Shown here: one piece after another, positions 1-64,000 of the stretch | How positions within the stretch are numbered: position 1 is the stretch's first letter | Layout: every line of letters starts with the position of its first letter | Assembly (NCBI GenBank): GCA_030602715.1 | Contig: JAUVZD010000012.1 | Span: 46,242-110,241, forward strand | Direction: 5' to 3' | DNA length: 64,000 bases | Source: Candidatus Coatesiibacteriota bacterium | Lineage (GTDB): Bacteria; RBG-13-66-14; B26-G2; JAUVZD01 | Translations under genes and position numbers: made by a program | Notes under the pieces: model-generated | What the model saw: the letters and a program-made list of their open reading frames with translations, nothing else | The model's database searches: none | What the model was told of the DNA's origin: nothing

Positions 1-1
1 A

Positions 2-1564
2 TTTTTTAGCATAGACTTCTACGATCAGGATGTGGGCATCGCCTGCGGCACCGATGGGGCCATCGTCTATACCCAAGACGGAGGAGTGAGCTGGCAGTTG
101 GGGGCAAGCGAAAGCGTAAAAGACCTTATGTGCATCCATATGCTCTCCTCTGACACCGCACTTTGCGGCGGTTTTGAAGGAACTCTGCTCAAGACCACCG
201 ACGGCGGCGCCACCTGGAGCGACATCTGCCCCCCGGAACTTGCCGGTCACAACATTCGTGATCTCTGCTTCATAAGCGACACCGAGGGCTGGATGGCGGA
301 AGGTGCACATATGATGGGGGGTAAGATAGCCCACACCACCGACGGTGGGGAAAACTGGACGGTGCAGGATGAGGACGAGTATAACCTGCTGGCGGTCAGC
401 TTCTCCGATAGCTTGAACGGATGGGCTGGTGGGGTGGGCGATATGGTCAAACACACAACCGACGGTGGAGTGAGCTGGGAGGAGTTAGCACTACCCAACG
501 AGGATAGATATGTAACCGATCTCTATGCCCTAAGCGCCGACCGGCTGCTGGTCTGCTGTATCTACGGACCCCATTACATAACCACCGACGGCGGAACCAC
601 CTGGCAGGAGATGAACCTGGGTGAAGGCGGTCTCTTCTCCCGACCCAACATCGTAGCCACCAGATACGGTGAGCTCTATCCAGATGAAGAGGTGGTCCTG
701 GTGGCTCATTATGACTCCATCTCCTATGACCCCTGGATAGCCGCTCCTGGCGCCGACGACAACGCCAGCGGCACCGCTTCGGTCCTGCTCGCCGCCCGAG
801 CTATGACAAACTTCAACTTCGCCCGCACGGTGCGCTTCCTCCTGGTGAGCGGAGAGGAGCAGGGACTGCGGGGAAGCTGGGCTTACGCCCAGGATGCCTA
901 TACTTTGGGGAAAAACATCGTCGCTGTGGTCAATGCGGATATGCTTGGCTTTCGGGATGACCAGCTCTACGATGTGGGCATTCGCGAAGGCGAGCCCTGG
1001 GAGTGGATGGGGGAGTATATGGTTACCGTGGCTGAATATTATCTCCCCGAATTGGAGGTCATTCCCCATTTCGTGGGCTGGGGCGGCTCGGACCACATGT
1101 CCTTTCAGGCTTTCGGCTACCCGGCGCTGATGGTCGGCGAATACCCCGGCTCCTTCTGGTATCCCTACATCCATACGCCCTACGACACACTGGACAAGCT
1201 GGACCCCCTGATGGTTTCCCTGGGGGCAAAACTCCAGCTGGCAGGGGCTATGTCCTTCGCCGACCCCCTATCAATCGTCCCTCAACCGCAGACCTCCCCG
1301 GAGCCATACCCGGCCCCCAACCCCTTCCGACCGGGCGGGGACGCACCCGGGGTCTCCTTCGTCAATCTTGAGGGCTACACCACTCTGGCGATATACGACA
1401 TCTCCGGCGCCCGGGTCTATTCATACCAACTCGTGGGGGAGTTAAGCCACCTGTGGCTGGCGACCAATAATTCCGGCGACGCGGTGGCAAGCGGGGTCTA
1501 TCTCTGGGTGCTGGAAAGCGACAGCAAGCCCCCAACAAGCGGAAAGATAGCGGTGATTAGATGA
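2..1564 (+). CDS. Secreted M28-family metallopeptidase with N-terminal YCF48/BNR-like repeats and C-terminal FlgD-like/sorting-type domain (5' end outside window)
   Basis: Frame is open to the left edge (FFSIDFYDQDVGIACGTDGAIV). Repeats 'TTDGGxTW'; M28 motifs 'VAHYDS...GADDNASGTA', 'VSGEEQGLRGS', 'GSDHMSF'; C-terminal 'YPAPNPFRPGG...YDISGARVYSY...ASGVYLWVL'. Confidence 0.85.
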   Translation, partial: FFSIDFYDQDVGIACGTDGAIVYTQDGGVSWQLGASESVKDLMCIHMLSSDTALCGGFEGTLLKTTDGGATWSDICPPELAGHNIRDLCFISDTEGWMAEGAHMMGGKIAHTTDGGENWTVQDEDEYNLLAVSFSDSLNGWAGGVGDMVKHTTDGGVSWEELALPNEDRYVTDLYALSADRLLVCCIYGPHYITTDGGTTWQEMNLGEGGLFSRPNIVATRYGELYPDEEVVLVAHYDSISYDPWIAAPGADDNASGTASVLLAARAMTNFNFARTVRFLLVSGEEQGLRGSWAYAQDAYTLGKNIVAVVNADMLGFRDDQLYDVGIREGEPWEWMGEYMVTVAEYYLPELEVIPHFVGWGGSDHMSFQAFGYPALMVGEYPGSFWYPYIHTPYDTLDKLDPLMVSLGAKLQLAGAMSFADPLSIVPQPQTSPEPYPAPNPFRPGGDAPGVSFVNLEGYTTLAIYDISGARVYSYQLVGELSHLWLATNNSGDAVASGVYLWVLESDSKPPTSGKIAVIR

Positions 1565-1630
1565 ACTAAACGAACGATGAAGACTACAAACCCTTTCTTT
1601 TTCCACGAGGGAATTAAGGAGTTGATTAGA

Positions 1631-2533
1631 ATGAAAAAGATAATCACTATTATCCCACTATTGGTACTATTAGGGTTCTTAATTTTCTTATCAGCATGTG
1701 ATGAGTTTTCACCACATACGATGATACAACTAACCTTCCAAGATGAGATACATGCTAGATCCCCTGTATGGTCTCCTGAAGGGAGTAAAATCGTTTTCTA
1801 TGGTGGAACCTATGAAAGTTGGGGACTCTGGACCATGGACCCACAAGGGGATAACTTCTATCTAATATTAGACAGAGACAGCTTCATTCCTCCCGCACAT
1901 GAATTCATCCCCAACGACTTCAGCGACGACAGCTATCTCCTGTTCTCAGACGATTTGGACAATATCTACTATTTATCCCTCGCAGGAGGCGACCCGGTCT
2001 TTATCTGTGAGGGCTCAAGCCCCACAATCAAGGGCAACCTGGATGGAACCTATAACATCGCCTATTTTGATTCCAACAGCAAAGGACCAGATAGCACCAG
2101 TGGAATATACTTAACCGATATTCACGGCTCCGAACCACAATTGCTGATTCCTGACGGCGGCCACCCTCACTGGTCACACAATGGAAGCAAGCTGGTATTC
2201 GCAAATCAGGAAAAACTCTGGATAATGGATATGAATACCACCGAGACGACTCTCCTCTATGACAGCAGTGAAGGTTACAGTAGTGCATGTTACCCACGAT
2301 GGTCTCAAGGCGGATATTGGATAGCTTTCTGTATGTGGTCAAAAGAAACTTTTAACTGGGAAATCTTCATAATCCCCTCATCAGGTGGCAACCCAACTAG
2401 ATTGACAGAACTCCCTTATGACCCAGATTTTGAACCTCCTCCCCCCAATTCTCTGTCCTGGTCTCCTGAAGGTAAGTGGATAGTATTTGAGCGAAGTATC
2501 AATTGCGAACTTTGGAAGGTGAGCGTGGAGTAG
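1631..2533 (+). CDS. Lipoprotein with TolB/WD40-like (PD40) beta-propeller repeats
   Basis: MKKIITIIPLLVLLGFLIFLSAC lipobox; repeated 'PVWSPEGSKIVF', 'PHWSHNGSKLVF', 'LSWSPEGKWIVFER'. ORF opens at 1577, but the signal peptide suggests a start at 1631. Confidence 0.75.
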   Translation: MKKIITIIPLLVLLGFLIFLSACDEFSPHTMIQLTFQDEIHARSPVWSPEGSKIVFYGGTYESWGLWTMDPQGDNFYLILDRDSFIPPAHEFIPNDFSDDSYLLFSDDLDNIYYLSLAGGDPVFICEGSSPTIKGNLDGTYNIAYFDSNSKGPDSTSGIYLTDIHGSEPQLLIPDGGHPHWSHNGSKLVFANQEKLWIMDMNTTETTLLYDSSEGYSSACYPRWSQGGYWIAFCMWSKETFNWEIFIIPSSGGNPTRLTELPYDPDFEPPPPNSLSWSPEGKWIVFERSINCELWKVSVE

Positions 2534-2557
2534 TTTGGGGGATGTTGGAACATATTC

Positions 2558-2582
2558 GGGGGCGGGAAAATTCTCCGCCCCC
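2558..2582 (+). terminator. GC-rich hairpin downstream of lipoprotein gene (possible terminator, no strong U tract)
   Basis: GGGGGCGG (2558-2565) ... CCGCCCCC (2575-2582). Confidence 0.35.
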
Positions 2583-2643
2583 GGTCTATCCGAATGTCGC
2601 AAGATAGTTTTCGCACCATAAAGGCAAAAAGGAGTTGATAGGT

Positions 2644-3570
2644 ATGAAGAACACAATCACATTCACAGTCCTTGGGGGACTTTTAGGGCTCGCTCTACTT
2701 CTTTGGGGATGTTCGGAGGAATATGACAGCGTCTCATCCAAAACGCCTCAATTAATCTTTGATGAGATAGACGCGGAACATCCCGTATGGTCTCCTTTGG
2801 GGGATACTATCGTCTTCTCAGGAGGGAATGGATACGGCGGAGACCTTTGGACTATAGACCCCCAGGGGGGAAATCTGAGCCTCCTTTTGACCTGTGAGGA
2901 GGTCGACCCGCCAGCATACGCTCTCTACCCCTACGATTACAGTGACGATGGCTACCTTCTTTTTACAGGCGGTTTGTATGAAGTCTACTACCTACTTCCA
3001 GGGGGGAAAGAACCAGTATATTTATTCCCGGGTTCATATCCTACAGTTGAAGGCAGCCTGAACGGAAACTACAACATCGCCTACCTTATCCCTGAAAAGG
3101 ATGGTATATACTTGTCCGACATCCACGGCTCCGAACCCCAGTTGGTGGTGGAGGGAGACTTCATATACGGTATTGATTGGTCTCCAGATGGGACTATGTT
3201 AACCTACATAAGAGGGATACATCTTGGACAAAGCGATTGGGACTACGAACTGTGCGTCTATGATTTTACCACCCAGAGCGAGCAAGTAATTTATGACACC
3301 GGCTACGCTCCCAAATGCCCCCGTTGGTCTCCAGATGGAACTTTGATAGCATTTGCCGACCAATACTATCCAGAGCCGGGCTATGATTATCCAATGCATA
3401 GGGTTGTATGGATTATTCCCTCAGAAGGCGGAGAACCCAAAAGAATCACCAATTTCCCCTACGGCCCCATAGATTCGCCGGGGGTCTCATGGCTCTCCTG
3501 GTCCCCGGATGGAAAATGGATTGTATACGACCTTATAACAAGCGAACTCTGGAAGGTGTATGTAGACTAG
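2644..3570 (+). CDS. Lipoprotein with TolB/WD40-like repeats; tandem paralog of the preceding gene
   Basis: Lipobox 'LLLWGCSEEYD'; 'HPVWSPLGDTIVFSGGNGYGGDLWTIDPQGGNLSLLL' parallels 'SPVWSPEGSKIVFYGGTYESWGLWTMDPQGDNFYLIL' in the upstream gene. Confidence 0.75.
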   Translation: MKNTITFTVLGGLLGLALLLWGCSEEYDSVSSKTPQLIFDEIDAEHPVWSPLGDTIVFSGGNGYGGDLWTIDPQGGNLSLLLTCEEVDPPAYALYPYDYSDDGYLLFTGGLYEVYYLLPGGKEPVYLFPGSYPTVEGSLNGNYNIAYLIPEKDGIYLSDIHGSEPQLVVEGDFIYGIDWSPDGTMLTYIRGIHLGQSDWDYELCVYDFTTQSEQVIYDTGYAPKCPRWSPDGTLIAFADQYYPEPGYDYPMHRVVWIIPSEGGEPKRITNFPYGPIDSPGVSWLSWSPDGKWIVYDLITSELWKVYVD

Positions 3571-3603
3571 GTGAGGAGGCGTTGGTAGTATCGCACATTC
3601 AGA

Positions 3604-3624
3604 GGCGGGGAATAGTTCTCCGCC
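3604..3624 (+). terminator. Hairpin downstream of the second lipoprotein gene
   Basis: GGCGGGGAA-TAG-TTCTCCGCC; resembles the hairpin at 2558-2582. Confidence 0.35.
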
Positions 3625-3687
3625 CCTTAGGAAAATTAGAGGAGTTTATAGAATTTACTTGGATTAGCTAACAAGCGATTCCGCAGG

Positions 3688-5193
3688 TCATACTTTTCTT
3701 CTGTATAGATGGAAGTACCTGTCCCCCTCACCACCATCACCGGTGGGGAAAGCTTTTTCAAAACTGTAGTTCTCCTTGAAATCGGGATGCTCATAGATCG
3801 CCCGTCCCCCCTCCCAGACGAAAGAGGACACATCCCCATCATCATCAACGGCGCTGTGGAAGAGAACGATATAGTATGGGTTCAGCGACAGGACATAGTC
3901 CGGGTCGCCTTTTTCAATTCCTCCGGGAAGATGCGCTATATGATAGTCATTTATGCCCATGGTATCAATGACATATCTGTCGGTATAATATGGCAGAATG
4001 CCGGCGCCGCTGAAGGCTACCTTCTCATCTCGGGGGCAATTTTCGTCAATATAGACCCCGACCTGCTTGGTAATTTCAACTGCGGTCGTCTCTTTATTTT
4101 CCCCGGTAATTAGTTTCTCAATTGAATACTGGTGGACCACTCCATACAGATTGAACGACAATATAAATATAATAAATATATATAGAATCTTCTCGCTCAC
4201 CCTAAACTCCCTGCAAATATAGTATATCGCCCAGCCGACAACATAGCCCAGGAGGGGAATGAGAACCTGATAGAAGCGGTGCTGGGGCATCCAATCCCCA
4301 CCGACGATGGTTACATAACCTACAACTCCAATAAAAATAAAGAGTAAATACCAGTCCTTCCTCTTATAAAGCCCGAAGATGAAAAGAAATATCCAGATAA
4401 GATTCTCCTTCAAAAAGGTTATAATGTAAATAACCCCCTCTTTGAGCTCCATCAGCCCAAACGATGTCTTGGCGTAATAGGGATTGGGGAGAGGGGAGCG
4501 ATAATACCAGAACCGCCAGCTGAAATATATGGCGAATATTATTATGGCGATGACCCCGCTCAGGATTACCTCTCTTTTGACCTTCTTCTCCTTCAGGCTA
4601 ATTATGAATGATGACAACAAGACTATCCCCGCATAGACAAAGCCGTCCGAGCGGGTGAGAATGAGCGTCCCCAGAAGCAGTCCCCCGGCGATGAAATTGA
4701 ATTTAAGGTATCTCAGCGAGAATACTGAAAGGAAGAAAGCGGTCACGAACAGTTGTGTTTCCAAGCCTGAGGTGATATAGAAAAAGATGCTCAGGCTGGT
4801 AACGATAGGTAGCAAGCCAAATAGCAGGTAGGGAGAACGGTCTTTAGCATCGCCAATCGCCTGCTTATAATAAATTTTAAGGAGAAAGAAGATCAGAATG
4901 ACCAGGAGAATTACGGAGAGAATTGAGGAGAAAACCAACGGGTTGATGCCCAACCATAAACCCAGCGCGTTTAGAAGCATCCACAGGAAATTGCTGTATC
5001 CCTCAACCCTGTCCCCGGGGTTATATACTGCTCCGTCTCCGTTTACGAGGTTCCGAGCATACCTGAACGTGGTATAGGCGTCGTCTATCGGTATGCCCCA
5101 GGTAGCATAGGTATTGAATATAATTAGAAGAAGACAAATAATCAGAATTGCCTTCCCCAACCGACCTGACCAGAAGAATTTTAAAGTATCCAT
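3688..5193 (-). CDS. Polytopic membrane protein, GT-C-superfamily-like glycosyltransferase
   Basis: Many hydrophobic segments; N-terminal 'GIPIDDAYTTFRYARNLVNGDGAVYNPGDRVEGYSNFLW' (DD motif in first loop); 'GGDWMPQHRFYQVLIPL'. Confidence 0.6.
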   Translation of the reverse strand: MDTLKFFWSGRLGKAILIICLLLIIFNTYATWGIPIDDAYTTFRYARNLVNGDGAVYNPGDRVEGYSNFLWMLLNALGLWLGINPLVFSSILSVILLVILIFFLLKIYYKQAIGDAKDRSPYLLFGLLPIVTSLSIFFYITSGLETQLFVTAFFLSVFSLRYLKFNFIAGGLLLGTLILTRSDGFVYAGIVLLSSFIISLKEKKVKREVILSGVIAIIIFAIYFSWRFWYYRSPLPNPYYAKTSFGLMELKEGVIYIITFLKENLIWIFLFIFGLYKRKDWYLLFIFIGVVGYVTIVGGDWMPQHRFYQVLIPLLGYVVGWAIYYICREFRVSEKILYIFIIFILSFNLYGVVHQYSIEKLITGENKETTAVEITKQVGVYIDENCPRDEKVAFSGAGILPYYTDRYVIDTMGINDYHIAHLPGGIEKGDPDYVLSLNPYYIVLFHSAVDDDGDVSSFVWEGGRAIYEHPDFKENYSFEKAFPTGDGGEGDRYFHLYRRKV

Positions 5194-5229
5194 AATTGCA
5201 TTCCTATAAGCATACTCTTAAAAAATCGG

Positions 5230-6801
5230 TTAATCGGACCAAATCTCCTCTCTTTTGAACAGGTAATATCCCACATCCTTTAGCGGATGAATCCACTCCT
5301 TATGCAAAGCGTAATTCTTCTGGAACAGCGGGTGATAGTATAACTCCTCCGCTCCACCCCACACAAAGTGTATCCCCGCCTCATCCATCTTCGGTTTTGA
5401 ATACATCATAATGTATAAGGGCTTCTTGGAGAGAACATACTCCACATCCCAGTTCTTATGAAGTCCCCTTCCCAGAGAGGCGATGTGCTTATCGTTAAGT
5501 CCGGTCATATCTATCGTATATCTTTGGGAATAATAGGGCACCATCCCCGCAAAATTGACCGCAATCTTATCATCCTCATCCGAGTGGTTCTTAATGTATA
5601 GCCCTATATCCTTCATTATTACGATATCCTCATGATATTTCGCCTCCATGTGGAATATCTTCCTCAGGGACATAGCATTGGTCAGAGCGAGGAGGTTGAT
5701 AGCCACCAACATTAGAATTACAACGGAGATTATCACCTTGAATCTTTTCACATATTGCGCCAGCTTTATCGCACCGATGCCGGCAAACAGGCAAAAGATT
5801 GGGATGAGGGGAATGTAGAACCTCTCATGGGGCATCCAATCCCCACCAATATAGGTGATGTATATCATCACCGATATAATCAGTATTATGTAGTGGATGT
5901 TTTCTTTGATTGAGCGATGGAATAGACCGACCAGGCTGAAGAGCATGACAAGCCCCATAGACGAGAGAAATTGTATGGTATATACAAAACCTAAGACCTC
6001 CTGTTCATAACTCAATGCGGTGGTCTTGGCATAATATGTATTGGGCAGTAGTTCGTGGTAATAAGACCATCTCCACCCCAGATAAATTAAAACGGCTATA
6101 ACAAATATTCCCAGATTGATGAAAAAATCCCTCAAGGATTCACGTTTAACCAAGGTTTTTATAAACAAGGCAAAGAGCAGTATTCCTGCATAGACGAACC
6201 CATCGGCCCGAATGAGGAGTAAGAAGACGAGAAGAAGTGACCACAAATATCGCCACTTTCTGCTTGTTATTTTCTCCCAGAATACCGCCAAAAAGAAGAT
6301 GGTGCAGAAGAATATGGTCTCAAGACCGGAATTCATATGTAGAAAAAACCTTCCATCAACCGCCAATAAGAGAAGACCGAATATGGCAAAGCAGGCGAAG
6401 TTGACAATTTGAGCGTCCTCTCTTGCCAGGCGATCAACCTCCTTTTGAAGCGCCTTTATAAAAACCGCCACCAAAAGAAAATAGAGAGCCATTGATAATA
6501 TGATTGAGAAATATATGGGGTCTTCGCACCCGAAATAGAAGGGAATGCTATTTATGAGCACCCACAGGAAATTGCTGTATCCCTCCACCCGTTCTCCGAG
6601 GTTATAGACCAGTCCATTCCCCTCGGCGAGATTTTGGGCATATCTATAACTTATATAGGCATCGTCCGTCGGATAGAACCAGGTCCCATATAAATAAAAA
6701 ATCACTAAAACTAGTGAGAGGATCAGGATAGCCCTGGCAAACCCACCCTTTGCCCTGATTATGTTTGTTTTCCCGTCAATCATAGATGGGAATTTTATCA
6801 T
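5230..6801 (-). CDS. Polytopic membrane protein, GT-C-like glycosyltransferase; tandem paralog of 3688-5193
   Basis: 'YPTDDAYISYRYAQNLAEGNGLVYNLGERVEGYSNFLW' and 'GGDWMPHERFYIPLIPI' shared with the neighbour. Confidence 0.6.
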   Translation of the reverse strand: MIKFPSMIDGKTNIIRAKGGFARAILILSLVLVIFYLYGTWFYPTDDAYISYRYAQNLAEGNGLVYNLGERVEGYSNFLWVLINSIPFYFGCEDPIYFSIILSMALYFLLVAVFIKALQKEVDRLAREDAQIVNFACFAIFGLLLLAVDGRFFLHMNSGLETIFFCTIFFLAVFWEKITSRKWRYLWSLLLVFLLLIRADGFVYAGILLFALFIKTLVKRESLRDFFINLGIFVIAVLIYLGWRWSYYHELLPNTYYAKTTALSYEQEVLGFVYTIQFLSSMGLVMLFSLVGLFHRSIKENIHYIILIISVMIYITYIGGDWMPHERFYIPLIPIFCLFAGIGAIKLAQYVKRFKVIISVVILMLVAINLLALTNAMSLRKIFHMEAKYHEDIVIMKDIGLYIKNHSDEDDKIAVNFAGMVPYYSQRYTIDMTGLNDKHIASLGRGLHKNWDVEYVLSKKPLYIMMYSKPKMDEAGIHFVWGGAEELYYHPLFQKNYALHKEWIHPLKDVGYYLFKREEIWSD

Positions 6802-6918
6802 ATATTCATTATTCTTAGGGGAAAAATGATGGTTTAGGGGGGACGGTTGTCCGGCTGGGCTTGTACTCCAGTTTGCCAGGAGGGTAAGGGTGGGTAATTG
6901 TTATTTAAAAAGTTAAAT

Positions 6919-6935
6919 GAGCCCCAAAAAGGCTC
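6919..6935 (-). terminator. Weak terminator-like hairpin after rsmI
   Basis: On minus strand GAGCC-TTTTTGG-GGCTC followed by an AT-rich run. Confidence 0.35.
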
Positions 6936-6945
6936 TCCCCACGCC

Positions 6946-7785
6946 TCACCTTCCCCCTTCAAGCAGATTGTATACCTCCCGCCTGGGCACACCATACCTC
7001 TTCGCCAGGGCGGAGTATGCCTCCTTCTTGGTCAGCCCCTCTCGCATAAACTCCAAGACCTGCGCCCTGAGCTCGTCCCTGGGGGGGAGTTCGGCTTTCG
7101 GCGCACTCACCGGCGGGGCTATAATCAGTGTAGCCTCCCCCTTGAACTCCCGCTCACCCGCCCGCTCGGCAAGCTCGCCCAGAGTCCCCCGCAGATACTC
7201 CTGATGGAGTTTTGAAATCTCCCGGGCTACCAGCGCCTGCCGTCCCTCACCCAGCGCCCCTGCAAGCTCGGACAAAACCCTCCCCAGCTCCCTTGCCGGG
7301 ACAAAAAGCGCCAAAGCGCCCGCAAAATCCGCCACCCCGGAAAGGAGCCTCTCCCGCTCCCCCTTCTTCCTGGGGAGGAAGCCTATGAAGATGAATGGCT
7401 GGGCGGGGAAGTGGCAGACCGAGAGGGCGGCAGCAAGTGCCGAGGGACCGGGGAGGGGGACGACCTCAAAGCCTGCCTCCACTACACCGGCCACCAGACG
7501 GGGTCCGGGGTCCGACAGCCCCGGGGTGCCGGCGTCGCTCACCAGGGCTACATCCCGACCGGCGGAAAGCTCCGTCAGCACTCGTTGCAACGCCCGGGGG
7601 ATAGCCCCCTCGTCGGCTCGGATGAGCGGGGTGGTTATGCCCAGGTGGGCGAGGAGCTTGCGGGTCACACGGGTATCCTCGCTGGCGATGAGGCTCACTT
7701 CGGCGAGAGCGCTCTCCGCCCTCAGGGTGATGTCCGCCAGATTCCCTATCGGCGTAGCCACGACAAACAACTTGCCCTCATCCAT
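6946..7785 (-). CDS. rsmI: 16S rRNA (cytidine1402-2'-O)-methyltransferase
   Basis: 'LFVVATPIGNLADITLRAE', 'IASEDTRVTRKLL', 'ALVSDAGTPGLSDPG', 'PLPGPSALAAAL'. Confidence 0.93.
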   Translation of the reverse strand: MDEGKLFVVATPIGNLADITLRAESALAEVSLIASEDTRVTRKLLAHLGITTPLIRADEGAIPRALQRVLTELSAGRDVALVSDAGTPGLSDPGPRLVAGVVEAGFEVVPLPGPSALAAALSVCHFPAQPFIFIGFLPRKKGERERLLSGVADFAGALALFVPARELGRVLSELAGALGEGRQALVAREISKLHQEYLRGTLGELAERAGEREFKGEATLIIAPPVSAPKAELPPRDELRAQVLEFMREGLTKKEAYSALAKRYGVPRREVYNLLEGGR

Positions 7786-7832
7786 AGAGGAAATTATAAG
7801 TCAAGCGAGCGAAAAAAGCAATCCGCAAGCGA

Positions 7833-9863
7833 TTGACAACTCGCCTATCCTTTCTTATCCTTGCGGTAGTGTCCTACCATTCAAAAGTATATATCGCTGT
7901 TCTTCTCGGGCTTGCATCAGCCCTCTCTGTTCTGAGCGGATGCTCCCTCTCCCCGCCACAACATTCCCCGCGCATATATCTGCTTTATCCCCTGGATTCG
8001 GCAGGGGTTGGCGACCCTCCCTGCGGTTGGGTGGAGGTCTTCGCCGAAACTTCCGGTGACGAACTGCTCTACAGCGGAAAAGCCCACCAACTGCTGGTCT
8101 GCCCGGAGGGGCTGTTGGAACTTGAGCGTTCTTTCTGGATACACCTGGATGGTAAAAGCGGCAACCTGCTACTGTATAAAGAGAAGCAGAAACCGCTCGG
8201 CAGAATTGTAACCCTGGCTGGGAATGAGGACGGGTCCTATGTCTGCACGGCTGACTTTGGCGAGGGTGAAGAGCAATCCTTCTCCACTATGGAAAACATC
8301 TACCCGATGGATTCCGCTTATCTTCTCCCCCAGCTTCTACCCCGGGGAACAACCTCATTCACCCTGCTCAATCCGCTAGACCTGTCCCGTTATTCAGCAG
8401 AGACACAGACCATATCCACAGGCGACGGAGAGATTCAGTGGCGCTTGTATGGCGACGGAGAGCTCATCATGGAGATGAGATTGGATGAAGATGGAGTCCT
8501 GATTGAGGGGAAGGACCGCCTGCAAGGTCTCCTCATTCAGCCGGCGGAGGAACTCCCCTCAATGCTTGTCCCTGCACCACTGATGGTAGCCGAAACCCCC
8601 TGGCCGCAGACCGACCCTCAGGCTCCTTTCCAGGCATATGTGCGAGCAACTCTGATAGGGGTGGATGTTGACGGTGGAGTGCTCTCAAGCGTCAGCCAGA
8701 GCTTCACCGGGATTGCCTACGGTGGAACTATCAGCGGGGTCTTCACCCTTATGTCCCCCCCGACACCGACGGAACCGACCTCACCAGCGAAGACCAAGCC
8801 CCCACCAACGGAGGAGGTATTCATACCATATAAACTTCCTCCAGCTATTGATGAAATCTTACAGGAACTCTCCTCGCCCAACGCAAACCAGCAGGAGACC
8901 GCCGACCGTCTTGCCCGCTGGATGGCGGTAAACATTGTGCCCGCTCCAATGGACCATCACCCTATACACCTGCTGAGCTCCGGTTCAGGCTCCGAACAAG
9001 GTATTGCCTCCGCGGGCGCCCTTCTGGCGAGCCGACTGGGGCTTTCCGCCCGCCCCATCTTCGGCTTGCTCTACGACCCCTTCTACGGCGGCCTGCGGGA
9101 GGGTCACTGGTTGGAGGTATTCTTACCGGGTAGGGGCTGGGTGGCTTACGACTTACTGCGGGGCAAGGAGGCGGGCGGAGACCGCATCCGACTTGCGGTG
9201 GGAGCGGAAGCCCTAACAGCTCATCTGCTCTCCCTGGACTGCACTCTGTTAAGCAAGCCCCCGTCCGCCGACATCTTCCTCCCCCTGGACAACACCTTCT
9301 ATTATTATTGCCAGGATCAAAGGATTGCCAGCGCCCATCTCTTCCGCAAAAGCTCCACCAGCGACAAGCTCAGCTTCCGGGTGGAAAGCCCGGCACTGAT
9401 ATATGAGGGCTATCTACGCCTGCCCACCACCAAGGATTATGGGGAGCTGTTGATAACCCCATCGGAGAATTCCGAGGAGGCGGAACTTTTTCCCTTCCAA
9501 CAAGCCCTATCCTTCCCCCTCTATCCGCTGAATGGCGAAACCCAACCGATAATACCCGGCGACTTCTACAACCCGGCGACCTTCCTGGTGCTCCTCCACT
9601 ACTCCGGCGCAATCAAGGGTTCATCACCGCTCATACTGCAGAGCATCTGGTCGCCCTTGCAGATGGACGGCGACCTCCTCTGGCAGGGGGCGGGGGGAAT
9701 GGAGGTGGGCGGGGAGTATTTGGATGCGGAGGTCTATCTGCTGCAACCACTGGGGCTCTATCTCTGGGTGAGCCCGGATGGCGAGCTACTTGGTCTGGAA
9801 TGGGAGGGGGTCAGCGCCAAGTCGGAGGGGAGTGAGCTAGAGGGGAAAGGAGGTGAGAGTTGA
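7833..9863 (+). CDS. Probable lipoprotein with transglutaminase-like domain
   Basis: Hydrophobic N-terminus with 'LSGC'; 'ADRLARWMAVNIV...GIASAGALLASRLGLSARPIFGLLY...HWLEVFLPGRGWVAYD' (Cys-replaced Cys/His/Asp-type transglutaminase fold region); Pro/Thr linker. Exact start uncertain. Confidence 0.6.
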   Translation: MTTRLSFLILAVVSYHSKVYIAVLLGLASALSVLSGCSLSPPQHSPRIYLLYPLDSAGVGDPPCGWVEVFAETSGDELLYSGKAHQLLVCPEGLLELERSFWIHLDGKSGNLLLYKEKQKPLGRIVTLAGNEDGSYVCTADFGEGEEQSFSTMENIYPMDSAYLLPQLLPRGTTSFTLLNPLDLSRYSAETQTISTGDGEIQWRLYGDGELIMEMRLDEDGVLIEGKDRLQGLLIQPAEELPSMLVPAPLMVAETPWPQTDPQAPFQAYVRATLIGVDVDGGVLSSVSQSFTGIAYGGTISGVFTLMSPPTPTEPTSPAKTKPPPTEEVFIPYKLPPAIDEILQELSSPNANQQETADRLARWMAVNIVPAPMDHHPIHLLSSGSGSEQGIASAGALLASRLGLSARPIFGLLYDPFYGGLREGHWLEVFLPGRGWVAYDLLRGKEAGGDRIRLAVGAEALTAHLLSLDCTLLSKPPSADIFLPLDNTFYYYCQDQRIASAHLFRKSSTSDKLSFRVESPALIYEGYLRLPTTKDYGELLITPSENSEEAELFPFQQALSFPLYPLNGETQPIIPGDFYNPATFLVLLHYSGAIKGSSPLILQSIWSPLQMDGDLLWQGAGGMEVGGEYLDAEVYLLQPLGLYLWVSPDGELLGLEWEGVSAKSEGSELEGKGGES

Positions 9864-9900
9864 TTTAATAAGCGATTAACAATTAAAAAGCTAAATCGGT

Positions 9901-10101
9901 CTATACTGTATCAAATTGTAAACTCTTCAGCATTTCCGCAGGGACGCGCTTGCTCAAGCCCAGCATTTCAATGCCAACCACATTTCCATTGGCGTCATAG
10001 TCAAGAATAACCCCCGGTCTAACTTCCTCAGACTCAACGATTGCTGATTCATCAAGCCTAAAATACAGGGCGTCATTTTTATGGTCCACTTTTAGTCTCA
10101 T
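9901..10101 (-). CDS. DUF2283 family small protein
   Basis: 'MRLKVDHKNDALYFRLDESAIVESEEVRPGVILDYDANGNVVGIEMLGLSKR' is typical of DUF2283. Confidence 0.8.
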   Translation of the reverse strand: MRLKVDHKNDALYFRLDESAIVESEEVRPGVILDYDANGNVVGIEMLGLSKRVPAEMLKSLQFDTV

Positions 10102-10103
10102 GA

Positions 10104-10346
10104 TTATCTCCTTATTCTGCGGTTGAAAAAGATAGTTACGATTCTCTGGGGCTTAAGGTCTGGATTCACCACAATGTGCAAATATCGTCCCTCATAATCT
10201 TCAATTGCTCTAATGTAGTGAACCATACCATTATCCTTCAACTCCTTTCTCTCCGGATCTTCCATAGCCAATTTTACCCAATCTTCTAGGATATTCCGTT
10301 CACCTAGCATATCATAAGCATGTTCGGAAAATTCATACTCGGTCAT
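10104..10346 (-). CDS. DUF4258-like small protein (toxin-like partner)
   Basis: 'FSEHAYDMLGERNILEDWVKLAMEDPE...RYLHIVVNPDLKPQRIVTIFFNRRIR'; lies immediately upstream of the DUF2283 gene in the same direction. Confidence 0.65.
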   Translation of the reverse strand: MTEYEFSEHAYDMLGERNILEDWVKLAMEDPERKELKDNGMVHYIRAIEDYEGRYLHIVVNPDLKPQRIVTIFFNRRIRR

Positions 10347-10483
10347 GGAATAACCTTTCCAAGAGTTTCACTTTATCATATGATTACAACTTCCATTTCA
10401 TACAGATTATACAAAATTTTTTGATTAAATTGCTAATTTTTACGTCCAATCTTCACCTTTTTCAAAAATATGTTAATAACCCC

Positions 10484-11218
10484 ATGACCGTCCCCAAATT
10501 CATCACCTATCCCCCCTTTGAGAGCGATGAGCGGGTGGGCACCCTCACAACTACCCGGCACGCCTTGCCCACTATGAAAGGCGGCTCGCGTGCCGAGGGG
10601 GAGATTGCCCACCTCTGCCGGGTGGTGGGCTTGGAGGTGGACAGGCTGGCGACAGCCCAGCAGGTGCACGGCGATGTGGTCGTTCGGGTCAGGGCTTCCG
10701 GGCGGATGGTCCTTCCCGACACCGATGCGCTGATAACTTGTGAGCCGGGAAGGATACTTGCGGTATTTACCGCCGACTGCGTCCCCGGCTTGCTCTACGA
10801 CAGCCGAAGCCCGGCAGTCGGGATCTTCCACGCCGGCTGGCGGGGGACGCTGGCGAACATCGCCGAGAGGACGGTGTCCACTATGATTAAAGAATTCAAC
10901 ACCCGCCCCGGCGACCTTCTGGTGGCTTTAGGTCCCGCCATCTGCGGGGATAACTATGTCGTGGGCAGGGAGGTGGGGAAGAAGTTCATCTCCAGATTTG
11001 GTGAAAACAACCCCCATATAACCGTTGATGATGGGGGCATCAAGCCGGATCTGCGGGGCTTAATCAGCGCTCAGTTGGAGGCGCTCGGCGTTCCCGGTAA
11101 GTCCATCTACATCCACCCCCAGTGCACATTTGCCGAAGAATCCTGGTGGTATTCCTATCGTCGTGAGGGGGAGAGAGCCGAGCGGATGATGAGTTCCATC
11201 TGGCTGAAGTCCGCCTAA
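10484..11218 (+). CDS. pgeF: Multicopper polyphenol oxidase/laccase-domain protein (YlmD/YfiH, peptidoglycan editing factor family)
   Basis: 'LATAQQVHGDVVVRV', 'FTADCVPGLLYD', 'VGIFHAGWRGTLANI', 'GPAICGDNYVVG'. Start placed at ATG 10484. Confidence 0.85.
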   Translation: MTVPKFITYPPFESDERVGTLTTTRHALPTMKGGSRAEGEIAHLCRVVGLEVDRLATAQQVHGDVVVRVRASGRMVLPDTDALITCEPGRILAVFTADCVPGLLYDSRSPAVGIFHAGWRGTLANIAERTVSTMIKEFNTRPGDLLVALGPAICGDNYVVGREVGKKFISRFGENNPHITVDDGGIKPDLRGLISAQLEALGVPGKSIYIHPQCTFAEESWWYSYRREGERAERMMSSIWLKSA

Positions 11219-11302
11219 ATCCCCCCCAAAAAAATCCCTCCTCACCCTCCGATTTTCCTTTACTCAACATATGTTTTGTGGTATGTTACAGACGGTGATA
11301 CT

Positions 11303-12559
11303 ATGCCCGCCAAGAATAATTCCATCGTCCGCATACTCCATCTCGCCGACCTCCATCTGGGGGAACTTCCCCATAACCCCCCGGCGGGAGCTGACTCCAC
11401 CCGCTCCCGCTTCCAGGACCTGCTCGCCACTCTGGACTCCGCCGTGGAGCTTGCAGTCAGCAGACCGGTTGACGCCCTGCTCATCGCCGGCGACGCCTTC
11501 AACTCCCCCCATCCATCTCCACTCCACCTGCGGGAGCTGGCGATCCGCCTGCGCAGACTCCTTGACGCCAACATCCCCATCGTCGCCATACCCGGCAACC
11601 ATGACTCCGCCCCCAGACCGGGCAAAGCCTGCCCATTGGAAGCCCTCTCCGCCCTCGGAGTGCCCGGCTTCCACCTGGCAACCTCCCCCCGGCTACTAAC
11701 CGTCCACCTGGCACACGGAAAGGGACCGCTCTATGTCCTCGCTCTGCCCTGGCCCTCCCGCTCCTGGCTGGGGGAGGACTTATCCCGGGCATCCGATGTC
11801 AACCAAGCCCTAAAAAGCACCATCATCTCCCGGGTATCCAGCCTGTCTTCTAAAATCCCTCCCCACCGCCCATCACTGCTCCTGGCACACATCAGCCTGG
11901 CGGGAAGCAAGCTGAGCGACAATCTCCCCGCTCACATCGGCGGGGACATTCCCTTCCCCCCCAGCCGGCTCCTGCCCAAGCCCCTGCTCTACGGCGCCCT
12001 GGGGCATCACCATCACCACCAAGCCCTGACCACTGCGGACCGCAGACCGCTGGTATATGCCGGCTCGCCGGCGCCCCTAAGCTTCGCCGAAGGGGGGCAG
12101 ACCAAGGGCTGTGTGCTGGTCACCATTGCAGAGGGAAAAGCCGACTGGGAGTTTGTCCCCCTGCCCGGCAGACCCCTGCGCCAACTGGTGGTGGATTTGC
12201 GGGGTAGAGGTGAGCCCTTCAAGGTGATGGAGCAAGCCCTGCAGGATGAGCCGCTCGGAGAAGCCATTCTGCGCATCAAGGTGAGAATTGGGGAGGAGGA
12301 GGAGACGCTGGATTGGAAGCGGATGAAAGAGGTGGTGCAGGGGAAGAAAGTCTATCACTTCACCGGCTTCCAGATGGAGCGGGAGCAGTCCAGGCGGGCT
12401 GCGCCCTCCGCCATCAACCCCCGCCTGCCGGTCCTCAGCGCCCTGGAGGAATTTTTCGGCGACAACCCCCGCATGCGCTCCCGCAAGAAAGCACTCTTAG
12501 AACTCGCCGAGGAACTGCTTAGAAGGATCAGGGGAAGCGAAAGGGGGGCTCGCTGGTGA
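11303..12559 (+). CDS. sbcD: Exonuclease subunit SbcD (metallophosphoesterase)
   Basis: 'RILHLADLHLGE', 'ALLIAGDAFNS', 'PIVAIPGNHDS', 'GALGHHHHHQ'; adjacent sbcC. Confidence 0.88.
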   Translation: MPAKNNSIVRILHLADLHLGELPHNPPAGADSTRSRFQDLLATLDSAVELAVSRPVDALLIAGDAFNSPHPSPLHLRELAIRLRRLLDANIPIVAIPGNHDSAPRPGKACPLEALSALGVPGFHLATSPRLLTVHLAHGKGPLYVLALPWPSRSWLGEDLSRASDVNQALKSTIISRVSSLSSKIPPHRPSLLLAHISLAGSKLSDNLPAHIGGDIPFPPSRLLPKPLLYGALGHHHHHQALTTADRRPLVYAGSPAPLSFAEGGQTKGCVLVTIAEGKADWEFVPLPGRPLRQLVVDLRGRGEPFKVMEQALQDEPLGEAILRIKVRIGEEEETLDWKRMKEVVQGKKVYHFTGFQMEREQSRRAAPSAINPRLPVLSALEEFFGDNPRMRSRKKALLELAEELLRRIRGSERGARW

Positions 12560-15500
12560 TGATACCCCAGCTCCTCAGGTTGGAGAACTTCCTCAGTTAC
12601 GGTTCTGAGCCGGTGCAGGTGGAATTCAGCGGATTGGGATGCGCCTGCCTCTCCGGCGGGAACGGAGCGGGAAAGAGCGCCCTGCTGGAGGCAATGACCT
12701 GGGCTCTTTGGGGTAAAGCCCGGGGGGGCAACATTGAAGCGGACCGGCTTATTAACGCCTCCGCCCGTGCTAGCGGGGGGCGGATGAGGGTGGTCCTGGA
12801 GTTCATCTGTAATGGCGATTTGTATAAGGTGGAACGCTGGTTTCAGAAGAAGGGCAAGAGCGCAAACACCACCCTTACCCTCTGGGTCTATAATTCGTCT
12901 AAAAAAAGCTACCAGTTGTGGTCGGAGGGAGTGAGGCAGACCCAGAGGCTTCTTCTGGAACTGCTCGGTCTGGATTACGAGACCTTCATCACCACCAGCT
13001 TCCTGCTGCAGGGGCAGGCGGACCGCTTCCATCGGGCAAGCGACTCCGAGAAGAAGGAGATACTGGGCAGAATCCTGGGGCTTTCGCTCTACGACCGTCT
13101 GGCTGAGACCGCAAGGGAGGAAGCCCGCCTGACCGAAGGTCAACTGGAAGCTCTGGAGGGCGAACGCTCAAGCCTTAGAGCCGCTCTGCGTGATGAGGGT
13201 GGTGTGTTGAGGGAGCTGGAAGAGGTCCAGGGGAAGGTGCAGGCGCTTGAAGGCGAACTGAGCGATAAGCGAGAAAAGTTGGATAAGTTGGGCGGGGAGC
13301 TTGCACAACTGGGGGAGAAGCTGGGTAAACTGAGGGCTCTGCGAGAGGAGAGGGAAAAGCTCGCAGACGAGCTTTCCGCTTTGGGCAATCAGGAGCAGGC
13401 AGCGAAAAGAGAGCTTTCCAGCCTGAAGGAGTTGCTCGCCAGAAGCGACGATATCCGCTCCGCCGCAAAAGAGCAGGCCAGCCTGCAAGCCGAGGCTGAG
13501 CGCTGGGGGAAGCTCCTTGCCGAGGACAGCACTCTGACGGGGAAGATAACCGCTCTGGAGAAGGAGATTGCCCAGAGGGAGAGGGGGTTACTCTCCGAGA
13601 GGGCGACCCTTAGAGAAGAGGTATCCGCCCTGAAGGGGGAGCTAAAATCCATCTCCTCCCTACTCGCCGAAGAGAAGGGGTTGCGCGCCAAGCTTGCCGA
13701 GGGGGAGGGGTTAGCCGAAGAGATGGTGAAACAGGAAGAGCTGGCGGAAAAGGCGAAAGAGCTTGAGGGGATGGCGGAGGCTTTGCGCCGGGAGCTCTCC
13801 GCCCTGAGGGGCAGGAAGCAGGCTGAGCTGGCTTCCCAAAGAGAACGGCTCTCCAAGCTGGAGGCGCTCTCCGGTGAGTTCTCCAAAATGCAAGAGGAGT
13901 CGGCACAACTTGAGACGCTTTTCAGGGAACGTGAAGGGAAGGAGGGGGCTCTTTCCAATATCGGTCGGAAAACCACCGAAAATGAGAGGGAGTTAGCCTC
14001 CTGCGGTCAGGGGCTGACAGCTATTGCCCACAGGCTCTCCGCTCTGGGTGAGCTCTCCACCACCGCCCGGGGGGCAGACGCCGTCTGTCCCCTATGCCGC
14101 AGAGAATTGGACCGGGCAAGCCGGGAGGAGGTGGTAGCTCACCTGGCTGACGAGGAAGAGGCTCTCCGTAAGGAAGAAGCCCTCCTCCAAGAGAAGGAGA
14201 AGGAGTTACTGGATGAGGGGGGAAGACTGAGCGAGCTCCAGAGCCACCTCAAGGAGGAGATTGAGGAGTTGAAGTTGCGCACAAAACCGCTTTCCGCCCT
14301 CCTCTGGCGAATGGAGCAAGCCCGTCGGGAACTTGCCCACCGGGAAGAGCATGAAGCCGAAGCGGACAAGCTCTCCCGTCACCTGGCACAGGGCAAGGGC
14401 TTAGACCCCAAGCTGGAGGAAAGACTGGAGGATGCCCTGCAAGAGGTCTCCCTCCTCGGCTACGACCCCAAACGCCACCTGCAGATGCAGGGGGAACTTT
14501 CAGCGATAAGGGCTCTGGGCGAGCGGCTGAGGGAGATAGAGGACGCCGGGGTGCGCCAGGCGGAGGTGGAAGCTCGGATGGAGGAGCTGGAAGGGAAGCT
14601 GGTTGTTCTGGAGCGGGCGTTGGATGAGAGAAGCTACGCCCGGGAACTCCTTCAACGGAGAGAAAGGACGGCGGAAAGAAGACGCTCTCTGGGCTACGAC
14701 CGCCGGGCACACAATCAGGTGGAGGTGGAGCTTGAGCGCCTTGCCGGGGCGCAGGAGCGCTTAATAGAGCTAACCCTCGCCAAGGAACGGGAAGAAAATC
14801 TGGGTTCTATGCTCTCCCAGCTTGCCGAGCAGAGCGCCTCAAGGCGAGAGAGGTTCTCCCACCTTGAAGGGGAACTATCCACTTATGAGGAATACTCCAA
14901 GCGCTGGGAGCAAGCCAAAGAGCGACAAAAACAGTTGAAAGAGGAGCTGGGCGCCCTGGAGACGGAGAAAGCTCAACTGGATAGGCAAGAGGGAGCTCTC
15001 AAGGAGAGGCTTTCGGCACTCAATGAAAACCGCAAGCGGGCGGACCAGCTGAGGGTTAAGGTTGGGGAGCTAAGGGAGAGAGATCGCTTGGCACGGCTCC
15101 TGGCGGAGGCTTGCGGTCGCCGGGGGGTGCAGGCTCGGATGATAGAGACCGTGCTTGACGAGCTGGAACGTTCCGCTAATGCCATCCTTGCCACCCTGAC
15201 CGGAGGCTCTTTGCACCTGCGCCTCATCACTCAGGAGCTGACCAAAGGAGGTAGAAAACGGGAGGTATTACGGGTGGTGGTAAGTCAGGGGGGAAGCCGG
15301 CGACCCTTTGAGCTTTTCAGCGGGGGGGAGGCTTTCCGCATCAGCTTCGCCCTTCGGTTGGCAATCTCCCGACTGCTGGTGGGGGGAAATGGAGAGAGTC
15401 CCCCCTTTCTGGTGATAGACGAGGGCTTCGGCACCCAGGACGCCGAGGGGATAGAGGCTATGATTGAGACCATCGGCAAGGTGAGCGCCGATTTCGCCCT

Positions 15501-15606
15501 CATTCTGGTCATCACCCACCTGGAGGAGCTCAAATCCCGCTTTGAACGGGTGATAGAGGTGGAGCGGGACGGGGGAGGATTCTCCCGGGTGAGGGTGGGG
15601 GGATAG
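12556..15606 (+). CDS. sbcC: Exonuclease subunit SbcC (Rad50-like ATPase)
   Basis: Walker A 'SGGNGAGKSALLEAMTWALWG'; long coiled coil with zinc hook 'CPLC'; C-terminal 'LFSGGEAFRISFALRLAIS', 'LVIDEGFGTQD'. Start overlaps sbcD stop (GTGATGA). Confidence 0.92.
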   Translation: MMIPQLLRLENFLSYGSEPVQVEFSGLGCACLSGGNGAGKSALLEAMTWALWGKARGGNIEADRLINASARASGGRMRVVLEFICNGDLYKVERWFQKKGKSANTTLTLWVYNSSKKSYQLWSEGVRQTQRLLLELLGLDYETFITTSFLLQGQADRFHRASDSEKKEILGRILGLSLYDRLAETAREEARLTEGQLEALEGERSSLRAALRDEGGVLRELEEVQGKVQALEGELSDKREKLDKLGGELAQLGEKLGKLRALREEREKLADELSALGNQEQAAKRELSSLKELLARSDDIRSAAKEQASLQAEAERWGKLLAEDSTLTGKITALEKEIAQRERGLLSERATLREEVSALKGELKSISSLLAEEKGLRAKLAEGEGLAEEMVKQEELAEKAKELEGMAEALRRELSALRGRKQAELASQRERLSKLEALSGEFSKMQEESAQLETLFREREGKEGALSNIGRKTTENERELASCGQGLTAIAHRLSALGELSTTARGADAVCPLCRRELDRASREEVVAHLADEEEALRKEEALLQEKEKELLDEGGRLSELQSHLKEEIEELKLRTKPLSALLWRMEQARRELAHREEHEAEADKLSRHLAQGKGLDPKLEERLEDALQEVSLLGYDPKRHLQMQGELSAIRALGERLREIEDAGVRQAEVEARMEELEGKLVVLERALDERSYARELLQRRERTAERRRSLGYDRRAHNQVEVELERLAGAQERLIELTLAKEREENLGSMLSQLAEQSASRRERFSHLEGELSTYEEYSKRWEQAKERQKQLKEELGALETEKAQLDRQEGALKERLSALNENRKRADQLRVKVGELRERDRLARLLAEACGRRGVQARMIETVLDELERSANAILATLTGGSLHLRLITQELTKGGRKREVLRVVVSQGGSRRPFELFSGGEAFRISFALRLAISRLLVGGNGESPPFLVIDEGFGTQDAEGIEAMIETIGKVSADFALILVITHLEELKSRFERVIEVERDGGGFSRVRVGG

Positions 15607-15761
15607 ACGTCTCCGATAAGGGCGAGGATGGTATCCTCACCTTCTATAGGAAACTTTATAAACCACCCCACCAACATTTCCATTGCCAAGAATCTCCGCC
15701 TGGTGTATCATCAACCATCCACAGAGTATTCCAACTGACAAAAACCACCGGGAGTCAATCC

Positions 15762-17030
15762 ATGCCCCACACCATCGCCGAAAAAATCCTCTCCGACCAT
15801 GCAGGTGAGGAAGTCAAAGCCGGACAGCGCATCTGGGCGGATGTGGATATGGCGGTAGCGCGGGATTTCGGCGGTCCCAACTGCGTGCTGGAATACGAAC
15901 AGCACTTCGGCGAGGGTTCCGTCGCCGACCCCGATAAAATTGCCTTCACCTTTGATTATCAGGCGCCGGCAAAGGACACCAAGGTGGCAAACAACCAGCA
16001 AATCTGCAGAGAGTTCGCCCGCAAACAGAACATCCCCCACCTCTACGATGTCAACACCGGCATCGGTCAGCACATCCTGCTTGAAAACGGGCTGGTCTCC
16101 CCCGGTTCGCTCATCATCGGCACCGACAGCCACATGAACCTGCTCGGCGCTGTGGGCTCCATGTCTTTAGGGATGGGCACCACCGACATAGTCGCTACCT
16201 GGAAGGGGGGTAGGCTATGGTTTCGGGTTCCCCAGACCATCAGGGTCAATCTGGTAGGGGAGCTTACACCGCCGAGTTGCGCCAAGGACCTCATCCTGGC
16301 ACTCCTCCGGGATACCGACTCCGAAGCCCTTAACTATAGAGCGCTGGAGTTCACCGGTGGCGGCACCGAGGGGATGGACCTTGCCGGTCGGCTGACCATC
16401 TGCTCCATGATAACCGAGTCCGGGGGGAAGGTGGGCTTCTTCTCCCCCGGCAAAGCAGTCCTGGACTGGCTCTCCCCACGGATGGATGAAACCCCTCAAC
16501 CCATATCCGCCGACGAGGGAGCGGAGTATGTTGAGGAGTTCGACTTTGACCTCGCCGAGATAGTTCCCCTCATCGCCTGTCCGCACACGCCGGATAATGT
16601 GAAGACGGTTCAGGAGGTAATCGGTGAAAAGATAGATTCCGCCTTCATCGGCAGTTGCACCAACGGCCGGATAGAGGACCTGAGGATAGCGGCGAAAATC
16701 ATTGAAAGGGCCGGGCGCAAGCTGGCAAAGGGGATGCGCCTTACGGTGGTGCCGGCGACTATGGAGGTAGCCAAAGCCGCCCTCAGCGAGGGCCTCTGGG
16801 AGATATTCCTGGAAGCCGGCGCTATGGTCACCAATCCCGGCTGTTCCCTATGCACCATCGGTCATCACGGTGTGCTCTACGCCGGCGAACGGCTCATCTC
16901 CACCTCCAACCGCAATTTCTTGCACAAGCTGGGTCGGGATGCGTATGTCTATCTGGCAAGCCCGGCTACGGTGTCAGCAAGTGCGGTGGCGGGGGCAATC
17001 GCCGACCCGAGTGATTATATCCAACCTTGA
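15762..17030 (+). CDS. Aconitase/3-isopropylmalate dehydratase (or homoaconitase-type) large subunit
   Basis: 'GTDSHMNLLGAVGSMSLGMGTTDI', 'FIGSCTNGRIEDLR', 'NPGCSLCTIGHHGVLYAGERLISTSNRNF' (Fe-S cysteines). Confidence 0.88.
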   Translation: MPHTIAEKILSDHAGEEVKAGQRIWADVDMAVARDFGGPNCVLEYEQHFGEGSVADPDKIAFTFDYQAPAKDTKVANNQQICREFARKQNIPHLYDVNTGIGQHILLENGLVSPGSLIIGTDSHMNLLGAVGSMSLGMGTTDIVATWKGGRLWFRVPQTIRVNLVGELTPPSCAKDLILALLRDTDSEALNYRALEFTGGGTEGMDLAGRLTICSMITESGGKVGFFSPGKAVLDWLSPRMDETPQPISADEGAEYVEEFDFDLAEIVPLIACPHTPDNVKTVQEVIGEKIDSAFIGSCTNGRIEDLRIAAKIIERAGRKLAKGMRLTVVPATMEVAKAALSEGLWEIFLEAGAMVTNPGCSLCTIGHHGVLYAGERLISTSNRNFLHKLGRDAYVYLASPATVSASAVAGAIADPSDYIQP

Positions 17031-17097
17031 GTGAAGCGTCCATTACTATAAAATAACGATTATAATCATATCTTTGCGTTTGCACCTGGAGGTAATT

Positions 17098-17472
17098 ATG
17101 GGACTCTTCAAAAAGAAGAAGAAACCCCCTAAGGTAAAGATTGAGCCAACTCTTTCGGAGCGCCCCAAGATGGGTCCGGTGGTGGAGGCGGTGCAGGTTA
17201 TCGTCCCCCAGCACCCCAAGAAGGTTCGCAAAAAGACGCTTGAGTTCCTCTCCGCCATAGAGGGCGCCTATCTCATCCGGGCAAAGGACGAACGGGATGT
17301 AGTCGCCCGACGGGAGAGCGGGGGTCTCTTTGTGGAGCGGATACTTGAGAGTGGCGAGAGGGAACTGCGCTATCAGCGCCACAGCCCTGAGCGAGCCACC
17401 ATCTTCTGCGACGCACGGGAGCTGGAGAACCTGACCATGTTGGGGTTGGTCAAGAAGGAGGGGAAGAGGTAG
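17098..17472 (+). CDS. Hypothetical small basic protein
   Basis: ORF 'MGLFKKKKKPPKVKIEPTLSERPKMGPVVEAVQ...'; stop immediately precedes the next ATG at 17473 (probable translational coupling). Confidence 0.6.
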   Translation: MGLFKKKKKPPKVKIEPTLSERPKMGPVVEAVQVIVPQHPKKVRKKTLEFLSAIEGAYLIRAKDERDVVARRESGGLFVERILESGERELRYQRHSPERATIFCDARELENLTMLGLVKKEGKR

Positions 17473-18192
17473 ATGCTCTCCGCCGATGAGATTGCCGCAA
17501 ACTACGTCCGAGTTATAGAGCGGATCGCAGAAACCTGCGCTCTAGTGGGACGCAATCCCGCTGAGGTGGAAGTGGTGGCGATAACCAAGGGTCATCCGAC
17601 GAAGCTGTTGTCTTCAGCCCTCCTTGCGGGCATCACCAAAATCGGCGAGAACCGCATCCAGGAGGCTTGCAGGAAATATGAGCAGGTGGGGGAGCTGAGA
17701 GACCGCATCAGTTGGCATCTGGTGGGGCATTTGCAGAGGAACAAGGTCAAAGACGCCCTGGCCATCTTTGATATCATCCACTCCCTGGACTCCCGCAGAC
17801 TTGCCGATGAGATAGCGCACCGCCATCAGCTTATGGGACTATCCAAGCCCGTTCCCTGCCTGGTGCAGGTTAACACCTCTTCTGAGGGGAGCAAGTTTGG
17901 ATGTTCGCCCGAGGACGCCGAGCAACTTGTAGCCTACGCCGGGGCACTGCCAGCCATAGAGGTGCGGGGACTGATGACCATCGGGCTGTGGGACGCCGAT
18001 CAAGAAAAGGTGCGTCCCTGCTTTGTAATGCTTAGGGAACTGGCGGAAAAGATAGCCGAACGGAGGATTCCCGGGATTAAAATGGAGCATCTATCAATGG
18101 GAATGAGCGGGGATTTCCAGACCGCGGTTGAGGAGGGGGCTACATTGTTGAGGCTGGGGACGGTGCTCTTCGGGCACAGGGAGAACCACTAA
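17473..18192 (+). CDS. YggS/PLPHP family pyridoxal-phosphate homeostasis protein
   Basis: 'VEVVAITKGHP', 'KIGENRIQEA', 'WHLVGHLQRNKVKDAL', 'CLVQVNTSSEGSKFG', 'GLMTIG', 'LSMGMSGDFQTAVEEGATLLRLGTVLFG'. Confidence 0.92.
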   Translation: MLSADEIAANYVRVIERIAETCALVGRNPAEVEVVAITKGHPTKLLSSALLAGITKIGENRIQEACRKYEQVGELRDRISWHLVGHLQRNKVKDALAIFDIIHSLDSRRLADEIAHRHQLMGLSKPVPCLVQVNTSSEGSKFGCSPEDAEQLVAYAGALPAIEVRGLMTIGLWDADQEKVRPCFVMLRELAEKIAERRIPGIKMEHLSMGMSGDFQTAVEEGATLLRLGTVLFGHRENH

Positions 18193-18230
18193 TTTTTCAT
18201 AGCAGAGTCGCTTTGCATAGAATATGCCTG

Positions 18231-18259
18231 TTGCCAGAAGATAATTTTTGTGATATAAT
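18231..18259 (+). promoter_or_regulatory. Predicted sigma70-type promoter (-35 TTGCCA, 17-bp spacer, -10 TATAAT)
   Basis: TTGCCA at 18231-18236, TATAAT at 18254-18259, upstream of CDS 18315. Confidence 0.6.
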
Positions 18260-18314
18260 ATCAATTACAGAAAACTTTTGGGGCTTTATCTAACCAAAAC
18301 CAAAGGAGGAAAAT

Positions 18315-19061
18315 GTGAAAAAATTATTTCCACTTCTTATCTGTCTCCTTCTCCTACAAATGCCTTTACAAGCGCAAGGCTCTACACTGATATTCTCGGA
18401 CGATTTTGAAGACTACTACATCGGTGAAGATATCGTCACCAATCCTCTTTGGGATAACTGCGATCCTGCTACCCTTGATCATTTTATCGTGGTTGATGAC
18501 GGCAGTGACCAGAGCATCTGTGGGCTGGTGGCCTGGAGCAACGGGGCGGAGTGCAAGTATATGGTGATGATGTATAAGTTGTTGGGTGACGGCTCCGCCC
18601 AAATAAACTTCAAAATGGATTCACAGGAAGTCTGTATGGTGGAGCTGATACTCCGTTTTGACGGCGCTTATCCCAGTAGCTGGGAATGCTATCACGGCTC
18701 ACTTCTCACCGGCATAGACAAGGATATGGCTTTGATGTCCATAAGCTATGTCCATAACGGCACTGCGGAGACGCTTGAGGAATATATGCTCTACGACTTT
18801 GACATCGCCTCCTGGCACACCTTAAGCTTCACCACCACCGGCGATTCCATCGTCAACCTCACCCTGCTTCTGGACGAAGAGGAGGAGCTAAGCACCACAG
18901 ATGACCCCGGGCGCATCTCCTTCGGGGATTGTATCCTGGGTTTGACCTGCTCTGCAATGGGGGGAAGCTGGGAGTTTATGCTGGATAACTATCAGCTATA
19001 CTCTGTGACCACCGACATCCAACCCCGGAGCCTGGGTAAGCTGAAGTGTCTACTCCAGTAG
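18315..19061 (+). CDS. Hypothetical secreted protein, possible concanavalin-like beta-sandwich
   Basis: Signal peptide 'MKKLFPLLICLLLLQMPLQAQGS'; 'IFSDDFEDY' start typical of LamG-like/family-16-type modules; GTG start after AGGAGG. Confidence 0.6.
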   Translation: MKKLFPLLICLLLLQMPLQAQGSTLIFSDDFEDYYIGEDIVTNPLWDNCDPATLDHFIVVDDGSDQSICGLVAWSNGAECKYMVMMYKLLGDGSAQINFKMDSQEVCMVELILRFDGAYPSSWECYHGSLLTGIDKDMALMSISYVHNGTAETLEEYMLYDFDIASWHTLSFTTTGDSIVNLTLLLDEEEELSTTDDPGRISFGDCILGLTCSAMGGSWEFMLDNYQLYSVTTDIQPRSLGKLKCLLQ

Positions 19062-19085
19062 ATGTGAGCGCTTGGAGGATAAAGA

Positions 19086-19111
19086 TTGGGGCTGGGAATA
19101 CCCAGCCCCAA
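19086..19111. terminator. Bidirectional terminator-like hairpin between convergent genes
   Basis: TTGGGGCTGGG-AATA-CCCAGCCCCAA, perfect 11-bp stem. Confidence 0.65.
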
Positions 19112-19138
19112 ACGCCATCTGCATAGCAAAGGTGTAAA

Positions 19139-19372
19139 TTATTTTGACAAAATGTAACCTAAAATTAAGAAGATACCTGCAATCCAGAGGATGATGGCGC
19201 CTACCCAGGGATTCAAAGTCGTAGCAACTATTGCCAGCAGAAAAAAGATGCCCAGCAGAATACCGGCGATGGACATCATCCTCCAAGCTCCTTTGGCGAC
19301 AAAGAGCTTCCAGATGGCAAGCAAGCCGGCGATGCAGAAGATTATCACCGTGATGATGGGAATGGCCTGCAT
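19139..19372 (-). CDS. Small hypothetical membrane protein (77 aa)
   Basis: Three hydrophobic segments: 'IPIITVIIFCIAGLLAIW', 'MMSIAGILLGIFFLLAIVA', 'AIILWIAGIFLILGYIL'. Confidence 0.6.
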   Translation of the reverse strand: MQAIPIITVIIFCIAGLLAIWKLFVAKGAWRMMSIAGILLGIFFLLAIVATTLNPWVGAIILWIAGIFLILGYILSK

Positions 19373-19555
19373 AACTCAACCTCCTCGGTTAAAGATAGAG
19401 CTGCGAACCGAAGTATTGATACTTAAAAAATAGCCGTTAAATACTAGCATAAACAGTGCGAAATTAAAAGAAAAAAATTCCCCCAAATACATTTAAAATC
19501 TAATGCGGGAATCTTTGGCGGGTGAAAAGCTAAGTAATATTAAATTATCACTATC

Positions 19556-20455
19556 CTAAGACCCCGGCAGGATACCAGAAACCACCCTCTCCCTGCCGGT
19601 CAGGTCTGGCTCTGTCTCCACCGCCTTAAACCCAGCCTCCGAAAACATCCCCACCACCTCCTCCCCCTGCCCCTCACCCATCTCCACCGCCAGCATCCCC
19701 CCCTCCAATAGATGCCCGGGGGCTTCCTCAATTATCAGCCGAACCATCCCAAGACCGTCCTCCCCGCCGTCTATCGCCTCCCGGGGGTCATAATCCCGCA
19801 CCTCCGGGGGAAGCGTTGGGATCTGCGAAGAGAGAATATACGGTGGGTTGGAGACAATCAGGGAGAATTTGCGGGCGGAGGGAGGCAGGGCAGAGTAGAG
19901 GTCACCTTGGCGGAACTCAAGCAGGTCACCCACTTGATTGCGATCGGCGTTCTCCATCGCCAGAGCCAGGGCCATGGGGGAGATGTCCGTGCCCACCCCA
20001 CCAAAGCCGGTCCGGCAGGCAAGGGCGATGAGCACCGCACCACAACCTGTACCCAGGTCCAAGACTTTGACCGGCTCCCCCCCGGAAAGGAAGCCCAGAA
20101 ACTTCAGCCCCACCTCAACCAGAGTCTCCGTCTCCGGGCGGGGGATGAAGACCCCTGCATCCATTCTCAAAGTGACACTATGGAAGTCAACACTACCGAC
20201 AATGAGCTGTAAGGGCTTTCCGGAGAGCCGCTCAGAGACCAACTGGGAGAGCTTTCGGCTCAGTTCGGGGGTCAAGGGATGCTGGAGGTGGAAGAGGAGG
20301 TCGGTGGGGCGGGGTAGCGACAGCAGATGGGCACAGAGAAGCCTCGCCTCCACATCCGGCGAAGCGGTCCCCCTCTCGGCGAGGAGCCCCTCTATCCGGG
20401 TAAGTATCTCTTTAAGGGTATTTTGGGGAGGGAAGGATGGACAATTATCAGTCAA
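19556..20455 (-). CDS. prmC: Peptide chain release factor N5-glutamine methyltransferase
   Basis: 'VLDLGTGCGAVLIALA', 'LIVSNPPYI' motif; adjacent prfA. Confidence 0.92.
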   Translation of the reverse strand: MTDNCPSFPPQNTLKEILTRIEGLLAERGTASPDVEARLLCAHLLSLPRPTDLLFHLQHPLTPELSRKLSQLVSERLSGKPLQLIVGSVDFHSVTLRMDAGVFIPRPETETLVEVGLKFLGFLSGGEPVKVLDLGTGCGAVLIALACRTGFGGVGTDISPMALALAMENADRNQVGDLLEFRQGDLYSALPPSARKFSLIVSNPPYILSSQIPTLPPEVRDYDPREAIDGGEDGLGMVRLIIEEAPGHLLEGGMLAVEMGEGQGEEVVGMFSEAGFKAVETEPDLTGRERVVSGILPGS

Positions 20456-20457
20456 AC

Positions 20458-21528
20458 TCAGGACACCTTGGCCAGCTTATCAGCCTTCTCCTTAGCCATC
20501 AGGGCTTCAATAATCTGGTCAAATCCGCCCTCCATAACCCGTTCCAGGGTATAGAGGGTGAGGTCCAGGCGATGGTCGCTGACCCTGTTCTGGGGGAAGT
20601 TATAGGTGCGGATGCGCTCGGAGCGGTCGCCGGATTTCACCTGTGCCCGCCTTTCACTGGAACGTTCCGCCTCGGCTTCCGCCTGAGCCATATCGTAGAG
20701 GCGGGCTCTGAGAATCTTGAGCGCCTTGGCTTTGTTCTTGTGCTGGCTCTTCTCATCCTGGCAGGTGACCACCAGTTCGGTGCGAAGATGGGTTATGCGT
20801 ACCGCCGAATCGGTGGTGTTGACCGACTGACCGCCGGGACCGGTGGAGCGAAAGACATCTATGCGTAAATCCTCGGGGGAAATTTCCACCTCCACCTCCT
20901 CGGCTTCAGGGAGGACGGCAACGGTCACCGCCGAGGTGTGGATGCGTCCGCTGGACTCGGTCACCGGCACCCGCTGGACACGATGAACCCCGCTCTCGTG
21001 CTTGAGCAGGCTGAAGGCTCCCTTTCCGGAGACCAAAAAGACGACCTCCTTATATCCCCCGACCCCGGTGGGATGGGAGGAGAGTATCTCCACCTTGAAC
21101 TTGCGCCCCTCCAGAAACTTCTGGTAGGCTCTGAAGAGCTCGGCGGCGAAGAGGGTGGCTTCGTCGCCTCCGGTGCCGGCACGAATCTCCACTATGGTAT
21201 TTCGGGAATCCCGCTCGTCGGCGGGGATGAGCGCCTCCTTCAGCTTGACCTCCAGCTTCTCCAGCTCGGCACGGAGAGACTCCACCTCCTGCTCAGCCAG
21301 TTCTCGCAGTTCCCGGTCCGTCCCACTATCATTGAGCATACCCTCCGCCTCGGTGAGCTCTTCCTGCAGGCGCATAAACCTGCGCCACAACTGCACCGGC
21401 TCCTCCAGCTCGGCACGGGCTTTGGCAATCTGCGCCAGCTTATTGTGGTCGCCAGCCACCTTGGGGTCCGCCATCTGAGTGGTCAGCTGGTCGTATTTTT
21501 GTTCCAGTTCCTTTAGTTTTTCGTGCAT
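20458..21528 (-). CDS. prfA: Peptide chain release factor 1
   Basis: 'IEIRAGTGGDEATLFAAELFR', 'VPVTESSGRIHTSAVTVAVLPE', 'STGPGGQSVNTTDSAVRITH' (GGQ). Confidence 0.95.
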   Translation of the reverse strand: MHEKLKELEQKYDQLTTQMADPKVAGDHNKLAQIAKARAELEEPVQLWRRFMRLQEELTEAEGMLNDSGTDRELRELAEQEVESLRAELEKLEVKLKEALIPADERDSRNTIVEIRAGTGGDEATLFAAELFRAYQKFLEGRKFKVEILSSHPTGVGGYKEVVFLVSGKGAFSLLKHESGVHRVQRVPVTESSGRIHTSAVTVAVLPEAEEVEVEISPEDLRIDVFRSTGPGGQSVNTTDSAVRITHLRTELVVTCQDEKSQHKNKAKALKILRARLYDMAQAEAEAERSSERRAQVKSGDRSERIRTYNFPQNRVSDHRLDLTLYTLERVMEGGFDQIIEALMAKEKADKLAKVS

Positions 21529-21578
21529 GTTGGACTTCTATAACTTTTAAATCTAATTTGTTGTATAATTATTTCTTT

Positions 21579-22343
21579 CTATGCTGCAAGGTCATTAACA
21601 TATTCATCCTTTTTAGTCCAGGGTAAAGCTTTAATTCCATATTTAGTAAGTGCACTTATGAGGTCTGAGCTTATTGGCTTTTCAGTATCATTTAGAACCC
21701 CATAAGCGGTAGAATCAGGTTCCCTTACCTGTTTTGTGTCAGTCCAAGAAAAAATTAGTGATGTAATATTTTGTCTGTTGGGTATATTTATTGCTCGAAT
21801 GATCCTTTCTGCTTTCGCTTTTGATGCTGGGATTACGAAATCAAAGAAATGAACAAATCCACTATTTCCATTAAAATTTACTGATGGCGTAAAACGAATC
21901 TCATTAAAACGAAGGTATCTCTCTACATCTTCTTTAAAAAGACTTGCCACTATTGGCTCAGCCATAACAAAAAGGTCGTTTATTGACAATATAGCCTGGA
22001 TTATATTGTGTTTCTTTTGTGGAAAATTATCAGGTCTTGCTTCAACAAAAATCTCATCTCCCTTACGATGAACACCAAATCCATTTAGAATTGCATTTAA
22101 CATATGAATTCTTTTTTCTGTATTAAATTCGCACCCACTTAACTTTAGGTCCGTAATAGTATAACCATCGTCACTCAGAATGAACCCATTATCAATTTTT
22201 TCCATATATATTTGCAGTTGGTCATTATGTCGGTCAAGAAAAGGAGTTGTAATTTCACAAACATCCCCTATTTCTTCCACAATTATTTTCTGTCTCAACC
22301 ATTCAATATAATCATTTACCAAAGTCTGACAATCCTTCGGCAT
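21579..22343 (-). CDS. DUF1828/DUF1829-like protein
   Basis: N-terminal 'TTPFLDRHNDQLQIYMEKIDNGFILSDDGYTITDLKLSG' resembles DUF1828; C-terminal part resembles DUF1829. AT-rich relative to flanks. Confidence 0.65.
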   Translation of the reverse strand: MPKDCQTLVNDYIEWLRQKIIVEEIGDVCEITTPFLDRHNDQLQIYMEKIDNGFILSDDGYTITDLKLSGCEFNTEKRIHMLNAILNGFGVHRKGDEIFVEARPDNFPQKKHNIIQAILSINDLFVMAEPIVASLFKEDVERYLRFNEIRFTPSVNFNGNSGFVHFFDFVIPASKAKAERIIRAINIPNRQNITSLIFSWTDTKQVREPDSTAYGVLNDTEKPISSDLISALTKYGIKALPWTKKDEYVNDLAA

Positions 22344-22822
22344 TAGAATAACCCCCTTTCAACAATAGGTGGTTCAATGATGTTGCAGTAATTAAAGAAG
22401 TCATCTAAAGTTGCATAAAGATCATCTTTGTTTGTAAATTCACCAGTTGGAGTAGGAACCGCCCACTTGTCATTAAAGCCTTCTACATATAAGTGGAGAT
22501 GAGGACATTCTATATTCTGTCCAGCATACGGGATAAGATAATCAATAATCTCTGGGTATAATTCTGGATTATCGTGGGGTGGTCCATCAATATCAAGTCT
22601 AATAAGTATAATCATTCCCCTATAACGCTCTTGATAAGTACATCTTTTAAGCCTAAATTTTCCTTTTCTGCTTACATCAATAAGAAACTTTTCACTTTCG
22701 TCAATCGAAATAATCGGCATAGTCAAAAGTTCACCAGAAACAGGAAAACCATAATGTTCATCCGTCTCCCTCTTCTTTTGCATAGCAACTAAAGTGTCTG
22801 CTTCAGATTGAGTTATCATCAT
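22343..22822 (-). CDS. Conserved hypothetical protein (possibly DUF6978-like), partner of the DUF1828/1829 gene
   Basis: 'IECPHLHLYVEGFNDKWAVPTPTGEFTNKDDLYATLDDFFNYCNI'; stop overlaps the downstream ATG by one base (TAATG). Confidence 0.5.
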   Translation of the reverse strand: MMITQSEADTLVAMQKKRETDEHYGFPVSGELLTMPIISIDESEKFLIDVSRKGKFRLKRCTYQERYRGMIILIRLDIDGPPHDNPELYPEIIDYLIPYAGQNIECPHLHLYVEGFNDKWAVPTPTGEFTNKDDLYATLDDFFNYCNIIEPPIVERGLF

Positions 22823-22925
22823 TTATTCCTATCTTTGACTACTTGTAATTTTTCCTTAATTTGACTAAGCAATCCTATATTTCTTCTTCATAATAATTAT
22901 ACTACATCTTATTCAAATTGTGAAG

Positions 22926-23063
22926 TCATTCGTGGTTCCATACTTCGTTCTTTTTTTCCGGCGGTAACACCCGCTCAAATCTATCGTCCAGACAAAGCGT
23001 CATGCTCATCTGCGCCACCTCCAGCATGCCCTCGTCCGGCTCCCATGTGGTAACCTTCTGCAT
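22926..23063 (-). pseudogene. Remnant: diverged second copy of the 3' end of the DUF1385 gene
   Basis: Minus strand reads MQKVTTWEPDEGMLEVAQMSMTLCLDDRFERVLPPEKKNEVWNHE*; 24/35 residues identical to MQRITTREPDDGMLRVALTSMTLCLDERFRRIVPP at the end of the gene at 23900-24943. Confidence 0.8.
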
Positions 23064-23089
23064 CCTTTTATTTAAGAGCTATGTGGACA

Positions 23090-23716
23090 TTATGTATGCG
23101 GCGTGGTCACTATTTTTGCTTTTGAATTGTGATACAATACAACAATGTCTTTCGGGGCTCCTGCTAGTATTTCCTGAATTTTTTTATCTTCATCTTTTTC
23201 TTTTAGATAATAATAATCATCAAATAGTATAAAAACTGTCTTCTCAGCAATTTCCAGTCTTTTAAGCTCTACTAACCTGTCAATATCCCTCTTGATAACA
23301 ACAGTTGCTACACCTTGACGCCATTGATAGTAGCGGAAGCATTTTGCTTCAGCACATAATAAAAACGGACCTCTGTTGGTTTCATCGGTAATTATCAAAT
23401 CTAGTTTTACTTTCCCAACGCGCTCCTCGAGTTCTTTTATTTTGCTCTCAAACTCATATCCCTCAAAATTTTTCTCATCGAATGTTTTATCAAAGTGCAC
23501 TTCAATACCCGAATTTCCGCCTAGTCGCTGATAAAAGAACCTTCCAAGTTGTAACATCAAATCAGCTTCATCCCAACATATCCAATGCTCATTCTCTGTC
23601 TCTTTTTCACTCAGACCCTTAGAATATTTACGCGCCCTCTCATCGTAATAATTTTTAAAATCTTCCCAAGCGTTTTTAAACATCTTTTCGATTTCTTTTC
23701 CGCTAGCATTTTTCAT
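23090..23716 (-). CDS. PD-(D/E)XK-like nuclease, possible restriction endonuclease
   Basis: 'VGKVKLDLIITDETNRGPFLLCAEAKCFRYYQWRQG' fits the D-x(n)-ExK pattern. ATG 23716 overlaps the stop of the upstream methyltransferase remnant (ATGA). Confidence 0.6.
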   Translation of the reverse strand: MKNASGKEIEKMFKNAWEDFKNYYDERARKYSKGLSEKETENEHWICWDEADLMLQLGRFFYQRLGGNSGIEVHFDKTFDEKNFEGYEFESKIKELEERVGKVKLDLIITDETNRGPFLLCAEAKCFRYYQWRQGVATVVIKRDIDRLVELKRLEIAEKTVFILFDDYYYLKEKDEDKKIQEILAGAPKDIVVLYHNSKAKIVTTPHT

Positions 23717-23883
23717 TTCTTTTCTCCTTCTTTCAGGTTCACTTTTCCGCAAACATCCTTGTCAGCTAATAAATGCGTTAGAATCCCCCAATTATCCCCA
23801 AAATACAAGCGATTACCCCAACCATCCAGACGAGAATTACCCATTCTCTCCGTTTCCATCAATGTTACTTCTTCTGATTTCAT
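23713..23883 (-). pseudogene. Truncated DNA methyltransferase N-terminus (56-codon remnant)
   Basis: Minus strand reads MKSEEVTLMETERMGNSRLDGWGNRLYFGDNWGILTHLLADKDVCGKVNLKEGEKK*; 'NRLYFGDNxxIL...D..VCGKV.L' matches the segment preceding 'IYIDPPF' in N4/N6 DNA methyltransferases; the DPPF/Y core is absent. Confidence 0.6.
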
Positions 23884-23899
23884 GCTATTTTTCCTTCCC

Positions 23900-24943
23900 T
23901 CAATGATGTTTCCTACTACCTATATCATTATATTCCATCCATCCTTCACAGTCAATCCCAAATGAAACCACCCCTCCCCCCTCCGCCTTCTCCCCCTCGC
24001 CAGCGGGGGGGACTATGCGCCGGAAGCGCTCATCAAGGCAGAGGGTCATGCTGGTAAGCGCCACCCGCAACATACCGTCGTCCGGCTCACGGGTGGTTAT
24101 CCTCTGCATCCACAGCCCCGGTGCGGTGAATATCTTGAGCGCCCAGTTGTCCGGATAGCGAGCCGAGATGCGGATTATCTCATAGGTTATGCCGGCGATC
24201 AACGGTATGAGCAGAACGCGGATGAGTATATTCTGCCAGCGGGTCAAATCGGGAAAGATGGAGAATATGACCGTATGCACCAATATGATGACCAGCAGGA
24301 TTACAATTATAAAGCTGGTTCCACATCTACGGTGGAACCGGCTGGCGAGGCGGGCTCTCTTCATGCTCGCCTTCCCAGCCCCCTCCTCACAGCCGGCGAT
24401 GGTCTTGTGCTCGGCACCGTGGTAGGCATAGACCCGCTTTATCTCCCTGGAGAAGGATATCGCCCAGATATAACCCACAACCAAAAAGATGCGCAGGATA
24501 CCGTCTATCACATTGAACAAAAACTGGCTCTCGGATACAATCGGCATCCATCTACCCAGTAGGTAGGAGAGGAGATAAGGCAAGCCGACAAAGATGGCTA
24601 AAGCCACAATCAAGGTAGGAATCATGGTCAACATCATGGAGCGTTTGGAGAGCGTCTTCTCCCCCTCACCCTCCAAAGCGACATTGGCGGAGAAGGTCAA
24701 AGCCTCCATACCCAGCTTCAAGGACTCAAAGAGGACGATGACCCCTCTGAGTAAGGGCGACTTCCAGGGGTGCCTCTTGGCAATGCTTTTCAAAGACTCC
24801 TTCTTGACCACCATAGAGCCGTCCTTTCTGCGCACCGCCACGCAGTAGTGCTCACCGGAGCGCATAAGCACCCCCTCCATTACCGCCTGCCCCCCTATAG
24901 GGTCCACCTTGGCTTTATCCTGCTTGTCCTTGGCGAGCATCAA
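23900..24943 (-). CDS. DUF1385 family membrane protein
   Basis: 'IGGQAVMEGVLMRSGEHYCVAVRRKDGSMV', 'RVYAYHGAEHKTIAGCEEG', 'PGLWMQRITTREPDDGML' are DUF1385 hallmarks. Confidence 0.92.
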   Translation of the reverse strand: MMLAKDKQDKAKVDPIGGQAVMEGVLMRSGEHYCVAVRRKDGSMVVKKESLKSIAKRHPWKSPLLRGVIVLFESLKLGMEALTFSANVALEGEGEKTLSKRSMMLTMIPTLIVALAIFVGLPYLLSYLLGRWMPIVSESQFLFNVIDGILRIFLVVGYIWAISFSREIKRVYAYHGAEHKTIAGCEEGAGKASMKRARLASRFHRRCGTSFIIVILLVIILVHTVIFSIFPDLTRWQNILIRVLLIPLIAGITYEIIRISARYPDNWALKIFTAPGLWMQRITTREPDDGMLRVALTSMTLCLDERFRRIVPPAGEGEKAEGGGVVSFGIDCEGWMEYNDIGSRKHH

Positions 24944-25084
24944 ACCTCAACTTTCAAGTTGTTGAGAATATCCCCCGGCGCATTCGCCGGCGGCTCTAGC
25001 GCCATAATTGCCGTGGATATAAAAACAGCAGAAAGTGCGAGAATAACTTTCTTTCACTTTCCCACCGATTTAGCAAATATCCCC

Positions 25085-25795
25085 TCACTCCTCCCAGAAC
25101 GGCACCCAGGGTTTCCCGCAACTCATATCCCCCTCCGGGCAGGGACCCCGACGACAGCCGGGACCAGCCAAAGAGAAGATGGTGGGAGCCACCTGGTAGC
25201 ACAATTCCAGCATGCGGTGGGCTAACTCCCGAATCTCCCACTGCGCCCTACTACACAGGCGAAGGGTGAAGACATGGAGCAGTTCCCTGGCGTTCATGGT
25301 AAAGATGAGCTTGGTGGCGCTTGCGTTGGGCAGGACGAAGCGGGCGTCCTCTCTAGGGACGCCGGCTTCCCGCAGACGGCGATAGAGCTTTTGGGCTGAG
25401 CCGATAAACCGAGCGAAGTCCTCCGCCAGCTCCGTCCGCTCCTCAATGGTGGGCGGGAGGACATACTCCAGAGCGGTAAACTCCACATAGCGCTGGCTCT
25501 GCTGGGAGAAGCTGGCAATGCGGTGCCGCACCAGTTGGTGGCTTGCCGCCCGGGAGAGTCCCTCCACTGCAAATGTGAAGGAAGCGTGTTCCAGAACCGA
25601 AAGGTGGCCCCGCTGGACCACCCTGGTGATTATCTTGCTTGCCAACTGCGGGGTCAACTCATCGGCGGATAAGGCGAGCTCCTTTGCCGAGTAGCAGGTT
25701 CTCGCCGCCCCAGCCACCACCATCTCCGGTTGAGGTGTGTGCGAGGAAAGTTCCACACCCAGGCGCACCCGCTTAAGCTGGCGGTCATCTCCCAC
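25085..25795 (-). CDS. thyX: Flavin-dependent thymidylate synthase
   Basis: ThyX motif 'RHRIASFSQQSQR'; 'HLSVLEHASFTFAVEGLSRAASHQLVRHR'. Start placed at GTG 25795, just after rpmE. Confidence 0.9.
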   Translation of the reverse strand: MGDDRQLKRVRLGVELSSHTPQPEMVVAGAARTCYSAKELALSADELTPQLASKIITRVVQRGHLSVLEHASFTFAVEGLSRAASHQLVRHRIASFSQQSQRYVEFTALEYVLPPTIEERTELAEDFARFIGSAQKLYRRLREAGVPREDARFVLPNASATKLIFTMNARELLHVFTLRLCSRAQWEIRELAHRMLELCYQVAPTIFSLAGPGCRRGPCPEGDMSCGKPWVPFWEE

Positions 25796-25799
25796 GCCA

Positions 25800-26078
25800 C
25801 TACTTTCCCTCTTCCTTCCCCCCGGTTTCCTCGGCTTTCTTACCCTCGTCCTTCTTGGATTCTTTCTTATTCCCTTTCTCGTCCAGTCCGTATCTGCGCC
25901 GGTAGCGCTCCACCCGACCGGCGGAGTCAACCAGCTTCTGCTTGCCGGTGTAGTAGGGGTGGCACTGGGAGCAGAGTTCCACACGCATGTTCTCCACCGT
26001 AGCCCGGGTATGGATTACATTACCACAGGCGCAGGTAATGGTGGTCTCCACATACTTGGGATGTATATCTTTTTTCAT
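25800..26078 (-). CDS. rpmE: 50S ribosomal protein L31 with charged C-terminal extension
   Basis: '[63 protein letters not shown]' then K/E-rich tail. Confidence 0.93.
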
Positions 26079-26196
26079 AGAATCCTTCCCATCTACAATC
26101 AAGCGAATCTGAAAAGCGAAAGAGTATTATAGCAAAATTTTATGCAAATGCAAGGGATTTCTGGGAAACTCCCCCATTAAGAAGTCCCTCAACAGC

Positions 26197-26910
26197 TCAA
26201 AAATACCACCTCATCCCCAAAGCTATGGTGATGCTCATCTCAAAGGAAGGGTATATCTCCATTGTCGGTCGCTCCTCGCACACCAGCGCTAAATGGTCGG
26301 TCAGGCGAAAATCTACCCCCACACCAAACATAATGTAGCCATAATTCTCCCCTAGCGGTGAGGTCTGCCGGCGCAGTTCATGACCGACGGTTAGCTCCAC
26401 AAAGCTCCCCTTCAGGGTGATGACCCAGGCTCTGCTCATCCCCCACCACAGCGACACCCACTTCCGGTCGTAGCCGATGTAGCGGTTCAGACCTAATCCC
26501 GCACCCCACAACAGCTTGCTCCCCCAAAAGAAGGGCAGTTTCCACCAGCAGTAGCCCTCCCAGAAATATAGCGTATATCCGCCACCGCTCCGGCTCCACT
26601 GGCGCTCCAAAGAGAAGGCCAGCTTTCCCTCCAGGGATAGAATCCTCCCCATCCGGCGAAACTCCAGAGCCTGGACGGACCACAGGGTGCGCCCGTCAAT
26701 AAAGCTGTATAATATGGGCAGGACACCGATGCTCGTCCCCAGCTCATCACATTCGGGAAGCGGTGATGGTGGCGCATAGGGCTCTATCTTCTTCCCCTCC
26801 ACCACATACTTCCCCTCCTGCGTTGTATCGTCCCCGCCGGCTTCCTCAGCGCACACCACAGCAGGCGGAAATATGTGGAGGAGAAGTAACAATGTCAATG
26901 CATATCTCAT
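26197..26910 (-). CDS. Hypothetical secreted protein, probable outer-membrane beta-barrel type
   Basis: Signal peptide 'MRYALTLLLLLHIFPPAVVCAEE'; alternating aromatic beta-strand-like segments; terminal 'LGMRWYF'. Confidence 0.5.
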   Translation of the reverse strand: MRYALTLLLLLHIFPPAVVCAEEAGGDDTTQEGKYVVEGKKIEPYAPPSPLPECDELGTSIGVLPILYSFIDGRTLWSVQALEFRRMGRILSLEGKLAFSLERQWSRSGGGYTLYFWEGYCWWKLPFFWGSKLLWGAGLGLNRYIGYDRKWVSLWWGMSRAWVITLKGSFVELTVGHELRRQTSPLGENYGYIMFGVGVDFRLTDHLALVCEERPTMEIYPSFEMSITIALGMRWYF

Positions 26911-26914
26911 CTTT

Positions 26915-27730
26915 TTATCTAATGATGAGGTCGTGGAAGTGGAAGGAGAAGCCCAAACCGGCGGCCATATCCAGCGAATATGGCGAGAGTCCCAACTCCA
27001 GTTGTTTGTAACCGCAAAAGCCGACCATTCGGGTCAGGCGCAGGTCAAAGGAAAGCCGAAACAAGGTGTAGTTGCGATAGTCCCGCTCAGGGGACAACTG
27101 CACCGTCTGCCCCTGGGTTAAGGCGAACTCCACAAAGGAGCCCCGACCGCCCAGAGTGAGGATGTAGCCCACCCCACCATAAAAGGTCAACCTCTGGTCA
27201 TGACTCCCGGGGGAATTATCCCAGACAAAGCCGGGACCGAAAAGCAGAGCCCAACCTCCGCCCAATCCCATCCGCAATAAGCTGGCATTTGATATATAAT
27301 AAGAGAGACGACCGGGATACTCCTCCCCTCCGCTCTGGTAGGACAGCTTCAAGCCGATATAAATCTGATAGCCCAAGCCGGCACGCACCCGACGCAGTTC
27401 TGATGCAAAGTTGACCTCCAGGGGAGCGTAGGGGGCATAGGAAACCCCCAGAGGATAGACGGTCACCGAATTGTCCCTTTGGGAGACATCCCGGTAGGGG
27501 GGTAGATAGGGTCTGCGAATCTTGCCCCAACGACCGTTTACCACCAGGGGGTTTGCCCCCTCTCCATCAGAAACCGTATCTCCACCTTCAAGTGGGATTT
27601 TATCCATCTCAACGCCGTTGAAAAGGTGTAACTCTACCGCCCGAGATTCCCCGCTCAATGCGCCGAACGTCCCCATAAGCAGAATCAGCAGAAAGGTAAG
27701 TGCGGCTTTATGAAGGTCAACCCTGGACAT
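26915..27730 (-). CDS. Hypothetical secreted protein, probable beta-barrel type, related in architecture to 26197-26910
   Basis: Signal peptide 'ALTFLLILLMGTFGALSGESRA'; 'GRGSFVEFALTQGQTVQLSPERDYRNYTLFRLSFDLRLT' compared with 'LKGSFVELTVGHELRRQTSPLGENYGYIMFGVGVDFRLT'. Confidence 0.5.
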   Translation of the reverse strand: MSRVDLHKAALTFLLILLMGTFGALSGESRAVELHLFNGVEMDKIPLEGGDTVSDGEGANPLVVNGRWGKIRRPYLPPYRDVSQRDNSVTVYPLGVSYAPYAPLEVNFASELRRVRAGLGYQIYIGLKLSYQSGGEEYPGRLSYYISNASLLRMGLGGGWALLFGPGFVWDNSPGSHDQRLTFYGGVGYILTLGGRGSFVEFALTQGQTVQLSPERDYRNYTLFRLSFDLRLTRMVGFCGYKQLELGLSPYSLDMAAGLGFSFHFHDLIIR

Positions 27731-28283
27731 TGTAGTTGAGAACGGTTATCTGGCTGTCGCCGAATCTCCGCTCCTTTACCGTGGAGAAGCCGGCGGGAAG
27801 GGAGACCACCCGCTCACGGGGGCAGTGCTTTACTACAACCGTTGACCCACCAGCAAGCCAATCCACAACGGAGAGGGCTTCCAGGGTGGGAATGACCAGA
27901 TGGCACTCGTAAGGCGGGTCCAGGAGGACCAAATTTATCCCCTCCTCCACTTCAATTGCGGAAATTTTTTGGGGAAGCACCCCCCGAATCACCCTGGCAT
28001 TCTTGGAAAGACCCAGCTCGCGGAGATTACCGACCAGGGCTTTCGCCAGATAGCCCTTCTCCTCCACGAAGGTCACAAAGCGAGCGCCACGAGATAGCGC
28101 CTCTATGCCCAGAACCCCGCTTCCGGCAAAGAGGTCCATCGCACATGCGTGGGGAACCAGGTCTTTGAGCATACTGAAAGCAGCCTCACGGACGCGCGCC
28201 TCCGAGGGGCGGAACTTGGCGTGCCTTGGGAAGGTAATCTTGCGCCCCCGCAGGCTACCTCCGGTTATGCGCAGAACACCCAT
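27717..28283 (-). CDS. rsmD: 16S rRNA (guanine966-N2)-methyltransferase
   Basis: 'MGVLRITGGSLRGRKI', 'RPSEARVREAAFSML', 'AMDLFAGSGVLGIEALSRGA', 'LVLLDPPYE'. Confidence 0.92.
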   Translation of the reverse strand: MGVLRITGGSLRGRKITFPRHAKFRPSEARVREAAFSMLKDLVPHACAMDLFAGSGVLGIEALSRGARFVTFVEEKGYLAKALVGNLRELGLSKNARVIRGVLPQKISAIEVEEGINLVLLDPPYECHLVIPTLEALSVVDWLAGGSTVVVKHCPRERVVSLPAGFSTVKERRFGDSQITVLNYNVQG

Positions 28284-28286
28284 CCT

Positions 28287-29081
28287 TTAAAATCCCAGAA
28301 AGAGACGCTCGGCAAGCTCCACCGGCAAACCCGCCCGGCGTATCTTCTCCGCCGCTCGGTTGATGTCATATTCCACCCGATGGACGGTCAGCTCGCCACT
28401 GTCGGTGTCGTAGGTAGCGTAAGCGGAGCGGGGGTCGCCGTCCCTAGGTTGACCCACACTTCCTACATTCACCACCGCTTGCGCTGAGCGCGGTATATGC
28501 AAGGGCGTCTGGGTGGGCTCCCGCCCCAGCGCCGGGGCGCCGAAGAGGAAGATTGCGACAATGTGGGAATGACCGACAAAGAGCATACGCCCCTGAGCGA
28601 CCTCTACAGCTTCCCTGGCGCCGTAGTAGGTCATAATGTAGGGGAAATCCTCAGGTCTTATGGGTGAGGAGTGCACCAGGTAAATATCCTCCTGCTTGTG
28701 GATTAAGGGCAAGTTGGATAGATAATCCAGTTCCTCACCGCTCAACTGTTCTGCGGTCCACATTGCCGCCTGGCGGGCAGAGTAGTTGAACCAATCGCTA
28801 TCCAGCTTTCCGCTCGCCGCCCAATCATGGTTCCCGGCAAGCACCACACCCTGAGCCGGGGAAAGCTTTGCCACCAACCCGGCGGTCTGTGCAGGAGGCT
28901 CAGCACCCTCTACGCCATAGAGCGCTTGCACGGTGTGCAGGCACTCCCTGGGGTTGGCGCCATAGCCGACGATATCCCCCAGACAATGAAGCTCATCCGG
29001 CTTCTCCTGTGCCAGATGCTTCAGGACGGCAACCAAGCCCTCCAGGTTGGAGTGGATATCGGAGATGACGGCGATTTTCAT
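28287..29081 (-). CDS. Metallophosphoesterase (YfcE/PP2A-like)
   Basis: 'IAVISDIHSNLEGL', 'CLGDIVGYGANP', 'GNHDWA', 'VGHSH', 'VVNVGSVGQPRDGDPR'. Confidence 0.88.
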   Translation of the reverse strand: MKIAVISDIHSNLEGLVAVLKHLAQEKPDELHCLGDIVGYGANPRECLHTVQALYGVEGAEPPAQTAGLVAKLSPAQGVVLAGNHDWAASGKLDSDWFNYSARQAAMWTAEQLSGEELDYLSNLPLIHKQEDIYLVHSSPIRPEDFPYIMTYYGAREAVEVAQGRMLFVGHSHIVAIFLFGAPALGREPTQTPLHIPRSAQAVVNVGSVGQPRDGDPRSAYATYDTDSGELTVHRVEYDINRAAEKIRRAGLPVELAERLFLGF

Positions 29082-29515
29082 GGGGATTTGGAGGCGTCTA
29101 TCCGCTTGCGGTCGGCTTGATAGATGGCGTCCAATATGCCGTTTACAAAGGCGTAGCTCTTCTCTCCACTGCCGAACTTCTTCGCCAAGTTGACCGCTTC
29201 ATTGACCGCCACCTTGGGGGGGATGTCCTCGGCATATATCAGCTCATAGATACCCAGGCGGATGATGTTGCGGTCCAGGTCGGCAATGCGCTCAAAGCGC
29301 CACTTCTCCAGAACGGAGGATATCTTCCGGTCTATTTCCTCCCGGTGGGCGAGCACCCCAAAGGCGAGGATGGTGGAATAGGTGCGCTCGTCACTCGCCC
29401 AGCTCTCAGCGGAGTAGAAACGCTCCGCCACCTCCTTGGGCAGGTCGGTGGACGCCTCTATCTGGTAAAGAAGATTGAGAGCCAGTTCCCTGGCTCTTTG
29501 GCGGGAACCCATCAA
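29078..29515 (-). CDS. nusB: Transcription antitermination factor NusB
   Basis: 'RQRARELALNLLYQIE', 'DLDRNIIRLGIYELIY', 'PPKVAVNEAVNLAKKFGSGEKSYAFVNGILD'. Confidence 0.93.
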   Translation of the reverse strand: MMGSRQRARELALNLLYQIEASTDLPKEVAERFYSAESWASDERTYSTILAFGVLAHREEIDRKISSVLEKWRFERIADLDRNIIRLGIYELIYAEDIPPKVAVNEAVNLAKKFGSGEKSYAFVNGILDAIYQADRKRIDASKSP

Positions 29516-29587
29516 GCTCTCCCGGACGACAGTTAGTCCACCGCTCTCCCAGACAATCTGAGGGGGCGTTTCATGTTTATCTACGGG

Positions 29588-30097
29588 CTACTTCCCCGGA
29601 GCGGTAGCACCCTTAGAGCCGGGTGCTTTGCCGGAGAGTGTGGAAAAGAGGTTTGCCATCTCCAGCGCCGAGAGGGCGGCGTCAAACCCCTTATTACCCG
29701 CCTTTGCGCCCGCCCGCTCCAGAGCTTGCTCCAGGTTATCCGGAGTGATCACCCCCAGGATGACCGGAAGGCTGTGCTTCAAGCCCACCTGAGCGATGCC
29801 CTTGACCACTTCGGAGGCGATATACTGGTGGTGGCTGGTGCCGCCCCGGATAACCGCCCCCAGACAGATAATCGCATTGTAGCGACCGGCGGCGGCTAAG
29901 CGGTCGGCGACGAGCGGCAGCTCAAAACTGCCCGGTGCCCAGAAGATATCCACATCCTCGGAAGCCACCTCGTGGCGGGCCAGGCAGTCCAGAGCGCCAT
30001 CACGGAGCTTGGAGGTGATCATCTCGTTGAAACGTGAACAGACCAGGGCAAAGCGTAAACCCTTGCCGGAAAGCGGTGCCTTATAAACATGGGGCAT
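29588..30097 (-). CDS. ribH: 6,7-dimethyl-8-ribityllumazine synthase
   Basis: 'RFALVCSRFNEMITSKL', 'WAPGSFELPLVA', 'CLGAVIRGGTSHHQYIASEVVKGI'. Confidence 0.93.
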   Translation of the reverse strand: MPHVYKAPLSGKGLRFALVCSRFNEMITSKLRDGALDCLARHEVASEDVDIFWAPGSFELPLVADRLAAAGRYNAIICLGAVIRGGTSHHQYIASEVVKGIAQVGLKHSLPVILGVITPDNLEQALERAGAKAGNKGFDAALSALEMANLFSTLSGKAPGSKGATAPGK

Positions 30098-30167
30098 ATT
30101 CCATCTCCCTGAATTGAAAGAGTGCTTTTCTTGCGATGATACTTAAAACCGCCCCCGAAATCAAGCT

Positions 30168-31148
30168 CTATTCCAGGACCATCTCCCTTCGGCTGTAATT
30201 AAAGGTTACCTTGAAATTGGAGAGGAAGTTCACCCCCAATATCCCCGCCACCGGCACATCGGAGAATTCCCTCAACACCCAGCCGCCGGCATCCTCCAGA
30301 AGACATGGAAGGTCCTCAATCGTTCGCCCATCCACAGATAGCCTCTCAATTATGGACTGGGGAAAGGAGCAGGTTCCCTTAAAAGTGACCGTCAAAACAC
30401 CGCCCAAACCCTCTATGGGCTCTATCCCCAAACTCCGGGCATATCCTCTATCCAGCACGGTCATCCCCGAGCAGGTATCTACCAGCATAATAACCGGCTG
30501 CTCATCGTTTATGGTCACCTCCACCAGGGGATAAATGGAAAAGGTGGCTTGTTCCGATATTTGTAGAGGAAGGACGACAGCATCAGGAACAGCGCTCAAA
30601 TAACGCTCATACTCCTCCTGTGCCGGGCGGTTATCGTAATACATCACCACCGAGCTGTGAGGATAGTCTATAGTGACGATGAGCTGGGATAGAATCGCCC
30701 CCCCAAATAATCCGTGCATTTCCCAGTCCATCTTGGAGTTAATTTTCGTTAAGTCCACCACCTCCACATCTTTCATGCCCGGCAAGCGTATATCCCCCAA
30801 CATATAGTAACTCACATTCACCCGGGGGAACTCACTGGTGAAGGTTATGGAAGGTGGCAGCAGGAGACCATACGCCACCTGCGGGGAGAGACCGCCCAGG
30901 GCGCCGGTATCCAAGCAGAAGTTGTAAGGACCCTCGCCTTCCACATAAATAGGTATGGGAATTAGCTCCATACTCCCGGGGGGGAAGGTCTGCTGGAAGA
31001 CCAATAACTCCTCCACCTTGTGGTAGGAGTAAGCCCACTGCTTCAGTCCTGCGGCAGGCTCATCGGCAGAGGAGGTGGCGCCGGACGCGGTCAATAACAC
31101 CGCCGGAAGCGTCAGAAGGATGAGCGTCTTCTCCACTCGGCTTACCAT
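30168..31148 (-). CDS. Aspartyl protease (retropepsin-like/clan AA) family protein, secreted
   Basis: Two D-T-G/S-like motifs: 'FCLDTGALGGL' and 'MLVDTCSGMTVLD'; 'AGILGVNFLSNFKVTFNYSRREMVLE'; N-terminal signal sequence. Confidence 0.72.
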   Translation of the reverse strand: MVSRVEKTLILLTLPAVLLTASGATSSADEPAAGLKQWAYSYHKVEELLVFQQTFPPGSMELIPIPIYVEGEGPYNFCLDTGALGGLSPQVAYGLLLPPSITFTSEFPRVNVSYYMLGDIRLPGMKDVEVVDLTKINSKMDWEMHGLFGGAILSQLIVTIDYPHSSVVMYYDNRPAQEEYERYLSAVPDAVVLPLQISEQATFSIYPLVEVTINDEQPVIMLVDTCSGMTVLDRGYARSLGIEPIEGLGGVLTVTFKGTCSFPQSIIERLSVDGRTIEDLPCLLEDAGGWVLREFSDVPVAGILGVNFLSNFKVTFNYSRREMVLE

Positions 31149-31407
31149 AAGAGCACCTATCAGCCCTTTTTCTTACAGGTGAAGCGAAAGCGTTTGAGAA
31201 AGTTTACCCTATTATTGGTCATTTGGAAAGAAGGTAACGGCGGAAGCGATTGGGGAAGACCGTCTGGATTGGAAGGAATATTATCTGGATAGGAGACCCC
31301 TCATCCTTTCGCTCAGGTGTGGAGAAGGCTCCACCTTTTCGGGCTCGGTTGCAGGAAGAGGGATAGAGCAATAAAGCGAACGGGATTAGCCCGTAAAATG
31401 ATGTAAC

Positions 31408-32646
31408 CTACGAACGCTTCTTATCTTTGGTCTCCTTCCCCAACTCACCCAGGGTATGACCCAACTTGTCCCGCTTGGTGCGCAGATAGTCAAGGTTCTC
31501 CTCTGTAGGGGTGCATACTATGGGCACCATCTCCACCACCTTCAAGTTATAGGACTCCAGCCCCACCCGCTTCTTGGGGTTGTTGGTCAAGAGGCGGATA
31601 GTGGAGAGACCCAGGTCGGCGAGAATCTGCGCCCCGTGACCATATCTGCGGATATCCGGGCTATGACCCAGGAGGATATTCGCCTCCACGGTATCCATGC
31701 CCTCATCCTGCAGGACATAAGCCCGCAGTTTATCAAGCAAGCCAATGCCCCGCCCCTCCTGACGCATATAGACCAACACCCCCTGTCCCTCTTCGGCTAT
31801 TTTTAACAGGGCATAGTCCAGCTGGTCGCCGCAGTCACAGCGCAGAGAGCGGAAGACATCGCCGGTCATGCACTGGCTATGCACCCGAACCAGGACATTC
31901 TCCGCGCCGTCCACATCGCCCATCACCAGAGCCATGTGAATGTCCTCATCTACGCTACTGCCATATACATGCAGAATGAACTGGCCAAAACGGGTGGGCA
32001 ATTTGGTGGTGAAGAGCCTGCGCACCAGCTTCTCGGTGATGAAGCGGTATTCTATGAGGTCGGCGATGGTGATCATCTTCATATCGTAATCGGCGCATAT
32101 ACTCTCTAAGTCCGGCACCCGAGCCATGGTGCCGTCGTCGTTCATCACCTCACAGAGCACCCCCACCGGATAAAAGCCGGCCAGGCGCATCAAATCCACC
32201 ACCGCCTCGGTGTGACCGGCTCTGGTCAGCACCCCACCGGGGCTTGCCATCAGGGGGAAGATGTGCCCCGGGCGGGCTAGGTCCTCCGGCTGGGCTTTGG
32301 GGTCAGCCATCACCTGCACCGTCTTGGCTCGGTCGGCGGCGGAGATACCGGTTGAGGTCCCGTGCACCGCATCCACGGAGATGGTGAAGCGGGTGTGCAT
32401 CTTGGATGTGTTCTCCGCCTCTGAGACCATACAATCCAGCCTGAGCTCCCCCAACCGCTCCCGAGTGCTGGGCACGCAGATGAGACCCCGGGCATACTTG
32501 GCGAGGAAGTTGATATCCTCGGCGGTGACCTTCTCCGCCGCCATAATCATATCGCCCTCGTTCTCCCTATCCTGGTCGTCAACGACGATTACCATCCGCC
32601 CGTCAGCGATATCGGCAATAGCATCCTCTATTTTGGCAAAGGGCAT
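31408..32646 (-). CDS. ribBA: Bifunctional 3,4-dihydroxy-2-butanone-4-phosphate synthase / GTP cyclohydrolase II
   Basis: 'DDQDRENEGDMIMAAE', 'HIFPLMASPGGVLTRAGHTEA', 'VRVHSQCMTGDVFRSLRCDCG', 'MRQEGRGIGL'. Confidence 0.95.
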   Translation of the reverse strand: MPFAKIEDAIADIADGRMVIVVDDQDRENEGDMIMAAEKVTAEDINFLAKYARGLICVPSTRERLGELRLDCMVSEAENTSKMHTRFTISVDAVHGTSTGISAADRAKTVQVMADPKAQPEDLARPGHIFPLMASPGGVLTRAGHTEAVVDLMRLAGFYPVGVLCEVMNDDGTMARVPDLESICADYDMKMITIADLIEYRFITEKLVRRLFTTKLPTRFGQFILHVYGSSVDEDIHMALVMGDVDGAENVLVRVHSQCMTGDVFRSLRCDCGDQLDYALLKIAEEGQGVLVYMRQEGRGIGLLDKLRAYVLQDEGMDTVEANILLGHSPDIRRYGHGAQILADLGLSTIRLLTNNPKKRVGLESYNLKVVEMVPIVCTPTEENLDYLRTKRDKLGHTLGELGKETKDKKRS

Positions 32647-32650
32647 AGCA

Positions 32651-33298
32651 TCATCCCTCTATAAAACCAGTCCGTCGTAAAAACTCCTCATCTATCCCGC
32701 TCTCCCTTACAAAGGGGCGCACCATCCGCTCCACATACTTGGCGAAGATATCCACTTCCAGGTTGACCGAATCCCCAAGTTCCAATCGCCCCAGGCTGGT
32801 CTGCTCCAGCGTTACCGGGATTAAGGCTACCCGGAAAGTATCACCCTCAATATCCACCACCGTGAGGCTTACCCCGTCCACTGCGATGGAGCCCTGGGGG
32901 ACGATGTAGCGCATAGTGCCCTCGCCTACCCGAATGGTAAGTTCTTTACCCTGACCGGCGGAGACGAACTTCGCCACCTTGCCCAACTCGTCCACATGAC
33001 CCTGCACCAGATGACCCCCAAAAACATCACCCATCCTCAAAGGAAGCTCCAGATTGAGCGGGGCTCCATCGGGCAGATTGCCCAGAGTGGTGCGTGCCAG
33101 GGTCTCCGCTGAGAGGTCGGCGGAAAAGCCCCCCTCCTCTGGACGGGTTACCGTCAGGCAGACGCCGTTTACCGCCACCGAATCGCCCATTGCCAGCCCT
33201 TTCAGTATCCTCTCACAGCCCACGGTCAGCTCGGCACTCTCCCCCATCGGCGTGTGGGAACGCAACACCCCCACTTCCTTTATAATTCCGGTAAACAT
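32651..33298 (-). CDS. ribE: Riboflavin synthase, alpha subunit type
   Basis: 'MFTGIIKEVG', 'SVAVNGVCLTV', 'FGGHLVQGHVD', 'IAVDGVSLTV'. Confidence 0.94.
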   Translation of the reverse strand: MFTGIIKEVGVLRSHTPMGESAELTVGCERILKGLAMGDSVAVNGVCLTVTRPEEGGFSADLSAETLARTTLGNLPDGAPLNLELPLRMGDVFGGHLVQGHVDELGKVAKFVSAGQGKELTIRVGEGTMRYIVPQGSIAVDGVSLTVVDIEGDTFRVALIPVTLEQTSLGRLELGDSVNLEVDIFAKYVERMVRPFVRESGIDEEFLRRTGFIEG

Positions 33299-33312
33299 AA
33301 AAAAATCTTCCC

Positions 33313-34407
33313 TCAGTCCTTCTTCAGATAACCGCTAATCAGGATATCCTCGCCCAGACGGAGGAGCTCAAGCTCCTCAATCCGCAAAGCCCGGGTAATG
33401 CTCTCCACGCCGTGACCGCCCACCGCGACCAAGGCCTCCTCCCCACCGAAGATGAGGGGGGCAACATGCACCAGGACCTTGTCCACCAATCCAGCATCAA
33501 AAAATGAACCCAGAGTCCTGCTTCCCCCCTCCACCAACAAGCTCATCACACCCCTCCTCCCCAACTCTTCCAGCAAGGAGGGAAGGTCTACCCACCCGTC
33601 AACGCCCGGCAGTCTGACCACATCCATACCCAACCTGAAAAGCCCCTCTACCTTCTCCTGGTCTGCATCCTCGGTCACCGCAATCAAGGTGGGCACTTCC
33701 TTTGCACTCCCGGCGATATTGCTGTTGTGGTCTATGTTGGCTTTACCGTCAAGCACCACACGCAGGGGGTTGCGCCCCCCGTCCATCCGGCAGGTCAGTT
33801 GGGGATTATCTGTGCGCACCGTTCCCAAACCGACCAGGATTGCGTCCAGCTCGTTGCGCAGTCTGTGGGAGAACTCCTGCGACTCCGCCCCGGATATGTA
33901 TCTTGAATCCCCACTACGGGTAGCTATCTTTCCGTCCACCGAAGACGCCCACTTTGCCACCACAAAGGGGCGTCCGGTGGTGATGAAGCGGGCGTAAGCC
34001 TCAATCAATCGCTCCCCCTCCTCGGCAAGCAAACCACTCTCCACCTGAATTCCCGCCCGGCGCAGTTCCTCAAATCCCCTGCCCTTGACCCTGGGGTTGG
34101 GGTCCTCAACCGCCGCCACTACCCTGGATATACCCGCCTCTATTATCTGCCTGGTGCAGGGTGGAGTTCGTCCCTGATGGGCGCAGGGTTCCAGGGTGAC
34201 GAAGAGGTCAGCCCCCCTGGTTTTCCCCTCCGCCTCCCCGATGGCAACAATCTCAGCGTGGGGCTTGCCGGCGGAGGCGTGATAGCCCCTGCTTACAATC
34301 CGACCATCCCGCACCAACAACGCACCCACCGGCGGATTGGGGCTTGTGCGCCCCAGCCCCAACCGAGCCAGCTTCAGGGCTTCCTGCATATATTGGATAT
34401 CAGACAC
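33313..34407 (-). CDS. ribD: Bifunctional diaminohydroxyphosphoribosylaminopyrimidine deaminase / reductase
   Basis: 'HAEIVAIGEA', 'LEPCAHQGRTPPCT', 'VAKWASSVDGKIATRSGDSRYISG', 'LLVEGGSRTLGSF'. Confidence 0.95.
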   Translation of the reverse strand: MSDIQYMQEALKLARLGLGRTSPNPPVGALLVRDGRIVSRGYHASAGKPHAEIVAIGEAEGKTRGADLFVTLEPCAHQGRTPPCTRQIIEAGISRVVAAVEDPNPRVKGRGFEELRRAGIQVESGLLAEEGERLIEAYARFITTGRPFVVAKWASSVDGKIATRSGDSRYISGAESQEFSHRLRNELDAILVGLGTVRTDNPQLTCRMDGGRNPLRVVLDGKANIDHNSNIAGSAKEVPTLIAVTEDADQEKVEGLFRLGMDVVRLPGVDGWVDLPSLLEELGRRGVMSLLVEGGSRTLGSFFDAGLVDKVLVHVAPLIFGGEEALVAVGGHGVESITRALRIEELELLRLGEDILISGYLKKD

Positions 34408-34448
34408 CGTCTGTCGCCGTTAGATGCAAAACTACCAACTACTTCTTA

Positions 34449-36818
34449 TTAATTCCCCGCCAGGAATGTCACCGGCTCCGGTGCGCCGTGGGAGCTGTCC
34501 TCCATCAGGAAATCTTTGGGCTGGTGCATATCGCAGAAAGTGGTCGGCTCACTTCCGGCTACGAAATACTCCGCTCTTACCCTGGTGCACTTGCTGGTAG
34601 CCAATAAGCCGGACTCGGTGCAGATGGTCGCCATGGTGTAATTGCCGCGCATCTCAAGCCGTTTCGGTTCCACCCCTTCAAGCGCCTCGCCGATAAACTT
34701 CGCCCATATGGGCACCGCAAGGGACTCACCGGTGGCGGTCATCCCCAGAGATTCGTGGTCATCCAAGCCCACCCACACACCGCAGATAATCTCCGCTGTA
34801 AAACCGATGAACCAGGTATCCGCAGCAAGGTCGGTGGTGCCGGTCTTGCCCCCCGCCGGGCGATCTAAACCGTATCTCTTTGCCAACGCTGCGGTGCCAC
34901 TGTCTATTACCCCTTCCATCAGGCTGATCATCACCGATGCGGTGCCCTCGGCAAGGACTTCCTCCTGCACCGGTCCGAACTCCTCAATCTTGTTGCCGTC
35001 CCGGTCTACGATGTAGCGGATGGCATAGGGCTCCGACTTAACTCCATAGTTGGCGATGGTGGCAAAGCCGGTGACCATATCCATAAGGGTTACATCTGAT
35101 GAGCCCAGGGCAAGGGAATAAACCGGCACCAGCTCACTCTTTACCCCCATCCTGTGGGCATATTCAACTACCGTTTCTACACCCACCCGGTCAATGGTCT
35201 TGGCAGCCACTATGTTGATTGACTGCTCAATGGCGGTGCGGATGGTCATAGGACCGGAGCAGGAACGAGAATAGTTGTGCGGGCGCCAGTAGATACCCGG
35301 TCCCTCCAGCACAAACGGCGTATCCAGGACTACATCGGCCGGAGTGAAGCCGTTGTCCATAGCTGCAGTGTAAAGAAATATCTTAAAGGCGGAGCCGGGT
35401 TGGCGCTTGGACTGATAGGAACGATTGAAGGGGCTCTCCCGAAAATCATAACCTCCCACCATAGCCAGTATCTCCCCGGTGTGGGGGTCCATAGCCAGAA
35501 GCGAGCCCTGGACATAAGGGGGCTGTTCAAAGGTAACCGTCACCGCATTCTGGTCCTTTTTGTAACCGGCTATCTTGACCACGATGGTCTCGCCGACCTG
35601 CACCACCTCCTCCGGCTTGAAGGAAAAAGCCCAAGCCGCCCGGCTGATATCCAGTATGCCGGTAATCCCCCCGCCCATATCCAGGTAAGCCTTGGATTCA
35701 TTCATCTCCACTACCTTACCCTCACGAATCTGCCCCCGCTCCAAATCTGCAAAGGTCAGGTTGGGGTCCACCTTCTTGGGCTTATAGTGGTGGCGGTCAT
35801 TAGCTCGCTCCAAGCCCCACATCAGGGTGTTGGTGGCTATCTCCTGCATCCTCAAATCCAGGGTGGTATACACGCTCAAACCGCCCCGATAGACGGCGCT
35901 GGAGCCGAAGCGCCGCTCCAGTTGACGGCGGATATATTCAGTGAAATAGGGCGCTACGGTATCTATCTGCTTCTTCTCACTCAGGTGAAACTCCTCGGCA
36001 CCCGCCTCCAGAGCCTCCTCTGTGTTTATAAAGCCTCGCTCTATCATCACCGAGAGGATCAGCTCCCGCCGCTTCTTTGCTCCCTCCGGGTCCAGAAAGG
36101 GCGAGTAGGAGGCTGGTGACTTGGGCAGACCGGCAAGCAAAGCACACTCCGCCAGGGTCAGTTCATCGCAGTGTTTGGAGAAATATACTCTGGCGGCGGC
36201 TTCCACCCCGTAAGCCCCATGGCCGTAATAGACCTGATTAAAATAGAACTGGAGTATCTCCTCCTTGGAATACTCCCGCTCTATCTGCACCGCCAACACC
36301 ATCTCCTTGACCTTTCGGGCTATGCTTTTCTCATAGCTGAGGAAGAGATTGCGAGCCAACTGCTGGGTGATGGTGGAAGCTCCCTGGCGACGGCTCCAGG
36401 TGGTGAGGTCCACCCACAACGCCTTTATGATGCGGATGGGGTCCAGCCCCCAGTGGTCGTAGAAGCGCTTGTCCTCAAAAGCGATGGTGGCATCAATGAG
36501 GTTTTGGGGGACATCCTTCAGTTCCACCAGATAGCGTTGTTCAATGTAAAAAGAGGATATTAGCAAGCCGTTGCGGTCGTATATCTTGGTGGGCAGACTG
36601 GGCTGATAGTGCTCCAACTGCTTGACATCCGGCAAGCCCCTGGAGAGCACCTGAATGAGGGCTAGTAAGGAGCCGGTGAGAGTTGAAAAGGAGATAGCGC
36701 AGACGATGCCGAAGATTGCCATCCGCCGCTTCCACACCGCCCAGCCACCGCTTCTCTGGCGCAGGTCACTTGCTCGCCTATTTTTGTTACTGCGAGGGGA
36801 AAGGTCTATCTCAGCCAT
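34449..36818 (-). CDS. Class A penicillin-binding protein 1A (transglycosylase/transpeptidase)
   Basis: 'ATIAFEDKRFYDHWGLD', 'GASTITQQLARNLFLS', 'RQPGSAFKIFLYTAAMD' (SxxK), 'KTGTT' motif. Confidence 0.93.
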   Translation of the reverse strand: MAEIDLSPRSNKNRRASDLRQRSGGWAVWKRRMAIFGIVCAISFSTLTGSLLALIQVLSRGLPDVKQLEHYQPSLPTKIYDRNGLLISSFYIEQRYLVELKDVPQNLIDATIAFEDKRFYDHWGLDPIRIIKALWVDLTTWSRRQGASTITQQLARNLFLSYEKSIARKVKEMVLAVQIEREYSKEEILQFYFNQVYYGHGAYGVEAAARVYFSKHCDELTLAECALLAGLPKSPASYSPFLDPEGAKKRRELILSVMIERGFINTEEALEAGAEEFHLSEKKQIDTVAPYFTEYIRRQLERRFGSSAVYRGGLSVYTTLDLRMQEIATNTLMWGLERANDRHHYKPKKVDPNLTFADLERGQIREGKVVEMNESKAYLDMGGGITGILDISRAAWAFSFKPEEVVQVGETIVVKIAGYKKDQNAVTVTFEQPPYVQGSLLAMDPHTGEILAMVGGYDFRESPFNRSYQSKRQPGSAFKIFLYTAAMDNGFTPADVVLDTPFVLEGPGIYWRPHNYSRSCSGPMTIRTAIEQSINIVAAKTIDRVGVETVVEYAHRMGVKSELVPVYSLALGSSDVTLMDMVTGFATIANYGVKSEPYAIRYIVDRDGNKIEEFGPVQEEVLAEGTASVMISLMEGVIDSGTAALAKRYGLDRPAGGKTGTTDLAADTWFIGFTAEIICGVWVGLDDHESLGMTATGESLAVPIWAKFIGEALEGVEPKRLEMRGNYTMATICTESGLLATSKCTRVRAEYFVAGSEPTTFCDMHQPKDFLMEDSSHGAPEPVTFLAGN

Positions 36819-37046
36819 ATTTTCCCTTTTAGCCTTCGGTGAATACTACATCAACATAAAACCAAATAAGAGGAATTTGGGGTCTCAGAAAAGATATTTT
36901 ACAATGGCACATATTATATACCACCAACCTCCCCCTGTCAAGGATGCAAAAGAGAACACTAAAATCTTTTTGACTTTCCAGATACCACATGATAATATCT
37001 GGCAATTTTACAAATTCAATTCCCCCCGCAAGGAGGAATTCACCAA

Positions 37047-37787
37047 ATGAGCGAAAAGACCACCCTCGGTCGTCTTACCTTCTGGTTCGGACTCGTCGGC
37101 TTACTCTTAATGCTCCTGCTTCTGCTCTACTTCTTCATCCTCGCCTCTCCCGCCACCCAAAGCATAGCCAGGAAAATCGCCCCACCAACCGTCTATCCCT
37201 ACCTAAAAGCGATAAGCACGGTGGTAATAGCGGTAAGCGCCGCCCTTGCCGTCCTGGCAATAGTCCTGGGTATAAGTGGATTGATTAAGAAGAGGCGGAG
37301 AGGCGCCCTTGCCGGGCTCATCTTTGGCACAGTCTGGTTGGTGCTGGTGGTGGTGTTAATAGCGTTAGGGTGGCAGATAGTCTCCGCCCTTAAGGGGGAG
37401 AAGAAGCTGGCAAAGAGCGAGTATGAGAAATATCAAAAATGCCGTGAAAACCAGGAGCAGTTGGAGCTGATTATAAACGAGTTCTGGAAAGCGGACCACT
37501 CCGATGCCAGCGAGGAGGAGATCCTGGGGCTCAACCTGGGTGTGGAGGGCGATGTGGTCAGCTTCAAACTTCCCACCGGTCAGGTCATTCACTATACCGG
37601 GGATATGACCATCTACGACTGCCCCGCCGACGGCAGCGAGGAGGACCCTCAGGGCGAAGATATAGACTATGCGCTGGATTACATAGACCATGAAGGCTAT
37701 GCCCATGTGAAATGCATTGATGAGGCCGGGGTCTCCGCCGGGCACAATGAGGAGGGCTTGGAGGCTTTACCAGATGAGGAGGAGTAA
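37047..37787 (+). CDS. Hypothetical membrane protein, DUF4190-like N-terminus
   Basis: Two to three hydrophobic segments with 'LAVLAIVLGISGLIKKRRRGALAGLIFGTVWLVLVVVLIAL'; acidic C-terminal domain. Confidence 0.55.
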   Translation: MSEKTTLGRLTFWFGLVGLLLMLLLLLYFFILASPATQSIARKIAPPTVYPYLKAISTVVIAVSAALAVLAIVLGISGLIKKRRRGALAGLIFGTVWLVLVVVLIALGWQIVSALKGEKKLAKSEYEKYQKCRENQEQLELIINEFWKADHSDASEEEILGLNLGVEGDVVSFKLPTGQVIHYTGDMTIYDCPADGSEEDPQGEDIDYALDYIDHEGYAHVKCIDEAGVSAGHNEEGLEALPDEEE

Positions 37788-37834
37788 GTGGAGACTGAGC
37801 ATCCCTTCTCACTCTACCGCACATCTCAGATAAC

Positions 37835-37860
37835 ACCCGACCCCCCAAGGGGGGTCGGGT
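37835..37860 (+). terminator. Intrinsic terminator
   Basis: ACCCGACCCCCC/GGGGGGTCGGGT hairpin followed by TCTTATACTTTT. Confidence 0.7.
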
Positions 37861-37919
37861 TCTTATACTTTTATCAGAAAAACCTTGCATTTTGACCCCC
37901 TTTCTGCTAAATTATGTGA

Positions 37920-39428
<1,509 letters not shown>

Positions 39429-39474
39429 TGGAGAAAGGCGCTCCGGGAAACATGATTAACGAACTAAAGGGCAG

Positions 39475-40530
39475 ATGATGCAAGGCGTCCTACTTGCCGC
39501 AGGTGAATCAACCCGCACCCGACCGCTAACCAACCTCCGCCCCAAGCCCCTACTACCGCTCTGCGGACGACCGATAATTGAGCACACCCTCTCCGGGATT
39601 GCCCCCCTGGTGGAGGAGGTCATCATAGTGGTCGGCTTCGGGGCGGATGTGCTCATCTCCCATTTGGGGGAGGAGTTTTTGGGTCTGCCCCTGCGATATG
39701 TGAACCAAGAGCACCGCCTGGGAAGCGGGGACGCCCTGCTCCAAGCCGCCGGACTGATAAAGGGAGATTTCCTGCTCGCCGCCGGCGATGACTACTACCC
39801 CCCGGATGATTTTTCAGCCGTCTCCTCCAAACGCCATGCGCTAGTCGCCCGCCGGGTGAAGGATGCGCAAAGATTCGGGGTAATTGAAGCAAAGGATGGA
39901 GTTCTGATAGAATTTGAGGAGAAGCCAGCCAAACCTAAAAGTGAGCTGGCCAACTCATCTTTATACCACCTGGATAGGGGCTTTTTACCCTTAGTGGAAG
40001 CCCTCTCTGAGAGCGAGTGCGGGGAGATAGAGCTGACCCGAGCCCTGAAACCTTACTCGGAGAAAGTGGGGCTTTCGGTGGTGGAATCGGCGGGTTGGAT
40101 GGCTATCGGCTACCCCTGGGACCTGCTCACCGCAAGCGAGGCGCTGGGTGGGGGCGATGAGCGGGGCTGGATAGACGAGAGCGCACAACTCCACCCCCAG
40201 GCCCGGGTGCATAACTCCATCATCATGGCCAGGGCATCGGTCGGCGCGAAAGCCCACCTGGCGAACAGCATTATCGCCCCGGGTGCGGTAGTTGAAGCCG
40301 GGGTGAAGGCGGAGGACAAGCCACTGCCGGGGGAGAAGACGGTCTTCTCCACGGTGAAGGGGAGGGCGGTGGACACCCTGCGGGAACGGTTCGGTTGTGT
40401 CCTCGGTGACCGGGCGCAAGTTGGCGAGGAGACGATGCTCGCTTGCGGGGTAAAGATATGGCCCGGGGTTTACATCCCCCCGGGTGTGATGGTCAACGAT
40501 GATGTAATGGAGAACAGGATACAGGGATAG
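39475..40530 (+). CDS. Sugar-phosphate nucleotidyltransferase with C-terminal left-handed beta-helix (GlmU-like)
   Basis: 'GVLLAAGESTRTRPLTNLRPKPLLPLCGRPIIEHTL' and C-terminal 'NSIIMARASVGAKAHLANSIIAPGAVVEAGV'. Confidence 0.85.
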   Translation: MMQGVLLAAGESTRTRPLTNLRPKPLLPLCGRPIIEHTLSGIAPLVEEVIIVVGFGADVLISHLGEEFLGLPLRYVNQEHRLGSGDALLQAAGLIKGDFLLAAGDDYYPPDDFSAVSSKRHALVARRVKDAQRFGVIEAKDGVLIEFEEKPAKPKSELANSSLYHLDRGFLPLVEALSESECGEIELTRALKPYSEKVGLSVVESAGWMAIGYPWDLLTASEALGGGDERGWIDESAQLHPQARVHNSIIMARASVGAKAHLANSIIAPGAVVEAGVKAEDKPLPGEKTVFSTVKGRAVDTLRERFGCVLGDRAQVGEETMLACGVKIWPGVYIPPGVMVNDDVMENRIQG

Positions 40531-40562
40531 ATTTCTAAAGTCCGTCATCGGAGGTGTTACCG

Positions 40563-41393
40563 TTGAAGATAGGCTATGTTCAGACCAATCCAAAGCGGGG
40601 GAAGCGGGAGCAGAATCTGGAATCCGCTCTAGCTCTGCTGGCGGATGTGGAGGCAGATGTCCTGGTCCTGCCGGAGCTTTTCAGCACCGGCTACCTCTTC
40701 GCCGATAGGGAGGAACTCTCCAAGGTGGCTGAGCCGACCGACGAATCCCCCACCATAGAGTGGATGAAGAAGGTAGCCGCCGACAAGGGCTGTGTGGTCT
40801 GTGGTGGTTTCCCGGAACTTGACCGAGATAACAACAGAATATACAACTCTGCGGTCATCGTCAGCTTCGTGGGACCGCTGGTGCACTATCGCAAGCTACA
40901 CCTCTTTGACCAGGAGAAGGAGCTGTTTGATGCCGGGGAGATGCCCCCAAAAGCGGCAAACATCGGGCTGGGGGTGGCTGGCATCATCATCTGCTTTGAT
41001 TGGATATTCCCGGAGACGATGCGCATGTTGGCGCTGGACGATGCACAGGTAGTGCTCCACCCCTCCAATCTAATACTGCCCCACTGTCAGCAAGCGATGA
41101 TAACCCGCTGTATAGAGAATCGCCTCTTTGCGGTAACCGCCAATCGGGTGGGAAGCGAGGAGCTGAATGAGAAAAAACTCACCTTCACCGGTCACTCACA
41201 GATTGTAGCCCCAGACGGCACGGTGCTCAAGCAAGCCGGCGCAGAAGGGGAGGAGGTGGGGGTGGTGGAGATTGACCCCAACCAGGCAAGCGACAAAATG
41301 GTCACCGAGAACAACCACCTGCTCAAGGACCGGCGGGTGGATGTGTATGAATCACTGCTCTATACCGACAAAGAACGGCAGGGCAGACTGTAG
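40563..41393 (+). CDS. Carbon-nitrogen hydrolase (nitrilase superfamily)
   Basis: 'LVLPELFSTGY', 'RKLHLFDQEK', 'GIIICFDWIFPETMRML'. GGAGG spaced before TTG 40563. Confidence 0.88.
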   Translation: MKIGYVQTNPKRGKREQNLESALALLADVEADVLVLPELFSTGYLFADREELSKVAEPTDESPTIEWMKKVAADKGCVVCGGFPELDRDNNRIYNSAVIVSFVGPLVHYRKLHLFDQEKELFDAGEMPPKAANIGLGVAGIIICFDWIFPETMRMLALDDAQVVLHPSNLILPHCQQAMITRCIENRLFAVTANRVGSEELNEKKLTFTGHSQIVAPDGTVLKQAGAEGEEVGVVEIDPNQASDKMVTENNHLLKDRRVDVYESLLYTDKERQGRL

Positions 41394-41401
41394 ATAAGCC
41401 T

Positions 41402-42673
41402 ATGGCTGAAGCGAAAGCAAGACAAAAGACCCGGCTCTCCTCACTGCTCGGCGCCGTTGATGGGAGCCGAGATTATCTAGTCGGGCTCCTTTCCCGGATG
41501 GTGGCTGTTCCTACCATCAACCCACCGGGACAGAACTACGGGGAGTTTTGCGAGCTTATGCGGGACGAGCTTTCCGCTGTGGGCGTAAGCGACATCCAGC
41601 CGGTAACTGTGCCCAAAGAACGGCTGACAGCCCAACTCCCCCAATACGCCGAGCATGAACGCACCAACCTCATCGCCCACTTCCGCCAGGGAGACTACCC
41701 CACCTTACACCTAAACTGCCACATAGATGTGGTCCCCCCCACCTCTGGGTGGAGCCGGGACCCGTTCAATGCGGAGATTGAGGGAGATAAGCTCTACGGT
41801 CGGGGGTCAGCGGATATGAAGGGCATCGGAGCGGCTATGGTGACCGCAGTCCGGGCGCTCATCTCCCTGCCTGAGGAGCCCAGGCTCAATTTAGCCCTCT
41901 CCTTCACCGCTGATGAGGAGACCGGCGGAGAGCTGGGCGCCGGTTTTCTTGCCGAGCGGGGTATGATTCTCGGAGATTTTGCCATCGTGGAGGGATTGGA
42001 CGGAGACTACCTGACCGTTGCCAATAAGGGGGTCATCTGGGCTAGTCTCAGTTTCCGTGGAAAGCCGGCCCATGCCTCCATTCCTCATCGGGGTAAGAAC
42101 GCATTTCTGGCGGGCATGGACTGCGCCAGACGGCTGAAGTCCCTCTTCGGCAAACTACGGGCGGAGCGCACCGCCTACCCCACCCAGGAAGCCAGACAGA
42201 CATACACCACCATCAACATCGGCGGTGTAGCAGAGGGAGGAAGCAAGGTCAACACCGTCCCCGACCACTTCAGCTTCACCGTGGACGTGCGCACCATCCC
42301 GGAGATGGCAAAGGAGAAGGTGCTGGACACGCTCTCCGAAGCAATAAGCGGGGCAGAGAAAGCCAACCCCGGAGTTAAGGGGAGGATGGAGATAATCCAG
42401 GAGGCGGAAGCGGTTTTAGGAGATGAGGGGGGACGGTGGCTTCCCCTGCTTGACCGAGCCTATCGCCTTGCCACCGGGCGGAAGCCCAAACACTGCCTGG
42501 CGCCGTTTTATACCGACATGCGCCACATCGTGGGAGGCGCAGGTGTGCCCGCACTGGGTCTGGGTTGCGAGGTCGGCGGGGTGCACGGCGACGACGAGTG
42601 GGTGAGCATAAGCGGACTGGTGGACATTGCCAGGGTGGTGGCGGTGGTAGCCGAGCTTATGGCGAAGGGATAA
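41402..42673 (+). CDS. M20-family peptidase / acetylornithine deacetylase-like
   Basis: 'LHLNCHIDVVPP', 'LYGRGSADMKG', 'SFTADEETGGELGAG', 'NTVPDHFSFTVDVRTIPE', 'YTDMRHI'. Confidence 0.88.
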   Translation: MAEAKARQKTRLSSLLGAVDGSRDYLVGLLSRMVAVPTINPPGQNYGEFCELMRDELSAVGVSDIQPVTVPKERLTAQLPQYAEHERTNLIAHFRQGDYPTLHLNCHIDVVPPTSGWSRDPFNAEIEGDKLYGRGSADMKGIGAAMVTAVRALISLPEEPRLNLALSFTADEETGGELGAGFLAERGMILGDFAIVEGLDGDYLTVANKGVIWASLSFRGKPAHASIPHRGKNAFLAGMDCARRLKSLFGKLRAERTAYPTQEARQTYTTINIGGVAEGGSKVNTVPDHFSFTVDVRTIPEMAKEKVLDTLSEAISGAEKANPGVKGRMEIIQEAEAVLGDEGGRWLPLLDRAYRLATGRKPKHCLAPFYTDMRHIVGGAGVPALGLGCEVGGVHGDDEWVSISGLVDIARVVAVVAELMAKG

Positions 42674-42793
42674 GTGTTCGCCGATTGGCAATGAGATGAA
42701 AGCAGGTTGACTTTGGGGGCGTTTCAGGGCATAATTATAAGTAATTGATGTATGTTGGGTTTCATTTCGCTGATCACAAACGAAAACAATTAG

Positions 42794-44026
42794 ATGGCAA
42801 AATCAGACACAGAAGTCTTGAAATACAGAGACGAAAGCTACGACTTCCGAGATACGGATACCTCCTGGGGGGTGCATGGCATCCATCCATATCCGGCTAT
42901 GATGGTCTATCCCATTGCAAGGAGGTTAATTAAGGAATATTCCAAAGAGGGGGGTGTGGTTTTAGACCCCTTTATGGGCTCAGGCACGGTATTAGTGGAG
43001 AGTATATTGCATAGCAGGAATTGTATTGGCGCTGATTTAAATCCATTAGCGTTATTGATTGCTAATGCTAAAAAAACTTATATACCTGCCAAGAAACTCT
43101 ATGATTCAATTGTAAAAATATTATCCAAAAAAGAGAACTTTGAATATTCAGCTCCAGATTTCTTTAACATCAATTTTTGGTTTAAAGAATATGTGATAGA
43201 TAATTTGGCAAGGCTTAAGGCGAAAATTAGTGTAATCAAAGACGAGGACATTAAGCGGTTTTTCTTGGTGGCTTTTAGTGAAACGGTTAGGATTTGCTCT
43301 AATACCAGAACCGGGGAGTTCAAATTACTTCGCATTAAGGTGCTTGAGAAACACAATCCTAATGTTTTTTCAACATTTGAACGGATAGCCTCCAGAAACA
43401 TCAAGAAACTACTAGAAACATATAATCACCAGCCCCATACTTCTGCTGAGGCGATAGAAGCAGACTCAAGATACGATATCCCCGACCTCCAACCGAGTGC
43501 CATTGACTTAGTACTTACATCTCCTCCCTATGGCGACAGCAAGACCACCGTAGCCTATGGACAGTTTTCTCGCTTATCACTCCAATGGCTGGGCAATGAA
43601 GAAGTTACGGTAGATAAGGATTCTCTGGGAGGGTCGCCAACGGAATCTTTGGACACCGACATACCCTCAGAAACGGTTAGGGTCATAATTGGTAAAATCA
43701 AAGAGTTGGACAGCAAAAGAGCTAGGCAAGTGCTCAGCTTTTATATTGACTTATTCGCATGCTTTGAAAATATCAAAAGATACTTAAAAAGGGGGGGCTA
43801 TATATGTTTGGTGGTAGGTAACAGAAGGGTGAAGCGAATAACTATTCCCACTGATAGCATAGTAGTTGAGCTTTTGAATGCACTAGGATATGTTCATACT
43901 AAGACAATCCTCAGGGAAATACCTAGCAAAAGAATGCCTTGGGCAAACAGTCCCACCAACATTATCGGAGCCAAAGAGAAAACGATGAATGAGGAAAATA
44001 TTATCATTATGCAGAAGGAGAGTTAA
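42794..44026 (+). CDS. DNA methyltransferase of an R-M-like pair (SAM motif plus SPPY)
   Basis: 'VVLDPFMGSGTVLVESILHSRNCIGADLNPLA' and 'DLVLTSPPYGDSKTTVAYGQFSRL'; AT-rich. Confidence 0.82.
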   Translation: MAKSDTEVLKYRDESYDFRDTDTSWGVHGIHPYPAMMVYPIARRLIKEYSKEGGVVLDPFMGSGTVLVESILHSRNCIGADLNPLALLIANAKKTYIPAKKLYDSIVKILSKKENFEYSAPDFFNINFWFKEYVIDNLARLKAKISVIKDEDIKRFFLVAFSETVRICSNTRTGEFKLLRIKVLEKHNPNVFSTFERIASRNIKKLLETYNHQPHTSAEAIEADSRYDIPDLQPSAIDLVLTSPPYGDSKTTVAYGQFSRLSLQWLGNEEVTVDKDSLGGSPTESLDTDIPSETVRVIIGKIKELDSKRARQVLSFYIDLFACFENIKRYLKRGGYICLVVGNRRVKRITIPTDSIVVELLNALGYVHTKTILREIPSKRMPWANSPTNIIGAKEKTMNEENIIIMQKES

Positions 44027-44030
44027 CCCT

Positions 44031-44768
44031 ATGGGCTTTACTACTTTCCAAAAGGAGCAAAGGGGAAAAATAATGCCATCAGGTGAAGAAATCGCTGAGA
44101 TGGCTCAGAAACAGATCAAGATTGACAAGGATAAAATTGAAGCAAATTTCAATCAGTACCTAAACCAATTACTCAGTAAAGAATTTGATATATATAAAGG
44201 GTTGGAGCTAGAATGTTCTAAGAAGATAATTTCCTCAGCGATGGAAAAAGGACTATTGGTTGACGAGGGGGATTTTCCTAAATCATTTATTAAAAATTAT
44301 CATTATCTAGATAAATTCTTTTTAAGTATTACTCAATCAAGAAGAACTCGGGCTGGAGGAAGTTTTGAAATTCATGTCCGTTATCTTTTTAATATTTTAG
44401 ATTATCCCTACGACCGCCAAACGGACTTAAACGGCACAGTTGATTATGTAATTCCCAGCAAATCTGCATTCAAAAGAAGAAGGTCTTCTTGTGTAGTTAT
44501 ATCCATAAAACGAACACTTAGGGAAAGATGGAGACAGGTAATCGGTGAACTAAAGTCAACCAATGCTGGTAAAATCTATATGCTAACCACGGACGATGAT
44601 ATAGGTGAAACAAAAGTGCAAGAAATGAAAAGCCACAATATAATACTTGTAGTATGGGATGAAATTAAAGATAGCAAACTGAAAAAATATGATAATGTCA
44701 TCGGCTTTACTAATTTCATTAACCAGGACCTCCCAGCATCAAGGAAGCTATGGGAGGACCTAGTCTGA
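44031..44768 (+). CDS. Type II restriction endonuclease, EcoRII C-terminal-like
   Basis: 'QSRRTRAGGSFEIHVRYLFNILDYPYDRQTDLNGTVDYVIPS...CVVISIKRTLRERWRQVIGELKSTNAGKIYMLTTDDDIG' resembles the EcoRII-C catalytic domain; adjacent to the methyltransferase. Confidence 0.75.
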   Translation: MGFTTFQKEQRGKIMPSGEEIAEMAQKQIKIDKDKIEANFNQYLNQLLSKEFDIYKGLELECSKKIISSAMEKGLLVDEGDFPKSFIKNYHYLDKFFLSITQSRRTRAGGSFEIHVRYLFNILDYPYDRQTDLNGTVDYVIPSKSAFKRRRSSCVVISIKRTLRERWRQVIGELKSTNAGKIYMLTTDDDIGETKVQEMKSHNIILVVWDEIKDSKLKKYDNVIGFTNFINQDLPASRKLWEDLV

Positions 44769-44793
44769 CCCAGCACCAATCGGAGGTATTTCC

Positions 44794-45945
44794 ATGCGCC
44801 CGGGATTGAAAGGGCTCAAGCTGGTGACGATAGGCGGGGGCACCGGACTGGAGGCTCTGCTCAGGGGCATCAAGGTCTATGTAGGGGAGAAGGGCTCGCA
44901 GGTGATGGACCTATCCTCGCTCACCGCGGTGGTCACCGTCGCCGACGACGGGGGCATGTCCGGCAGGCTGATTGACGCTTTCGGCATCATCCCCCCGGGG
45001 GACATACGCAGTTCCCTAGCCGCTCTCTCCGACGAGGAGGACCTCATCTCCAAGCTCTTCCGCTACCGGCTGGAGGGCGGAGGGGAACTGGGCGGGCACT
45101 CCTTCGGCAATCTCTTCCTGACCGCCCTGATCCAGATGAACGAGGGACACTTCCTGAAGGCGATTCAAGACGCCTCCAAGGTCCTGCGGGTGGAAGGGAC
45201 CATCCTGCCAGCTACCCTTGACCGCATCATCCTTGCCGCTGAACTGGAAGACAACACTTTCGTTATGGGTGAGCCGGATATATCCAAATTCCACGAAAGC
45301 CCCATCAGGCGCATCTTCTTCGCCAAACGCTCCGAATCCATACCTTCAACCGCTGACAGGTCCAAAGTGACCCAAGCGCCCAAACCCTATGACCCACGCC
45401 CCCTGCCGGAGGTGGTGGAGGCGATAGAGTCCGCCGATGCGATTGTGTTGGGACCCGGGGGGCTATACACCTCGGTTCTGCCGGTGCTTCTGGTAAAGGG
45501 TATCTCTGGCGCCATCCGCAACAGCCACGCTCGCAAGATATATGTGGCCAATGCGATGAGTCAGGCGGGGCGAACCGACGACTACTCCGTCTCCGACCAC
45601 ATTCGCAAGATAATGGACTACGGGGAGTTCCAGCTTGACTATGTTCTGGTCAACAACAAGCGCATCTCCGACCGTATGAAAGCAAGCTATCGTGAGGAGG
45701 GGGCAACCCAGGTCTTCTTTGACCAAGATACCGCCGACATCTCCAGCCGAATCCGCTTCGGTGAATCCGACACGGTAACCCTGGTGGAGGGGACCATCAT
45801 CCACGAAGCCGACCTGATAAGCGAGGTTGAGCAGAAGTCAATTCGTAAGGAGGACGGTGGGCAGGTGGTGGAATCCAAGTTGGTCCTGCGCCACGACCCC
45901 AAGAAGCTGGCAAAAGCCCTGATGGATATCCTTTCCGCAAAGTAG
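44794..45945 (+). CDS. yvcK: YvcK/CofD-like gluconeogenesis-factor family protein
   Basis: 'VTIGGGTGLEALLRGIK', 'LTAVVTVADDGGMSGRL', 'PPGDIRSSLAALSDEE', 'IVLGPGGLYTSVLPVLLVKGI'. Confidence 0.92.
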   Translation: MRPGLKGLKLVTIGGGTGLEALLRGIKVYVGEKGSQVMDLSSLTAVVTVADDGGMSGRLIDAFGIIPPGDIRSSLAALSDEEDLISKLFRYRLEGGGELGGHSFGNLFLTALIQMNEGHFLKAIQDASKVLRVEGTILPATLDRIILAAELEDNTFVMGEPDISKFHESPIRRIFFAKRSESIPSTADRSKVTQAPKPYDPRPLPEVVEAIESADAIVLGPGGLYTSVLPVLLVKGISGAIRNSHARKIYVANAMSQAGRTDDYSVSDHIRKIMDYGEFQLDYVLVNNKRISDRMKASYREEGATQVFFDQDTADISSRIRFGESDTVTLVEGTIIHEADLISEVEQKSIRKEDGGQVVESKLVLRHDPKKLAKALMDILSAK

Positions 45946-45954
45946 GGAACGGTT

Positions 45955-46638
45955 ATGCGCCTGGCTGAACTGTTTGACCTCAAGCGATTTGCCTACTCGG
46001 CGGTCTTTGACGGAGCAGAGTGGCCCTGGGAAGCACTCAAAGTCCTGGAGAGCTGGCTTGAGGAGAACATCACCCCCCGCATCCCCCCCAACCTGCCCGA
46101 AGGCGTCCACCTATACGGTGAGAAGATTCACATCGCCCCCGGCTGTATTCTGGAGCCCCCCTTAACCATCATATCGCCGGCACTAATAGGTCCCGGTGTG
46201 GAACTGCGTATGGGTGCATACCTGCGTGGGGCTGTGCTGGTGGGGGAGGGAACCATAATCGGGCACGACACCGAGATAAAGAACTCCATCCTGATGAACA
46301 AAGTGGAGGTGCCCCATTTCAACTACATCGGCGACTCCATAATGGGCAACCACTCCCATACCGGCGCCGGGGTCATCCTCTCCAACTTCAAGATCTCCCC
46401 GGGCAAGGCGGTCCGGGTCAAGTTGGACGATGAGGTAGTTAACACCGGCCTTGAAAAGCTGGGGGCAATTCTGGGCGATGGAGCCCAGATAGGCTGTAAC
46501 AGCGTCACCAACCCGGGAACTATCATCGGCAAAAACTCCATCATCTACGCCCTCTGCAATATATCCGGCTACATCCCCCCCAATACGGTGGTAAAGAACA
46601 AGCCCACCTACCACCAAACCATCCTGCACAAGGAGTAA
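45955..46638 (+). CDS. Left-handed beta-helix (hexapeptide repeat) protein
   Basis: Repeats 'ISPALIGPGVELRMGAYLRGAVLVGEGTIIGHDTEIKNSILMNKVEVPHFNYIGDSIMGNHSHTGAGVILSN'. Confidence 0.82.
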   Translation: MRLAELFDLKRFAYSAVFDGAEWPWEALKVLESWLEENITPRIPPNLPEGVHLYGEKIHIAPGCILEPPLTIISPALIGPGVELRMGAYLRGAVLVGEGTIIGHDTEIKNSILMNKVEVPHFNYIGDSIMGNHSHTGAGVILSNFKISPGKAVRVKLDDEVVNTGLEKLGAILGDGAQIGCNSVTNPGTIIGKNSIIYALCNISGYIPPNTVVKNKPTYHQTILHKE

Positions 46639-46644
46639 GTTCGC

Positions 46645-48762
46645 TTGCCGGACAGAGCCAGCCAACGATTGCAAGGGACCGACGGCATTCGTGGTCCCTT
46701 TATGCCCCAGAGTGAGGAAGGATTTAGAGACCTCACCCCGCAGGAGGTATTTCTCAGGTGGGGGATAATCACCGACAGTTTTATGGAGGTCTATCTCAAC
46801 GCCGTTCTGAAACTGCTCATGGAGCGCAGTCTGCTAGCCGAAGGGGATGGGGTGATTCTTGCCTGGGACGGACGGGACAGAGAGGGGCTGGCAATATCAG
46901 CCTGCATCAGAGCGATCTCCAAAGCCGGTGCCAAACCCATCTTGCTCGGTGAGCTGGATGGTGCTGGGCGCCCCATATTCGGAAAGTGTATGCCCACCCC
47001 GGCGGCACCCCTCTATATGCTGCACACCCGGGCGAAAGCGGCGGTGATGATTACCGCCTCTCACAATCCAGCGGGACAGAACGGACTCAAGCTATTCCTT
47101 GCGCCCTGGGGGCTCAAGCCCTTCCCCCCCGACGACGATGAGACCAGCGCCCGCATCCTAGCCGCCGACCCGCAGGAGGTCTCCTCCGCCACCCAAAAGG
47201 AAAGCGCCGAGAATCATTATAACCAGGCTGAACCGATGTTCATCAACTATCACCTGGATCCCTACAACTCCTGGGTAAGGGAGGATACCGACCTCTCAAC
47301 GCTCTGCCTGGTGGTGGACACCGCCAACGGAGCCCTAAGCGGTCTTGCCGGTCGGGTCTTTGAGAGGTTGGGCGTTGGCGAGGTGGAGGAGGTTGCCAGC
47401 GCTGATGTGCCCATAAACGAGAGAAGCGGTGTTGCCGACCTTGAGGGACATGCCTTCATCCCCGCCGAGCAGGTGCTTACAAAGGGAGAGAGGTTCTCCT
47501 CCTATCCGGCGCTATTACGGGTGATGAAATGGGGCCGGAAGTTGTCAGGCGAGATAAAGGCTGGGAGGCGAACGGTATCCCTGGCGTCATTTGACGGCGA
47601 CGGGGACCGCTTCTTCCGTGCCGACTACGACCCCTATAACGACGGATTGGTGGTCCTCTCCGGCGACGAGACCGCCGTCATCCAAGCCCGCTTCCTTGCC
47701 GAGCAGGGTCTCCTGACGCCTGAGGACTGCCTCTATGTCAACACGGTGGAATCGGACCTGGGAGCCGCCCAAACTGCAAAAGCCCTAGGATACCAGGTGC
47801 GGCTGGTGGGCGTCGGCGACAAGTGGATACTGCGTGAGGCGCTCTCCGCCCACCTCCAGAAGCTGGGCATCTCCGGTGTGGGGATAGAGGAGGGTCTGCC
47901 CCGGGGGATGGAGATATGCAAGGAGCTTTTGGGGAAAAAACTCTCCTTTGAGGGGGAGTTACCCATTCTGGGTCTGGCGGTGGGAAGCGAGGAGACCGGT
48001 CACAACATCACCCAGGGGCGCATCCTCCGCCACTCAGACGGGCGCTACCTGCCCACCTTCTTCGGCAACGGTCTGAAGAGCGCCATAAACACCTATGTAG
48101 CCACCGCCCATCTTCCAGTCTCGGGCGGAAAAGAAACCCTTCAGTTCCTGCGCTCGCCCTTCACCAAGGGCTATAAACGAAACGAGTATATCTTCTTCTC
48201 CAAAAAGGAGCGCTTCCATCGGGGAAGTGACGCCTTCTCAGGGCTCAAAAAGTTGTGGAGCGATGAGTGGGGGAAAGACGGCATCCAGGTGGAGGAGGTG
48301 TCGTTTGCCGAGGATGAGGATATGCTCTACCTTGCCCTCAAGGCGGAGGGTAAGCGAGTGGGGGCGCTCTTCGCCCGCAATTCCGGCACCGAACCCAAGA
48401 CGGGAATATATTTGCGAGGGACGAAGGAAGTAGCCCCCAGGATGGAAGGCGCGGAGACCTCGGCGCTCTCCTATCTCTATCGCCGTCTCAAGGATTGGGA
48501 CCATCCCTCGGTAATCGCCCAGCTCAATATGCTGGGCGCTCTGAACCAGGCAGATGACAGGTCCCTAAGTGAAGAAGATATTCGCCAAATACTCTCCTCC
48601 ATCCTTGACCGGGACAACCACACCACCCCTGAGGAGCTACTGCTGATAAATCAGATAAAGGAGTGCATAGCGGAAGCAGGAAGCGCCGGTTGGGAGACGA
48701 CCGCCAAGGGGGAGCTTATGTTAAGAGTAGCCAGGGACATGAAAAAAGATAGAGGAGGGTAA
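46645..48762 (+). CDS. Phosphoglucomutase/phosphomannomutase family protein
   Basis: 'QGTDGIRGPF', 'AVMITASHNPAGQNG', 'DGDGDRFFRADY', 'RNSGTEPKTGIYLRG'. Confidence 0.88.
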   Translation: MPDRASQRLQGTDGIRGPFMPQSEEGFRDLTPQEVFLRWGIITDSFMEVYLNAVLKLLMERSLLAEGDGVILAWDGRDREGLAISACIRAISKAGAKPILLGELDGAGRPIFGKCMPTPAAPLYMLHTRAKAAVMITASHNPAGQNGLKLFLAPWGLKPFPPDDDETSARILAADPQEVSSATQKESAENHYNQAEPMFINYHLDPYNSWVREDTDLSTLCLVVDTANGALSGLAGRVFERLGVGEVEEVASADVPINERSGVADLEGHAFIPAEQVLTKGERFSSYPALLRVMKWGRKLSGEIKAGRRTVSLASFDGDGDRFFRADYDPYNDGLVVLSGDETAVIQARFLAEQGLLTPEDCLYVNTVESDLGAAQTAKALGYQVRLVGVGDKWILREALSAHLQKLGISGVGIEEGLPRGMEICKELLGKKLSFEGELPILGLAVGSEETGHNITQGRILRHSDGRYLPTFFGNGLKSAINTYVATAHLPVSGGKETLQFLRSPFTKGYKRNEYIFFSKKERFHRGSDAFSGLKKLWSDEWGKDGIQVEEVSFAEDEDMLYLALKAEGKRVGALFARNSGTEPKTGIYLRGTKEVAPRMEGAETSALSYLYRRLKDWDHPSVIAQLNMLGALNQADDRSLSEEDIRQILSSILDRDNHTTPEELLLINQIKECIAEAGSAGWETTAKGELMLRVARDMKKDRGG

Positions 48763-48774
48763 GCACCCACCGCT

Positions 48775-49500
48775 ATGGCAGAGCTATCCCACATAAGCCA
48801 CATCTTTCTGGACCTGGACGATACCCTGATAGCCACCCGCAAGGCGGTGCGCTCCGGGGTGCGAGCCGCCGCCCAGGCTATGGAGTCCGCCGGGGCTCCG
48901 CTTTCCGCCGGCGAGCTGGAGGAGCTTATCCTGAACAAGATCATACCGGTGGTAAGCTCCCTCAATCGCCAGGAACTCTTTGAGGTAACCGCTTACGAGC
49001 TAGATATGGTGGGAGACGAGCTGGAATCCGTGGGGTTCTCCGCCTACTCCGCCGAGGTGGACACCATCCCCCCATTCCCGGAGACCATCCCCACCTTGAA
49101 TCGCTTACATGAGGCTGGCAGAGTATTGAGCATCATCTCCAACGGAAGCCTGGAACGTCAGCACTATAAACTATGGGCAAGCGGATTAGCCCACTTCTTC
49201 AAAGAGCGGGTCTTCCTCCCCCAGTCGGTCAATCCCCCCTTCTACAAACCCAACACCAACCTCTTCCGCCACGCTATAGCCAAGACCGGAGCGGACCCCG
49301 CAAGCTCAATAATGGTGGGGGACAGGGACATAGATATGCTGGGGGCAAAAATCGCCGGCATGACCACCGTGGGTATCAAAAAGGTGGACCGGGGACACTT
49401 TGATCCCCTGAGAGACGGCAACATAAGAGCCACCCAGCCGGATTTCATCATCGCCACTCTGCCGGAACTCCTCCCCCTCCTGGGGCTGGAACCGCTTTAA
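48775..49500 (+). CDS. HAD-superfamily hydrolase
   Basis: 'IFLDLDDTLIATR', 'SIISNGSLERQ', 'SIMVGDRDIDMLGAKIAGMTTVGI'. Confidence 0.87.
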   Translation: MAELSHISHIFLDLDDTLIATRKAVRSGVRAAAQAMESAGAPLSAGELEELILNKIIPVVSSLNRQELFEVTAYELDMVGDELESVGFSAYSAEVDTIPPFPETIPTLNRLHEAGRVLSIISNGSLERQHYKLWASGLAHFFKERVFLPQSVNPPFYKPNTNLFRHAIAKTGADPASSIMVGDRDIDMLGAKIAGMTTVGIKKVDRGHFDPLRDGNIRATQPDFIIATLPELLPLLGLEPL

Positions 49501-49589
49501 GGGGAAATGCTGTTAAGAATAGGGTTGTAAAGCTCCAACAATCCTATTTTGCTATATTCAGGTTTAGCAAACTTAAACTAACAGAACCA

Positions 49590-51899
49590 TTGAAGAAGAC
49601 GGAGACAGAGAGTATAGTCGCCCGGCGCCTCTTCCTGCGGGGCTTAATCCAGGGTGTGGGATTCAGACCCTATATCTATCGTCTTGCCCAGGCGCTGGAA
49701 CTATGTGGATGGGTGCGAAACACAGCCACCGGCGTGGAAGTGCATCTTGAGGGAACCCCACCAGCGGTTGATGAGTTCATCCACCGCCTGCAGGATGAGC
49801 TTCCCCCCGGCGCCTGGTTACTGGACCAGCACCTTGCGGAGATGGAGGTAGAAGGCGTAACGGACTTCTGCATCATAGAAAGCGACGAGCAATCCATCTC
49901 CACAGGTGCGGTGGTTCCGCCGGATGTAGCCACCTGCCCCCAATGCTTGACCGAATTTAACCACCCCGGCGACCGCCGCTTCCGCTACCCCTTCATCTCC
50001 TGCACCTTCTGCGGTCCTCGCTTCACCACCATCACCGCCCTACCCTACGACCGCCCGGCAACCACCTTCGCACCCTTCCCCCTCTGCGAGGACTGCCAAA
50101 GAGAATACACCCATCCCGGCGACCGTCGCTTCCACGCCCAGACCACCGCCTGCCCTGCCTGCGGTCCCCGCCTAGCCCTGATTACCCCCGAATCCACCCA
50201 CTGGCACCAGCAAGCCCTCAACCTGGTTAAAAAACTCCTCGCCGACGGCGGGGTGGCGGCGGTGAAGGGGCTCGGGGGCTACTGCCTTGCCTGCGATGCG
50301 GCAAACGACAGTGCGGTGGGGCGCATAAAAGAGTGGAAAAGCCGGGGGGACAAACCCCTGGCGGTGATGGTCGCAAGCCTTTCGCAGGCGGAGAGGATAG
50401 TCATTCTGAACGATGAAGAGCGCAATCTGCTCTCCTCGCCCCAGGCGCCCATCCTGCTATGCGCCAAACGCATTCCCGACCCCCTCTCTCAGGAGATAGC
50501 CCCCGGGCTCTCCCACCACGGGGTGATGCTCCCCACCACCGCCATGCACCACCTGCTTCTTGAAGGTGACTACATCGCCCTGGTGATGACCAGCGCCAAC
50601 CGCAGGGGGGAGCCGATAATTATTGAGGACCAGGAGGCTATCTCCCTCCTGGATGAGGGCATAGACGCCATCTTGAGCTACGACCGGACCATCTACCGCC
50701 GAACCGATGACAGCGTAGCCACCTTCTTCGGAAAACGACCCCTATTATTGCGCACCGGTAGGGGTTACGCCCCGTTGACCGTCCCCTGGCAAAGGGACCT
50801 CCCCCCGACTCTTGCCTACGGTTCGGATTTGAAGAACACTTTCTGCGTAACCGGCAGGGGGCTTGCTTACCTCTCCCAGCACATCGGCGATCTGGAAAGC
50901 GCCTCCACTCTGGATTTTTACCGTAAGCAGATGGAGGAACTGCTCACCCTCTACTCCCTCAAGCCCCAGACAGCAGCCGCCGACCTCCATCCGGGATACT
51001 ACAGCACCCGCCTGGCGCAGGAGGAATGGAGGGGCGACGACCTTATCCTGGTTCAGCACCACCACGCCCACATCGCCTCAGTGCTGGCTGAGCTTGGGGA
51101 ATTCTCCGGCGTCTTTCTAGGGATAGCCTGCGACGGAACCGGCTACGGTGAAGACGGTGCTGTATGGGGGGGCGAGGTTCTGGAGGTGGATGTTGAAGGA
51201 GGCACATTCACTCGCCTTGCCCATCTGGATTACCTCCCTCTTCTCGGCGGTGAGACGGCGATTCGTGAGCCCTGGCGGCAAGCCTGCGCCTATCTGTGGG
51301 CTTCCCCGGCGGGGAATGCGAAAGGTGCCAGGAACTTCCTGGAGAAAATCCCCGGCGATGAGCTCTTGCTCCTGCGCTCCATCTTTGACAACGGGGAGTA
51401 CTCCCCGCCGACCTCCTCCTGCGGGCGGCTATTTGAGGCGGTGGGGGCACTGCTCAGCCTCACCAGAGTAAACGATTACGACGCCCAATCCGCCATGCTC
51501 CTTGAGGCTTGCGCCCGGGAGGATGACTCGGAAGTCTATCCCGGCGACCTCAGGCGGGAGAACGAAGGCGCCCTCAAGCTCAATTGGCGGGGAATTATCG
51601 CCGGTGTGGTGGACGATTTGGGGCGCAAGGTGCCACCGGAGAGCATCTCCTACCGCTTCCACCGCTCCATAGCCCGGCTATTCGCCCAGGCGGTCAACAC
51701 CACCTTCAACCCCCAAATACACCGGGGGGTGGTCGCCTCCGGCGGATGTTTCCAGAATCGCCTATTCCTCAGGCTCCTGGTTGAGGAGCTGAAAAGTGCA
51801 GGGCATAATGTCCTCACCCACCAGCGAGTCCCACCCAACGACGGTGGGCTTGCCCTGGGGCAGGCGTTGATAGCTTCCGCACACCTGGCAAAGCGTTAG
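49590..51899 (+). CDS. hypF: [NiFe]-hydrogenase maturation carbamoyltransferase HypF
   Basis: N-terminal acylphosphatase 'RLFLRGLIQGVGFRPYIYRLA'; two zinc-finger segments 'CPQC...CTFCGPR', 'CEDC...CPACGPR'; 'VVASGGCFQNRLFLRLL'. Confidence 0.95.
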   Translation: MKKTETESIVARRLFLRGLIQGVGFRPYIYRLAQALELCGWVRNTATGVEVHLEGTPPAVDEFIHRLQDELPPGAWLLDQHLAEMEVEGVTDFCIIESDEQSISTGAVVPPDVATCPQCLTEFNHPGDRRFRYPFISCTFCGPRFTTITALPYDRPATTFAPFPLCEDCQREYTHPGDRRFHAQTTACPACGPRLALITPESTHWHQQALNLVKKLLADGGVAAVKGLGGYCLACDAANDSAVGRIKEWKSRGDKPLAVMVASLSQAERIVILNDEERNLLSSPQAPILLCAKRIPDPLSQEIAPGLSHHGVMLPTTAMHHLLLEGDYIALVMTSANRRGEPIIIEDQEAISLLDEGIDAILSYDRTIYRRTDDSVATFFGKRPLLLRTGRGYAPLTVPWQRDLPPTLAYGSDLKNTFCVTGRGLAYLSQHIGDLESASTLDFYRKQMEELLTLYSLKPQTAAADLHPGYYSTRLAQEEWRGDDLILVQHHHAHIASVLAELGEFSGVFLGIACDGTGYGEDGAVWGGEVLEVDVEGGTFTRLAHLDYLPLLGGETAIREPWRQACAYLWASPAGNAKGARNFLEKIPGDELLLLRSIFDNGEYSPPTSSCGRLFEAVGALLSLTRVNDYDAQSAMLLEACAREDDSEVYPGDLRRENEGALKLNWRGIIAGVVDDLGRKVPPESISYRFHRSIARLFAQAVNTTFNPQIHRGVVASGGCFQNRLFLRLLVEELKSAGHNVLTHQRVPPNDGGLALGQALIASAHLAKR

Positions 51900-51941
51900 A
51901 ATAAACCAAACCAGCCCGACAGAAAACTAAACAATTCAAAT

Positions 51942-52163
51942 ATGTGTCTTGCAGTTCCAGCAAAGGTTTTAGAGATAGACGGTCAGGATGCCCGGGTCAT
52001 TCTGCAGGGGGTGGAGCTTGACGCCCGCCTTGACTTCGTTGAGGGTATTTCGGTCGGCGATTGGATTCTGCTCCACGCCGGCTATGCAATCCAGGTGCTG
52101 ACCGAGGAGGAGGCGCAGGAGACCCTGGACCTCTGGGAGGAGTTCGTCGGTGGTGAAGAATAG
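51942..52163 (+). CDS. hypC: Hydrogenase maturation chaperone HypC
   Basis: 'MCLAVPAKVLEIDGQDARVILQGVELDARLDFVEGISVGDWILLHAGYAIQVLTEEEAQETLDL'. Confidence 0.95.
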   Translation: MCLAVPAKVLEIDGQDARVILQGVELDARLDFVEGISVGDWILLHAGYAIQVLTEEEAQETLDLWEEFVGGEE

Positions 52164-53211
52164 CAAAGATTTGATAAACTCCCTTTCGGGCTACAATGGT
52201 CCCCCAATGAGAATAATGGAGGTCTGTGGGACGCACACTATGGCTATAGCCCGCTACGGAATCCACCAAGCCCTACCAGATGGGGTGGAGCTTATAAGCG
52301 GTCCCGGTTGTCCGGTCTGCGTATGTGAGCCCGGGGTGATCAGTTCCGCCGTTCGCCTCTCCAGCGACTCCGGGGCGATTTTTTCCACCTTCGGGGATAT
52401 GCTGGCTGTGCCCGCCAAAGAGGGTAGCTTAGCGGAAGCACGAGCCCACGGCGCAGATGTGCGGGTGGTCTATTCCCCGGCTCAAGCGGTGACCATCGCC
52501 GAGGAGAATCCCGACCGTCGGGTGGTCTTCCTTGCCGTGGGTTTTGAGACCACCGCCCCGGCGATAGCCAGTACGGTGAAGATGGGTTATGAGAAGAATC
52601 TGTCCAACCTCAGCTTCCTGGTCAGTATGCGCACCATTCCAGAAGCCCTGCGGGCGCTGGCAGGCGACCCCGAAAGCGGTATATCAGGCTTCCTACTACC
52701 GGGCCATGTAAGCGTTATCATCGGTCAAGAACCATATCAGGATGTGCTTTCTTCGGCATCAATCCCGGCGGTCATCGCCGGCTTCACCGCAAACGACATC
52801 CTTCTTGCCCTGAATATGCTCCTCTCCCAGGCTACTGAGGGGAGAGCGGAGGTTGAGAACGGCTACAGGCGGGCGGTAAACCCCGAGGGAAACACCAAAG
52901 CGCAGGAACTGATAGCGGAGGTCTTCACCCCTTGCGATATCACCTGGCGGGGACTGGGAATCATACCTAAGAGCGGGCTTGCGCTCGCCGAACCCTACCA
53001 AGAGTTGGACGTCCGCAGTCGGCTGGGCGCACAGATTGAGAGTGAAGCCCCGCCAGCCGGGTGTCGCTGTGGAGAAGTGCTCGCCGGTCGCATTCGCCCC
53101 CTGCAGTGTGGACTCTTCTCCACCACCTGCACCCCCCAATCACCGGTAGGTCCCTGTATGGTCTCATCCGAGGGGACCTGCGCCGCCTACTATAAATACC
53201 GCAAACGATGA
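52150..53211 (+). CDS. hypD: Hydrogenase maturation factor HypD
   Basis: 'MEVCGTHTMAIARYGI', 'LISGPGCPVCV', 'FLAVGFETTAPAIA', 'CRCGEVLAGRIRPLQC'. Confidence 0.95.
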   Translation: MVKNSKDLINSLSGYNGPPMRIMEVCGTHTMAIARYGIHQALPDGVELISGPGCPVCVCEPGVISSAVRLSSDSGAIFSTFGDMLAVPAKEGSLAEARAHGADVRVVYSPAQAVTIAEENPDRRVVFLAVGFETTAPAIASTVKMGYEKNLSNLSFLVSMRTIPEALRALAGDPESGISGFLLPGHVSVIIGQEPYQDVLSSASIPAVIAGFTANDILLALNMLLSQATEGRAEVENGYRRAVNPEGNTKAQELIAEVFTPCDITWRGLGIIPKSGLALAEPYQELDVRSRLGAQIESEAPPAGCRCGEVLAGRIRPLQCGLFSTTCTPQSPVGPCMVSSEGTCAAYYKYRKR

Positions 53212-54230
53212 GCGTGAAGGAAAAACATATCACTTTGGCACACGGCGGTGGTGGCATCCGCACCTGGGAGCTGTTGAACGAGGTAATCCTTCCCGCACTT
53301 GGCGCAGGCAACCTGGCACTGGAGGACAGCGCCCCTCTGGGCAACCTCAGCGGGAAGCAAGCGCTGACCACCGATTCCTTTGTGGTAACCCCCCGCATCT
53401 TTCCCGGCGGCGACTTGGGTAAACTGGCGATTTTTGGCACCGCCAACGACCTGGCGGTGATGGGAGCCCGCCCATGCTTCATCACCATCAGCCTCATCCT
53501 GGAGGAGGGTTTCTCCATAAGCGAGCTCGCCCAACTACTGGAAAGCGCCGGGAAGGCGAATCAAGAGGTGGGCTCTCTTATAAGCGCCGGGGATACAAAA
53601 GTGGTCCCCCGTGGGGGAGTAGACGGTCTGTTCATCAATACCTCCGGCTTGGGGGAGGTAGTTATCCACCCCCAGCCAGGTGTGGGCAAGGTCTCGCCCG
53701 GCGACGAGATTATAGTCTCCGGTGACATCGGTCGCCACGAGGCGGCGGTGATGCTGGCCCGTTCCGCCTTCGGCATATCCGGGGAGCTGGAAAGCGACCT
53801 GGCCTATGTGGGAGAGGGTGTCTTCTCCCTGAGCCGAGCGGATATCCACCTCCACTTCTGCCGGGACCTGACCCGAGGGGGACTGGCAATGGCTCTCTAC
53901 GAGGCGGCGACGGCATCAGAAGTGGGCATCCTCATTGAGGAGCAAGCACTTCCCATACATCCCCGGGTGGAGGGGCTCTGTTCGCTTCTGGGCAGTGAGC
54001 CCATATCCATGGCATGCGAGGGGACATTTATTGCAGCAGTTGCGGAGGGGGATGGAGAGAAGGCGCTTTCCACCCTGCGGGGCGCCGGTTTCCCCCAAGC
54101 CCAACTCATAGGCAAAGCGACCGAACCCTATCCGGGGGCAAAGCTGGGGCAGGTGCGAATGGTAACTCGCCTGGGCACCGAAAGGGTGATCCCCCCTCCA
54201 CTGGGGGAGACCAACCCAAGAATATGTTGA
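53208..54230 (+). CDS. hypE: Hydrogenase maturation factor HypE
   Basis: 'TLAHGGGGIRTWELLNEVI', 'FGTANDLAVMGARPCFITIS', C-terminal 'NPRIC' with terminal Cys. Confidence 0.95.
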   Translation: MSVKEKHITLAHGGGGIRTWELLNEVILPALGAGNLALEDSAPLGNLSGKQALTTDSFVVTPRIFPGGDLGKLAIFGTANDLAVMGARPCFITISLILEEGFSISELAQLLESAGKANQEVGSLISAGDTKVVPRGGVDGLFINTSGLGEVVIHPQPGVGKVSPGDEIIVSGDIGRHEAAVMLARSAFGISGELESDLAYVGEGVFSLSRADIHLHFCRDLTRGGLAMALYEAATASEVGILIEEQALPIHPRVEGLCSLLGSEPISMACEGTFIAAVAEGDGEKALSTLRGAGFPQAQLIGKATEPYPGAKLGQVRMVTRLGTERVIPPPLGETNPRIC

Positions 54231-54320
54231 GATTATGCACTCAATTCACGAAGAGAATTAAGCTGGCTTATGTTATTATAGACCGATGACGATGCCTACT
54301 GTATATAAGAGGAGGGCAGA

Positions 54321-54773
54321 ATGGTAACCGAGAGCATCTTCCGCCTGATCGTGGTTCCGGTTGACAGCAGTCCCAACTCCATGCGGGCGGCGGAAGTAGC
54401 CCTGAATATGTGTAAGGAATTCGGCTCCCAGTTGGTGGTGGTATCCGTAGTAGATACCGGGGTCATATTTGACCTCTCCCACCGCATTGAGGGCGGACGC
54501 AAGGTTATGCAGGCGGAGCAAGAGCTTGCGCAGGACGCCGAACATACCCTGGAGATGGTGGAGGAGATGGCTGAGGGCTATGACATCTCCATCAAGAAGG
54601 TCAAGCGCAAGGGTCATCCTCACCTGGAGATAGTCACCTTGGCAAACGAGCTGAAAGCCAGCCTGATCATTATGGGCAAGGGGGGGAGAAGAGGGGGCTC
54701 ACGGCTGGCATTGGGAAACATCACCGAAAGGGTGATTGAGGATGCGGACTGTTCGGTGATGTTGGTAACGTAA
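54321..54773 (+). CDS. Universal stress protein (UspA family)
   Basis: 'LIVVPVDSSPNSMRAAEVALNM', 'ASLIIMGKGGRRGGSRLALGNITERVIEDADCSVMLV'. Confidence 0.9.
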   Translation: MVTESIFRLIVVPVDSSPNSMRAAEVALNMCKEFGSQLVVVSVVDTGVIFDLSHRIEGGRKVMQAEQELAQDAEHTLEMVEEMAEGYDISIKKVKRKGHPHLEIVTLANELKASLIIMGKGGRRGGSRLALGNITERVIEDADCSVMLVT

Positions 54774-54810
54774 GGCATATTCTCCCGCCTGGTTATAGCT
54801 AGTGCAAACA

Positions 54811-54836
54811 AAAAGCCGCCCATGTGAGCGGCTTTT
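54811..54836. terminator. Bidirectional intrinsic terminator between convergent usp and rpoB
   Basis: AAAAGCCGC-CCATGTGA-GCGGCTTTT. Confidence 0.75.
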
Positions 54837-54912
54837 CCACTTATATAAGCGGATTCTGTCAGTTTCCCCGGTTGACTATTCCCTCCGTCCGCCTCCTTAG
54901 AGGCTCTACTCT

Positions 54913-57900
54913 TTACCCTTCTTCTTTTTTTCCCCCCCCATCCTCCCTGGATTGGGGTTCAATGTCCAGGCACAGACTGCGCAATTCACGGATGAGGACA
55001 TTGAAGGATTCCGGGGTGCCCGGTTCGGGGACCGGTTCCCCTTTGACGATGGCCTCATACATGCGAGCCCGACCGATGACATCGTCGGACTTGACGGTCA
55101 ACATCTCCTGCAGGGTATAGGCGGCACCATATGCCTCCAGAGCCCACACCTCCATCTCCCCGAAACGCTGACCGCCGAGCTGACCTTTTCCACCCAAGGG
55201 CTGTTGGGTCACCAGAGAATAGGGACCGACCGACCGAGCGTGAATCTTGTCATCGGCAAGGTGGTGGAGCTTCATCATATAGATATATCCGACGGTAACT
55301 TCCCCGTCAAATATTTCACCAGTCCGTCCGTCATAGAGGGCTGTCTTGCCGATGATGGGCAAATCCTGCTCCTCCAAAAGCTCCTTGATGGTCTTTTCCG
55401 GCACGCCGTCAAAGACCGGGCTCATCACCCGATAGCCACCTTTTTCCGCCGCCCAACCCAGATGGGTCTCCAGAATCTGACCCAGGTTCATTCGGGAGGG
55501 GACGCCCAGGGGGTTGAGCACTATATCCACCGGAGTGCCGTCAGCCATAAAGGGCATATCCTCCTCCGGTAGAATCTTAGCCACCACCCCTTTGTTGCCG
55601 TGGCGTCCAGACATCTTGTCGCCCACCGCCAGACGGCGTTTGCGAGCCACATAGACTTTGACCATCTTGATGACCCCGGGAGCAAGCTCGTCGCCTTTGC
55701 GGATGGCGTCTATCCGCTTCTCCGCTTGCGCCAGGAGAGCGTTCAAAGCATTACGATAGGTGAGCATGATGGTCTCAATCTTGTTCTCCTGTGACCGCTC
55801 AAACTTCAGCCGGTCCTCAATGATGGCTAAGAGCAGTTTTTTCTTGAAGACGCGTCCGCTGATTTTTGCCCCAGCTTTATGAACCACATCCCCGGTCTCA
55901 ATGTGGGTGATATCCTTGTTATGTTTGGTTCCCAACAGAAGGCGCTCCAGACAGAGGTCACGAGCTTCTTTGAGGTTCTTCACCGCCTTCTCCCGCTCAG
56001 CCTCAATATCCTTTATCACCTGGGCGTCACTCAGCCTCTCCCGAGAGGAACCGGTCTCCTTGCGGGTATAGACACGAACATCAACCACCCAACCCTCCAT
56101 ACCCGGGGGAGCCTTCAGGGAGGCATCGCGCACCTCGCCGGCTTTTTCACCGAAAATTGCTTTGAGCAGTTTCTCCTCCGGAAGAAGTTCCGTCTCGCCT
56201 TTAGGGGTCACCTTACCGATGAGGATGTCGCCGGCCTTCACAAAAGCCCCGACGCGGATGATACCGTCACGGTCCAGGTTGCGGATAGCTTCCGAGGATA
56301 CATTGGGGATGTCTCGGGTAATCTCCTCCGGGCCCAACTTGGTGTCCCGGCACTCCAACTCAAACTCCTCTATATGAATGGAGGAAAAGCGGTCATCCTT
56401 CAAAAACTTCTCGCTGACCAAAATAGCGTCCTCAAAGTTGTAACCCATCCAGGGCATAAAAGCCACCAACACATTCTGACCCAGGGCTAACTCTCCGAAC
56501 TGAGTTGCCGGACCGTCGGCAAGGACCTGTCCCTTCTTTACCCGATCCCCCTTACTGACCAGGGGAACCTGACTGAAGCACGTATCCTGATTGGTGCGCT
56601 TAAACTTCTTGAGATGATAGACATCCTTGTCCAAGGCTTCGGTCAAGCCCTCCAGCAGGTCGTCGCTACGACCTTCCTTCTTGACGATGATGCGACTGGC
56701 GTCCACATCCATAACTTCGCCGTCGTATCGGGCGATTACCATCACCCCGGAGTCGCGGGCAACACGACCCTCCATCCCGGTAGAGATTAAAGGCACCTCG
56801 CATTCTATCAGCGGAACCGCCTGGCGTTGCATATTGGAGCCCATCAAAGCCCGGTTGGCGTCATCGTTCTCCAAGAACGGTATCAACGAGCTGGAGACGG
56901 AGACCAACTGCACCGGGGAGACATCAATGAAATTAATCTCTTTTGGGAACACTATGGGGAACTCGCCCTTATAGCGAGAAGCCACACGCTCCGAGACCAA
57001 TTTCCCCATCTCGCCTACCTCGGCATTTGCCTGCGCAATACGGACTCCGTCCTCCATATCGGCGGTAAGAAAGCGGATATTATTGGTAACCTTTCCACCC
57101 TCCACCTTTCGGAAGGGAGTCTCTATCAAGCCATAATCGTTGACCCGGGCGTAGGTTGCAAGCGAGCTGATCAAGCCGATATTGGGACCTTCCGGGGTCT
57201 CAATGGGGCAAAGACGACCGTAATGGGTGTAATGAACATCACGCACTTCAAAGCCCGCCCTCTCCCGGGAAAGACCTCCAGGACCCAGGGCTGAGAGACG
57301 ACGTTTATGAGTCAACTCCGCCAGCGGGTTTACCTGGTCCAAAAACTGGGACAGCTGGGAGGAACCGAAGAACTCCCTGATGGTCGCCGAGAGGGGCTTG
57401 GTGTTGATTATGTCTCTGGGCATGCAATCGTCAATATCCAGTATGGACATCCGCTCCCGGATAACCCTTTCCATACGGGCAAGTCCCACTTGGAATTTGT
57501 TGTAGAGAAGCTCGCCTACCGAGCGCACCCTTCGGTTACCCAAGTGGTCAACATCGTCAACATGCCTCTCTCCGTTCTCCATTTCAATAAGCCCCTTGAT
57601 AGTGGCTACGATATCCTTTTTGTCCAGAATCCTCTTTGAAAGGGGGACCTTCAAGCCAAACTTCTCGTTTATCTTCAACCGTCCAATCCTTGCTAAATCG
57701 TAGCGCCGTTCGTTGAAGAATAGATTGTTCAGGGTTATGCGGGCGGTCTCCACATTGGCAAGGTCACCGGGGCGCAAGGTGGAGTATATCTTGTTGAGAG
57801 CATCCTCCTCGGTCTTTATCTCATCCTTGGCTATGGTGGCGGCGATCATCGGATCCCCATCGCGGTCCCCCACCTCAAAGACCTCAATCTGCTTCAGCTG

Positions 57901-58740
57901 GAGATGTTCCAGAGCCTCTAACACACCCTTGCTTATCTCTGTTCCCACATTGACCAACACCTCGCCGGTCTCCCGGTCCTTGATTGCCTTGGCCAGGAAG
58001 AGTTTAGGATGTCCTTCGGTAATTCGGCTCAGGTGGATTCTGCGACGAGGATAGAATAGCTCCCATATCTTCTCATCGGTATCATAGCCCAAAGCCCGAA
58101 GCAGTATGGTGACATACTGTTTGCGCTTGCGGTCAATGGAGAAATAGATCAGTCCGTTGACATCGGTGGTGAACTCCAGCCAGGAACCACGATAAGGGAT
58201 GATGGAGGCTAACTGAAGCCGCTTGCCGGATGAGTGGGGCTTCGTCTTATAGATTACCCCCGGCGAGCGGTGGAGCTGGCTGACGATGACCCTCTCCGCA
58301 CCGTTGATGATGAAAGTGCCCTCCTCGGTCATCAGGGGGAAATCACCCAGATAAAGCTCCTCCTCACGAATGTCCTTGACCGTGAGCGCATCGGTGTGAG
58401 GCTCTCGCTCACGAACTACCAGACGAATGACCGTCTTGATGGGCACCGAATAGGTCATCCCCCGTTCCTTACACTCGTCGCGGTCATACTTGGGTGAGCC
58501 TACATTGTAGGAGACGAACTCCAGGTAGGAATCCTCGTTGAAATCATATATGGGAAACGTGGTGTTAAACACCGCCTGCAAGCCCTGGTTCTTGCGCTTG
58601 CGTGCAGGAGTATCCTTTTGCAGAAAATCACTGTAGGATTTCTTCTGCACCTCCAGAAGATTCGGGGGGTCTATTATGGAATGAATGGTAGCGAAGCTCT
58701 TGACTGGGGTGTCCTTTGTTATCTGCACCTTTACCTCCAT
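54913..58740 (-). CDS. rpoB: DNA-directed RNA polymerase subunit beta
   Basis: '[63 protein letters not shown]', '[17 protein letters not shown]'. Start likely Met at 58740. Confidence 0.96.
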
Positions 58741-58796
58741 ATGCGGGGAAAGGCTGCATTTGTAGCAGCCCAAACTCCCTCAAAAACTGCCACCAG

Positions 58797-59201
58797 CTAC
58801 TTGATAATGACACCTGCGCCGGCATCTTCCAGCTTCTTCTTGATCCCTTCAGCCTCCTCGGGTGTTACCCCCTCCTTAACCGACGCCGGTAGGTTGTCCA
58901 CCAGGTCTTTTGCCTCCTTTAAGCCCAAATCGGTAATGGAGCGAACCACCTTGATGACCTGGATGCGGTCCTTGGGGTCGCCGACGACATTGAGCACAAC
59001 GTCAACTATGGTCTTTGCTTCAGCTTCCGCTGCGGCTTCACCCGCAGTTGGGGCAGCGGCAACCCCTACCGGTGCGGAGGCGGAGACACCAAACTCCTCC
59101 TCCAAAACCTTGACCAACTCGTAAAGCTCAATAACCGACATGTTCTTTATCGCATCCAAGAGTTCACTTGTGGTTGCAGATTTCTTCTTGGCTTCTGCCA
59201 T
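58797..59201 (-). CDS. rplL: 50S ribosomal protein L7/L12
   Basis: '[52 protein letters not shown]'. Confidence 0.95.
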
Positions 59202-59265
59202 GTGAGTTCCTCCTTAAAAAATCTATTTCAAAATTCCTTTTAAGTCACTGAAAAAACTTTAAGCT

Positions 59266-60450
59266 CTAAGCTTTCTTTCCCTCCTCCGCCTTCCCCTTTT
59301 TCCCGGATTCTTTTTTTGCCCCGGGCTTTTCCTTGGCTTCTGCTTTCTCCTCAATTTTTGGCTTCTTTTCCTTAATCTTGGACTCCTTCTCTTCTACCTC
59401 AGCTTTTTCCTCAACCTTCGGCTCCTCCCCGGTCTCGGCTTTCTCCTCGGCTTTGGGTTTCTTCTCTTCTACCTCAGCTTCTACCTCTTCCTCCGTTCTC
59501 TCCTCAGCCTTCGGCTCCTCCTCGGTCTCGGCTTTCTCCTCGGCTTTGGGTTTCTTCTCTTCTACCTTAGCTTTTTCCTCAACCTTCGGCTCCTCCTCCG
59601 GCTTCCCTTTCTCCTCGGCTTTGGGTTTCTTCTCTTCTACCTTAGCTTCTACCTCTTCCTCCGGTCTCTCCTCAGCCTTCGGTTCCTCCCCGGTCTCGGC
59701 TTTCTCCTCGGCTTTGGGTTTCTTCTCTTCTACCTTAGCTTTTTCCTCAACCTTCGGCTCCTCCCCGGTCTCGGCTTTCTCCTCGGCTTTGGGCTTCTTC
59801 TCTTCTACCTCAGCTTTTTCCTCAGCCTTCGGCTCCTCCTCCAACTTCGCTTTCTCCTCGGCTTCGGGCACCTCCTTTGCCTCAGGCTTCTCCTCAACCG
59901 GGGGAGCGACGCCCTCGCTCTCCTCCCTCCTCTTTGCCACCTCGTTCAGCACAGTTACCGCCCGGGTGAGTATGCTTTTTAGGTCCATAGCCAAGCGGGC
60001 AACGGATGCCTTAAGGGCGGTGACCAGGCGGACATAGACCTCTTCGGCGGAGGATACCTTTGCCAGGGATTTAATCTGGTCGCTGTCAAGCAAGTTTCCC
60101 TCCATCATTCCACCCTTTATCTTCAAAGCCTCCCACTCCTTGGAGAAGCTGACCAGGACCTTGGGGCATGCAAACGGGTCCTCGCTCAGGAAAACTATAG
60201 CTGTGCTACCGGTCTCCAAAAATGCTTGCGCCTGCTCATCCAACTGAACTTTCCTGAAGGCTAACCGGGCAAGGTTGTTCTTGACCACCAGATACTCCAC
60301 CCCCACCTGGTGCAGTTTTCGGCGCAGTTCGGTCATAGCGGGAACATCCAAGCCGGTGAACTCAGTGAGGATAAACCCGGAGGAAGAGGACAATCTATCG
60401 GAGAGTCTGCTGACAAACTCCTCTTTTTGTGGTCGTTTCATCCTTTTCAT
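59266..60450 (-). CDS. rplJ: 50S ribosomal protein L10 with a long repetitive E/K/A/P-rich C-terminal extension
   Basis: N-terminal 'RPQKEEFVSRLSDRLSSSSGFILTEFTGLDVPAMTELRRKLHQVGVEYLVVKNNLARLAF' is L10; C-terminal roughly 200 residues are 'VEEKKPKAEEKAETGEEPKVEEK'-type repeats. Confidence 0.92.
   Translation of the reverse strand: MKRMKRPQKEEFVSRLSDRLSSSSGFILTEFTGLDVPAMTELRRKLHQVGVEYLVVKNNLARLAFRKVQLDEQAQAFLETGSTAIVFLSEDPFACPKVLVSFSKEWEALKIKGGMMEGNLLDSDQIKSLAKVSSAEEVYVRLVTALKASVARLAMDLKSILTRAVTVLNEVAKRREESEGVAPPVEEKPEAKEVPEAEEKAKLEEEPKAEEKAEVEEKKPKAEEKAETGEEPKVEEKAKVEEKKPKAEEKAETGEEPKAEERPEEEVEAKVEEKKPKAEEKGKPEEEPKVEEKAKVEEKKPKAEEKAETEEEPKAEERTEEEVEAEVEEKKPKAEEKAETGEEPKVEEKAEVEEKESKIKEKKPKIEEKAEAKEKPGAKKESGKKGKAEEGKKA
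59430..59815 (-). repeat. Five degenerate in-frame tandem repeats (about 75-90 nt) encoding VEEKKPKAEEK... within rplJ
   Basis: 'tttctcctcggctttgggtttcttctcttctacc' or near-identical variants recur near 59440, 59536, 59606, 59701 and 59777. Confidence 0.8.
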
Positions 60451-60463
60451 CTCAGCCCTCTCC

Positions 60464-61168
60464 CTAATCCTGCAATCTAAGAAGGAGTTCCTGACGGTCA
60501 ACCTTGATGCCGGGTCCCATAGTTGAGGATAGAAATACTCTGCGGATGTAAGTGCCCTTGGCGGAAGCCGGACGAGCCTTCACGATGGAGTCCATCAGGG
60601 TCAGGGCGTTCTCCACAAGCATCTTCTCCTCAAATTCCACCCGCCCGATGGGACAATGTATCACTCCACCCTTGTCCACCCGGTAGTCCACCTGTCCTGC
60701 CTTGGCGTCGGATATTGCGCCTGCCAGCTCAAACGTAACCGTGCCCTTCTTGGGGGAGGGCATAAGCCCCCTGGTGCCCAGAACTTTTCCCAGGCGACCC
60801 ACGGTCTTCATCATATCCGGAGTGGCTATAACCCGGTCGAAATCCATCCATCCCCCCTCTATCTTCTCAACCAGCTCCTCCCCGCCGACATGGTCGGCAC
60901 CGGCGTCGCGTGCTTCTGCTACCTTCTCGCCCTTGGCAAACACCAGAACGGTTACCTTCTTGCCCAGACCATGAGGTAGGACCAATGAACCACGCACCGT
61001 CTGTTCGCTCTTGCGGGTGTCCACCCCCAGCCTGACCGCCATATCCACGCCCTCGTTGAATTTGGCATAAGCCATCTCCTTCACCAACCGCACAGCCTCA
61101 TCCAGAGGATACTCCTTCTCTCGGTCCAAGACCTGAACGCTGTTACGATATTTCTTCCCTCTCTTCAT
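60464..61168 (-). CDS. rplA: 50S ribosomal protein L1
   Basis: '[70 protein letters not shown]'. Confidence 0.95.
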
Positions 61169-61289
61169 CGCTCTCCTCTCTGGTGATAACGCTCAAGCCA
61201 CAAATTCCGTGCCCAAGCTCCCAGATATATACTTACTCAATCGGTTTATCGTCCTATCAAATACAGTCTAAAACCTCCGGATCCCACTC

Positions 61290-61859
61290 CTACTTCTTTT
61301 CCTCCTCATCTGCGGAGGGCTCCTCAGATTCTCCCTCCGACACCTTCTCCACTGAGGGTTTCTCCTCCACCTCATCGGTCCCCTCCTCGGCATCCTTCTT
61401 TGCCTGTAAAAAAGCCTCCTCCTCCTCGGGTTTAATTCCCTTGACCAGGATGCCCATACTGCGGGCGGTGCCCTCCACCATACGCATTGCCGCTTCTATA
61501 TCGTATGCGTTTATGTCTTTCATCTTAATTTCGGCTATCTCCTGCACCTGCTTGCGGGTAACTATCCCCACCTTCTCCCGGTTGGGCTCGGGGCTTGCCT
61601 TAGCGATACCTAAAGCCTTTTTCAATAACGCTCCCACCGGCGGGGTCTTGATGATGAAGGTGAATGAGCGATCCGCAAAGACGGTGATGACCACAGGGAT
61701 TATCATCCCCTCCTGGTCCTTGGTGCGGGCGTTGAACTGCTTGCAAAACTCCGGCGAGTTTACCCCGTGCTGTCCCAGAGCGGGACCGACCGGTGGAGCC
61801 GGGGATGCCTGCCCCGCAGGAATCTGCAATTTAATCGTGGTCATAACTCGTTTGGACAT
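61290..61859 (-). CDS. rplK: 50S ribosomal protein L11 with acidic C-terminal extension
   Basis: '[38 protein letters not shown]', then about 40-residue tail '[45 protein letters not shown]'. Confidence 0.93.
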
Positions 61860-61933
61860 AACAGCCTTCCCGGAACTAGGGTGTGAAGAAACGCCCGAAA
61901 TCAAGCCTGGTCAATCCTCTTTGAGTAGGTGAT

Positions 61934-62563
61934 TCATCCGCCCACCCCCTCCGCAAACTCGTAGGATATTCTTCCCAGGGGTCCTAACATCCTCGCTTTG
62001 ACGAGAAAATTATACGGGTCTGCATTATATTCGTTCTCGTCGGCGTATACATAGACATTTAATATGTTATTCTCCTGCAGTCCACCTCTGATATAGCCAA
62101 TAAAATCCTCGCAGAGCTTCCTCAGTTTCTTATTCTTCTCCTCACTTTGTCCAAGCTCATAGTCCAGAGCGATATAAAAACTATATCGGGTTGTGCCTTC
62201 CAACTCCTTCTGATTCATATCCACCAGGTGATGGTCCGTCGGGGAATAGTCCTCCAAGAGAGAGTCTAAATCGCCTATTCCTTCAACTATTTCCTCAATG
62301 ATGGCGTCAAAATCAAATGATTCTATCTCCACCTCGGGTGGTTGGGTTGCGCTGGAATCATAACCTCCAGAGACATGGAAAGTCTCCGGTCCCAGGATTT
62401 CATCCCTACAATTACATACCACGAAGAGGGAAATAAAATATAATAACGCTATCAACCACAGCCAGCCAAGCCCCTTCCTCTTTCTAGCCAGAACTGTGGA
62501 TAAGACCACCAGAAGTATCGGGGGTGCAACAATCAACAGAAGTATGAAAAGCTTGAGAAGCAA
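61934..62563 (-). CDS. Hypothetical membrane-anchored protein between rplK and nusG
   Basis: Two N-terminal hydrophobic helices 'LLKLFILLLIVAPPILLVVLSTVLA', 'LGWLWLIALLYFISLFVVC'; soluble C-terminal domain. Confidence 0.65.
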   Translation of the reverse strand: MLLKLFILLLIVAPPILLVVLSTVLARKRKGLGWLWLIALLYFISLFVVCNCRDEILGPETFHVSGGYDSSATQPPEVEIESFDFDAIIEEIVEGIGDLDSLLEDYSPTDHHLVDMNQKELEGTTRYSFYIALDYELGQSEEKNKKLRKLCEDFIGYIRGGLQENNILNVYVYADENEYNADPYNFLVKARMLGPLGRISYEFAEGVGG

Positions 62564-62719
62564 ATCTACCTGCCCACCGCAACCTAAAGCCTTAGTTGAC
62601 GATCCGGGTTATCCGCCAGGTGTGGAAGGCGACTATCGGCGCAAGGACGATAACTGAGAGGGTGACTTGTTTTGGAGACATTTATCAGTCAGTCTAAGAG
62701 ACCACACTGAAGCTGTAAT

Positions 62720-63265
62720 TTAGACCTTCTCCACCAGGGGAATATCTATCTCCACCGGCGTTGCTCGCTCAAAGATGGTCACCATAACCTTCACCTTGCC
62801 CCTTTCCGGATAGACCTCCTCCACCACGCCGTTGAAACCGCCGAAGGGACCCCGGGTAACGGTAACCGCATCGCCTCTGCTGAAGGGAATGTGCTCCACC
62901 TTTCTGGGTCGCTCCTCCTCCACCTGAGTGAGGAGACGGTGCACCTCATCGGCGGAGAGAGGAGGAGGAAACTCGTTCCTCCGGGTCTGCTGACCCACAA
63001 AACCGGTCACCCCGGTGGTGCGCCTGACCAATGCCCAGGTATCACGGTTAATCTCCATCTCTATCAGCACATAACCGGGATAGATGACCTTCTTCTGGCG
63101 AACCTTCTTCCCCCGACGATGGGTGGTTACCTCCTCGGTAGGCACAAGGATCGTCCCGAAGAAACCCTCCAGGTCCTTCTTCTTGGCCGCTTTGTGTATG
63201 GCGTCAGCGACCTTCTCCTCGTAGCCGGTATAGGTATGGATGACATACCAAAATTTGTCACCCAA
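62720..63265 (-). CDS. nusG: Transcription termination/antitermination protein NusG
   Basis: 'WYVIHTYTGYEEKVADAI', 'YPGYVLIEMEINRDTWALVRRTTGVTGFVG', 'GDAVTVTRGPFGGFNGVVEEV'. Confidence 0.95.
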   Translation of the reverse strand: MGDKFWYVIHTYTGYEEKVADAIHKAAKKKDLEGFFGTILVPTEEVTTHRRGKKVRQKKVIYPGYVLIEMEINRDTWALVRRTTGVTGFVGQQTRRNEFPPPLSADEVHRLLTQVEEERPRKVEHIPFSRGDAVTVTRGPFGGFNGVVEEVYPERGKVKVMVTIFERATPVEIDIPLVEKV

Positions 63266-63277
63266 GCTAACATCCCC

Positions 63278-63472
63278 CTAGATAGTGTGTACAAGTATCC
63301 AATCTACCAGATGGCGGATAATATAGTCAAAGCCGCCTACCATGGCGGCGATAAACAAGGTCACCACGATGACCACGACTGTGGAACCGAAAACCTCAGC
63401 CCGTGAGGGCCAGGTCACCTTCCTCAATTCGGTGATTACCTCTTTGAAAAACTGCTTGATGCGACCTATCAC
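63278..63472 (-). CDS. secE: Protein translocase subunit SecE
   Basis: 'IKQFFKEVITELRKVTWPSRAEVFGSTVVVIVVTLFIAAMVGGFDYIIRHLVDWIL'. Confidence 0.94.
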   Translation of the reverse strand: MIGRIKQFFKEVITELRKVTWPSRAEVFGSTVVVIVVTLFIAAMVGGFDYIIRHLVDWILVHTI

Positions 63473-63541
63473 CCGGTAACAACTCCCTCTGATGTAAAAA
63501 ATAAAAAATATCTGTTCGGGAACCGAATTTATGTTTTAGAG

Positions 63542-63618
63542 TGGCAGGCCAGGAGGGACTCGAACCCCCGACCCCCGGTTTTGGAGACCGGTGCTCTAGC
63601 CGACTGAGCTACTGGCCT
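63542..63618 (-). tRNA. tRNA-Trp (anticodon CCA), 3' CCA encoded
   Basis: Minus strand AGGCCAG-TA-GCTCAGTCGGCTAGAGC...GGTCTCCAAAACC...GGTTCGAGTCC...CTGGCCT-G-CCA; acceptor AGGCCAG/CTGGCCT, discriminator G73. Confidence 0.92.
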
Positions 63619-63684
63619 GCAATATGTGAACTCTTCCGCTAAAATCAGCCAAGCGAAAGTTGCTCAGTTACCAATCAAATGTCC

Positions 63685-63834
63685 CTACTTAGTCTCCTTG
63701 TGAATGGTATGTTTTCGGCAACGGGGACAATATTTCTTCAGCTCCAGGCGCCCTTTGGTATTGCTCTTGTTTTTGCTGGTGGAGTAATTATGCTCACTGC
63801 ATTCTGTGCATTTTAAAGTAATCGGCTCCCGCAT
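63685..63834 (-). CDS. rpmG: 50S ribosomal protein L33
   Basis: Minus strand reads [49 protein letters not shown]; two CxxC pairs. Below the ORF-track length cutoff. Confidence 0.93.
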
Positions 63835-63877
63835 GGCTACTCTCCAAATCTAGGGCGACTTATCATCCCCTCACCAC

Positions 63878-64000
63878 TCAATCAATTAAATCCGCGACCA
63901 CGCCGGCTCCTACGGTCCGCCCACCCTCACGGATGGCGAAGCGCAGCTCCTTCTCCAACGCTATCGGCGTGATCAGCTCAACCTCTATGCTCACATTGTC
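63878..64000 (-). CDS. tuf: Elongation factor Tu, C-terminal end (continues beyond window)
   Basis: Minus strand reads [40 protein letters not shown]. Confidence 0.93.

Follow-up and report, generated by a model that had tools for sequence, protein, structure and literature searches.

How did a second, diverged 3' end of a DUF1385 gene come to lie about 1 kb downstream of the intact gene, with restriction-like genes between the two? The question arises from the window, the whole 64,000-nucleotide stretch of DNA analysed here. An earlier note on the same letters ascribed the layout to an element that integrated at the 3' end of the gene and brought a replacement end with it, leaving the other copy behind. 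The features on which the answer turns are these:

20458..21528, minus strand: prfA, the ancestral downstream neighbour of DUF1385 (Pfam PCRF and RF-1, synteny)
22926..23063, minus strand: tail B, an orphan second DUF1385 3' end of 45 codons plus stop, the first 105 nt of which align with tail A
24005..24109, minus strand: tail A, the 105-nt DUF1385 3' stretch that is repeated downstream (codon alignment)
23900..24943, minus strand: the DUF1385 gene, 347 aa (Pfam PF07136, E 8e-74; translation and alignment)

An orphan 3' end of DUF1385

Tail B reads MQKVTTWEPDEGMLEVAQMSMTLCLDDRFERVLPPEKKNEVWNHE followed by its own stop codon, with no frameshift or internal stop. It is identical to tail A at 24 of 35 residues and 72 of 105 bases (33/105 nt differ, 31%), and a local DNA alignment of tail B with the DUF1385 end scored 64 when the best of 500 shuffles scored 35, confirming that the second 3' end described in the earlier note is real. 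The abrupt start of homology claimed at the Met codon was also recovered, the alignment beginning at GGATGCAGA around that codon and stopping ~105 nt later, after ...PP. Tail A runs on continuously from the DUF1385 gene body, and the intact gene continues for 34 codons beyond the tail B-like part, across a promoter-like site, a stretch with no counterpart in tail B. A six-frame DUF1385 search of the whole genome returned only the full gene and the tail B match (E 7e-11), and a window-wide check recovered the same pair (E 2e-14).

A hairpin beside tail A, CCCCTCGCCAGCGGGG, was considered as a cassette end or genome-wide repeat and rejected, as it has one exact copy in the genome and others at control frequency. 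Elsewhere in the window, positions 1577-6801 hold two adjacent similar gene pairs (1577-2533/2635-3570 and 3688-5193/5230-6801) that are apparently tandem paralogs, and positions 26197-27730 hold two neighbouring genes whose ends are weakly similar (E ~5e-5), perhaps tandem outer-membrane-like paralogs.

Two accessory modules between DUF1385 and prfA

The gene order (rpmE)-(thyX)-DUF1385-prfA-prmC was found in five class relatives and in most loci, across many phyla. The DUF1385-prfA gap measures -4 to 66 bp in these five relatives, dozens of other loci have much the same spacing, and the two genes usually overlap or stand within 70 bp across the loci examined. This direct adjacency, which the earlier note had expected to mark the empty site, does so in the class relatives and most other loci, and by comparison the window therefore holds an insertion of ~2.4 kb between DUF1385 and prfA. 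The relatives sampled were G001 alone for the order and five for the class, none being from the same genus or family, and a contig search found only distant DUF1385 loci, none from the window's family. G001 supplies no direct empty site because another gene follows DUF1385 there: on a short contig (L030 1065-3254), DUF1385 is succeeded by an unrelated 729-aa gene instead of prfA, so that the junction is broken in that genome too.

The inserted DNA consists of two low-GC accessory modules, with a DUF1385 3' end ahead of each. Module 1 comprises a promoter-like site, a methyltransferase remnant and a nuclease-like gene; module 2 comprises tail B, a further promoter-like site and the DUF6978 and DUF1828/1829 genes:

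23927..23955, minus strand: predicted sigma70-like promoter TTGACT-17-TATAAT, ahead of the methyltransferase fragment and nuclease (11/12 consensus matches, by consensus only)
23713..23883, minus strand: N-terminal remnant of an N6/N4 DNA methyltransferase, a 56-codon ORF cut before the PF01555 catalytic domain
23090..23716, minus strand: nuclease-like gene, 208 aa, with a D...ExK-type motif (LDLIIT...LLCAEAK) and without a database family
23068..23733, minus strand: nuclease cassette shared with a copy between mutL and miaA, starting at the RBS and ending ~25 bp after the stop, next to tail B
22896..22924, minus strand: predicted sigma70-like promoter TTCACA-17-TATAAT, directly after tail B and ahead of the DUF6978/DUF1829 pair (11/12 consensus matches, by consensus only)
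22343..22822, minus strand: DUF6978 protein, PADLOC candidate PDC-M24A (PF22398, E 7e-37; PDLC04538, E 4e-53)
21579..22343, minus strand: DUF1828/DUF1829 protein, PADLOC candidate PDC-M24B (PF08861/PF08862, E ~1e-29; PDLC04539, E 1e-102)

The nuclease gene and methyltransferase remnant said to lie between the tails are both present. The description of an accessory island flanked by the two copies needs amending, however, because tail B lies between two modules and not at an outer edge, and the accessory DNA between DUF1385 and prfA includes the DUF6978 and DUF1828/1829 pair as well. The methyltransferase remnant matches residues 58-87 of an annotated methyltransferase, in which PF01555 begins at residue 85, at 53% identity over 32 aa; the stop of the remnant overlaps the nuclease start (ATGA), and the genome has no further copy of the fragment. 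In module 2, M24A and M24B are adjacent, as the PDC-M24 candidate system requires, at 21579-22822 directly upstream of prfA, making the pair a candidate for defence on its domain matches. Phage defence has been validated for a DUF1829 protein of another two-protein system, DS-6/HipAD (PMC13092281), whose likeness to the window's DUF1828/1829 protein is at the domain level only.

Divergence of the two tails

Mismatches between tails A and B fall at codon positions 1, 2 and 3 in the numbers 8/5/20, and the NG86 method gave dN 0.24, a dS of 2.06 that is rough because it is near saturation, and dN/dS of about 0.11. This pattern implies that both tails evolved within working genes. In simulations that used assumed rates, the observed codon pattern was reproduced at P 0.35-0.45 when both tails were constrained and at P about 0.001 when a tandem copy decayed neutrally from the time of duplication, and a copy that lost its constraint after the first three quarters of the time was compatible with it (0.08). 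Tail B is core-gene-like in composition (58% GC, GC3 0.77), and the flanking cassette genes have 34-36% GC and GC3 of 0.25-0.32. On this codon evidence, tails A and B are diverged orthologs from two lineages that were brought together later, which upholds the claim that one copy is of foreign origin and not a recent duplicate. Residues of the order relative G001 match tail A at 15/35 and tail B at 13/35, which is not decisive for the native tail, and the class relatives likewise give no decisive rooting.

The shared orientation and close spacing of the copies would also follow from tandem duplication, or from decay of a former full DUF1385 paralog. Against this stand the low probability of the decay simulation, the open frame of tail B and the lack of any other DUF1385 in the genome. 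Paralog decay, which the earlier note had set against its own reading, is not supported because no second full DUF1385 occurs in the genome (six-frame search) or in 88 related loci. A second tail was likewise found in 0/88 of these loci, and we rejected a decayed paralog on the simulation and this count, leaving duplication in either form highly improbable. An assembly or binning artefact that joined two organisms is scarcely credible, since the site lies inside a 110-kb contig, the genome is listed as 100% complete and 0.78% contaminated, prfA and prmC follow in ancestral order, and an independent second locus is arranged alike.

A second nuclease cassette between mutL and miaA

That second locus is on contig C3 of the same genome (G000):

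G000:C3:369890-370588: nuclease paralog gene, between mutL and miaA
G000:C3:369873-370610 (L125 7874-8611): second nuclease cassette copy, followed by 9 bp repeated from the mutL end

The window and C3 cassettes share 73% nucleotide identity over 666 nt with sharp edges, and the C3 gene is the sole paralog in the genome. Their common right edge lies ~25 bp after the nuclease stop, at AATAA. Directly past the C3 cassette, TTCGCAGTTAACTATGAATG leads into miaA and repeats CGCAGTTAA of the mutL end; the 9-bp repeat is identical, with a shuffle P of 0.0009. In G001 the mutL-miaA junction is uninterrupted, just 22 bp separating the two genes. At both loci, then, a core operon gene has a cassette behind it, and its own 3' end is repeated after the cassette; the second cassette suggests that restriction-like cassettes insert in this way repeatedly.

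The nuclease-like protein matched no sequence family and no PDB entry in the databases searched, 385 other genomes, viral contigs, plasmids and phages yielded no relatives, and no similarity to plasmid DNA was found. The motif-like LDLIIT...AEAK, which may point to a PD-(D/E)XK fold, is kept in both copies; the AlphaFold model is poor (pLDDT 47). The two copies differ by 53/44/51 at the three codon positions (dN 0.27, dS 0.38) with both frames open, suggesting weak constraint or diversification. Matching in-frame codons ahead of the nuclease at the two loci (LKEGEKK and LKKGEKK, read by hand), a very short stretch, could be the end of a methyltransferase that was deleted at both. Neither copy has the paired methyltransferase of a type II RM system, the window keeping an N-terminal fragment and C3 at most a few C-terminal codons.

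Routes of entry into the core operons

The best explanation, to which we give somewhat better than an even chance, is that core operons took up an RM-like cassette through recombination that was homologous at one end and illegitimate at the other and that left a gene 3' end orphaned. Relatives would carry different defence-like cassettes at the DUF1385-prfA junction, and the donor DNA would have comprised one DUF1385 tail plus the methyltransferase-nuclease cassette. The other tail would already have been present in the recipient chromosome, probably together with the DUF6978/DUF1829 pair. One end may have joined within or near the homologous DUF1385 and the other where there was little homology, so that the upstream DUF1385 would be kept intact with one tail, the cassette would lie behind it, and the second tail would be orphaned between the cassettes. 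The methyltransferase would have been lost later by internal deletion, and the sister nuclease cassette would have entered mutL-miaA likewise, leaving the 9-bp repeat of the mutL end.

A junction with little or no homology, as this route calls for, is present in the window, where AAGGATGCAG follows the cassette end AATAA and similarity of the flanks goes no further than GGATGCAGA. Both the homology anchor in DUF1385 and the different cassettes in relatives are inferred; in the case of the anchor, the difference between the tails, at 31% of bases, is more than homologous pairing readily tolerates. The donor arrangement was not found among the relatives, which include G001 only in the order and no other genome of the genus or family. 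Homology-facilitated illegitimate recombination (HFIR) is rare in E. coli conjugation, at 3x10^-10 per recipient (PMC3240628). Against one-ended joining, a unit with defined ends would account better than random joining for the right edge that two loci share. It is even conceivable, though quite improbable, that the nuclease gene is itself such a unit, small, selfish and mobile, spreading without a recombinase while regenerating the 3' end of the upstream gene, perhaps in a homing-like way in which its own cut starts recombination.

Defined edges also lend weight to a different course of events, in which the cassette was inserted with a long target duplication (~105 bp of DUF1385, 9-14 bp of mutL) to give target-cassette-target, and a foreign allele afterwards took the place of DUF1385 or of its end. 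The left edge of the orphan is exactly where homology begins, and homology stops where the intact DUF1385 meets cassette DNA; the right cassette edge is shared and the repeat length variable at the two loci, and RM genes have been reported to insert with long, variable target duplications (PMC3031569, PMC1643837). Direct repeats are indeed present (~105 nt and 31% diverged at DUF1385, 9 bp at mutL), and a single uninterrupted target is known for each, DUF1385-prfA in class relatives and mutL-miaA in G001. Duplication nevertheless predicts near-identical or neutrally decaying copies, whereas the DUF1385 tails are constrained orthologs and the mutL repeat, which is identical, measures just 9 bp. 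Because the codon pattern rejects neutral decay of the tails, this course needs a second event, the allele replacement; and since the methyltransferase is missing at both loci, which also counts against it, a complete RM unit would have to be supposed. We consider it unlikely.

Integrase-mediated insertion at the DUF1385 3' end by an element with a replacement end, the integrase being deleted later, is compatible with the layout, and replacement ends would also diverge under coding constraint. Of the earlier note's reading, the insertion itself, with a second end and a clear empty site, stands in outline; site-specific integration is not supported. As had been observed, no integrase is visible in the island. 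A genome-wide search returned no serine recombinase and two tyrosine recombinases, which are both Xer-like by sequence and context, an hslU-type gene lying just downstream of one of them; the layout is thus all that speaks for integrase-driven insertion. The gene at which the second cassette stands is unrelated to DUF1385 and the repeats differ (GGATGCAGA at DUF1385, CGCAGTTAA at mutL), contrary to a single att site with an identical core, and the stretch between the tails is just ~0.9 kb. We regard this mode of entry as very unlikely.

Comparison with known systems

Integrative elements at gene 3' ends that bring replacement ends leave an intact gene, cargo and a leftover 3' end. The DUF1385 locus has the same three parts but no integrase, and no att site is common to the two loci.

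The recombination with one homologous and one illegitimate end that we favour has a closer counterpart in the T6SS arrays of V. cholerae, where orphaned effector/rhs 3' ends have been proposed to arise by HFIR (PMC5361080). There, as we propose here, an incoming module anchored in a conserved upstream gene moves the old 3' end downstream, leaving a tail fragment before an older module. Unlike the T6SS/rhs case, in which the effector has a variable 3' end, the present one would have its anchor in a housekeeping gene that belongs to a core operon, and its modules consist of restriction-like and defence-candidate genes.

RM gene insertion with long target duplication (Nobusato et al. 2000 and Furuta et al. 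2010, as cited in PMC3031569 and PMC1643837) resembles the present loci in its restriction-like genes, direct target repeats of variable length and occurrence at two loci. It differs in that the DUF1385 repeat is 31% diverged with coding constraint on both copies, and is for that reason not a simple duplication, and in that the methyltransferase is deleted. RM systems of the PabI family show operon insertion, with restriction genes co-directional inside conserved operons, and in H. pylori the duplication that surrounds an RM gene was explained by a homologous junction on one side and a non-homologous one on the other (PMC4615327). The restriction-like genes described here are likewise co-directional in conserved operons, but the nuclease is unrelated to PabI and lacks an intact methyltransferase.

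How restriction-like genes enter core operons without a transposase or integrase is poorly settled, and this genome offers two related insertions with their edges mapped, carrying a nuclease family that has no match in the databases searched and stands without a methyltransferase in both copies. The diverged, coding-constrained flanking ends at DUF1385 separate import of a foreign allele from simple target duplication. The type of recombination is already known, from RM operon insertion, long target duplication and HFIR-orphaned 3' ends, and this pair of loci is an unusually readable example of it.

Follow-up and report, generated by a model that had tools for sequence, protein, structure and literature searches.

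An N4/N6 methyltransferase remnant joined to a predicted, probably stand-alone PD-(D/E)XK nuclease gene in an AT-rich insertion of a Candidatus Coatesiibacteriota genome

The locus lies in a 64,000-nucleotide stretch of a Candidatus Coatesiibacteriota genome (contig JAUVZD010000012.1, positions 46,242 to 110,241), hereafter termed the window, and all its genes are on the minus strand. Upstream it is bordered by a full-length DUF1385 gene (23900-24943; Pfam PF07136, E 8e-74) and downstream by prfA (20458-21528), where the border is defined by synteny in relatives and by a rise in GC content from about 34% to 61%. DUF1385, prfA, and prmC are contiguous in five relatives, while about 2.4 kb separate DUF1385 from prfA in the window genome. 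As this DNA has a GC content of roughly 33-41% compared to 54% for the window, the contiguity in the relatives and the low GC content together identify the stretch as an insertion. The resulting island carries a methyltransferase (MTase) remnant, a nuclease gene, a fragment of a DUF1385 3' end, and a gene pair encoding the candidate defence proteins PDC-M24A (DUF6978; 22343-22822) and PDC-M24B (DUF1828/DUF1829; 21579-22343). Both members of the pair were assigned by family match, and a literature search turned up no functional study of them (21579-22822, minus strand).

The diverged DUF1385 fragment (22926-23065, minus strand; about 45 codons) starts 2 nt after the nuclease unit. It shares 76% nucleotide identity with the full gene over 82 nt, and its translation matches with an E-value of 7e-11 (61% over 41 aa). 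By inspection, the tail of the fragment is nearer to the full gene of its own genome than to the tails of the relatives. It may have arisen by duplication on insertion or by recombination with DNA of a relative. Long target duplication on insertion has been discussed for restriction-modification (R-M) systems.

The most upstream reading frame of the island, proposed in a preliminary description of this DNA, is indeed present as a 56-codon minus-strand ORF (23713-23883) reading MKSEEVTL...GKVNLKEGEKK before its stop codon. The preliminary description took the entire peptide for the N-terminus of an N4/N6 DNA MTase, truncated before an IYIDPPF motif. Similarity and truncation point both stand, but the MTase part comprises only the first 50 codons (23734-23883). 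A tblastn search of plasmids and phages with the 56-residue peptide returned 19 matches, 18 of which lie in genes annotated as MTase or methylase; the single unannotated match, H1, reads ...GKVNLVYIDPPFDSKADYK. In 16 of the 19, the alignment ends at query residue 50, from which we derive the shorter extent. The two best relatives continue with VYIDPPF and IYIDPPF directly after the matched GKVNL/GKVDL. Taken singly, the E-values are modest (best 0.009 and 0.01), so that the assignment leans on the consistency of the matches; for this very short peptide, no Pfam, PADLOC, NCBIfam, or PHROGs model was matched. As the stop codon precedes the catalytic (D/N)PP(Y/F) motif, which the relatives carry right after residue 50, the remnant must be dead. 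A search of its own genome recovered the fragment alone and no complete gene for this MTase; in the phylum, the search gave only a weak match to a different MTase. Downstream of the nuclease gene, where the remaining MTase gene was also sought, the DUF1385 fragment follows instead.

The nuclease gene (23090-23716, minus strand) is an intact frame of 208 codons. As previously claimed, the TGA of the small ORF (23715-23713) overlaps its ATG (23716-23714), forming an ATGA. The basis of this arrangement emerges from a paralogue on contig C3 of the same genome (L003/L036), which is 60% identical by alignment and 63% by the search program, and whose neighbours are mutL and miaA, without an MTase. 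Since mutL and miaA are adjacent in a same-order relative, without an insert, this copy is likewise an insertion. The two paralogous regions are 73% identical (blastn) and end sharply at AAAGAAGGAG and CTTAAATAA. Their common DNA begins with AAA(G/A)AAGGAGAAAAGAA-ATG, corresponding to codon 51 of the 56-codon ORF, and reaches CTT(A/G)AATAA, 22 nt beyond the stop. It thereby defines a nuclease unit (23068-23733, minus strand) comprising a leader with the Shine-Dalgarno sequence AAAGAAGGAGAAAAGAA-ATG, the coding region, and the 22 nt that follow. The end of MTase similarity and the start of the paralogue-shared DNA therefore coincide at codon 50/51, and the join between the two is directly visible. 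Because the shared DNA starts at codon 51, the last six codons (KEGEKK) represent the ribosome-binding leader of the nuclease gene read in frame. Leader and ATGAAA start recur in the mutL-miaA paralogue, where no MTase fragment precedes them, and the overlap consequently needs no translational coupling: judged from the sequence, the overlapping stop is simply the ATG-AAA start of the nuclease gene, which any frame entering the leader meets in one of three cases. We therefore set aside translational coupling as evidence for a partnership.

The nuclease was proposed to be a plausible PD-(D/E)XK enzyme, and structure prediction agrees with this assignment. AlphaFold2 models computed with 4 or 6 aligned homologues (mean pLDDT 79 and 82, respectively; pTM 0.82) display an alpha/beta core with strands at residues 71-78, 104-111, 118-126, and 157-166 and flanking helices, arranged in the element order of the PD-(D/E)XK type. 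The candidate catalytic residues D106, E123, and K125, which would form the D...ExK motif, are invariant across the 6 homologues, as are E50 and D52 in the helix before the core motif. In a Foldseek search against the PDB, BstEII (PDB 9ibq) was the only match with E < 0.001 (E about 1e-3, probability 1.0), and the restriction-enzyme fold expected of a Type II R-M nuclease is thus predicted by both approaches. The likeness is confined to the shared PD-(D/E)XK fold, since the TM-score is only 0.4 at 13% identity, and the nuclease lacks an adjacent cognate MTase. The 208-residue protein matched nothing in Pfam, PADLOC, NCBIfam, PHROGs, or the PDB sequences. According to the models, it is a diverged member of the PD-(D/E)XK fold with no solved relative detectable by sequence.

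Estimates of dN/dS (Nei-Gojobori) suggest that the protein is under constraint, which is not proof of activity. Among the near-full-length copies L004, L005, and L043 from the Candidatus Stahlbacteria phylum, values of 0.25-0.30 were obtained, which are rough because the C-terminus of L005 is out of register. Between the two copies of the window genome, a crude estimate of 0.60 is compatible with partly relaxed constraint.

Relatives of the nuclease were sought in 386 genomes, viral contigs, plasmids, and phages, where none was found outside the genome itself. Four are present in the Candidatus Stahlbacteria phylum (L004, L005, L043, and L044); two of these loci came from one contig scan and two more from 147 genomes of that phylum. 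None has a coupled MTase. At L044, two genes and about 2 kb separate the nuclease from the nearest MTase, and the nuclease copy is broken by in-frame stops, the only one of six copies so affected; the copy at L005 has an altered C-terminus. The genes surrounding the nuclease differ from locus to locus. In contrast to an R-M pair with a linked intact MTase, there are only 50 MTase codons upstream of the nuclease here and none beside its five homologues. That homologues of the nuclease stand alone had been named beforehand as an observation speaking against an R-M module, and this is what the five other loci show, albeit in a small sample: only six family members were found, and "normally stands alone" leans on these five. 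Two further ORFs were recorded near the Stahlbacteria copies. A 208-residue ORF without a Pfam or PADLOC match lies just upstream of the nuclease at L005 (L005:5297-5923, plus strand), and a small ORF in a repeat-rich stretch near the broken copy (L044:3229-3618, minus strand) may resemble DUF559-type endonucleases.

Different genes adjoin the MTase relatives that were inspected. We inspected six relatives for full-length MTases followed by homologues of the nuclease, and in none of them does a small nuclease like this one follow the MTase. In Tunicatimonas, Enterococcus, and Nitrosomonas, the MTase lies between a helicase and a large partner, either a DEAD/DEAH helicase or a TnsA-N protein. 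An Acutalibacteraceae phage shows the order DNA helicase, hypothetical protein, MTase, large hypothetical protein, while the unannotated MTase of Dolichospermum precedes a helicase-related gene. The Geobacillus MTase is of a shorter kind without helicase or large partners. The remnant resembles the MTases of plasmid helicase-MTase-large-protein modules, such as those of Tunicatimonas (WP_302211031), Nitrosomonas (WP_347889125), and Enterococcus (WP_121262359), whose N-terminal 32-39 residues are about 38-53% identical to it up to the residue before V/IYIDPPF. In contrast to these modules, just 50 codons are left in the window, and the genes for the helicase and the large partner are missing.

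At all four Stahlbacteria loci, the nuclease gene is directly seen to be bracketed by inverted palindromes of the form GTAGGGGCC...GGCCC with their GTAG ends pointing outward, as in REP sequences. The stem varies in some of them, and a single palindrome has an expanded loop. The distance from the end of the upstream REP to the ATG is 28-31 nt in L004, L005, and L043, and about 23 nt in the broken L044. Downstream, the REP starts 9 nt past the stop in L004 and L043, and the frame of L005 reads through it. Between L004 and L005, blastn homology extends over 542-1266, with a REP-to-REP span of 545-1262. In the comparisons involving L043, homology stops near the downstream REP but begins inside the upstream REP, and L004 and L043 have other flanking stretches in common as well. 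The naive chance of REPs on both sides is about 5e-7 per locus, although the four loci do not count as four independent events, because they could descend from one bracketed ancestor.

The palindrome has 44-52 matches in each of three genomes, counted on both strands with up to 2 mismatches and with some sites scored on both strands, and the same search gave none in the window genome. Neither the window copy nor its paralogue has flanking REPs, and the search for a RAYT in their genome was negative. The three REP-bearing genomes encode RAYTs at sites other than the nuclease locus. One of these genes (G386; L084:1355-1837, minus strand) is flanked by the same kind of inverted GTAG REP pair, an arrangement already known for RAYT genes (PMC3733652). 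The Stahlbacteria copies thus resemble REPtrons (PMC3733652) in being bracketed like a RAYT gene of the same genome. They differ in that the bracketed gene encodes the PD-(D/E)XK nuclease and not a RAYT (Y1_Tnp), and the window copy lacks REPs altogether. As this bracketing matches that of a RAYT gene, it suggests mobility in trans. We tentatively consider, with more doubt than conviction, that the nuclease gene may be REP-bracketed cargo, taking the place of the RAYT and moved in trans by RAYTs in Stahlbacteria and relatives, and that the window genome may have received it horizontally without REPs.

The arrangement at the join can be explained in several ways. The preliminary description regarded it as a single eroded R-M module, in which an internal in-frame deletion took out most of the MTase but spared the cognate nuclease translationally coupled to it. 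An MTase N-terminus directly upstream with an ATGA overlap is what such a deletion would leave, and cases of a full-length restriction enzyme next to a disrupted MTase are on record (PMC3488263). However, the nuclease has its own Shine-Dalgarno sequence within a leader common to the MTase-free paralogue, a coupled MTase is seen in 0 of 5 nuclease relatives, and the relatives of the MTase have other partners. Moreover, Ershova et al (2012; PMC3488263) reported 74 systems in which a full-length restriction enzyme accompanies a possibly inactive MTase, and each of them has an intact orthologous counterpart elsewhere; here, in a small sampling, none was found. On these grounds the deletion scenario, already disfavoured, is very improbable. 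The solitary restriction endonucleases of the same study are comparable in that a restriction-enzyme-like nuclease occurs without a functional linked MTase, but most of them are tied to orthologous R-M systems, and no such pair was found for the present family.

A cognate MTase could instead be encoded elsewhere in the genome, with the upstream fragment being incidental. N6_N4_Mtase genes occur at about a dozen loci in the genome (G000, 2.3 Mb), including three within 404-415 kb of contig C3, and a published survey of 272 solitary restriction enzyme genes predicted a distantly encoded partner MTase for 57 of them (PMC3488263). Yet the nuclease relatives are found among different genes each time, and a non-systematic look identified no co-occurring MTase, which makes a split system unlikely. 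The window itself contains an apparently intact R-M pair (42794-44768, plus strand), in which a Type II N4/N6 MTase gene (PADLOC MTase_II, E 1e-122) overlaps a nuclease gene with an EcoRII-C domain (E 4e-21). Finally, the nuclease might be catalytically dead or unexpressed, as the broken L044 copy illustrates. The in-frame stops in that copy, the altered C-terminus of L005, and the higher dN/dS between the two window-genome copies are in line with decay. The window copy, however, is full length and retains all invariant motif residues, and the lower dN/dS among the copies of the other phylum speaks for constraint; we consider decay decidedly unlikely.

We favour, with good confidence, an explanation in which two acquired DNA pieces of unrelated origin came to be joined within the AT-rich insertion between DUF1385 and prfA. 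One would be the dead start of an N4/N6 MTase gene, 50 codons long, and the other a self-contained gene for a PD-(D/E)XK nuclease, which has a ribosome-binding site of its own and elsewhere occurs without an MTase. Because the nuclease is found without an MTase elsewhere, including in other bacteria, remnant and nuclease most likely do not descend from a single R-M system that broke up. The nuclease has most likely been kept as a mobile stand-alone DNA endonuclease and not as the remaining partner of an R-M pair; it would cleave DNA, and the gene may have been mobilised by RAYTs and transferred horizontally into the window genome. A defence or selfish role is conceivable at best.

A retained restriction enzyme without its methylase would be expected to be toxic. 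We set this puzzle aside, as there is no sign that the MTase ever protected against the nuclease, and the apparent paradox disappears if the two ORFs, as is probable, are not partners. What emerges is a previously undescribed family of predicted PD-(D/E)XK nucleases; in another phylum, its genes lie between palindromes of the kind seen around a RAYT gene. If this bracketing is due to mobilisation, cargo genes can be carried by REP/RAYT systems, and this would bear on the question of what RAYTs move.
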